Source: Parafilimonas sp. (GTDB lineage: Bacteria; Bacteroidota; Bacteroidia; Chitinophagales; Chitinophagaceae). From it: a DNA stretch of 36,518 bases. The notes under the pieces were generated by a model that saw only the letters and a list, made by a program, of their open reading frames with translations, searched no databases and had not been told where the DNA came from. How positions within the stretch are numbered: position 1 is the first letter of the stretch; each line of letters begins with the position of its first letter. The stretch covers positions 1 to 36,518 of the forward strand of contig JAICKT010000002.1 of assembly GCA_025927795.1 (NCBI GenBank). Reading direction: 5' to 3'. The position numbers were made by a program, and so were the translations under genes. Of the stretch, positions 1 through 36,518 are shown piece by piece.

Positions 1-1503
1 TCAGTGCCCAAAGTTGATGAAATGGATTTTATTTCTGGCAAGCACAAGTATGTTTCAGATATGAAGTTACCGGGGATGCTTTATGGCAAAGTGTTGCGCC
101 CGCCTTCTTACGGAGCAAAGCTTATCGAAGCAGACCTGTCAAAAGCAAAGAATATACCTGGTGCAATTGTGGTGAAAGATGGAGACTTTGTGGGAGTGGC
201 TGCACCTGATATAAGAACCGCTACAAGCGCTTTGCTGTCTATTGATGCCAAATGGGAAGAGCGTAATGACCATCCATCCAACGAAAATATTTTTGAATAC
301 TTACTGAAGAATACTTCGGAAGAAAAAAATGAAAGAGACCAGGGCACAACCACCGGCAACGTGGAAAGCGGGTTATCTGAAGCGGCATTCAAATATTCCA
401 ATACTTACAACATCAATTACATAGCACATGTACCGCTTGAGCCGCGAGCTGCAGTGGCGCAATGGGCTGATGGAAAGCTTGCGGTGTGGACAGGAACACA
501 AAGACCGTTTGGTGTTCAGCAGGAACTGGCTGAAACATTCAGGTTAAATAAAGAAAAGGTGAGGGTGATAATGCCGGATACAGGCTCCGGGTATGGAGGA
601 AAACATAGCGGTGAAGCGGCGATAGAAGCTGCACGACTGGCGCAGGAAGCGAAGGCGCCCGTGAAAGTTGTATGGACAAGAGAGGAAGAATTTACATGGG
701 CATACTTTAGACCAGGCGGTGTGATAAAAGTGGATGCAGGCGTGAATAAAGATGGTACCATCACTGCATGGAAATTTACTAATTATAATTCAGGTGGTGC
801 AGGGCTCGACACACAATACAAAGTAAGCAACAAAAAAATAGTACATGTACCATGCAACACGCCGTTAAGACAAGGTTCTTACCGGGGGCTTGCATCTACA
901 GCCAATGTATTTGCAAGGGAATGCAGCATGGGTGACCTTGCCCGTTTAATTGGCATGGACCAACTTGATTTCCGCCTAAAAAATTTAGACGATGACCGGT
1001 TTATTGCGGTTTTGCAGGCAGCTGCGAAAGCTTTTGGCTGGAGTAAATCGAAAACTGCCGGTCATGGTTATGGCATTGCGGGCGGGTTTGAAAAAGGCGG
1101 TCATGTGGGCACCTGTGCTGAAGTGATGGTGACGAGTGATAAAGAAGTGAAGGTGCTTCGTGTAACGCAGGCATTTGAATGCGGCGCTATTGTAAACCCG
1201 CATCATTTAGAGAACCAGCTAACGGGTGCTATAATTATGGGTCTTGGCGGTGCTTTATTTGAAGCGGTTCAGTTTGCTAATGGTAAAATTTTAAACGCCG
1301 GTCTTTCAGCATACAGGGTGCCGCGTTTTAATGATATACCCAAAATTGAAGTGATTTTAATAGATCGCAAAGATTTGCCTTCTGCCGGTGCAGGCGAGGC
1401 AGGAATTATTGGTGTTGCACCTGCCATACGTAATGCCATTCTTGATGTTGCTGGAACAGCATTCAATACTTTGCCCATGTTGCCAAACGGAGTGTTATCT
1501 TAA
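1..1503 (+). CDS. Xanthine dehydrogenase/aldehyde oxidase family, molybdopterin-binding subunit (5' truncated by window edge)
   Basis: This is the catalytic large subunit of a molybdenum hydroxylase (COG1529, the isoquinoline-1-oxidoreductase beta/xanthine dehydrogenase type). In this family it binds Mo-molybdopterin cytosine dinucleotide and works with a small 2Fe-2S subunit. The reading frame is open from base 1, so the GTG at 4 is not a convincing start. Normal proteins of this type are roughly 700 aa or more, so the N-terminal third lies outside the window. Visible family features include VPKVDxxDFxSGKHKY near the left edge, a glycine-rich GSGYGGKHSGEAA stretch (cofactor region), PLRQGSYRGLASTANVFARE, the AFECGAIVNP segment, and the C-terminal SAGAGEAGIIGVAPAIRNAI, which carries the catalytic glutamate region (GAGE). 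The C-terminus is complete. The partner iron-sulfur subunit is not in view and is expected upstream. Substrate is unknown. Confidence 0.93.
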   Translation, partial: SVPKVDEMDFISGKHKYVSDMKLPGMLYGKVLRPPSYGAKLIEADLSKAKNIPGAIVVKDGDFVGVAAPDIRTATSALLSIDAKWEERNDHPSNENIFEYLLKNTSEEKNERDQGTTTGNVESGLSEAAFKYSNTYNINYIAHVPLEPRAAVAQWADGKLAVWTGTQRPFGVQQELAETFRLNKEKVRVIMPDTGSGYGGKHSGEAAIEAARLAQEAKAPVKVVWTREEEFTWAYFRPGGVIKVDAGVNKDGTITAWKFTNYNSGGAGLDTQYKVSNKKIVHVPCNTPLRQGSYRGLASTANVFARECSMGDLARLIGMDQLDFRLKNLDDDRFIAVLQAAAKAFGWSKSKTAGHGYGIAGGFEKGGHVGTCAEVMVTSDKEVKVLRVTQAFECGAIVNPHHLENQLTGAIIMGLGGALFEAVQFANGKILNAGLSAYRVPRFNDIPKIEVILIDRKDLPSAGAGEAGIIGVAPAIRNAILDVAGTAFNTLPMLPNGVLS

Positions 1504-1810
1504 ATGGTTTGAAAAATATGAGAACGTTTTCTTGATTACTACATGTCATACAATTCAACAATAGCAACTGCGCTGTCTTTTTGTTGATGCAATGTTGTGG
1601 TTGAGTTGCTATTACAATTTATAAATTTTAAAAATTATTTCATCCATCTTGTTTGATAAGCGAAAACTGCTTATAATAACAGCTCTCATTCTGCTTAATA
1701 ATTGGCAACACGAGGCTTAACTGTAAGCTGTAATTTTCGGACACAATGCAAATCAACACCTAATCGAACAATAATTTCATCAGTACAATTTATCCAAGTT
1801 AAGCAAGGCT
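1504..1810. other. Convergent intergenic region, no gene seen
   Basis: About 307 bases lie between the stop of the molybdopterin subunit (plus) and the stop of the FtsX permease (minus). I see no plausible coding frame. The only structure is a perfect 10-bp inverted repeat, AATAGCAACT at 1560-1569 and AGTTGCTATT at 1604-1613. It has a 34-base loop and an AT-rich stretch after it. This could be a weak plus-strand terminator, but the long loop and broken T-tract make that uncertain. Confidence 0.4.
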
Positions 1811-4177
1811 TTACTCTGTTCTTAAACTTTTCGCAGGATTTGTAACAGCAGCTCTTATTGCCTGGAAGCTTACAGTAATAAGTGCAATGAATATTGCAAG
1901 CAATCCCGCAAGAATAAATATTACCGGATCTAAATGCACACGATATTCTTTATAATCCTGCAGCCAGCTATTCATTATCCATCCGCTAAGCGGGAATGCA
2001 ATAAGACAAGAGATTATAACAAGTATTATAAATTCTTTCGACAATAAACCTGCAAGCCCGCTTGTTGATGCACCCAATACTTTTCTGATACCAATTTCCC
2101 TTGTTCTTTTTTCCGCTGTGTATGCTGATAAGCCAAATAATCCAAGACAAGAAATTACAATAGCAAGCACTGCAAATACACCTGCTAATTTGCTAATGAG
2201 AGTTTCTGTTTTAAACAATTGATTAAACTGCTCATCAACAAAATTAAATTCAATTGGATAGCCGGGGTTATCTGCTTTAACTACAGATTCGATTTTTGCC
2301 AAAGCTGATTTTATATCTGCATTTTGTTTAAGACGAACGTTTAAAAAATTTACGTTCGTTGTATCAGAATATATAATAAGCGGAGCAGCCGGCGCATACA
2401 TTGAGTTATAAATAAAATCATTTATCACACCAACAATCGTATATTTTTCTTTGCCATCATTGCGTGTAATAAAACTGCCAACAACATCTTTTTTGCGAAG
2501 AAATTTTGCAAGCGCTTCGTTAATGATAATATTATTACTGTCTGATTTTATATCAGCATAAAAATCTCTGCCGCTTTTTAAATGCATGCCCATTGTTGAA
2601 ATATATTCCGGGCTTACACCTTCAACCGTTATCAGTATTTGCTTTTTTGGATCTTTGCCCGGCCATGCAAAATCTCCTGTATTGCTTCCTAATTGCAAAA
2701 CATAATCATTACTTAAACTTGCACTTTGCACTATACCGGTTTGTACTAAATCATTTTTTATTACGCCGAAATTCTGCTTCATATTTCCATTTAGAGCAGT
2801 ATAAACAAGCCCCTGTTTATCGTAACCAAGGTCCCTGCTTTTTACGTGTTGTATTTGCTGGTATATAATTATTGTGCTGATGATAAGCGTAACCGAAATA
2901 GTAAACTGCAGCACAACCAATCCTTTTCTTATAAAACCTGCACTGCCCGATTTTAATTTTAATCCTTTTAAAACAGCGATAGGGTTAAATGAAGAAAGAT
3001 AAAATGCAGGATAACTGCCCGCAATTAATCCGCATAAAACGGTAATCAATAATAATGCGCTGATATGAGATGGTTGAAAAATATTAAGCGTTAATTGTTT
3101 TTCAACAAGTGTATTAAATGCAGGTAAACAAAGAAGAATTATAATAATGGCAAACAACGTTGAAAGCAGCGACATAAATAATGCCTCACCAATAAACTGC
3201 ATAATTAATTTTCCCTTTGCAGCACCTAAAACTTTTCTAACGCCAACTTCTCTTGCACGTTGTTCTGAGCGTGCTGTAGCAAGATTCATAAAATTGATGC
3301 AGGCAATAATTAAAATTATCCATGCAATTAAACTAAACAGGTTTACATATTTTATTCTGCCTTCTTTTTCTTTTCCGTTTGTGTCAAAATTATTCCAGAG
3401 GCGCCAGCGATTCATAGGATAAATTGACATTCTTGCACTTGCATCACTCATCTTTGTTTGAATATAACCATACAATTTTTTATTGATGGAAGCAATGTTT
3501 GCATTCGGTTCTGTTTCTACGTAAGTAATAGTTCCATTGGTTCCCCATTCTTTCAGCCAGGTATTTTCATTTTCATAAATTTTAAAAGGTGCAAGCCAGT
3601 CAAATTTGAATGAAACATTTTTTGGAAGGTCTTTTATAACACCTGTAATTATATAATCCTGTTTGTTATTTACTTTAAGTGATTTGCCGATAACATCTGT
3701 TGTACCGAAAAACTTTTTCGCCATTGTTTCATTCACCACCAAAGAATACAACTGATTAAATGCAGTTGAGGCATTGCCTTTTATAAACTGTAATTGAAAC
3801 ATTTTTAAAAATGGTTCATCAACATAATTACCCTGGTCATAAATATTTTTATCCTGATAAGAAAAAAGTAATTGATTGCCCCACGTACAACGTGCTGTAT
3901 TTTTTATTCCGGGAATTTCTGCTTTTATTCCCTGCGCCATCGGGCCGGGCGTTGCATCAAACGTAAAGGTTGTACCGTCGTAAGTTTGCTGGTCTTTTAC
4001 GTTGTATAAATTATTGCGGTTGCTGAAATAATGATTATAGGTTAATTCATCTTCCACCCATAAAAAAATTAAAGCGGCGCATGCAATGCCAACAGCTAAA
4101 CCAAAAATGTTTAAGAAGCTGTAAGTTTTATTTTTCCAGAGATTGCGGAAAGTGGTTTTGAAATAATTGCGAAACAT
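1811..4177 (-). CDS. FtsX/MacB-type ABC transporter permease
   Basis: This 788-aa inner-membrane protein has two tandem copies of the MacB periplasmic-core plus FtsX-domain arrangement that is typical of Bacteroidota. An N-terminal membrane anchor (about residues 18-42, after MFRNYFKTTFRNLWKNKTYSFLN) is followed by a periplasmic domain. Then come a membrane triplet with the motif ATARSEQRAREVGVRKVLGA, a second periplasmic domain, and a C-terminal triplet with the matching motif TAEKRTREIGIRKVLGA. These repeated E-[VI]-G-[VI]-RKVLGA loops are the recognised coupling segments to the ATPase. Family members export peptides, lipids or drugs, or act as mechanotransmission devices. No ATP-binding subunit or membrane-fusion protein is adjacent, so the partner must be elsewhere. 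ATG start at 4177; the motif TAACTTTC and a short heptad repeat lie directly upstream. Confidence 0.93.
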   Translation of the reverse strand: MFRNYFKTTFRNLWKNKTYSFLNIFGLAVGIACAALIFLWVEDELTYNHYFSNRNNLYNVKDQQTYDGTTFTFDATPGPMAQGIKAEIPGIKNTARCTWGNQLLFSYQDKNIYDQGNYVDEPFLKMFQLQFIKGNASTAFNQLYSLVVNETMAKKFFGTTDVIGKSLKVNNKQDYIITGVIKDLPKNVSFKFDWLAPFKIYENENTWLKEWGTNGTITYVETEPNANIASINKKLYGYIQTKMSDASARMSIYPMNRWRLWNNFDTNGKEKEGRIKYVNLFSLIAWIILIIACINFMNLATARSEQRAREVGVRKVLGAAKGKLIMQFIGEALFMSLLSTLFAIIIILLCLPAFNTLVEKQLTLNIFQPSHISALLLITVLCGLIAGSYPAFYLSSFNPIAVLKGLKLKSGSAGFIRKGLVVLQFTISVTLIISTIIIYQQIQHVKSRDLGYDKQGLVYTALNGNMKQNFGVIKNDLVQTGIVQSASLSNDYVLQLGSNTGDFAWPGKDPKKQILITVEGVSPEYISTMGMHLKSGRDFYADIKSDSNNIIINEALAKFLRKKDVVGSFITRNDGKEKYTIVGVINDFIYNSMYAPAAPLIIYSDTTNVNFLNVRLKQNADIKSALAKIESVVKADNPGYPIEFNFVDEQFNQLFKTETLISKLAGVFAVLAIVISCLGLFGLSAYTAEKRTREIGIRKVLGASTSGLAGLLSKEFIILVIISCLIAFPLSGWIMNSWLQDYKEYRVHLDPVIFILAGLLAIFIALITVSFQAIRAAVTNPAKSLRTE

Positions 4178-4190
4178 AAAGAAAGTTATG

Positions 4191-4211
4191 TTTTAAGTTT
4201 TAAGTTTTGTG
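4191..4211. repeat. Short heptad repeat upstream of the FtsX permease start
   Basis: Two perfect tandem copies of the 7-mer TTTTAAG (4191-4204) are followed by a third diverged unit, TTTTGTG. The array lies 14 bases from the permease start codon, with the -7-like sequence TAACTTTC (4188-4181, minus) between array and ATG. It is one of several 7-bp-periodic arrays in this window. Confidence 0.5.
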
Positions 4212-4452
4212 TATGTGATTTTGCAGTCACTCTTAAATTTCTCCAATGGTTATGCCAGCAGGTAAATGCTTTAACAATAACGATTTAGCAAATTAATAAA
4301 TAATAAAGTGTTCGATAGCGAACAGTGATTGTGCAGTGGCGCACATAAGTGTAAAACTATTTAGTTTGTATATTTAAAAGATATTTTCGTATGCAATTAA
4401 ATATTGATTAAAATATTATTTAAATATGCATGCATAAAATCAAAACTTGTAA

Positions 4453-5793
4453 ATGACGCTTGTTGAGTACAATAACGCTTACTGGGCTTTTTGGAAAAAA
4501 ATATTGTTTCGTTTCTTTTTTATTTACCTGGTTTTACAGGCAACACCATGGATGTGGCTGGATAATATTCCGGGCGTTTATTTTATTACAAGAAATTATA
4601 AATATTTTATTGATTGGATAGTTCGTGCTGCGAACGCAAAAATTTTTCACGTAGAAAAAACCCTGGTGCATAATTCAACCAGCAGTGATGGTTCATGGAA
4701 TTGGGCTGCACAATGGCTGTATACTTCTGTTGCATTGTGTGGTTGCACAATATGGTCGTTGATTGAACGCAAAAAAAACAACTACATCAAATTAAATTAC
4801 TGGCTATGCCTTATTGTTCGTTACTATCTTGTTCTTGTATCTTTTGAATATGGCTTGGTAAAAATCTTTCTGCGGCAAATGCCATTTCCCAGCCAGAGCC
4901 AGATGGCAACACCATTAGGAGATTTAATGCCTATGCGGCTGGCGTGGATGTTTATAGGTTATTCAAAAACTTATGAAGCATTTGCAGGCTTTATAGAAAT
5001 CTCGATTGGTGTATTGCTGCTCTTTAGAAAAACTGCAACGCTTGGCGCGTTACTTGCGCTTGCGGTTTACATTAATGTTGCAGTAATAAATCTTAGTTAT
5101 GATGTGCCTGTAAAACTTTTTTCAATTAACGTGGTGGCATGTTGCCTGTATTTATTGTTGAATGATGTAAACAGGATTCTTTGCTTTTTTGTTTTCAATA
5201 AACCTGCTGCGCGCTGCAGCATTTTCTATTTTTCTTACTCAAAAAAATGGATGCACAATTCAAGATATATTTTGAAAACCCTTTTTATTATCGCTGCATT
5301 TATAATACCTTTTTACAGATATTGGCAATTAAAATATGGCCATCATATATCTTCAGTTGCAGCTAAACCCAATCCGCCTGACCCGATAAAACCGGGAATT
5401 TATGACGTAGTTGTTTTTAAAGTGAATAAAGATTCACTGCCCATATTATCATCAGATTCTTTACGCTGGCAGGATGTAATTTTTGAACATGGACCACACT
5501 CAGGAAGCATTAAAACCACAGACACGATATTCAGGCAGCGATACAGGCGTGGTTATTTTCAATATGAAACCAATGCAGCGCAACACATCATCAACTTTAG
5601 AAAATTACCAACCGACAGTGCCATGAGCAAAGCAATTATTTTATCGATGCACTATGAAATTCCTAACGACAGCACTATACAACTTTGGGGGAAGAAAAAC
5701 AATGATTCATTGTATGTATTATTGAAAAGAAGCAATCGTCATTTTCAATTAGGCGAAAAACAATTTCACTGGTTGAGTGATTATAGCCAGTAA
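4453..5793 (+). CDS. DoxX-like polytopic membrane protein with C-terminal extracytoplasmic domain
   Basis: I do not recognise a named function. The 446-aa protein has several hydrophobic segments in its first two thirds: about 17-35, 90-106, 118-138, 180-202, 205-238 and 272-294. The motif YDVPVKLFS followed by a membrane segment resembles DoxX/HTTM-like Bacteroidota membrane proteins. After the last segment (about residue 295) comes a roughly 150-residue, mostly polar region containing PNPPDPIKPGIYDV. It looks like a small beta-rich soluble domain, probably periplasmic. The protein has no cleavable signal peptide. The gene stands alone: it is divergent from the FtsX permease and convergent with glycerol kinase (30 bases between stops). 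ATG start at 4453. A role in envelope redox or terminal-oxidase-linked chemistry would be a guess from DoxX and is not supported here. Confidence 0.75.
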   Translation: MTLVEYNNAYWAFWKKILFRFFFIYLVLQATPWMWLDNIPGVYFITRNYKYFIDWIVRAANAKIFHVEKTLVHNSTSSDGSWNWAAQWLYTSVALCGCTIWSLIERKKNNYIKLNYWLCLIVRYYLVLVSFEYGLVKIFLRQMPFPSQSQMATPLGDLMPMRLAWMFIGYSKTYEAFAGFIEISIGVLLLFRKTATLGALLALAVYINVAVINLSYDVPVKLFSINVVACCLYLLLNDVNRILCFFVFNKPAARCSIFYFSYSKKWMHNSRYILKTLFIIAAFIIPFYRYWQLKYGHHISSVAAKPNPPDPIKPGIYDVVVFKVNKDSLPILSSDSLRWQDVIFEHGPHSGSIKTTDTIFRQRYRRGYFQYETNAAQHIINFRKLPTDSAMSKAIILSMHYEIPNDSTIQLWGKKNNDSLYVLLKRSNRHFQLGEKQFHWLSDYSQ

Positions 5794-5823
5794 AAAGTCA
5801 GAGTATTAAGAATTCATTATTCG

Positions 5824-7314
5824 CTACTCATTGCTCCAGCTTTGAGCTGCTTTAATTGCCCGTTTCCATCCTTTAATTAATAATGAACTTTGCGATGATT
5901 CCATTTGTGGTTCAAATATTTTTTCAACTTGCCATTGATTAGAAATTTCATCCATATTTTTCCAGTAGCCAACTGCAAGACCAGCAAGATAAGCTGCGCC
6001 CAACGCTGTTGTTTCTGTAATCTTCGGGCGTATAACTTTTGTGTTTAGTATATCGCTTTGAAATTGCATTAAAAAACTATTAATAGTTGCGCCGCCATCA
6101 ACCCGCAATTCTTTTACTTCAATATTAGCATCGGCCTGCATTGCATTAATTACATCCATGGTTTGATAGGCGATACTTTCCAAGGCAGCTCTTGCAATAT
6201 GCACATTTGTTGTGCCGCGTGTTATGCCAACTATCATTCCTCTTGCATGTTGGTTCCAGTAAGGCGCACCTAAACCTGCAAAAGCAGGAACAAAATATAC
6301 ACCCTCATTTGTTGTTGCATCTTTTGAAAGTTTTTCTACATCAGCAGAATTTTGTATGATATGTAATCCATCGCGCAGCCATTGCACAACAGCGCCTGCA
6401 ATAAACACACTGCCTTCCAGCGCATAAAAAGTTTTATTATTTATTTGCCATGCAATAGTTGTCAATAAATTGTTTTTTGAAATAACCGGTTGCTCGCCTG
6501 TATTCATCAGCATAAAACAACCGGTGCCGTAAGTATTTTTTATCATGCCGGGTAGTGTGCACATTTGTCCGAACAATGCAGCTTGTTGATCTCCTGCAAT
6601 ACCTGCAACAGGAATATTTTTAGCTGATAAAATGTTTTCTGTATATCCATAAATTTCACTGCTGCTTTTTACCTGCGGCAAAATTGATTTCGGAATATCA
6701 AACAGCGTAAGCAGTTCATCATCCCATTGCAATGAATGAATATTAAACAACATAGTTCGCGATGCATTCGTAACATCTGTTGCATGCACTTTTCCCTGCG
6801 TGAGATTCCACAACAACCAGCTATCTATCGTACCAAAACACAATTCATTTTTATTTGCTTTATCTCTTGCACCATCAACGTTATCTAAAATCCATTTTAG
6901 TTTTGTTGCAGAAAAATATGCATCAATTACCAAACCTGTTTTTTGTTGTATGATTGATGCGTAATTTTTTTTCAGTTCGTCGCAATAAGATGCTGTTCTT
7001 CTATCCTGCCATACAATTGCATTATATAAAGGTGTTCCGGTTTTTTTATCCCATACAACTGTTGTTTCCCTTTGATTGGTTATACCAATCGCTGCAACAT
7101 CATTTACCGTTAAACCTGCTTTTGTAATAGCTTCTGCAGCGGTACCTAATTGAGTACTCCATATTTCCAATGCATCATGTTCAACCCAACCCGGCTTAGG
7201 AAAAATTTGTGTAAACTCTTTTTGTGCAACAGAAACAATATTTCCTTTTTCATTAAAAATAATAGAACGTGAACTGGTTGTTCCCTGGTCGAACGATAAA
7301 ATATATTGTGACAT
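5824..7314 (-). CDS. glpK: Glycerol kinase
   Basis: ATP-dependent glycerol kinase of the FGGY family converts glycerol to sn-glycerol 3-phosphate in the cytoplasm. The product is 496 aa from the ATG at 7314; an in-frame TTG two codons upstream is possible but unlikely, because [16 protein letters not shown] matches the usual N-terminus. Family motifs are clear: the phosphate-binding DQGTTSSR (residues 9-16), [13 protein letters not shown], the substrate loop [21 protein letters not shown], and the C-terminal ATPase segment [20 protein letters not shown]. The length is close to the E. coli enzyme. No glycerol facilitator or glycerol-3-phosphate dehydrogenase gene is nearby, so this is a stand-alone glpK. 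The minus-strand upstream region is AT-rich without a Shine-Dalgarno sequence. Confidence 0.97.
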
Positions 7315-7408
7315 TAGCAATAGTTTTTTTCAAAATAAAAATAAATTGAGAAGTTTTGTCCAGTTTATTTTTCTCTGCTTGTAATAAGCATAACTAAAAA
7401 TTTATAAC

Positions 7409-7768
7409 ATGAAAGAGTTTGTATTAATTTTCAGAACAACACCCAATCCCGATTTTAAACCATCAGCCGAACAACAGCAAGAAATGATGACAAGTTGGAT
7501 GAACTGGATGGGCAGTATTGCCGCACAAAATAAATTAGCGAGTAATGGCAGCAGGCTGGGCATTGCCAATTCAAAAGTTGTGAAGTCGCGCAATGTTGTT
7601 ACAGACGGACCTTACACAGAAATTAAAGAATTTATTAACGGCTTTATTATTGTTAGAACAAACACCGTTGATGAAGCAGTTGAAATTGCAAAAGAATGCC
7701 CGATGGTAACAGGCGGGGGCGGAAGTGTGGAAGTAAGAGCGGCTGTTGCTCCTGAAGACAACAGTTAA
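7409..7768 (+). CDS. YCII-related domain protein
   Basis: This 119-aa cytoplasmic protein belongs to the YCII/DGPF superfamily (ferredoxin-like alpha-beta fold). It begins MKEFVLIFRTTPNPDF and carries the diagnostic VVTDGPYTEIKEFINGF segment at about residues 70-86, the equivalent of the 'DGPF' motif. This is followed by TVDEAVEIAKECPMV. Close relatives often sit beside ECF sigma factors, but none is present here. Biochemical role is unknown for most members. The gene is divergent from glpK with about 94 bases between starts and is followed immediately by a strong intrinsic terminator, so it is probably monocistronic. Confidence 0.88.
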   Translation: MKEFVLIFRTTPNPDFKPSAEQQQEMMTSWMNWMGSIAAQNKLASNGSRLGIANSKVVKSRNVVTDGPYTEIKEFINGFIIVRTNTVDEAVEIAKECPMVTGGGGSVEVRAAVAPEDNS

Positions 7769-7779
7769 TTGCATTACAT

Positions 7780-7820
7780 AAGCAGCAACTGTTTTTATAA
7801 GCAGTTGCTGCTTGTTTTTT
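7780..7820 (+). terminator. Intrinsic terminator after the YCII gene
   Basis: Perfect 12-bp stem: AAGCAGCAACTG at 7780-7791 pairs with CAGTTGCTGCTT at 7802-7813 across a 10-base loop. It is followed by GTTTTTT (7814-7820). It starts 12 bases after the stop codon of the YCII gene, and the T-tract points to termination of plus-strand transcription. Confidence 0.88.
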
Positions 7821-8120
7821 AGCGAATAAAGAACAGCGAATAGTATTGAAGATGTAAACGCAATTTTATTTTTAATTAACGTAATTGAATGAAATTTTTT
7901 TTGAGCAGTTGCGTTTATTCATATCATGATTGCCATAGAAAAATTTGAAGATGATAACACTTTACAACTACCTTTAGTAATAGCTGATTTAATTGTGCAA
8001 CTTCATCTAAGCTAACCGCGATTCCCGCTTTCTATTTATACTTTGTTTCGCTGTGTTTTAAAATATGTTGTATGTTGCAAGCAGTAACAACATAAACTTC
8101 ATTAAACAATATTGCCAGTT
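7821..8120. other. Intergenic region before the DUF1080 gene
   Basis: About 300 bases follow the terminator. A 29-codon open frame (7926-8015, plus, ATG start) exists, but I see no family resemblance and do not call it a gene. No clear TAnnTTTG promoter was found; TATACTTTG at about 8038-8046 is an imperfect match. Otherwise nothing recognisable. Confidence 0.4.
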
Positions 8121-8945
8121 ATGAACAAAAAGATTTTTCTTATCGCCTGCTGTTTTTTTTGTTTTTATATTCTTAAAGCTCAAACAGAAGCGGATACTGC
8201 AACCATGTATCCAGGCTTGCAATATAGAGGCGACACAACAAAACCGGAAGCAACAGAATTTTACAGACCAGTTCCGCCGATTGTAACACCTGGCGCAACG
8301 CCACAAGATGCGCCTTCTGATGCAGTGATTTTATTTAATGGAAAAAGTTTGGATGCATGGGAATCTGCAAACGATACAACAAAGCCTGCTGACTGGATAA
8401 TTGATAACGGAGAACTTACCGTAAACAAAAAAGGTGGTGGAAGTATTCAGACAAAACAACATTTTTTAGATTATCAATTACATCTTGAATGGAAAGAACC
8501 AATAGATATTGAAGGCAAAGGACAAGCGCGTGGTAACAGCGGTGTGTTTCTTGCTTCAACAGGTAAAGGCGATGCGGGTTATGAAGTGCAAATTTTGGAT
8601 TGTTACAACAACACAACATATGTAAACGGCCAAACTGCTGCTGTTTATAAACAAGGAATTCCATTAGCAAATGCCTGTAAAAAACCAGGCGAATGGCAAA
8701 CGTATGACATCATTTGGACGGCTCCGCGTTTTGACGCAAATGGTAACTTAACCGACTCTGCAAAAGTTACTGTTTTACATAACGGCGTGCTTGTACAAAA
8801 TGATTTTCATTTAAGAGGTGTTACAAGATATATTGGATTGCCATATTATAAGGCACATGGTGCAACTTCAATTAAGTTACAATCACATGGTGATCCAAGC
8901 AAGCCAATAAGTTTTAGAAATATTTGGGTAAGAGCTTTGGATTAA
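8121..8945 (+). CDS. Exported DUF1080 (3-keto-disaccharide hydrolase-like) protein
   Basis: This 274-aa secreted protein has a signal peptide at residues 1 to about 20 (MNKKIFLIACC...LKAQ) and one DUF1080 domain (PF06439), a concanavalin/laminin-G-like jelly roll. Characterised members of this family hydrolyse 3-keto-glycosides or bind sugars. Domain hallmarks are visible: DAVILFNGKSLDAWE at about 71-85, a WIIDNGELTVNKKGGGSIQT stretch, GNSGVFL, YEVQILDCYNN, GEWQTYDIIWTAPRFD and a C-terminal ISFRNIWVRALD. The ATG at 8121 is preferred to an in-frame TTG at 8112 because it gives a normal signal peptide. A terminator follows. No partner dehydrogenase (GFO/IDH) lies next to it, though a TIM-barrel isomerase-like protein of the kind often found with such enzymes is 2.2 kb away on the other strand. 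Confidence 0.9.
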   Translation: MNKKIFLIACCFFCFYILKAQTEADTATMYPGLQYRGDTTKPEATEFYRPVPPIVTPGATPQDAPSDAVILFNGKSLDAWESANDTTKPADWIIDNGELTVNKKGGGSIQTKQHFLDYQLHLEWKEPIDIEGKGQARGNSGVFLASTGKGDAGYEVQILDCYNNTTYVNGQTAAVYKQGIPLANACKKPGEWQTYDIIWTAPRFDANGNLTDSAKVTVLHNGVLVQNDFHLRGVTRYIGLPYYKAHGATSIKLQSHGDPSKPISFRNIWVRALD

Positions 8946-8962
8946 AACAATATATAATTATG

Positions 8963-9006
8963 AAAGTGGGAAGTGAATTTTGCATTTGCTTCTCACTTTA
9001 TTTTTA
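8963..9006 (+). terminator. Intrinsic terminator after the DUF1080 gene
   Basis: AAAGTGGGAAG (8963-8973) pairs with CTTCTCACTTT (8989-8999), 11 bp with one G-U pair, across a 15-base loop. It is followed by ATTTTTA. It lies 17 bases after the stop codon at 8945 and is oriented for plus-strand transcripts. Confidence 0.75.
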
Positions 9007-9035
9007 AACGCAGTTGATGCAGCATCACATGCAAT

Positions 9036-9204
9036 TTAAAAAGCGCGAACAATGTGATGTAAAAAATTGAAGTAACTGAGTTCAGAACTGGCAATAATTT
9101 CTTCCGAAAGTTTCGCCTGGATTATTAAATATCTTAAAGCTGCAAAATCAATATCATTACATAAAATGTGAAATACATCTCCGTTTAAATTTTTTACGCT
9201 GAAA
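9036..9204 (-). pseudogene. Possible gene remnant without a start codon
   Basis: On the minus strand, a frame of about 55 codons is open between a TAA (upstream) and a TAA at 9036-9038. It reads like genuine protein (..DVFHILCNDIDFAALRYL.. ending ..NFLHHIVRAF), with balanced acidic and hydrophobic residues. It has no ATG, GTG or TTG start, and the frames just upstream are broken near a run of six A (minus strand). I do not recognise the family. It may be the 3' end of a decayed gene or of one split by a one-base shift. The serine hydrolase gene ends 80 bases further upstream in the same direction. Confidence 0.35.
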
Positions 9205-9285
9205 GTTTTTTATAGATGAGGAAGATACAGTTGCTGATGTTGACAAATAAACAACTAAGAGGTACCAACATTAAAATTCATTTGC

Positions 9286-10440
9286 TCAATATTGAAAATT
9301 CTTCCTGCTATAATTTGAAAAGATATCAATTGCTTCATATAATTCAAATCCTATACCTTGTGCGAGTTGTTTTAGTTCTGTCATATTATGTGTTAGAAAT
9401 ATAGAAATAGTTTTTTTAACCGGGTCTGCAGACCACCAACCACCATACGCACCCGGCCAGCCAACTGAACCAATTGATCCCGCACAAGGCATTGATGCAT
9501 TGTTTTCTTTTAATACCACAGCAAGCCCTAAACCAAAGCCATAATGTTCTCTAAAGATTGATGAACCCAGTAATTTGGAATGTTCTCTTTGCAAAGCGGT
9601 TAATTGGTTGGTGCGCATTAACTCAGTAGTTTCCTGTTTTAAAATCTGGATACCATTTGAGCTTCCGTTTTCTACAAAAAGTTTTGCAAACTTTAAATAA
9701 TCGCATGTTGTTGACCAAAGTCCTTGTCCGCCTGATTCAAATTCTAAATTGCGGGGACGTTCTTTAAAAGCCATTTTTGCAGGAACCGTTTCAAGATGTA
9801 TTATATTACCCGATTCATCATAGCCAACATTTGCAGCACACCTGTTTCTTTTGTAATTGGGAACTGTAAAAAAAGTATCTGACATTTCTAAAGGATGGAA
9901 TATTTTTTCTTCCATCACTTTACCCAATGGCTTTTCTTCTATCTTAGAAATAAGAATACCTAATAAATCAGTAGATCTGCCGTAATTAAATATTTCACCC
10001 GTCTGGCTGGCTAAAGGTAAACTTGCCAATCCTTTTATCCATTGTTCATGTGTAAGTTCTGAATCAATATCACCTCCTAAAAATCCATTATAAGTAAACC
10101 CGGATTTGTGCGTTAGTAAATCAAGTATAGTAATAGGCCGCTTTGCATCTTCATATTCTCCCGATTTATTTTTTAAGACTTTCATATTCTTAAATTGAGG
10201 GAACCATTTTGTTATTGTATCCTGCAGATTTAATTTCTTCTCTTCGTATAATTTCATTGCGAGAACTGAAGTAATTGGTTTTGTCATGGAAGCAATCCTG
10301 AAAATAGTATCAGGCGTCATTAATTCGCATGTTTCCAGATTTTTGTATCCCTCACTTTCCTCATATACAATTTCACCATCTTTCCAGATAATGCAGTTAA
10401 CTCCGCCGAGCTTTTTATTATCTATTAATTTTTTAAACAT
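9286..10440 (-). CDS. Serine hydrolase, beta-lactamase/class C-like (EstB-type)
   Basis: This 384-aa protein of the beta-lactamase-related serine hydrolase family (PF00144) is probably an esterase or peptidase rather than a true beta-lactamase. The nucleophile motif is RIASMTKPITS, with SxxK at S51-K54. The second catalytic element is the tyrosine in FNYGRSTDLLG (about Y153). A glycine-rich segment GSIGSVGWPGAYGGWWSADP replaces the KTG region, as in EstB relatives. No signal peptide is evident. The start looks short: the protein begins only about ten residues before the first conserved strand. An in-frame stop three codons upstream of the ATG rules out a longer form, so a slightly shortened N-terminus is real unless there is a sequence error. 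Confidence 0.9.
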   Translation of the reverse strand: MFKKLIDNKKLGGVNCIIWKDGEIVYEESEGYKNLETCELMTPDTIFRIASMTKPITSVLAMKLYEEKKLNLQDTITKWFPQFKNMKVLKNKSGEYEDAKRPITILDLLTHKSGFTYNGFLGGDIDSELTHEQWIKGLASLPLASQTGEIFNYGRSTDLLGILISKIEEKPLGKVMEEKIFHPLEMSDTFFTVPNYKRNRCAANVGYDESGNIIHLETVPAKMAFKERPRNLEFESGGQGLWSTTCDYLKFAKLFVENGSSNGIQILKQETTELMRTNQLTALQREHSKLLGSSIFREHYGFGLGLAVVLKENNASMPCAGSIGSVGWPGAYGGWWSADPVKKTISIFLTHNMTELKQLAQGIGFELYEAIDIFSNYSRKNFQY

Positions 10441-10490
10441 TTCTTGCTGCTAAATTTTGTTATATATTTTATGATTTGAAAACTATTTTC

Positions 10491-10931
10491 TTACCTGAAA
10501 TTATATTCTATAATCTTCAATGGATTTCCCGCGCTGCTTGTATCAACATGCCATGAATTTCCCACATTCTCTATTTCATAAACAAAGCCCGCAGTTAGGT
10601 CCGCTTCATCATAGCCTATCACTTTCTTTTCAATCACTATTTTATGTGCAGGGTCAGGGATATCTTTTATCTGCATAGGTGCAAAAGCCGAATCAAAGAG
10701 AAGATTACTCGCGACCGTATCATAAACATAAACGCTTCCTTTTTTGATAAAGACGGTAAAATGAATGACAGAATTATCATTAGAAAAATTCTGGTCAGTA
10801 TAAAGCAACAAGCGGACTGTTCTGCCGCTGCCAACAGGTATTGGATTTTCACCTGCTCCATTCTTTTTGCACGATGCAATAGCAATGCATAAGGTTAACA
10901 ATAAACAAACATTGAAAGAAATTTTTTTCAT
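10491..10931 (-). CDS. Small lipoprotein of unknown function
   Basis: This 146-aa protein has a lipoprotein signal peptide (MKKISFNVCLLLTLCIAIASC, with the lipid-attachment cysteine at residue 21 followed by KK). The mature part is about 125 residues, beta-rich by eye, with GSGRTVRLLLYTDQNFSNDNSVIHFTVF. I recognise no domain. It is probably anchored in the outer membrane or periplasmic face. It lies 50 bases upstream of the serine hydrolase in the same direction, so the two may be cotranscribed. ATG start at 10931. Confidence 0.75.
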   Translation of the reverse strand: MKKISFNVCLLLTLCIAIASCKKNGAGENPIPVGSGRTVRLLLYTDQNFSNDNSVIHFTVFIKKGSVYVYDTVASNLLFDSAFAPMQIKDIPDPAHKIVIEKKVIGYDEADLTAGFVYEIENVGNSWHVDTSSAGNPLKIIEYNFR

Positions 10932-11125
10932 GGTTATAATTTATGCGCAGGTAAAACGGTAATTATGTTTAAAGAGTTGCTTGGCCAGGGAAGGATGATT
11001 AATGATAATAAAGAGAGGCTTTATAAATCTTCGAGTAATGGTATTAAACTATTTGTAACCTAATTATATTTTATTGGCAAATTTTATTGCGTCTTCATTC
11101 TGCACATATTACTGTTCAAGAAAAT

Positions 11126-12061
11126 CTACTGCGATAAAACTTCATCCACTAATTGTTTCATTTTTTGCAAACCTGTTTTTGCAACCTGCAATGCATCCTG
11201 CTTCCAGTAAGTTTCATTAAATAGTTCGAGCGATAAAACTTTTGTTCCACCCATGTCTTTCAAATCCTGCAATATTTGTTTAAGCGGTGCTGCTCCGTCG
11301 CCGGGATAAACGCGGTCACTGTCTGTTAATTCTTCTACAGGTTTTGAAGCCGGATAATCGTTGATATGAATAATTTCAATCACTTTACCATTCACCAATT
11401 TCAGGCAATTAAAACCTGAGCCTCCGCGAAAGAGATGAAACACATCCGGTAATATTCGTGCATCTGCATCATCTGCTGCAGCCGCAATGGCAAGTGCTTG
11501 CCCGAAATTATACAACGTGCCCGATGCGCCCCAGAATTCCAGCAGCGGTATAACATTATATTTTTTTCCCATCGCAAGTATTTCACGATATCGCTTACCA
11601 GCAATTTGAAAATTTACCGGCTCATCTTTTTCTACACCTGCAGGTGGCGCTGCAATATGATGACATCCAAGCGCAGCCATCATTTTCATTTCTTCCTCCA
11701 GTTCTGCAAGCCCTGTTTTTCTTTTTGTATCATCATTCACCATCCACTCTGTAAAGCTTATCGCGTCTTCTACAACAAGTTTTTTAGCCTTGATAAAAGC
11801 ATTCAGAGATTGCAAAGAATTTCCCTGGTTCAAATATTCTTTAATATCACTTATCCAAAGTTCAATACCATCGTAGCCAGCCCTTGCAGCAATATCAATT
11901 GTTTTTAGTAAACCGAGTTTTTGACCGCTGATTGTACTTGTGTTCAAACAAAAGCGAAACGGACCTTTTGATGCGACACCAGCGCGTATATATGAAGAAG
12001 GAATGAGCGTTGCCATTGCCGCAGCACCCGATAATTTAATAAGTTCTCTTCTGTTAAGCAT
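11126..12061 (-). CDS. Tat-exported sugar phosphate isomerase/epimerase-like TIM-barrel protein
   Basis: This 311-aa protein belongs to the xylose-isomerase-like TIM-barrel family (PF01261, the AP-endonuclease-2/hydroxypyruvate-isomerase superfamily). It has a twin-arginine leader, NRRELIKLSGAAAMA, in the first 20 residues, so it is probably exported folded to the periplasm. The usual metal-ligand landmarks are present: GYDGIELWISD early, then IPLLEFWG (Glu), ILPDVFHLFRGG (Asp/His), IIHINDYP (His/Asp) and LSLELFN (Glu). Substrate is unknown; family members isomerise or epimerise sugars and inositol derivatives. An in-frame GTG at 12094 would add 11 residues before the Tat motif, but the ATG at 12061 puts the Tat motif at the N-terminus and is preferred. 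Confidence 0.88.
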   Translation of the reverse strand: MLNRRELIKLSGAAAMATLIPSSYIRAGVASKGPFRFCLNTSTISGQKLGLLKTIDIAARAGYDGIELWISDIKEYLNQGNSLQSLNAFIKAKKLVVEDAISFTEWMVNDDTKRKTGLAELEEEMKMMAALGCHHIAAPPAGVEKDEPVNFQIAGKRYREILAMGKKYNVIPLLEFWGASGTLYNFGQALAIAAAADDADARILPDVFHLFRGGSGFNCLKLVNGKVIEIIHINDYPASKPVEELTDSDRVYPGDGAAPLKQILQDLKDMGGTKVLSLELFNETYWKQDALQVAKTGLQKMKQLVDEVLSQ

Positions 12062-12189
12062 AACATTATCAATATTAAATAATTCAACAGACACTTTAAT
12101 TTATTGAGGCACGGGCGAAGTTCCCAAAATGTTTGTATGCAGGAAAATAGTTAGCGTTAAACAGGAGAGTAAAAATTTGAGTGAAAATC

Positions 12190-12486
12190 TTACTTCACCA
12201 CAATGTTCGGCATTAAATAAAATTCGTACGTATTTAAACCGGATGTTATTGAAGGATCATTTTCTGCCAGTGTTTTTGCTTCGCTTTCATCGTCCACTTG
12301 TATAATACCCATGCCAAAAGCGCCATCAGGATGAAGCACTGGTCCGAACGCAATTACTTTTCCTTGTGACATTTGTTCTTTCCAATAATTAATATGCTGC
12401 AGCATAATATTTCTTTCATCATGTGTCATATCCTGCGCAAAACTTGCACGTGGCGGAATAAGTTTAAAGAAGTAAGTTTTTTTCAT
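12190..12486 (-). CDS. YciI-family protein
   Basis: This 98-aa cytoplasmic protein of the YCII superfamily is distinct from the longer one at 7409. It begins MKKTYFFKLIPPRASFAQDM. The middle segment HINYWKEQMSQGKVIAFGPVLHPDGAFGMGIIQV matches the YciI core, in which a histidine and an aspartate are usually conserved. DESEAKTLAENDPSITSGLNTYEFYLMP follows. Function of this subgroup is not established. It lies between the MATE exporter and the TIM-barrel gene, all on the minus strand, with gaps of about 100 to 130 bases. Confidence 0.87.
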   Translation of the reverse strand: MKKTYFFKLIPPRASFAQDMTHDERNIMLQHINYWKEQMSQGKVIAFGPVLHPDGAFGMGIIQVDDESEAKTLAENDPSITSGLNTYEFYLMPNIVVK

Positions 12487-12585
12487 AAATAAATTTAATA
12501 ATCAAAAATGTTATTGCGGGAAAGAATGACGAAGCAATCTATTTTATTATTTAAGAGTACTTCTGTAATGCACAATGATGGTAAA

Positions 12586-13923
12586 TTAAATTTTTATACT
12601 CTTCCATTTATTACTTTGAATATATAAATAAGATGGAATAAGTAATGCAATCCAGTAAATCCATTCACTCATCCAGCCAATGCTGATAGATAAATTAAAA
12701 TATTCCATCACAGTATAAACATAAATGCAATAAATAGTGATAGCAATTATTTCAACAATAAGATTGCGTCTTGTATTACCAACACCAACAACTGCATTCA
12801 GCCAAACCACAGAAACAGATTGCAGAATCAGCGCCAGCGAAATAATTCTTGTAACAGGCATTGCAGCAAGAATAAAACTTTCGCTTTGTCCGTAAATACT
12901 TAAAAATGGTTTTGTAAAAAGATTGATAAGTAACGAAATACTTACTGAAAACAGCAATGCAATCTTCATTATCTTAAATACAAGTTCTTTAACGCGATGC
13001 TGCAATTGCTGACCAATAACATTGCTCACCATACTGTTGGATGCGGATGCAAACGACCATGCAAAACATCCGAAAATGCCAAACATATTGCGCATGATAT
13101 TAGATATAGCAAGCGGCTCCGTGCCATGATGTTCGATCAGTATATAAAAAAATTCCCAGCTTGCCACGCTAATGGCGAACTGAATCATAATGGGTGATGA
13201 TTGCTTCAGTATAAGTTTTATGGAGTTGCGGTTTAAAGCCGCGCTTTTATACATATGCAGTTGTTTACTGATGCCTTTAAAATGTATCACCGAAAAAATA
13301 GTAACCAATCCTGTAAACTCTGCAATAATAGATGCATAGGCAGCACCATTAAAACCCAATTCAGGAAAACCAAAATGACCGAAGATAAATGCGTAATCAA
13401 AAAATATATTGGCAACGGTTTCTGCCAGCGTACCAATAATTAAATATTTACTTTGATTAATGCTTATGAGCAAAGCATTGCGCATTTGATAGACGTATAA
13501 AAAAAATAATCCCCAAATACGAATACGCAAAAATGAAATCGCCATTTGAATATCCTGCCCGTTATGCAAAGCGCTTTTTAAAACAGCCGGCGCAATAAAA
13601 TATGTAATGAGAATGCTGATAATTGCAAACACAATTGCTATGCGCACTGCCTGCAAAAAAAGTAAACCAATTTCTTCAATGCGGTTCTCTCCTGCCCTTC
13701 TGCTCATCAGCGATTGCAAGCCGCTGCTCAATCCAAAACCAATTACACCAAACACCAAATAATAAATGCCGGTAATGCCTGCAATACCCAGCGCCTGCTC
13801 GCTTAAATGTCCAAGAAAAATATTGTTCGTAACAAAATTGATGTTGGGCACAAGAATAGAAAGAGCAACCGGCAATGCGATGCGCAATATTTGTTTGTTG
13901 CTTATTTCTACCTGCAGTTTCAT
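12586..13923 (-). CDS. MATE family efflux transporter
   Basis: This 445-aa inner-membrane protein has twelve predicted hydrophobic segments in two homologous halves, as expected for the MATE (MatE, PF01554) superfamily of Na+- or H+-coupled multidrug exporters. The N-terminus ISNKQILRIALPVALSILVPNINFVTNNIFLGHL matches the family's first helix and substrate-cavity region. The FGLSSGLQSLMSRRAGENR stretch is also typical. The second half opens with ILKQSSPIMIQFAISVASWEFFYILI. Substrate cannot be predicted. A TAnnTTTG motif lies 67 bases upstream of the ATG. Confidence 0.94.
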   Translation of the reverse strand: MKLQVEISNKQILRIALPVALSILVPNINFVTNNIFLGHLSEQALGIAGITGIYYLVFGVIGFGLSSGLQSLMSRRAGENRIEEIGLLFLQAVRIAIVFAIISILITYFIAPAVLKSALHNGQDIQMAISFLRIRIWGLFFLYVYQMRNALLISINQSKYLIIGTLAETVANIFFDYAFIFGHFGFPELGFNGAAYASIIAEFTGLVTIFSVIHFKGISKQLHMYKSAALNRNSIKLILKQSSPIMIQFAISVASWEFFYILIEHHGTEPLAISNIMRNMFGIFGCFAWSFASASNSMVSNVIGQQLQHRVKELVFKIMKIALLFSVSISLLINLFTKPFLSIYGQSESFILAAMPVTRIISLALILQSVSVVWLNAVVGVGNTRRNLIVEIIAITIYCIYVYTVMEYFNLSISIGWMSEWIYWIALLIPSYLYIQSNKWKSIKI

Positions 13924-13989
13924 CCGGATGTTTTTCGTCTTTTATTTGCCAGATGAAATTCGCCATTATGGCTCATTTCATTGGGGCGG

Positions 13990-13997
13990 CAAAGCTA
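13990..13997 (-). promoter_or_regulatory. Bacteroidota -7 motif for the MATE gene
   Basis: TAGCTTTG reads on the minus strand from 13997 to 13990, an exact match to TAnnTTTG. It is 67 bases upstream of the MATE start codon. No clear -33 TTG is visible; a 7-bp-periodic array (14004-14038) begins six bases upstream of it. Confidence 0.5.
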
Positions 13998-14003
13998 ATA
14001 TTA

Positions 14004-14080
14004 GAATGATGAATGATAAATTATGAATGATAAATGTTTTTATTATTGATTAATTCACATTCATAACTCATAATTCATAA
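14004..14080. repeat. Two opposed heptad arrays in the MATE/membrane-protein divergent region
   Basis: Left block: GAATGAT, GAATGAT, AAATTAT, GAATGAT and AAATGTT (14004-14038). Right block: TTCATAA, CTCATAA and TTCATAA (14060-14080). The right block contains the reverse complement of the left one (TTATGAAT against ATTCATAA), so the two could fold back on each other. They lie between the divergent starts of the MATE gene (13923) and the small membrane protein (14093). Confidence 0.6.
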
Positions 14081-14092
14081 TTATTTTTACGC

Positions 14093-14443
14093 ATGGAGCC
14101 GCTTCAGGAAGAAATAAATTTAGAATTACCGCAACCGGAACCGGTAAAAGAAAAAGCAAGCAGGCTGCGATTTTTTTTCAGGCTTGCATTTATCTGTAAC
14201 ATTTTTTTTATTGTTTGTATGATATTGCGGTATACAACGCTGCCTAAATACTTACCACAACCAATAATTGAATTTTCTATCATTTTAGGATGGCCGGCAA
14301 TACTTATCAATCTTATCAATTTTATTCTTGCATTAATTTTAATTTCACGCATCAGGCGCAGGCAAATTCCGCTCTGGCTTTTATACGCAAACATTATTTG
14401 TTTTATTCTCGAAATTTATTTTTTCTTTATACTGCATGATTAA
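14093..14443 (+). CDS. Small membrane protein, translationally coupled to the queuosine-precursor transporter
   Basis: This 116-aa protein of unknown function has a charged N-terminus (MEPLQEEINLELPQPEPVKEK) and three hydrophobic segments, about residues 26-46, 58-82 and 90-113. It has no recognisable domain. Its last codons overlap the start of the downstream transporter by 8 bases (ATG at 14436), which implies translational coupling and one operon. It may be an accessory subunit or simply a membrane protein of the same transcript. The ATG at 14093 is the only sensible start. Confidence 0.72.
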   Translation: MEPLQEEINLELPQPEPVKEKASRLRFFFRLAFICNIFFIVCMILRYTTLPKYLPQPIIEFSIILGWPAILINLINFILALILISRIRRRQIPLWLLYANIICFILEIYFFFILHD

Positions 14444-15245
14444 TCAAATATTAAAAGACAAACCAACCAAACTGTTTCTTGGCTTCACTGCATTTTTTGT
14501 TGCAAATGCTTTGATAGCAGAATGCATCGGCACGAAAATATTTTCGCTGGAAAAATTGTTTGGCTTAACGCCATCGAACATTACATTGTTTGGTGAGAAA
14601 GGATTATCATTTAATCTTACCTGCGGTGTTTTATTGTGGCCGTTAGAATTTGTAATGACAGATATTGTAAATGAATTCTACGGACCAAAAGCTGTTCGCC
14701 GCATTAGTTACACGGCTGTTATTTTAATCAGTTATGCATTCTTAATGTTTTATGGAAGCATCCATGTGCCGCCTGCAGATTTTTGGATAACCACCAATCA
14801 AACCAAAGGCATTGACAATATGCAAACTGCTTTCAACGGAATTTTTGGACAAGGTATGTGGATCATTCTCGGAAGCCTTACTGCATTTTTAGTAAGCCAG
14901 ATTGTTGACGTAACTGTTTTCCATCACATAAAAAGAAGAACAGGCGAAAAATATGTGTGGTTGCGCTCAACAGGTTCTACATTGGTTTCGCAATTAGTAG
15001 ATAGTTATATTGTATTAACCATTGCATTTAAATTTGGCAGTAACTGGACATGGCCGGAAATATTTGCAGTAGGCACAATGAACTACATTTATAAATTCAC
15101 GCTTGCTATTATTTTAACGCCGGTAATTGTTATTGCTGAAAAAAGAATTGAAAAATATGTGGGTCATAAAACAGCAATGCAAATGAAAAGAGCAGCGATG
15201 GGGCAAGCGCCTGATGCGTTTGAAAATATACCAACAGCAGGATAA
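14436..15245 (+). CDS. yhhQ: Queuosine precursor transporter (VUT/YhhQ family)
   Basis: This 269-aa inner-membrane protein of the Vut_1 family (PF02592, COG1738) imports 7-cyano-7-deazaguanine or related queuosine precursors in characterised bacteria. Family hallmarks are NALIAECIGTKIFSL near the N-terminus, NLTCGVLLWPLEFVMTDIVNEFYGPKAVRRISY, a WIILGSLTAFLVSQIVDVTVFHHIKRRTG segment, STLVSQLVDSYIVLTIAF, and NYIYKFTLAIILTPVI. About six membrane segments are visible. No queuosine biosynthesis genes lie in the window. The gene overlaps its upstream neighbour by 8 bases. A tract of tandem ACAGTTT units starts two bases after the stop codon. Confidence 0.93.
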   Translation: MINQILKDKPTKLFLGFTAFFVANALIAECIGTKIFSLEKLFGLTPSNITLFGEKGLSFNLTCGVLLWPLEFVMTDIVNEFYGPKAVRRISYTAVILISYAFLMFYGSIHVPPADFWITTNQTKGIDNMQTAFNGIFGQGMWIILGSLTAFLVSQIVDVTVFHHIKRRTGEKYVWLRSTGSTLVSQLVDSYIVLTIAFKFGSNWTWPEIFAVGTMNYIYKFTLAIILTPVIVIAEKRIEKYVGHKTAMQMKRAAMGQAPDAFENIPTAG

Positions 15246-15246
15246 A

Positions 15247-15288
15247 ACAGTTTACAGTTTACAGTTTACAGTTTACAGTTTTCAGTTA
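15247..15288. repeat. Heptanucleotide tandem repeat (ACAGTTT)5 plus one diverged unit
   Basis: Five perfect tandem copies of ACAGTTT cover 15247-15281, followed by a diverged unit, TCAGTTA. The tract fills most of the 64-base gap between the queuosine-precursor transporter stop (15245) and the AlkD start (15310). It is the least diverged of the 7-bp arrays here and a candidate for copy-number variation by slippage. Confidence 0.9.
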
Positions 15289-15309
15289 ATTCACTTTCTT
15301 GGATAGTTT

Positions 15310-15975
15310 ATGCATTCTTATCTTCTTCCTTTAGAAAAAATTTTTCAGCAGCAGGCAAACAAAACAAAAGCAGCCGGTGCGAAAGCGTATCTTTTAAACC
15401 AGTTTGAATTTTATGGTATTGCAATGGCTGAACGCAGAAAAATTTGCAAAGAGTTTATCAAAGCAAATCCAATATCATCCATAACAGAAGTTGAAAAAAT
15501 TGTAAAAGAAGCCTGGCAGTTACCGCAAAGAGAATGGCAATATTTCGGCATTGAATTATTAGCCCATTATAAAAAGCAATGGAAAATTTCAACCATAAAA
15601 ATTATTGAATATTGTATTACGCATAAAAGCTGGTGGGATACAGTTGACAGCATCGCAGATGCATGGGCAGGTGAATATTTTAAATTATTTCCTGAACAAA
15701 TTATAAGCATTACCGGCAAGTGGAACCTATCGGAAAACATGTGGCTGCAACGCTGCAGTTTATTGTTTCAGAAAAAATATAAAGACAAAACGGATACAAA
15801 ATTGTTTTCAAAATATATTAAACGCCATGCGTCTTCAAAAGAATTTTTTATTCGTAAAGCAATTGGCTGGTCGTTGAGAGAATATGCAAAAACAAATCCG
15901 TTATGGGTAAAAAAATTTGTTGAATCAAATGAACTTTCACCACTTAGTAAACGCGAAGCACTAAAACATTTTTAA
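15310..15975 (+). CDS. AlkD-type DNA alkylation repair glycosylase
   Basis: This 221-aa cytoplasmic HEAT-like-repeat protein of the DNA alkylation repair family (PF08713, AlkC/AlkD) excises N3- and N7-alkylated purines, often cationic and bulky ones. The residues shown to be important in Bacillus cereus AlkD (Trp109, Asp113, Arg148) occur at exactly these positions: KSWWDTVDSIADAW gives W109 and D113, and MWLQRCSLLF gives R148. The C-terminal part AIGWSLREYAKTNPLWVKKFV is also typical. The stop is one base from the Nudix gene on the other strand, so the two are convergent. It is plausibly read through from the upstream transporter gene, separated by the ACAGTTT repeat. Confidence 0.93.
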   Translation: MHSYLLPLEKIFQQQANKTKAAGAKAYLLNQFEFYGIAMAERRKICKEFIKANPISSITEVEKIVKEAWQLPQREWQYFGIELLAHYKKQWKISTIKIIEYCITHKSWWDTVDSIADAWAGEYFKLFPEQIISITGKWNLSENMWLQRCSLLFQKKYKDKTDTKLFSKYIKRHASSKEFFIRKAIGWSLREYAKTNPLWVKKFVESNELSPLSKREALKHF

Positions 15976-15976
15976 T

Positions 15977-16447
15977 TCACGATTGAACACTTTCTCTTAA
16001 CATCTTTACTACAATTTTATCTATAGGCAATGAAACAGCCTCTTCATTAAAATCATTCCAGTCAATCCATCTTAATACTTCACTTTGCCCATGAGGGTCT
16101 GAGATTTGATGCAACTCAAAATCGAAAACTTTTGTTTTAATATTTAATCCGCTTACATTTTCTGCATGCACAAAATAATAGATGGAAACAATTTGGTCGT
16201 TTGGATTAAATGCAGATTGCTGGTAATAATCGGTTGTATAAAGATGTTCGCCAACTATAACATCCAAGCCTGTTTCTTCTTTAAACTCACGCTTTAAACA
16301 ATCACGCGTTCCTTCACCTAACTCCATGCCGCCACCAGGAAACTTAGTAAAATAATCGCCGCGAATAAATTCATCGCTTACTAAAACACGTTTATTTTCG
16401 TCCATTAAAATTCCGTAAACACGGATCGTAAATTTTGTAATTGCCAT
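15977..16447 (-). CDS. Nudix hydrolase
   Basis: This 156-aa cytoplasmic pyrophosphohydrolase of the Nudix superfamily hydrolyses nucleoside diphosphates linked to another moiety. The full Nudix box GX5EX7REUXEEXGU is present at residues 39-61 (GGMELGEGTRDCLKREFKEETGL). The protein begins MAITKFTIRVYGILMDENKRVLV, with the usual N-terminal strand, and the predicted fold is complete. Substrate is unknown. It is divergent from the alpha/beta hydrolase, with 66 bases between starts. A TAAACTTG sequence (16459-16452, minus) resembles a -7 element but is only five bases from the ATG. Confidence 0.93.
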   Translation of the reverse strand: MAITKFTIRVYGILMDENKRVLVSDEFIRGDYFTKFPGGGMELGEGTRDCLKREFKEETGLDVIVGEHLYTTDYYQQSAFNPNDQIVSIYYFVHAENVSGLNIKTKVFDFELHQISDPHGQSEVLRWIDWNDFNEEAVSLPIDKIVVKMLRESVQS

Positions 16448-16513
16448 TTTGCAAGTTTACTAAATATCATTTGCGACTTTAGAACATTTATATTTATCAA
16501 CTGAAATTATTTT

Positions 16514-17359
16514 ATGAAACCAATACTTACATTTTACTTTTTTATTTTATGTTTTAATATTCTATCTGCACAGCAATCACCGTTTGATACAACAATTTAT
16601 GGAAGAAATGATGCAGCCGGTCATTGGTTGCAAACACGCGGCTTCAAAATGTATTACGAAACTTACGGGCAAGGCGAACCGCTTTTAATTATTCATGGCA
16701 ACGGTGGTTCCATCAATAACTTTCTTTATCAAATTCCCTATTTCTCAAAAGAATACAAAGTGATATTGGCTGATAGCAGGTCGCAGGGAAAATCTGTTGA
16801 TAATAGCGATTCTTTAAGTTATGAAATGATAACGGATGATTTGAATGCATTACTCGATTCGCTGCATCTTGATTCATGTTATGTTATTGGATGGAGCGAT
16901 GGCGGCATTGAAGGTTTAATGCTTGCTATCCGTCATCCGGATAAAGTAAAAAAACTTGCTGTAACGGGCGCAAATCTTACACCTGATACAAGTGCTGTTG
17001 ACCCGTTTGTTTATAACTGGGCAATGAATTATAATAAACAATTAGCAGCGATGCCAACAACCGACACAGTTAAAACTATGCGCAAGCTGGCACATTTGCT
17101 TTCTTATGAACCACACATTTCATTAGAACAATTGCACACAATTAAATGTCCTGCGCTTATCATCGGCGGCGACCATGATGTATTGTTACCAAAACATACT
17201 ATGCTTATTGCAGACAATATTGAAAAATCTTATTTATGGATTATTCCAAACTCCGGTCATTCAACACCGATATTTAAAAAAGACCAGTTTAATGCGGTGG
17301 TGGATGATTTCTTTAAAACACCTTACAGAAAGATTGAAGGGTTTGGAAGGTTTGAATAA
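16514..17359 (+). CDS. Exported alpha/beta hydrolase
   Basis: This 281-aa hydrolase has an N-terminal signal peptide (MKPILTFYFFILCFNILSAQ, cleavage about 20/21) and so is probably periplasmic or secreted. Alpha/beta-hydrolase landmarks are the oxyanion motif HGNGG (61-65), the nucleophile elbow GWSDGG with Ser128, the acid in IIGGDHD (Asp220 or Asp222) and the catalytic His249 in PNSGHST. The length is normal for the family. Substrate is unknown: an esterase, lactonase or peptide/amide hydrolase are all possible. A palindromic repeat element begins directly at the stop codon. Confidence 0.92.
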   Translation: MKPILTFYFFILCFNILSAQQSPFDTTIYGRNDAAGHWLQTRGFKMYYETYGQGEPLLIIHGNGGSINNFLYQIPYFSKEYKVILADSRSQGKSVDNSDSLSYEMITDDLNALLDSLHLDSCYVIGWSDGGIEGLMLAIRHPDKVKKLAVTGANLTPDTSAVDPFVYNWAMNYNKQLAAMPTTDTVKTMRKLAHLLSYEPHISLEQLHTIKCPALIIGGDHDVLLPKHTMLIADNIEKSYLWIIPNSGHSTPIFKKDQFNAVVDDFFKTPYRKIEGFGRFE

Positions 17360-17479
17360 AGACCTCATCCCAACCCTTCTCCAAAGGAGAAGGGCAAGAA
17401 AGCGTTTGATTATTTCAACAACTTTAAATTATCATGTTCTCAAAAGTCCTCTCCCTTGGAGAGAATTTAGGTGAGGTCT
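17360..17479. repeat. REP/MITE-like palindromic element between convergent genes
   Basis: This 120-bp element has terminal inverted repeats: AGACCTCA at 17360-17367 and TGAGGTCT at 17472-17479. Inside each end is a hairpin. The left one is a perfect 9-bp stem (CCCTTCTCC, AAA loop, GGAGAAGGG; 17374-17394) and the right one a 6-bp stem (CTCTCC/GGAGAG; 17449-17463). It starts at the base after the alpha/beta-hydrolase stop and ends 18 bases before the FBPase stop. Layout and size resemble dispersed REP-type elements mobilised by Y1/RAYT transposases. It may serve as a terminator for both convergent genes. Confidence 0.75.
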
Positions 17480-17497
17480 AATTAAAATTTGATTAGT

Positions 17498-18502
17498 CTA
17501 AAAATAAGAAAGGCATTCATTCACCATATTTTTACTGCCGATAAAAACCGGCGTACGCTGATGCAAGTCGTTCGGTTGAATATCAACAATGCGCATTTCA
17601 CCATTGCTCGCTTTGCCGCCAGCCACCTCTATAATAAATGCAAACGGATTACACTCATACATTAAACGCAACTTACCATTTGGCTTATTCATTTTTCCCG
17701 GATACATAAAAATGCCACCCTTAATTAATGTGCGGTGCAAGTCTGCAACCATGCTTCCAATGTAACGGTTTGTATATGGTCCGCCATCTTTTTCAGTTTT
17801 CTTTTGACAGCATGTTATATAATCCTGTACAGGTTTATCATACTTAAAAAAGTTGCCATGATTCACAGAATAAATTTTTCCATCAGGCGGACATTTTATA
17901 TCAGGGTGACTTAAACAAAACTCACCAATTTCAGGATCGAGTGTAAAACCATTTACACCTCTGCGTGTTGCATATACCAGCATCGTTGATGAACCATACA
18001 CTACATATCCTGCAGCAACCTGTGCAATACCCGGTTGTAGAAAATCATTTTTATCACAAGGCGTTCCTTTCTTGCTAATGCGCTTATAAATTCCAAAAAT
18101 GGTTCCGATAGAAATATTCGTATCAATGTTCGCGCTGCCATCAAGCGGGTCAAACATTACAACATATTTACTTTGATTACTCATCTCGTCATCAAACACA
18201 ACAATATCATCCAACTCTTCACTGCCAATGCCAGCACAACTAACGCCATGTTTCAAAACCGCAATCATTTGATTATTCGCATACACATCCATCTTCTTCA
18301 CATCTTCGCCCTGCACATTTACATCACCCGTTTCGCCCAGCATATCAACCAAACCAATTTTGTTTACTTCGGCATTTATGCGTTTTGCGGCAAGCCCAAT
18401 GTCGCGCAGCAACGCACTCAATTCTCCGGTAGCATTTGGTATTGTTCTGAAAGCGCGAATAGTAAATTCATCAAGCGTTAGTACGTTCCTGTTTACAGCC
18501 AT
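17498..18502 (-). CDS. fbp: Fructose-1,6-bisphosphatase class I
   Basis: This 334-aa cytoplasmic gluconeogenic enzyme hydrolyses fructose 1,6-bisphosphate to fructose 6-phosphate. Class I landmarks are the metal-binding GSEELDD (93-99), the signature MFDPLDGSANIDTN (116-129), a GGIFMYPGKMNKPNGKLRLMYE segment that contacts the sugar phosphate, and EVAGGKASNG near the C-terminus. The length is typical of bacterial class I enzymes. It is followed on the left by a palindromic element. Upstream, a TACATTTG motif lies 15 bases before the ATG, with a heptad array directly upstream of it. Confidence 0.97.
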   Translation of the reverse strand: MAVNRNVLTLDEFTIRAFRTIPNATGELSALLRDIGLAAKRINAEVNKIGLVDMLGETGDVNVQGEDVKKMDVYANNQMIAVLKHGVSCAGIGSEELDDIVVFDDEMSNQSKYVVMFDPLDGSANIDTNISIGTIFGIYKRISKKGTPCDKNDFLQPGIAQVAAGYVVYGSSTMLVYATRRGVNGFTLDPEIGEFCLSHPDIKCPPDGKIYSVNHGNFFKYDKPVQDYITCCQKKTEKDGGPYTNRYIGSMVADLHRTLIKGGIFMYPGKMNKPNGKLRLMYECNPFAFIIEVAGGKASNGEMRIVDIQPNDLHQRTPVFIGSKNMVNECLSYF

Positions 18503-18516
18503 ACAATCGTTTGATG

Positions 18517-18524
18517 CAAATGTA
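18517..18524 (-). promoter_or_regulatory. Bacteroidota -7 motif for fbp
   Basis: TACATTTG on the minus strand (18524 to 18517) is an exact match to TAnnTTTG, about 15 bases upstream of the fbp start codon. That predicts a very short leader. The heptad array 18528-18555 abuts it on the upstream side, where a -33 element would lie. Confidence 0.5.
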
Positions 18525-18527
18525 ACA

Positions 18528-18555
18528 GTGAATGGTGAATGGTAAATAGTGAATG
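18528..18555. repeat. Heptad array upstream of fbp
   Basis: Four 7-bp units in tandem: GTGAATG, GTGAATG, GTAAATA and GTGAATG. The third has two changes. The array occupies the probable promoter region of fbp, three bases upstream of the TACATTTG motif. Confidence 0.7.
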
Positions 18556-18675
18556 TAACACAGGAATATTTGATGGTGTCTCAGTTTGAAATAAATATTT
18601 GGATTCACCCGTTCAACTAACGCCTTATCTAAAAAGATGGAAAATTATTGCTATGCTATTGCGCTGCAGTTTGTA

Positions 18676-19398
18676 TTATTTCGCATCAAATTTGCGAATA
18701 TCTTGCGCCTTATCAAAAGTTACCAAACAACTATCCAGCGGTTGACCTTGACTGTAAATGCAGTCGCAAAAAATTTCGCATGCTGCAGGGTTTTTGCTGG
18801 AAGCACATTGATTTCTGCACTCGGCTTCAGAGTTTCCCGGTACAATTTCATATAAATAAAAAGTGCCGATAATGATAATGGCTAAGACTGTAAAGACACC
18901 TCCAAAAAAAATAATTCGAAGGCGCTTACCCAAGGGCTTTTTTAATACATGAGAATCTGTTTTTTGCTGCTTAAATGGTAGAATATATTTTAAACGATCA
19001 TAATCCCAAATCAATAAAAACAAGCTTGCCAATACCATCATTGTTATAAGCCGGGTGCCATCAAATCGGGTAGCATAAGTAAGCACACAAATATTTAGAA
19101 TGATGGGGAAATACATCAGTGCACCAAGAAGAGAAGTTCGCGGAACGAGTAACAATATAGCTGTTACAATTTGAACAATTCCAATAAAGGTGTAGTAATA
19201 TCCTGTTAAATATAAGGCATCGAGGTAATGCCCTAAAGGATTGTTGGAAGGCAAGCCAGCTGCAAATCGCTCACCCATTATTTTAACGATGCCTGCCGGA
19301 ATAAAGCTCGCTGCCAAAGCAATGCGACAAAAAACAGCAAACCCCTTAAACCATTTATCAGCCTTAGCTTCATAGTATATTTCTTCAATTCTATTCAT
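18676..19398 (-). CDS. DoxX-family membrane protein with Cys-rich C-terminal tail
   Basis: This 240-aa protein has an N-terminal DoxX-like region. FCRIALAASFIPAGIVKIMGERFAAGLP forms the first membrane segment and its characteristic GxxK loop, followed by helices at about 66-87, 90-108 and 114-130. A further hydrophobic segment lies at about 163-187. After it the chain ends in a roughly 50-residue tail with seven cysteines (AECRNQC, AACEIFCDC, DSC), probably periplasmic. The Cys spacing suggests disulfides or metal binding, but I know no named domain with this pattern. It may be cotranscribed with the small membrane gene 76 bases upstream. Confidence 0.8.
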   Translation of the reverse strand: MNRIEEIYYEAKADKWFKGFAVFCRIALAASFIPAGIVKIMGERFAAGLPSNNPLGHYLDALYLTGYYYTFIGIVQIVTAILLLVPRTSLLGALMYFPIILNICVLTYATRFDGTRLITMMVLASLFLLIWDYDRLKYILPFKQQKTDSHVLKKPLGKRLRIIFFGGVFTVLAIIIIGTFYLYEIVPGNSEAECRNQCASSKNPAACEIFCDCIYSQGQPLDSCLVTFDKAQDIRKFDAK

Positions 19399-19474
19399 AA
19401 CTGTATATTAATGACGTAACACAGAACGTTTTGGCGGATTTACTCAAATCATCCATCGCGATATGCTGATGCCG

Positions 19475-19816
19475 CTAAAATTCATTTCTTTTTCGAATGT
19501 TTATTTTACTGAGGAAATAATAAAGAACCAATGCCATGGCTGTCCAGTAGAAGGCAAAGGCGAAAACCAAAACCGGAGGTGCAGGGTCCGAATCTTTAGC
19601 TAAAAACGACAAGGGCGCTATCAAAACAAATTTGATAGGATATAAAATTATGGCTATGGTGCTTTTCCAACCTACTGATGATCCAGTTCCCGGGAACCAC
19701 TCGCCGTTTGCGGGAAAGAGCCGGACCTCGGGTCCCAAAAGAGAATTAGAAATAAATTGAAAAGCAAATGCCGAAACGAGGAAGATAATAACGAATCTTG
19801 TTCTTGAAATCTTCAC
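19475..19816 (-). CDS. Small three-helix membrane protein, unknown function
   Basis: This 113-aa protein starts at a GTG (19816), giving MKISRTRFVIIFLVSAFAFQFISN, and has three hydrophobic stretches at about residues 8-25, 50-72 and 81-102. Between the first two is a loop with GPEVRLFPANGEWFPGTGSSVGW. No family is recognised. It is upstream of the DoxX gene on the same strand. A nested inverted repeat (19832-19877) lies directly in front of it. Confidence 0.6.
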   Translation of the reverse strand: MKISRTRFVIIFLVSAFAFQFISNSLLGPEVRLFPANGEWFPGTGSSVGWKSTIAIILYPIKFVLIAPLSFLAKDSDPAPPVLVFAFAFYWTAMALVLYYFLSKINIRKRNEF

Positions 19817-19831
19817 GATAATTAAGTTTTT

Positions 19832-19877
19832 GTGATTTCTAAAAGCACTTTGTGATTCAAAGTTAAATAGAAATCAC
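19832..19877. promoter_or_regulatory. Nested inverted repeat in front of the small membrane gene
   Basis: Outer arms GTGATTTCTA (19832-19841) and TAGAAATCAC (19868-19877) are perfect 10-bp complements. Inside them ACTTTG and CAAAGT pair again around TGATT. It begins 16 bases upstream of the GTG start at 19816, so it could be an operator or a leader hairpin. On the plus strand it is followed by TTTTCCTTTC, and a terminator role there is possible but has no gene to serve. Confidence 0.4.
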
Positions 19878-19948
19878 TTTTCCTTTCAAAGTTTTTAAAA
19901 AACTTCTCCCCTCTATATAAACAGCGAAGAAGTTTCCAACTGAAGCTG

Positions 19949-19976
19949 CAAACCGTAAACTATAAACTATAACTCC
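19949..19976. repeat. Degenerate heptad array upstream of the aspartate kinase promoter
   Basis: Four 7-bp units: CAAACCG, TAAACTA, TAAACTA and TAACTCC. They sit three bases upstream of the TATCTTTG motif at 19980-19987. Only the two middle units are identical, so the periodicity is suggestive rather than certain. Confidence 0.5.
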
Positions 19977-19979
19977 CGC

Positions 19980-19987
19980 TATCTTTG
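19980..19987 (+). promoter_or_regulatory. Bacteroidota -7 motif for aspartate kinase
   Basis: TATCTTTG is an exact match to TAnnTTTG, here in the common form TATCTTTGC. It lies 84 bases before the aspartate kinase ATG, predicting a leader of about 75-80 bases that contains the hairpin at 20014-20046. No convincing -33 TTG is visible. Confidence 0.55.
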
Positions 19988-20013
19988 CGCACTTTAATAA
20001 CAACATTTCATTA

Positions 20014-20046
20014 AGACCTAACAGGTTTTTGAAACCTTTTAGGTCT
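20014..20046. repeat. 33-bp palindrome in the aspartate kinase leader
   Basis: AGACCTAACAGGTTT (20014-20028) pairs with AAACCTTTTAGGTCT (20032-20046) at 14 of 15 positions around a TTG loop. It lies 25 bases before the ATG of the aspartate kinase. Short palindromes of this AGACCT...AGGTCT type look like dispersed repeats. The ends share AGACCT with the element at 17360-17479. As part of the leader it could also affect translation. Confidence 0.75.
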
Positions 20047-20071
20047 GTGCAATCACACTTTAATAAACAAT

Positions 20072-21334
20072 ATGAAGGTTTTTAAATTCGGAGGAGCCAG
20101 TGTAAACAACGTTGAACGCATTCAAAGTGTAAAAGATATTCTCTCATTGTATAAAGATGAAAAGTTAGTTGTAATTATTTCTGCCATGGGCAAAACAACC
20201 AATGCTTTGGAAAAAGTAGCTGAAGCTTTTTTTGCCGGAAAAAAAGATGAAGCGTTACAACTTTTCAGCGTAATAAAAAATCAGCATATAACTAAAGCAA
20301 AATATTTATTGGTTACACATTACAACGCATGTGAAGAACATTTAAATAATTTTTTTACTGAAGTTGAATGGTTGTTACACGATAAACCGGTGCGTGAATA
20401 TGATTATTATTACGACCAAATTGTTTCTATTGGTGAACTGCTAAGTACAAGCATTGTAAGTTTTTATTTGAATGAAAGCGGTATTGCAAATAAATGGATT
20501 GATGTAAGAGACATCATTCGCACCGATGATAATTTTCGCGACGCAAATGTTGACTGGAATTATACTGCCAGGAAAGTGGAGCAGTTGAGTTTTGAATCAA
20601 CCAACATTATATTAACGCAAGGCTTCATTGGCAGCACAGATGAAAATGAAAGCACAACATTGGGTCGTGAAGGCAGTGATTTTACCGCTGCAGTTTTTGC
20701 GAACCTTTTAAATGCAGAAAGCCAAACAATATGGAAAGATGTGGAAGGCGTAATGAGCGCCGATCCAAAACAGTTTCCTGACGCGCAGTTAATACCTGAA
20801 TTAAGTTTTGATGAAGTAATTGAAATGGCATATTACGGTGCGCAGGTAATTCATCCCAAAACAATAAAGCCATTGCAGAATAAAAATATTCCGTTGAATG
20901 TAAAATGTTTTTTAGACCCTTCATTACCCGGAACAATTATTTCAGGAAAAAATATAAAAGACCTTCCGCCAATTGTTATCATTAAAGAAAAACAAGTGCT
21001 CATGCATTTGCGCAGTCTTGATTTTTCTTTTGTTGAAGGAAAACCAATTGGTGAATTATATCAATTATTACAACAACTAAATATCAAACCAAATCTTATA
21101 CAAACTGGCGCAATTGCTTTGCAACTATGTTTAGATGACCGCACAGAAAAAATTCAACAGCTTGCTGCAACATGCAGTGAAATATTTGATGTTCAGGTTG
21201 AAAAAGATTTGTCGCTGTTAACCATTCGTCATTTTAATAATGACCTTCTTTTAAAAATGACAAGTGATAAAGAAATTGTTTTAAAGCAGCAAACAAGGGA
21301 AACAGTGCAAGTTGTTTATAAAAGTTCTTATTGA
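20072..21334 (+). CDS. lysC: Aspartate kinase (monofunctional)
   Basis: This 420-aa cytoplasmic kinase phosphorylates L-aspartate, the first step to lysine, threonine and methionine. The kinase domain (about 1-285) carries KFGGASVNN at the N-terminus (usually KFGGTSV), VVIISAMGKTTNAL, SIGELLS, the substrate motif TTLGREGSDFTAA and a WKDVEGVMSADPK nucleotide/aspartate segment. AYYGAQVIHPKTIKPLQ is also standard. The C-terminal 130 residues occupy the place of the ACT regulatory repeats but are diverged, with no obvious lysine-binding motif. Feedback inhibition therefore cannot be judged. A TATCTTTG promoter motif and a palindrome lie upstream. No other lysine or threonine genes are adjacent. 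Confidence 0.95.
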   Translation: MKVFKFGGASVNNVERIQSVKDILSLYKDEKLVVIISAMGKTTNALEKVAEAFFAGKKDEALQLFSVIKNQHITKAKYLLVTHYNACEEHLNNFFTEVEWLLHDKPVREYDYYYDQIVSIGELLSTSIVSFYLNESGIANKWIDVRDIIRTDDNFRDANVDWNYTARKVEQLSFESTNIILTQGFIGSTDENESTTLGREGSDFTAAVFANLLNAESQTIWKDVEGVMSADPKQFPDAQLIPELSFDEVIEMAYYGAQVIHPKTIKPLQNKNIPLNVKCFLDPSLPGTIISGKNIKDLPPIVIIKEKQVLMHLRSLDFSFVEGKPIGELYQLLQQLNIKPNLIQTGAIALQLCLDDRTEKIQQLAATCSEIFDVQVEKDLSLLTIRHFNNDLLLKMTSDKEIVLKQQTRETVQVVYKSSY

Positions 21335-21456
21335 TTAAACTTGATTAAAATATCGGTCTGACGCTTTTAGAAACTTAAAATAATATGTAAACGTAGAGAA
21401 GTGTCTGACGGTTGCAGTTACTCATTCACATCAGGTTTCTGTTTATCTTTATACTG

Positions 21457-23871
21457 ATGTTGCCCGCACGAATTAAAAATATTTTTCTTTTTATACTGTT
21501 CATTCTTTTCATGCAAACAAAAATGTTTGCTCAACATGAGCATACATCATCTTCATCATTAGAATTTGTTGATAATGCAGAACCGCAACCATTATTAGCA
21601 CAGGCATTAAGATTAAATGATGCTCTTTCATTTTTAGGAAGCGCTTTGTCAAAAGAAGATATAAAACGTTTGAAAGCATTGCAGGAAAGGACGCTCACAC
21701 AGGAAACATCAACCGAAATTCAACACATACTCGATCCTTATTGTATTGCAATCGTTGACATCAATCCCGAAGAGCGTGTAAAAGTTGAACGTGGACCTGC
21801 GCCTGCAAAATTAATTCAGGATGGATGGACAAGTTTTTTAGTTAAAGTGCATAATGAAGCGGGTGTTACTGCACAATTGCAGGTGCAAAGTGAAAATGCA
21901 AAACCTGATTTGCATATCTCCACTTTTAATGCAAGAGCATTAGATAAAAATAAACTTACACAGGCACAGGTTGAGAATCGTTTTCTTGAAATGCAGTTGT
22001 ATCGTAATCGCCCTCTGCTGCCAAATCTTTCAGGAGTAAAATTAGAATATGCAGTGCTGCAGATTTACAGTAAAGATGCAGGGCAACGTGAAGCGGAAAT
22101 TGGGTTTAACATTGGGCAGGGTACGCAGGATATTGGGTTTCGAAACATCATAAATATTTTGTTCGATATAAAACCATCTGTAAAAGTTGTGTTGCGTGTA
22201 AAAGACGATGATGGTTCGCCAACCATGGCATCGTTCACTATTCTTGATAACGTTGAACGTGTTCCGAATGACAGCATTACTGATTATCGCTTAACACTTG
22301 CGCAACAGCAATATCAGCATCCTTCAAAACAACTAACGGGTATTTATCCATTGCCTTCACGGCGTGTTGCATCGTATGATGAGTATCCAGATTTTTTCTT
22401 TCAGCCGCAAGTATACCGTTCTGATGGCGAGCATGTTTTATTACCGCCGGGAAAATATAATGTAACATTTACAAGAGGACCGGAATACATCGCTCAAACA
22501 AAACAAATTATTATTCCGTCAAACAAAGATTCTGTTGAAATTTCATTTCAGTTAAAGCGATGGATAAATCTTGCAAAGTTTGGTTGGTACAGTGCAGACC
22601 ATCACGTTCATGCAGCAGGATGCAGTCATTATGAAAGCCCTGAAGAAGGTGTGCCGCCAATAGATATGTGGCGACAGGTTGTTGGTGAAGATTTGAATGT
22701 TGCTGCAGTACTTGCATGGGGACCTGGATGGTATCATCAGAAAAGTTTTTTTACAGGAAACATCAGCCCGCTTTCAACGAAAGAAAATATTATGCGTTAC
22801 GATGTGGAAGTATCAGGCTTTCCTTCATCACATGCGGGTCATGTTGTTTTATTAAGATTGAAAGAAGATGATTATCCCAATACAAAAACAATTGAAGATT
22901 GGCCAAGCTGGACACTACCAGTTTTGCAATGGGCAAAATCGCAGGGCGCTGTTACAGGTTATGCGCATTCAGGTTGGGGACTTGAGCCAACACAACCAAC
23001 TTCATCATTACCAAATTATGTAATGCCAAAAATGGATGGCATTGGTGCAAATGAATATATTGTTACCGTTACACAAAATGCTGTTGATTTTTATAGCGCA
23101 GGCGACACACCACCGCAATGGGAATTGAACATGTGGTATCAAACATTGAATTGCGGCTTTAGAACAAGGCTTAGCGGTGAAACAGATTTTCCCTGCATTT
23201 TTGATGAGCGTGTTGGCATTGCACGCAGCTATTTTAAAACGGACAGTACGCTGAATTATGATGCTTATGTTGATGCATTGAAAAAAGGAAGATGTTATGT
23301 TTCGGATGGCGGTTCGCACATTATTAATTTTTCTGTAAATGGATTGGAAGTTGGAACGAAGAATAGTGAGCTTAATATTAATGTTGATGAGAATGTAAAA
23401 ATAACTGCGCAGGCTGCTGCGTTTCTTCCTGCACAACAAACAGAAGAAGGTACTGCAATCGTTAAACGTGCACAAGATGAACAACCTTACTGGAATATTG
23501 AACGTGCAAGAATTGGCAAATCGAGAAATGTAAATGTTGAATTAATTGTAAATGGTGAAGCGGTTGATTCAACAGTAATAACTGCTGATGGTTCATTGCA
23601 AAATATTTCTTTTCAATATCCAATAAAAAAATCAAGCTGGGTTGCATTAAGAATATATCCAAGTTCTCACACCAATCCAATATTTATTATTAAAGATAAA
23701 AAACCTATTCATGAATTAAAGAGTGCACAATGGTGCCGCAAAGCTGTTGACCAATGCTGGATGATGAAACAGGGAAACATCAGACCATCAGAACGTGCCG
23801 ATGCAGAAGCTGCATATAACAACGCAAGAAAAATTTACGATGCAATTATTGCTGAGGCTTCTGTGAAATAA
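21457..23871 (+). CDS. Exported CehA/McbA family metallohydrolase
   Basis: This 804-aa secreted protein comes from the ATG at 21457. An in-frame TTG at 21412 would add 15 residues, but the ATG gives an ordinary signal peptide that ends at about KMFAQ. The second half contains a CehA/McbA-type PHP domain. Metal-binding landmarks are SADHHVHAAGCSHYESPEEG, WGPGWYHQ, a VTGYAHSGWGLEPTQP segment, and GETDFPC near the end of the domain. CALKKGRCYVSDG-type wording is also seen (DALKKGRCYVSDGG). The N-terminal 370 residues look like beta-sandwich domains. Relatives (CehA) hydrolyse carbamates, but the natural substrates of exported Bacteroidota members are unknown. It follows aspartate kinase by 122 bases with no visible promoter. 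Confidence 0.88.
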   Translation: MLPARIKNIFLFILFILFMQTKMFAQHEHTSSSSLEFVDNAEPQPLLAQALRLNDALSFLGSALSKEDIKRLKALQERTLTQETSTEIQHILDPYCIAIVDINPEERVKVERGPAPAKLIQDGWTSFLVKVHNEAGVTAQLQVQSENAKPDLHISTFNARALDKNKLTQAQVENRFLEMQLYRNRPLLPNLSGVKLEYAVLQIYSKDAGQREAEIGFNIGQGTQDIGFRNIINILFDIKPSVKVVLRVKDDDGSPTMASFTILDNVERVPNDSITDYRLTLAQQQYQHPSKQLTGIYPLPSRRVASYDEYPDFFFQPQVYRSDGEHVLLPPGKYNVTFTRGPEYIAQTKQIIIPSNKDSVEISFQLKRWINLAKFGWYSADHHVHAAGCSHYESPEEGVPPIDMWRQVVGEDLNVAAVLAWGPGWYHQKSFFTGNISPLSTKENIMRYDVEVSGFPSSHAGHVVLLRLKEDDYPNTKTIEDWPSWTLPVLQWAKSQGAVTGYAHSGWGLEPTQPTSSLPNYVMPKMDGIGANEYIVTVTQNAVDFYSAGDTPPQWELNMWYQTLNCGFRTRLSGETDFPCIFDERVGIARSYFKTDSTLNYDAYVDALKKGRCYVSDGGSHIINFSVNGLEVGTKNSELNINVDENVKITAQAAAFLPAQQTEEGTAIVKRAQDEQPYWNIERARIGKSRNVNVELIVNGEAVDSTVITADGSLQNISFQYPIKKSSWVALRIYPSSHTNPIFIIKDKKPIHELKSAQWCRKAVDQCWMMKQGNIRPSERADAEAAYNNARKIYDAIIAEASVK

Positions 23872-23997
23872 AGTACAACCATGTTTATTATAGCGACTTC
23901 TTGTGAGCAGGTTATATGTTCGTAACTATTTATCATTTTATAATAAACTATTTTAAAATGAGGAGCGCTTATAAACACTTAAAACAGCAACAAGCAA

Positions 23998-24040
23998 AAC
24001 AGTACAGATTACGATAAATGATCTGTACTGTTTATGATTT
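23998..24040. terminator. Bidirectional intrinsic terminator between convergent genes
   Basis: AACAGTACAGAT (23998-24009) and ATCTGTACTGTT (24021-24032) form a perfect 12-bp stem with an 11-base loop. On the plus strand TTTATGATTT follows. On the minus strand the stem is followed by TTGCTTGTTG. It lies between the stops of the metallohydrolase (plus) and the lipoprotein (minus), where a two-way terminator is expected. Confidence 0.75.
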
Positions 24041-24071
24041 AGTATTTGTTAGAAGCCTGTGAATTGATTTA

Positions 24072-24644
24072 TTAAAAAGCACGCACTGCTCTTACATGAA
24101 TTGTAAAGCTTTTATCATCGTGAAACTGAAAGCCACCGCCAAATTCCTGATCATAGGCCGAATTTTGATCATACTCAGTTGAACTCCAATAATTAGTAGC
24201 CGCAAGACCAGGAACTTTATCTTTATGCGAGTATAATTTATTCAATTCTGCTTTTGAAGGTAAAAACCAATCTGTAAAACCGCCGCCTGTATAGTTGTCG
24301 CACAATTTAGCTGCATAACTTCCTTTACCCTGAGCCTTTATAATTTTTTGAGTGTTTGAAGCTCCCTTACCGATTGCTGTTCCCCGTGCATTTGTTATTA
24401 TATAAGCATTATTATACCATGAGATACCAGTACTTTGATCTTTTATTGCAGCAATCAATCCATGTTTTTTTGTTGAATCCAGATAAAATATTATTCCTCC
24501 GCCATAACTGTCGCCTATGTGGAAGGTTTGCTGTTCTGCATTATTAACAGATGCTGCAGATACAGAGCTAAGCTTTGCGTTTTCTTTTGTGCATGATATT
24601 ACGCTGATAAATAAAATAGCAAAAATTACGTTAGCTGTTTTCAT
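24072..24644 (-). CDS. DUF1566-like (Lcl C-terminal domain) lipoprotein
   Basis: This 190-aa lipoprotein has a signal peptide MKTANVIFAILFISVISC, with lipid cysteine 18. The mature part begins GDSYGGGIIFYLDSTKKHGLIAAI and ends with FTDWFLPSKAELNKLYSHKD and ATNYWSSTEYDQNSAYDQEF. This is the WLPS/YWSSTEY pattern of DUF1566/Lcl_C domains in many Bacteroidota surface proteins (C-type-lectin-like fold). Its role is unknown; binding to a surface ligand is plausible. It is monocistronic and convergent with the metallohydrolase, with a bidirectional terminator between them. Confidence 0.85.
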   Translation of the reverse strand: MKTANVIFAILFISVISCTKENAKLSSVSAASVNNAEQQTFHIGDSYGGGIIFYLDSTKKHGLIAAIKDQSTGISWYNNAYIITNARGTAIGKGASNTQKIIKAQGKGSYAAKLCDNYTGGGFTDWFLPSKAELNKLYSHKDKVPGLAATNYWSSTEYDQNSAYDQEFGGGFQFHDDKSFTIHVRAVRAF

Positions 24645-24793
24645 GTGTTCGGTTTTACGTTTTAATTTAAAAAATGATGATTAGAAAAGTTTGGTATTCG
24701 TTTCGATTAATCAATTAGATATTGGATAAATAAAACTAATGTAATTAATCGTTTAAAAAAATAATGTGGTAACTATTTCAGACAAATTTTTTG

Positions 24794-24867
24794 TGGAGAA
24801 TACCGGGCTCGAACCGGTGACCTCGACGCTGCCAGCGTCGCGCTCTAGCCAACTGAGCTAATTCCCC
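24794..24867 (-). tRNA. tRNA-Ala (anticodon GGC)
   Basis: The 74-nt cloverleaf reads from 24867 to 24794 on the minus strand. The acceptor stem pairs GGGGAAT with ATTCTCC and includes the G3-U70 pair that identifies alanine tRNA. The D arm is GCTC...GAGC, the anticodon stem CGACG/CGTCG with loop CTGGCAG, so the anticodon is GGC (reads GCC/GCU). The T arm is ACCGG-TTCGAGC-CCGGT. The discriminator is A, and CCA is not encoded (CAA follows). Confidence 0.97.
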
Positions 24868-24920
24868 TTTAAAAACTTTTCAGCCTCCAGATTAATTTTC
24901 GCTGCGCAAATGTAATCTGC

Positions 24921-26420
24921 TCAATCATTCAATGCTAAATCTTCATAGGTTTTTAAAATTTTCAGCAGCACACCATTTGTCCAGCCAAAACCGTCCTGCG
25001 ATGGATACTCTCCTCCACCTGCTGATAAATGCGTATCAACAACATTATATTTCTCCATCAGCTTGCCTGTGCTTTTATATACTTTAATATTTAACTGTGC
25101 CCAGCGTTTTGCAATTTCATGCGCAAGGTTTATTTCGCCATATTCATCCAAAGCTTTAATGGTAATCCATTGCAGAGGCGCCCATCCGTTTGGCCAATCC
25201 CATTGCTGCCCGGTATCTATCAACGTAGTTACAACACCGCCTGCCTGCAAAAAATTATCACGTATTACATCTGCTGCTTTAATAATTTTTTCTGAAGACG
25301 GAATATTAAAAAAGAATGGTGTAATACCTGCAATTGTTTGTTGTGTGCTGAATGTTTTTGCGTTTATGTTATAATCATAAAACCATCCATCATCTTCATT
25401 ATAAAAATATTTATTGATGGCATCTTCGCGCAGCATTGCTTTTCTTGTATAATTTTCTACTTCATTTTTATTTTCTGCATAACGATATGCTAATGCAAGT
25501 GATGATTCAAGATGAAATAACAAACAATTTAAATCAACCGGAACAATATTTATTGTATCAATTTGTGTAAACGTTTTTCCGTCTTTAAACCAACGTCCGC
25601 TAAAATCCCATCCACTTTCACAAGCAGCGCGCAAATTTTTAAAAAGTAAAGCATCATCACCATTATATTCTGCAGCTGTTTCCATTTCATGGCGATATGC
25701 TTCCGGTCTTGGTGTATCCAATTGATCGTAATAACGGTTAAGCAAACTGCCATCGGGCATTGTTACAACATGTTTTGTAGAACTGGTTTTATCCATCCAA
25801 AAATCATATTCTTTTTGCAGCTCGTTTAAATATTTTGAATAAATATGTGTGCCTTTATGCAATGCAAGCAATTCAACCATACAGGAAAAATAGGGCGGTT
25901 GCGATCTGCTTAAAAAATATGTTCTGTTTCCATTCGGTATATGTCCGAATTTATTTATTAAATAAGCAAAATTTTCTATCATGTTTTCAATAACATCCCA
26001 CTTATCGCTTTTAGCTAAGCCAAGCATAGTAAAATAAGAATCCCAATAATAAATTTCCTGAAATCTACCGCCCGGAACAATATATGGAAAAGGTAAAGCA
26101 ACAAGCGAACTGCCTTCAACAGGCTTGTCTGCATTGCGTTGCAACACTTCCCATAATTCCTCTATATGTTCAATTACATTATCTTTTAAATCTGTATGAT
26201 AACCCGGTGTGTGATGCGGCGGTATTTCAAAATTTGCTTCAACAAATTCTTTTATTTGTTCATTAGAAAGATTATTTGTTTTTAAGCTGATATAATCTTT
26301 TACTATAACCGCAGGATTTCTTTTTGGTATGCAATCAACAAAAGTTTTATTATCAGGAAATATTTTTTTAAGCTGAACATCTTTAAATAATGTTTTATAC
26401 AGTTCGTCTGGTGTGTGCAT
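24921..26420 (-). CDS. treF: Trehalase, cytoplasmic-type (GH37)
   Basis: This 499-aa glycoside hydrolase family 37 enzyme splits trehalose into two glucose. Both GH37 signatures are present: PGGRFQEIYYWDSYFTMLGL at about 114-133 and the second signature QWDWPNGWAPLQ at about 405-416. The C-terminal glycine-rich HLSAGGGEYPSQDGFGWTNGV is also typical. There is no signal peptide, which favours the cytoplasmic (TreF-like) form. It lies 74 bases downstream of the GDPD gene on the same strand and is followed by the tRNA-Ala gene. No trehalose transport or synthesis genes are in view. Confidence 0.96.
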   Translation of the reverse strand: MHTPDELYKTLFKDVQLKKIFPDNKTFVDCIPKRNPAVIVKDYISLKTNNLSNEQIKEFVEANFEIPPHHTPGYHTDLKDNVIEHIEELWEVLQRNADKPVEGSSLVALPFPYIVPGGRFQEIYYWDSYFTMLGLAKSDKWDVIENMIENFAYLINKFGHIPNGNRTYFLSRSQPPYFSCMVELLALHKGTHIYSKYLNELQKEYDFWMDKTSSTKHVVTMPDGSLLNRYYDQLDTPRPEAYRHEMETAAEYNGDDALLFKNLRAACESGWDFSGRWFKDGKTFTQIDTINIVPVDLNCLLFHLESSLALAYRYAENKNEVENYTRKAMLREDAINKYFYNEDDGWFYDYNINAKTFSTQQTIAGITPFFFNIPSSEKIIKAADVIRDNFLQAGGVVTTLIDTGQQWDWPNGWAPLQWITIKALDEYGEINLAHEIAKRWAQLNIKVYKSTGKLMEKYNVVDTHLSAGGGEYPSQDGFGWTNGVLLKILKTYEDLALND

Positions 26421-26494
26421 AATATATGCCTTTGGATTTTTTGAGCGTATAAATTTAGTGCGTCGGCTTGTGAATAACTATTTCTTTTAATTCT

Positions 26495-27264
26495 TTATTT
26501 GTAAAGATTGAAAAATTGGGTAAGCTCGTTAATATGGTCTGTATTGATAAAATCAACCTTTAAACGCATAAAAGTTTGCCAGCTGTTTTGGTTATCAGGA
26601 GCATCCCAAAAACGAACTTTCTTTTTTAAATGATGTGCTTTTATAATCGCCGCAGCTAAAGTTTGCCAGTCTTTTTCCGGAATGGAATCTTCACCGTTCC
26701 ATGATGAATAATATTTAAAATCATCACTCAGCATATTTATTTTTGAAAGCGCTGGTGCAGAATAATTTTTGCTTAAAATACCATCAAAATAAATATACGA
26801 AGGATACGAAATAAATTTTTCAGATGCTGGTCTATTACCGCTTATTGTAATTTTTATTTTGCTGCATTTAATTAACGAAGGATAATTCTTGCATACTTCA
26901 ATAAGCTTATCTAAAGTTCTTATTGAATCAGTTTTTATATCAATCAACAATTGCAGTTCTTTATTCTTATCAGCATAAGGGAAACCATTGTTCTTTTCTA
27001 TAACTGTTTTTAAAGGTTCTAAATATAAAGATTGTAAAGTGCGATTATTATTGAGTTCTTTTTTTGTATGCGCCACAAGCAGTTTGTTATCGAATAAAAA
27101 TATATCTGCTTCTATTGAACCAAAACCATTTCCCCATGCATCATAAAAAGGGTTTGCCTGTTCATAATCATTATGTGAGTGCGCGTTGGCAGTTGTATTT
27201 TTTTTGGTTGTGCGCAAACGTGAAAGGTGTTTATTAAAAAGAATAAGAACAATACATTTTTCAT
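26495..27264 (-). CDS. Exported GDPD/PLC-like phosphodiesterase, signal peptide split off by a -1 frameshift in an A8 tract
   Basis: Catalytic part: from about 27217 down to 26495 there is an intact TIM-barrel phosphodiesterase of the glycerophosphodiester/PI-phospholipase C type. It has the hallmark NAHSHNDYEQANPF and a metal-site segment SIEADIFLFDNKLLVAH. It has no ATG; a TTG at 27217 would start it without a signal peptide. On the minus strand, an ATG at 27264 begins MKNVLFLFFLINTFHVCAQ, a textbook signal peptide. That frame runs into a tract of eight A (plus-strand T8, 27198-27205) and leaves the enzyme frame. Nine A would join the two exactly. So one base is missing, or the cell uses slippage. 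The original gene is 26495-27264. See findings. Confidence 0.8.
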
Positions 27265-27342
27265 ACTAAGTATTACAGGAATGAAATCAGTTTAAACTAA
27301 AGTAATCATTTCACTGATTTATGTGAGCGTTAAATTATTTAA

Positions 27343-27391
27343 ATAAAAAAGGATGTGTAGAAACACATCCCGCTTACTTGTATTATTACTT
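27343..27391 (-). terminator. Intrinsic terminator after the duplicated DoxX gene, with conserved 15-mer
   Basis: On the minus strand GGATGTGT and ACACATCC form a perfect 8-bp stem (plus 27351-27358 and 27363-27370) with a 4-base loop, followed by TTTTTTATTTA. It is the terminator of the gene ending at 27436. Six bases upstream of the hairpin is the 15-mer AAGTAATAATACAAG (plus 27377-27391), which recurs exactly at two sites in the 29.6-30.0 kb array. Confidence 0.85.
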
Positions 27392-27435
27392 AAAACTTAA
27401 ATTTTATTTTGGCTTTAGCGATTCAAATTATTTAA

Positions 27436-28254
27436 CTAAAAAACAGATGTCTGATGAAACCTTTTATCAGCAAGTAAAATCTGCTTATTAATATTTAATT
27501 CACGTGTAACAAACCATAAAGCCAGAATAGTTCCATAGCTTCCACCACGTTCAATCCATTCAACCAATTCCCAATGCGGATAGAATAATTCGCTTGCAGC
27601 TTTCCAGATAAAAAGTAAAAAAATCACAGGTCGCAACGGCCGTATTAAAACAGAAAGTGCAGCAAAAATTTCAAGCGCACCAATAACATGTGCAACATTT
27701 GACGTGTTTGAAAAACCAAGTAATTTATATTGGTCAAGCAAAGTCTTTTTTTCAATAAGATTTAATATGCCATGACCTATGAATAAAAGAAACACAACAA
27801 TTCTTAAACACAATGCTACTCTTGCAATTATTTTTTGATCAACCTGACCAGGCATTCTCACCAGCTTAAACCAAGTTTGTTTATTTAATGGCAATGATGT
27901 GGTAAGCAACAGCAGTGCAAGTGGTGCACCATAATTGCCTCCGCGTTCAATAAATTCTGCAAACGGTTCTCCTGATAATGGTCGCAACAATGCAGTCATT
28001 AATCCCCACACAACTAACCATGCTAATATTATTCTTGTTGGGTAAAATAAAAGTGATAACCCCATGCAAATATCAACTACACCTGCATAAGGCATAAGTG
28101 TATATGCAGCATCATGCCCAACCCCAAATACCGCAAAATAGTTCGTCCATATTTCTTTCGTAATAAGACCAAATGCACCGTGACCAATAAAACACATAGC
28201 ACTTGCAACACGCAGGGTATAATAAATATCTTTTGATTGATTTAATTGTACCAT
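27436..28254 (-). CDS. DoxX-like membrane protein with internal duplication
   Basis: This 272-aa polytopic membrane protein is made of two similar halves. Half one (about 15-120) contains FIGHGAFGLITKEIW, a central membrane pair and FIERGGNYGAPLALLLL. Half two (about 150-260) contains FIGHGILNLIEKKTL, a similar membrane pair and WIERGGSYGTILALWF. The paired GHG and ERGGxYG motifs show a tandem duplication of one DoxX-like unit. It is separated by only 5 bases from the upstream PAP2 lipoprotein gene, so the two are almost certainly cotranscribed and may act together. Function unknown. A strong terminator follows. Confidence 0.85.
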   Translation of the reverse strand: MVQLNQSKDIYYTLRVASAMCFIGHGAFGLITKEIWTNYFAVFGVGHDAAYTLMPYAGVVDICMGLSLLFYPTRIILAWLVVWGLMTALLRPLSGEPFAEFIERGGNYGAPLALLLLTTSLPLNKQTWFKLVRMPGQVDQKIIARVALCLRIVVFLLFIGHGILNLIEKKTLLDQYKLLGFSNTSNVAHVIGALEIFAALSVLIRPLRPVIFLLFIWKAASELFYPHWELVEWIERGGSYGTILALWFVTRELNINKQILLADKRFHQTSVF

Positions 28255-28259
28255 GACTT

Positions 28260-29600
28260 TTATTTTATGCTTGACACTTCTTTTTTTGTTGACATTAATT
28301 TATCCATTACAAGGTCGCCGATTTTAATGCCCTGGTCTCTGCCTTCAACAATGGCTTTATAATAATGTATGCCTCCATAAAACCTGCTTAAAGAAACATC
28401 CCACGAACATTGGTTTAGTGATGTAAATTTTCTGTCTGCAAAGCCCCAATCTCTTTCTGAAGAATCAGTAAACGAAATTTTGTCTCCATATACTTTTGTA
28501 AGAAATTCAGCAGCCGCAGAAGAAATTACAGAGTGCCCGCTGATGTATTCAGGAAATGGCGGCGTTTGCAAAAATGGTTTCCAATTCGGGTCAATATATA
28601 AATTAATATAAGTTTCCGGGCGTATCATATCATAATAATATTTGTAATACCAGCATGCAATAAACGCATCAAACATACCTATTGAGGAACCTGTATAATT
28701 AAATACTGTTTGATACCAGTCTGCATTTTTATCCATGCTGATGGTGCCAATAATTTCCATCCAGTGTCCCGGCGGTGTCATAGCTTTTGTTGCAAACATT
28801 ACATGCCCTTCCTGGTGCATTTTAAATGAATTGCAATCCCAAAAATTTGATTGCCATTTTTGTGCATCGGTTAAAGCGTTCACAGTATCATAAACCTGTT
28901 TAGCCATTTTATAAAATTCACTTGTTGAATCTTTACTAAATGGCGGCGGCGGATTTATAGAAAAAACATTTGCCGAATCAAGTGTAAGCGTACGAATGGT
29001 TTGCCACTTTGGTTCAACAGCATCAAAATAACCCGGCGGTGTGGGCAACCAATGTCCATCCAAACCCGTAACTGTAAATTTTGAGCCGCGTGTTTTTCCA
29101 TAATTATCTTTTTTGCTCCATGAAAGAACTGAATCTGCCACGCGATTACCATAGTTCACAGAACTGTCAAACATTTCCTTCGTCATGTTTGTTTCTTTAG
29201 CAAGATTTTTTACTGAATCAATTAATGCATCCATTCTTGCTTCGGAAAAAGTAAGCGCTTTACCCACTTTCATCATAGCAATAACAGATGCAAAAGGGAA
29301 ATCAACTTTGTCTGGTTTTGCAGGTGAAGGAATATTTTTTAAATCTTTTATTTCTCTTTCAAGCGAAGCATAATGTTTTCCTTCTTTTGAAAGTGTTTCA
29401 TACGCCGCAAGATTTGCATACGCAAAAATGCGCGAAGCAACAGGTGGATTGAAGATGTCATAAATAACAACATAGTTTAACTCATGCATTGTTTTGCAAT
29501 ACAAATCAGGATTGTGCATTACTGTTTTATAATCCTTTTTATTGCATGAAGAAATTGCAGCAGTGCAAAAGATCAAACCAAAAACAACAACTTTTTTCAT
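28260..29600 (-). CDS. PAP2/vanadium-haloperoxidase-family lipoprotein
   Basis: This 446-aa exported lipoprotein (MKKVVVFGLIFCTAAISSC, lipid Cys19) belongs to the PAP2/vanadium-dependent haloperoxidase superfamily. The three phosphate/vanadate-binding motifs are present: KX6RP as K320...RP327-328 in YKYYYDMIRPE, the central YISGHS (SGH at 354-356; the canonical PSGH proline is replaced), and SRX5H with S405, R406 and H412 in LSRFYGGIHYY. The usual Asp four residues after that His is Ala here. It may be a phosphatase acting on lipid or sugar phosphates or a haloperoxidase; the sequence cannot decide. It leads the two-gene operon with DoxX and is preceded by the four-hairpin array. ATG at 29600. 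Confidence 0.9.
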   Translation of the reverse strand: MKKVVVFGLIFCTAAISSCNKKDYKTVMHNPDLYCKTMHELNYVVIYDIFNPPVASRIFAYANLAAYETLSKEGKHYASLEREIKDLKNIPSPAKPDKVDFPFASVIAMMKVGKALTFSEARMDALIDSVKNLAKETNMTKEMFDSSVNYGNRVADSVLSWSKKDNYGKTRGSKFTVTGLDGHWLPTPPGYFDAVEPKWQTIRTLTLDSANVFSINPPPPFSKDSTSEFYKMAKQVYDTVNALTDAQKWQSNFWDCNSFKMHQEGHVMFATKAMTPPGHWMEIIGTISMDKNADWYQTVFNYTGSSIGMFDAFIACWYYKYYYDMIRPETYINLYIDPNWKPFLQTPPFPEYISGHSVISSAAAEFLTKVYGDKISFTDSSERDWGFADRKFTSLNQCSWDVSLSRFYGGIHYYKAIVEGRDQGIKIGDLVMDKLMSTKKEVSSIK

Positions 29601-29621
29601 TTCAATATTTCAATTTCCATT

Positions 29622-30003
29622 TTAAAAAATACCTCGTTAAGAATAACAAGGTCTCATTTGCTATTGATTAAAATTTTTTATACAAATTGATTTTTTAATT
29701 TCACTTAAGTTTTCATTTTTAAAAAAACCTCGCTAAGAATAACAAGTCCCAATGCTTGTATTATTACTTAAAAATTTTATTTAATTAAATTTTGTTTCAT
29801 CGTTACCATTTTATTCAACACAATATTTCAAGTTTTTTTAAAAATTACCCCGCTAAGAATAACGGCGTGTATTACTTATTAGTGAGACAAAAACTTTTAT
29901 ATTTTATGTTAGAATTCAAAACAATGCTTTCATTATTATGAATTTATTTTCTTTTAGAAATACCTCGCCAGGACTAACAAGGTCTGTGCTTGTATTATTA
30001 CTT
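29622..30003 (-). repeat. Four tandem hairpin/T-tract modules in the leader of the PAP2-DoxX operon
   Basis: The 420-base gap 29601-30020 holds four copies of a hairpin (plus positions 29632-29651, 29728-29747, 29848-29867, 29963-29982), spaced 96, 120 and 115 bp. The first, on the minus strand, is CCTTGTTATTCTTAACGAGG, followed by TATTTTTTAAAA. Copies 2 and 4 have the exact 15-mer AAGTAATAATACAAG six to seven bases upstream; copy 3 has a partial match. On the minus strand the imperfect positions become G-U pairs, whereas on the plus strand they are A-C mismatches, so the structure belongs to minus-strand RNA. No gene is seen in this gap. Confidence 0.75.
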
Positions 30004-30020
30004 ATAGAAATTTTTAATGA

Positions 30021-31106
30021 TTAAAATTTAATTACAAAACCAACATTAATTACATAATCTGCAAACGCAGCATCGCCTTGTGTGTACATACCTGTTAATG
30101 CTGTTTTATTTTTATCAGGAACACTTTGCGTGCGATTTCTTACCAATGCGACAGGCACATAAGCATAAGCGCTGAATCTTTTTAAACTATAAGAAATGCC
30201 TTGTTCTTCTGAAATAATATAACCTGGCCTTCTAAAGCCCTGACTGCCGCCAATTAAATCGTGCACAGGCAAACATTCGTCACGTATTCCTGCAGAAAAC
30301 ATCCACTTATTTAAATCAAAGTTTACACCTGCACGAATAAGATATTGATCAGGCACGCTCATTACGTCACTTCCAATTTCAACGGTTTGTGTACTGGGTA
30401 TGCCACCACGAGAAGTAGAAACACCATTTTGTTCTCTTGGATTTACGAGATAATAAAAGTTTCCATACAAGCCTACATGATGAGAAAAATTGTAGAACGT
30501 ATTTGCTTCAACGGTAAAGCCTGTGCCGCCATCACCTAATTGTATTGATTGATCAACAGGTCCCACAATCGTTGTTGAATCATTGATGTGAAATCTATCC
30601 TGGTATTTATAATCGCCGGTTGGAAATTTAATTCCTAATCCAAGTTGTAAATTAAAATGCTCAGATTTCTCAGGATCAAACATCCAGCGATAAGCGCTAA
30701 ACCGAATATCACCTACACCAAAAGAATGTGTGCTGTAACGATGAACTTTGTCGTGCTCATATAAAGACGAGCGAGAGTTATCAAGAATAGGAACATCAAC
30801 CAATAAACTCCAGCGCTGATTCAATTCATGTGTTACTGTAATATCAATAGTAGTGGAATGATTGATAACATTGGAACCCGCTTTTATTCTTTCTTCTTGT
30901 TCCTCTTTTCCAATAAAATGTTTATACGATCTGTAAAAGCGATAATTAATTCCTAACTGCCATTTGCTTGCAGTTGAAATGGAATCAGGCATGCGCAGCG
31001 AGCATGTTGCACCAGTACTGCGGATAGCTACACAACCTTGTGAATAAATTTTATTATTGATAATAATTGTTGAAAGAAAACTTAGAATAAAAAATAATTT
31101 TTTCAT
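30021..31106 (-). CDS. Outer-membrane beta-barrel-like protein
   Basis: This 361-aa exported protein (signal peptide MKKLFFILSFLSTIIINNKIYSQ) has about ten or more amphipathic beta strands by eye and ends in FVIKF. The C-terminal phenylalanine is usual for outer-membrane barrels. After the signal is a short Cys-containing segment GCVAIRSTGATCSLRM. Then come the strands GINYRFYRSYKHFIG, DITVTHELNQRWSLLVDVPIL, SFGVGDIRFSAYRW and LGLGIKFPTGDYKY. It resembles a group of uncharacterised Bacteroidota barrels often called 'transporter'. It lies 21 bases downstream of the haloperoxidase-like gene and 32 kb-side neighbours, in one operon. Substrate unknown. Confidence 0.78.
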   Translation of the reverse strand: MKKLFFILSFLSTIIINNKIYSQGCVAIRSTGATCSLRMPDSISTASKWQLGINYRFYRSYKHFIGKEEQEERIKAGSNVINHSTTIDITVTHELNQRWSLLVDVPILDNSRSSLYEHDKVHRYSTHSFGVGDIRFSAYRWMFDPEKSEHFNLQLGLGIKFPTGDYKYQDRFHINDSTTIVGPVDQSIQLGDGGTGFTVEANTFYNFSHHVGLYGNFYYLVNPREQNGVSTSRGGIPSTQTVEIGSDVMSVPDQYLIRAGVNFDLNKWMFSAGIRDECLPVHDLIGGSQGFRRPGYIISEEQGISYSLKRFSAYAYVPVALVRNRTQSVPDKNKTALTGMYTQGDAAFADYVINVGFVIKF

Positions 31107-31127
31107 GTTTAATAGTTTAAATTTTAA

Positions 31128-32675
31128 TTATTCTGCACCATCGTGTTCAGCTCTCAGCACTGCATAATTCCCAACCCTTTTACCTGCAACCATACCTGAA
31201 TCGCAATCCATTTGTGTATGAATCCCTGCAATAAACCTTGATTTTGCTGCTTCCGCAGACAAGGCTTCGTATTTAGCAGCATTGGCTGGTATAATATGAT
31301 CTAAAATGGTTGAAGCAGCTTCACTAAATGTTGAATGCCCAGATATATATGACGGAAAATTTGGGATACCGGTTAATGTTTTAATTTCAGGCATCATTTG
31401 CGTTGGACGCGGATTGAAATAAAAATATTTCGTGTTCCAACATACAATAGCTGCATCCATCTGACCCATATTTAATAAAGCCATATTCCGTGCCCAAAGC
31501 ACTTCACTATAATCTTGTTTGATGAAATCTTCTGCAGCAATTGCATTCCAGTGCCCTGTTGGTGTGTACGTGCCAGCACCATCAGCCCAAAACTGTACAA
31601 TTCTTTCCTGCTCTCTTGTTGGATTTTTTATTTGAACATAAGCAGCTTTATTTTGTTCTTCAAACTCACCACTTTTTGTGGAGTAAGGATAACCGGGACG
31701 AATTTTTGTTACCGTTATTGAATCAAATAAAAATGGCAACACATTACCATATAATGGCAGCATCGGCGGACGCTTTGGTGTTTCTAAACTAAACCATGGT
31801 GTTTCGCCGCGGGCTGTTGTGTTTGTTACAAACGCGCTCCATATATCAGGATTACCGCCAGCAGTACCCGCATGGTCTGTCTTTGCACGCGCAGTAAACA
31901 GCGCAGCAATTTGTCTTCCCAATGCTTCACCTGCATTTATATCAGTACGTGTTGCGGTGCCACTTTGTATGGCTGCTAATTCTTCGTCTTCTACTTTCTG
32001 CTGAATGTTTGCTACTTCAGTAGGAAACATCAGTTTAGTTATTTCAGAAGTTACACCTGCAAGCACAGCAGCTTCTGATGGATAAGAAGGCAAATCATTT
32101 TTTCCATTCATTGCATTAACACTTGCATCAACTGTGTATGGTGCTGGCTGATTATATAGTTTTTTATAGTACCAGCATGCAACAAGTGCATCATACTGTG
32201 CAGCGCTTATATAAGCAAATGCTCTTGCAGCAAATGGCGGATTTGAAAACGGGAATTGCGGATAGTTAAATGGATTTACAGAATTTGGAGCAGGGTATGT
32301 TCCATCTTCATTTTGATAAGGAGGAAGATTATGTTTTGCCACCATCTCACGAATAATTTCATTCCATCTTAAAACACCGCCGGCACCCCAATAACGAATA
32401 TTATTTATTGCATCATCGCTTAAATTTTCCTGGTAGCCTTTAATTTCATTCAGGTCTCCAATATATGCAGGTGTATTAGTTGCAGGTGGTGCAGCTACTG
32501 CAATTGCATCGGGACTCGCAAGCAAAACTGTTTTCCATGATCCTGCATTCAAATCTTGTGAAGCAGGATTAAGTGCAGGCAAATTATCTGTTCTTCCATG
32601 TACTTCTTTATTACATGAAAAATAAATTACAGAACTAAGTGCAGCAAATATTGAAAGTGATATTATTTTTTTCAT
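31128..32675 (-). CDS. PAP2/vanadium-dependent haloperoxidase lipoprotein
   Basis: This 515-aa exported lipoprotein has signal MKKIISLSIFAALSSVIYFSC (Cys21). It carries all the PAP2/haloperoxidase active-site motifs near the C-terminus: KX6RP as TKYFYFNPRPTQ, SYISGHSTFSEAA (SGH), and the complete SRX5HX3D, S479-R480-H486-D490 in SRFIAGIHTQMD. Unlike its paralogue at 28260 it keeps the final Asp. The N-terminal 120 residues are a lipoprotein-type extension. The gene lies 24 bases after the barrel gene at 32700 and 21 bases before the second barrel. The three form one operon, transcribed from the right. Confidence 0.92.
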   Translation of the reverse strand: MKKIISLSIFAALSSVIYFSCNKEVHGRTDNLPALNPASQDLNAGSWKTVLLASPDAIAVAAPPATNTPAYIGDLNEIKGYQENLSDDAINNIRYWGAGGVLRWNEIIREMVAKHNLPPYQNEDGTYPAPNSVNPFNYPQFPFSNPPFAARAFAYISAAQYDALVACWYYKKLYNQPAPYTVDASVNAMNGKNDLPSYPSEAAVLAGVTSEITKLMFPTEVANIQQKVEDEELAAIQSGTATRTDINAGEALGRQIAALFTARAKTDHAGTAGGNPDIWSAFVTNTTARGETPWFSLETPKRPPMLPLYGNVLPFLFDSITVTKIRPGYPYSTKSGEFEEQNKAAYVQIKNPTREQERIVQFWADGAGTYTPTGHWNAIAAEDFIKQDYSEVLWARNMALLNMGQMDAAIVCWNTKYFYFNPRPTQMMPEIKTLTGIPNFPSYISGHSTFSEAASTILDHIIPANAAKYEALSAEAAKSRFIAGIHTQMDCDSGMVAGKRVGNYAVLRAEHDGAE

Positions 32676-32699
32676 TTTATTTTTTATTAGCTGGGTTAA

Positions 32700-33662
32700 T
32701 TATAAGCGGCACAGTTTACAGGTATGCGGCGTAGTAATTTTTTTATGTGATAACGGAAAAATGTAAAACACTGAAGCATTATATTCTGTTGCCTGACCAA
32801 CATTCCTGCCTTTAAGCACATAACTGCCGCCGGCTTCCAGCGATAAGGCAGGCAATTTTTTAGGTACATATTTTATATGCACACCGCCAATGCTTGCATT
32901 CATGCGGTTGCTTGGAAAAGGCATATCGTTTCTGCGAATGTCAAAACCACCCAACGTTCTGTTTTGTTCAAAAAATACTTCTGTTATCCAACGAAAGCTT
33001 CTAAAGCCTGTTCTCGCATTAAATTCAGCCATGTCAGGCATATCAACCTTATTGGTTATATGCATCTCTGTAGTGTAATAAGAGGTACGGTCAATTTTAA
33101 TATTACTTCTGTACTGGTACGTTCCCGACGCAGTTACAAAAAATCCGCGGTGCTGATAATCTAACATTAATCTTCCTGAAAGATTTCTGCTATGCAAACC
33201 CAATGTAAGTGGTAAATAATCTGCCTGGTAATTAGTGAGTGGCGCAGAATATCCTGCCAAACCATAAATAGAAAAAACAGAATTCTTACCTAATTTTTTT
33301 TCTAGGGGCATCCATTTAAGCCATAAAGAAAGGTCTTGTATGCCGCGTGAATTATGCAGTGTTCCTGCAGATGCTTTTGTGCTGATGTAAGGAGCGCCAA
33401 ACAAAAAGTTTAACCTGTCTGTAATTCCGTAAACGCCCATGATACTATACATGTTTGTTGATACCGTACCAAGATTTTGATTGTTTCTTTTCAGGGTTCC
33501 TTCCCAATAATTTTTCCAACTGCTGTGACTGTACATTGGACCTACGCAAAGGTTATGTTGTCCCATCATAATCGCGTCAATATCTGTTTGTGCATGTGCA
33601 GCTAACTGAAATAAAACAAGTACTAACAACGTAAATACATTACGCTTAATAATTGGTTGCAT
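32700..33662 (-). CDS. Outer-membrane beta-barrel-like protein
   Basis: This 320-aa exported protein comes from the ATG at 33662: MQPIIKRNVFTLLVLVLFQLAAHAQ is a normal signal peptide. The open frame extends 23 codons further upstream (to 33731), but that part is translated 7-bp repeat (LLIIYYLLLIINYSS...) and is not real coding. The mature chain has alternating strands (SIMGVYGITDRLNFLFGAPYIS, LWLKWMPLEKKLGKNSVFSIYGLAG, ASIGGVHIKYVPKK). A C-terminal CKLCRL with two cysteines is unusual for a barrel end. It may be the outer-membrane partner of the PAP2 lipoprotein. First gene of the operon. Confidence 0.75.
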   Translation of the reverse strand: MQPIIKRNVFTLLVLVLFQLAAHAQTDIDAIMMGQHNLCVGPMYSHSSWKNYWEGTLKRNNQNLGTVSTNMYSIMGVYGITDRLNFLFGAPYISTKASAGTLHNSRGIQDLSLWLKWMPLEKKLGKNSVFSIYGLAGYSAPLTNYQADYLPLTLGLHSRNLSGRLMLDYQHRGFFVTASGTYQYRSNIKIDRTSYYTTEMHITNKVDMPDMAEFNARTGFRSFRWITEVFFEQNRTLGGFDIRRNDMPFPSNRMNASIGGVHIKYVPKKLPALSLEAGGSYVLKGRNVGQATEYNASVFYIFPLSHKKITTPHTCKLCRL

Positions 33663-33667
33663 GTGTA

Positions 33668-33723
33668 ATAATAAACTGAGTGATGAATAATTAATAATGA
33701 GTAATAAGTAATAAATAATTAAT
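33668..33723. repeat. Degenerate heptad array directly upstream of the first barrel gene
   Basis: Eight consecutive 7-bp units: ATAATAA, ACTGAGT, GATGAAT, AATTAAT, AATGAGT, AATAAGT, AATAAAT and AATTAAT. It ends six bases from the ATG of the barrel gene (33662). Units differ at one to three positions. The T-rich complement reads as a hydrophobic peptide, which explains the false N-terminal extension of the open frame. Confidence 0.6.
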
Positions 33724-33785
33724 AGATGCACTTTATAGCAGCATCAGAATTCAGCATGAGTATGCTTATGCTAATAAGTGAATAA

Positions 33786-34337
33786 CTAAGCCTTAGGAGG
33801 TTGCTCGGGGATAAGAGTGTCGCCGCTTTGAAGATGCGCGAAATAATTATCTGTGTAAGTGTTTACAATACTATTTACAGCAAAAGCACTTGCAGCATTT
33901 TCTGTTTTAATATAATCGCTGATAGAAAATTTTACTGCATGATTATTTTCGCCGGAATTTTTAGAGGTATTATTCTGCAGGTCGTTTTGCGTTTTAAAAA
34001 AATCGTTTTTTGCCGTTTGCAAATTCATTTTCTTTTCATCAGGCAAACACATTAATATCAACTCGCCATTAAAAACTTTTTCTTTTACGTAATGATAAAT
34101 TTTTCCATTTAATGTTACCTCGCCATCTGTTCTTTTAAAATCATTCCAGTTTGTAAGATACGGAATTGAAAGCGGCACTTTAACTGTAATTAAATTAGAT
34201 TCATCATAATCAGACTTATCAATCTTTGAAATCAATTGTTTATTTGCTTTCTGCTGCAATGCATCAAACAAAAACCTGTAACCTATAAAATTGAACAGGA
34301 GAAGAATGAGTAACGATATGGCTGCTATTTTTTTCAA
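33786..34337 (-). CDS. Membrane-anchored protein of unknown function (TTG start)
   Basis: This 183-aa protein starts at TTG (34337), giving MKKIAAISLLILLLFNFIGYRF. This is a normal N-terminal anchor or uncleaved signal, and no ATG or GTG exists between the upstream in-frame stop and this TTG. The rest is mostly polar, with a segment DGEVTLNGKIYHYVKEKVFNGELILMCLPDEKK and an Asn/Lys-rich middle. Probably a single-pass protein with an extracytoplasmic domain. It precedes the barrel-PAP2 operon by 123 bases, in the same direction. No family recognised. Confidence 0.7.
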   Translation of the reverse strand: MKKIAAISLLILLLFNFIGYRFLFDALQQKANKQLISKIDKSDYDESNLITVKVPLSIPYLTNWNDFKRTDGEVTLNGKIYHYVKEKVFNGELILMCLPDEKKMNLQTAKNDFFKTQNDLQNNTSKNSGENNHAVKFSISDYIKTENAASAFAVNSIVNTYTDNYFAHLQSGDTLIPEQPPKA

Positions 34338-34439
34338 ACTAAGTAGTCGGGGGCAATATTAACTAATTATTTTAAGACAGAAAAACTTTATGCAGTGTTG
34401 CATGGATTTGTTTACTTTAATTATCAAACAAACACAAGC

Positions 34440-35828
34440 ATGAAACACTACGATGCAATTGTAATTGGCTCGGGACAAGGAGGAACGCCGCTGGCAAAAA
34501 AACTTGCAGAGAAAGGCTTGAGTACAGCAATTATTGAAAGAAGATATATCGGCGGCACTTGTATTAATGATGGTTGCACGCCCACAAAAACAATGGTAGC
34601 TTCTGCACGCATGCTGCATCTTGCAAAACACAGAAACGAAGTTGGCGTTAATATAAAAGAAGTGGCGATTGATTTTACTGCCGTCATCAATCGCAAAAAC
34701 AAAATAGTTGAACAATTTAGAAATGGCGGTTTGAATGGCTTATTAAAAACAGATAATCTCGATGTGATTTTTGGTGAAGCATCATTTATAAATAATAAAG
34801 AATTAAAAATTAAACAGCTTGACGGAAAAGAACAGCAATTATCTGCAGATAAAATTTTTATTAATACTGGCGGAAGACCAACAATTCCAAACATTGAAGG
34901 GTTAGATAAAACTCCATATCTCAATTCAACTACAATAATGGAGTTAAAAGAATTGCCCGAACATATTATAATTGTTGGTGGCAGTTATGTAGCGCTTGAA
35001 TTCGGGCAGATGTTTCGTCGCTTCGGAAGTAAAATAACTGTGCTCGAACATTCGCCGCATTTTCTTTCAAGAGAAGATGAAGATATTGCCAACGTTATAA
35101 AAAAGTTTTTGGAAGATGAAGGCATTGAAATTTATACAAGCTGCAACACAAAAAAAGTTTCATCAACCAACAATAAAATAACTGTTACTGTAAATATTAA
35201 TAATGAAGAAAAAGAGTTGATTGGTTCACATATTTTGATTGCAGCAGGAAGAACGCCGAATACAGATGCTTTGCAGTTATCAAATACCGGTATTAAAACT
35301 GAAGAACGCGGGCACATCATCGTGAATGAAAAACTGGAAACAAATGTTGATGGTGTTTATGCATTGGGCGATGTAAAAGGCGGACCAGAATTCACACATA
35401 TTTCTTACAACGACTATCTTATTATTTATCATAATCTTTTTAATAATGCAAATGAATCAACAAAAAAGAGGTTGGTTCCTTACACGATGTTTACAGATCC
35501 GCAATTAGGCAGAATCGGTTTGAATGAAGATGAGGCAAAGAAAAAAAATATAAATTTTAAAGTTGCAAAATTACCGATGAATTATGTGGCGCGGGCAATT
35601 GAAACAAACGAAACAACAGGTTTAATGAAAGCCATTGTTGATGCGGATTCAAAACAAATTTTAGGTGCTGCTGTTGTCGGTGAACAAGGTGGTGAAATGA
35701 TGAGCATGCTTGAAATTGCAATGATGGGAAATCTAACTCATGATGTGTTGCGTAATGCTGTATTTGCACATCCTTTATATGCCGAAGCTCTGAATAATTT
35801 ATTTATGCAACTGGATGAAGACAAATAA
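34440..35828 (+). CDS. Mercuric-reductase-like pyridine nucleotide-disulfide oxidoreductase
   Basis: This 462-aa flavoprotein (from ATG 34440; a GTG at 34395 is in frame but adds non-homologous sequence) is of the dihydrolipoamide dehydrogenase/MerA class I family. FAD motif GSGQGG at 10-15; redox-active disulfide GGTCINDGCTPTK with Cys41 and Cys46; NAD(P)H-binding IIIVGGSYVALEFG; second FAD segment GVYALGDVKGG; the interface His motif FAHPLYAEAL near the C-terminus. There is no N-terminal heavy-metal domain and no C-terminal Cys pair, so it is not a canonical mercuric reductase. Substrate unknown. It is divergent from the gene at 33786, with about 100 bases between. Confidence 0.92.
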   Translation: MKHYDAIVIGSGQGGTPLAKKLAEKGLSTAIIERRYIGGTCINDGCTPTKTMVASARMLHLAKHRNEVGVNIKEVAIDFTAVINRKNKIVEQFRNGGLNGLLKTDNLDVIFGEASFINNKELKIKQLDGKEQQLSADKIFINTGGRPTIPNIEGLDKTPYLNSTTIMELKELPEHIIIVGGSYVALEFGQMFRRFGSKITVLEHSPHFLSREDEDIANVIKKFLEDEGIEIYTSCNTKKVSSTNNKITVTVNINNEEKELIGSHILIAAGRTPNTDALQLSNTGIKTEERGHIIVNEKLETNVDGVYALGDVKGGPEFTHISYNDYLIIYHNLFNNANESTKKRLVPYTMFTDPQLGRIGLNEDEAKKKNINFKVAKLPMNYVARAIETNETTGLMKAIVDADSKQILGAAVVGEQGGEMMSMLEIAMMGNLTHDVLRNAVFAHPLYAEALNNLFMQLDEDK

Positions 35829-35850
35829 TTAAAGAATGTTTACTCGTATT

Positions 35851-35942
35851 ACTTTGGCCAAAGCCTGAACTATAGTTCCCCTTTAACCCAAGACTTAAAT
35901 CTTGGGTTAAGAAGCAAAAACATAACTGGCTTTAGCCAAAGT
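35851..35942. repeat. Compound palindromic element between the oxidoreductase and the ABC gene
   Basis: The 92-bp element has outer arms ACTTTGGCCAAAGCC (35851-35865) and GGCTTTAGCCAAAGT (35928-35942), complementary at 14 of 15. Inside the left part are a perfect palindrome CTTTGGCCAAAG (35852-35863) and another, GAACTATAGTTC (35867-35878). In the centre is a perfect 11-bp stem, TTAACCCAAGA/TCTTGGGTTAA, with a 6-base loop (35883-35910). No T-tract follows, so it is not a simple terminator. It looks like a dispersed REP-type repeat or a cruciform. Confidence 0.8.
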
Positions 35943-35967
35943 TTATCCAATTATTTTTGATGTAATA

Positions 35968-36518
35968 ATGATTGAAGCAAAAAACCTTACTAAAAAATTT
36001 AAACAACAAGTTGCGGTTGATAATATTTCATTTCATGTAAATGAAGGAGAAAATTTTGTTTTGCTCGGTACGAGCGGATGTGGCAAGACCACAACACTGA
36101 AAATGATTAATCGTTTGATTGAACCAACAGATGGCGAAATTTCAATCAACCAAAAAAATATAAAAAATGAAGATGCAGAAGTTTTAAGAAGGAGTATTGG
36201 TTATGCATTGCAGAACACCGGTCTGTTTCCACATTATACCGTTGCAGAAAATATTGCGATTGTGCCCAATCTTTTTAAAAGGAATAAAGAAAAGATTAAA
36301 GCACGTGTTGAAGAATTGATGAGCAAGCTGCATCTTTCGAAAAATTATTACAATGCTTATCCAAAGGAATTAAGCGGTGGTCAGCAGCAACGCGTTGGTT
36401 TGGCAAGAGCACTCGCAGCCGATGCTGCAATATTATTAATGGACGAACCTTTTGGTGCGCTTGACCCAATAACAAGAACGCATGTGCGCAACGATTTTAA
36501 AAACCTTGAAGAATTTCA
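35968..36518 (+). CDS. ABC transporter ATP-binding protein, OpuCA/ProV-type (3' truncated by window end)
   Basis: ATG at 35968; 183 complete codons are seen. It is the ATPase subunit of a glycine betaine/choline/carnitine-type osmoprotectant importer. Walker A is GTSGCGKTT (about 37-45; the usual GPSGCGKTT has Thr instead of Pro). The Q-loop segment GYALQNTGLFPHYTVAENIAIVPNLF is close to the OpuCA consensus, the signature is ELSGGQQQRVGLARALAAD, and Walker B is ILLMDEPFGALDPITR. The tail, including any CBS domain pair, is outside the window, and the permease and binding-protein genes are expected downstream. A compound palindrome lies in its upstream region. Confidence 0.9.
   Translation, partial: MIEAKNLTKKFKQQVAVDNISFHVNEGENFVLLGTSGCGKTTTLKMINRLIEPTDGEISINQKNIKNEDAEVLRRSIGYALQNTGLFPHYTVAENIAIVPNLFKRNKEKIKARVEELMSKLHLSKNYYNAYPKELSGGQQQRVGLARALAADAAILLMDEPFGALDPITRTHVRNDFKNLEEF

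Follow-up and report, generated by a model that had tools for sequence, protein, structure and literature searches.

A single-base indel, private to the window sequence, very probably cuts an otherwise intact gene for a normally secreted GDPD-like protein at the junction between its signal peptide and its enzyme. The window is the whole stretch of DNA analysed, 36,518 nt long; it is contig C253 of the 4.65 Mb, 676-contig assembly of an uncultured bacterium, with a GC content of 32% in the sampled part of the genome.

Reading frames, enzyme and neighbourhood

An earlier reading made from the letters of the window (the sequence-only reading) had placed on the minus strand an ATG at 27264 opening a clear signal peptide, and an A8 tract at 27198-27205 past which the enzyme lies one base out of frame. 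Both were borne out, the coordinates and frame of the signal peptide being exact, as were its count of 770 bases from 27264 to 26495, one short of a multiple of three, and its claim that the enzyme lacks an ATG of its own, none being found in the enzyme frame ahead of the catalytic HSHND motif. The translation from ATG 27264 is MKNVLFLFFLINTFHVCAQPKKIQLPTRTHIMIMNRQTLFMMHGEMVLVQ, followed by a stop that ends at 27112, while the enzyme frame has its stop at 26495-26497. TTG 27217, the sole standard start near the beginning of the enzyme frame, sits within the signal-peptide coding region. The context of the A8 tract is CCA AAA AAA ATA, which holds the in-phase heptamer A_AAA_AAA. The features of the locus are listed below.

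27208..27264, minus strand: signal peptide MKNVLFLFFLINTFHVCAQ in frame 1, from the sequence and its homology to the export signals of orthologues, such as MKQILTILLFINTICGIAQ of L015
27112..27264, minus strand: frame opened by ATG 27264, 50 codons to a TAG, with the enzyme lost past the A-tract, from translation
27198..27205, minus strand: A8 tract (T8 on the plus strand), site of the frame break, from the sequence and a one-nucleotide gap against seven homologues in the DNA alignment
26495..27217, minus strand: enzyme frame from TTG 27217, predicted GDPD-like phosphodiesterase of 240 aa, from the open frame, Pfam and the structural model
27350..27371, minus strand: intrinsic terminator behind the DoxX-like gene upstream, from a segment conserved downstream of DoxX in further members of the genus

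As written, the frame from ATG 27264 would give a 50-residue product without the enzyme, and the enzyme would be made only through inefficient initiation at the TTG, then without export, or through chance slippage.

The enzyme matched the Pfam family PF13653 (GDPD_2) with 35.4 bits (gathering score 27), over its C-terminal 29 residues only, and no NCBIfam match was found. An AlphaFold model built from 27 homologues was a barrel (pLDDT 96, pTM 0.92), whose best Foldseek match was the Parabacteroides GDPD 3no3, a distant one (TM-score ~0.55, E 2.9e-06), with several further GDPDs among the top matches. Against the PDB, phmmer with the single protein as query gave no match, and a profile search gave weak GDPD matches only. 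Residues H6, H8, N9, D10, E29, D31 and H43 were invariant among the 27 homologues. The family-model match, together with a predicted TIM-barrel carrying metal and acid-base residues, places the enzyme in the GDPD/PI-PLC-like phosphodiesterase superfamily. Matches to a GDPD-like protein were found in 134 of 399 genomes of the host's Bacteroidota family, and its sequence places the enzyme among the secreted GDPD-like proteins that are common there. Many homologues (within L015-L028 and L073-L096) are ~600 aa and some ~1,100 aa long, their frame running beyond the GDPD-like domain; the phosphodiesterase of the window is a short single-domain form.

As the DoxX-like gene upstream ends in this terminator, the phosphodiesterase gene is presumably transcribed on its own. 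The haloperoxidase-like/DoxX gene pair and the terminator segment are conserved in other genus members, with different genes coming after them, and an orthologue of the phosphodiesterase in another genome (G006) has different neighbours. On this gene order, the phosphodiesterase gene is a reshuffled neighbour here, and neither the genus members nor G006 gave operon evidence for a function coupled with its neighbours. Several further features of the surroundings were recorded. The intergenic stretch 27339-27414, which includes the terminator, is 86-94% identical in the genus members L069, L070 and L071, and in the latter two it follows the same haloperoxidase-like/DoxX pair and is itself followed by unrelated genes. 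A trehalase gene lies downstream of the phosphodiesterase, and the DNA of its start (26314-26428) is conserved at about 79-87% in most genus members. Two secreted or lipoprotein-like proteins of the PAP2/vanadium-haloperoxidase type are encoded close together at 28260-29600 and 31128-32675, with differing partners (the DoxX-like gene vs. a PF13557-type protein), and a tRNA gene occupies 24794-24867 on the minus strand (Rfam RF00005, 63 bits).

Homologues at the junction and the age of the break

Sixty-three homologues that carry the motif were traced upstream in frame and compared with the window (64 rows in all). All 63 crossed the junction in frame. By a simple heuristic, 55 of the 64 rows were signal-peptide-like; seven of the other nine had a hydrophobic stretch and no ATG in the scored piece, and the last two were the window itself and L018, whose frame also takes in an upstream domain. 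An upstream domain was likewise present in a second homologue, L040. When the window was aligned with seven homologues as DNA (eight sequences), the one single-base gap of the window fell exactly at the tract. Since the homologues join the two frames without an offset and a 1-nt gap lies at the A-tract, the signal-peptide and enzyme frames are read as one gene. The pattern is that of a lineage-specific frameshift indel, with homologues in frame and a one-base offset in one lineage.

The same comparison bears on whether the enzyme is instead a cytoplasmic protein started at TTG 27217, with the upstream peptide a separate small ORF. TTG is usable as a start and its frame is open. However, the frame of the homologues continues upstream into a segment resembling a signal peptide, or into a further domain in two of them. 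The TTG falls within the stretch coding for the signal peptide, and the upstream frame shows clear homology to the signal peptides of the orthologues. The sequence-only reading had named homologues that begin at the TTG and lack a signal peptide as speaking against its frameshift; these were sought, and none of the 63 started cleanly at the enzyme. A cytoplasmic enzyme is thus scarcely credible.

The enzyme part was then assessed for the decay that an old break would leave. The window kept every one of the columns with at least 90% conservation among homologues (36 of 36), and its mean identity to outgroup homologues was 0.462, compared with 0.445-0.468 for intact orthologues. The dN to the two nearest orthologues was 0.26-0.27, synonymous differences being saturated. 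By conserved columns, identity and dN, no sign of relaxed constraint or of an accelerated rate was found in the enzyme part. This lack of decay indicates that the break is either very recent or absent from the DNA of the cell; it argues, not decisively, against an old real mutation.

The A8 tract as switch, slippage site or by-product

The longest A-run in the 45 nt ahead of HSHND was 1-6 in the 63 homologues vs. 8 in the window. The nearest orthologues are L015, from the same genus (64% identity), and L073 (68% identity), whose junctions read AQPVKYTTSNAHSHNDYEQ and AQPTTYSTANAHSHNDYEQ, respectively; at the position of the tract both have mixed sequence, CCGGTAAAATAT in L015 and CCAACGACCTAC in L073. 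Six positions ahead of HSHND, 39 of the 64 rows have Tyr, both nearest orthologues included, and Asn occurs in the window alone. Joining the two frames by A9 would still give Asn at this conserved Tyr column, so a contraction from A9 to A8 would require a prior, separate Tyr-to-Asn change. A single base deleted inside the conserved Tyr codon, beside a shorter A-run, would itself create the A8, and one such loss would explain the frame break, the odd Asn and the A8 together. Parsimony therefore suggests that the base was lost from the conserved Tyr codon and that the event was probably a deletion; the A8 may be the result of the indel rather than its cause, which weakens the case for the A-tract as the origin of the break.

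To place the tract in its genomic context, 769 kb of the same assembly were surveyed (the window together with 119 contigs or contig ends). In coding context and with the frame kept on both sides, 165 A/T runs of at least 8 were found, as well as 474 A/T runs of exactly 7, and 112 A8 runs in coding context kept their frame. An A8 as such is not unusual in this 32% GC genome, while a broken frame is, with 1 case against 165 intact runs. Twenty-three frame changes flagged at homopolymers were filtered by start-codon distance, and eight of them were read in detail. These eight were rejected as breaks, since they resembled adjacent genes, gene boundaries or antisense reading; at L116:759, for instance, an acetyltransferase that starts from an ATG of its own comes after a polysaccharide-type membrane protein. 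The 828 candidates of an ab initio Viterbi frameshift finder were mainly antisense artefacts and adjacent genes, and this output was set aside as much too noisy. No convincing frame break was found at the other long A/T runs of the 769 kb, giving an upper limit of ~2% per run, and nowhere else in the sample was a signal peptide convincingly separated from its protein at such a run.

Slipped-strand mispairing at the tract might toggle the enzyme between an exported full-length form (A9) and an off state (A8), as would be conceivable where a poly-A run coincides exactly with the frame break in the gene of a secreted protein, and poly-A/T runs of at least 7 have been treated as possible phase-variation sites (PMC3711429). 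The tract was absent from every homologue (n = 63), however, so the repeat that relatives of a phase-variable gene would be expected to carry, conserved or variable, was not found; an A8 is short and, with the 112 frame-keeping coding runs, common in the genome, and the A9 form leaves the Asn unexplained. Nothing relevant on phase variation at signal peptides in Bacteroidetes was found in a search of the literature. Such a switch is very unlikely, and it is just as improbable that a recently gained A8 makes export of the GDPD-like enzyme switchable or leaky, through an A8/A9 mixture in the population or slippage during expression; if it did, cells would differ in secreting the enzyme.

Restoration of the frame at expression would need RNA polymerase to add an A within the tract, or ribosomes to shift by -1 at A_AAA_AAA, so that a fraction of the enzyme is full-length and exported. 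The slippery heptamer CC A_AAA_AAA is in phase and a -1 shift would yield the exact in-frame fusion; in Citrobacter rodentium, the broken gene tssM is rescued transcriptionally at an A11, at about 20% (PMC4256274). However, runs in the same phase are frequent in intact genes (108 A7 and 29 A8 in 269 long ORFs of the genome), so the heptamer alone is uninformative, and slippage of the E. coli RNA polymerase was undetectable below 8 A, which puts 8 at the limit (PMC6260861). Site conservation is a criterion for programmed frameshifting (PMC3711429) and would be anticipated in a programmed device; here the heptamer was present, while the slippage site was not conserved in the homologues and no downstream stimulatory structure was found (z -0.40 vs. 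shuffles), which argues against programmed frameshifting. Restoration at expression is thus extremely unlikely as the explanation, and low-level leakage through slippage is possible.

Cellular DNA or consensus error, and known systems

Among the four readings that the sequence-only reading had offered, a recent null mutation and an assembly error are supported by the homologue comparison, which lends no support to a phase switch or to slippage restoring export; the tract was found in no homologue. Between the former two, an indel in the DNA of the cell (a very recent loss of function) and an error of the assembly consensus, the odds are about even. The species is represented by one genome. The clean state of the other long A/T runs argues, not decisively, against a generally error-prone consensus: the assembly is not grossly bad at homopolymers, and a single error is possible. 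In the survey of PMC3711429, the expected cause of singleton breaks validated by homology (BLAST) is sequencing error and not a genuine indel.

Gene callers will annotate the TTG form as cytoplasmic and lacking a signal peptide, misplacing a protein that is secreted in relatives. The finding matters little alone; it serves as a worked example in which a homopolymer at a frame break suggests a switch and comparison leads to a plain indel.

The locus can be set beside three known cases. Similar to the secreted GDPD-like proteins of Bacteroidota (PF13653), the enzyme has the catalytic HSHND...EAD...H residues and the predicted barrel fold; those relatives have a signal peptide, and the interrupted reading frame is the sole difference here. 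With tssM1 of Citrobacter rodentium (PMC4256274) it shares a one-base frame break beside an A-run, A11 there and A8 here, whereas slippage was demonstrated for tssM1 and the present case consists of sequence with a non-conserved tract. The category i singletons of PMC3711429, ordinary frameshift indels or singleton frame breaks of bacterial genomes, are alike in these respects: the break occurs in one genome only, homologues are intact, the break is validated by homology and the rest of the gene is conserved, with no substantive difference, the A-run and the signal-peptide junction merely making the break look designed.
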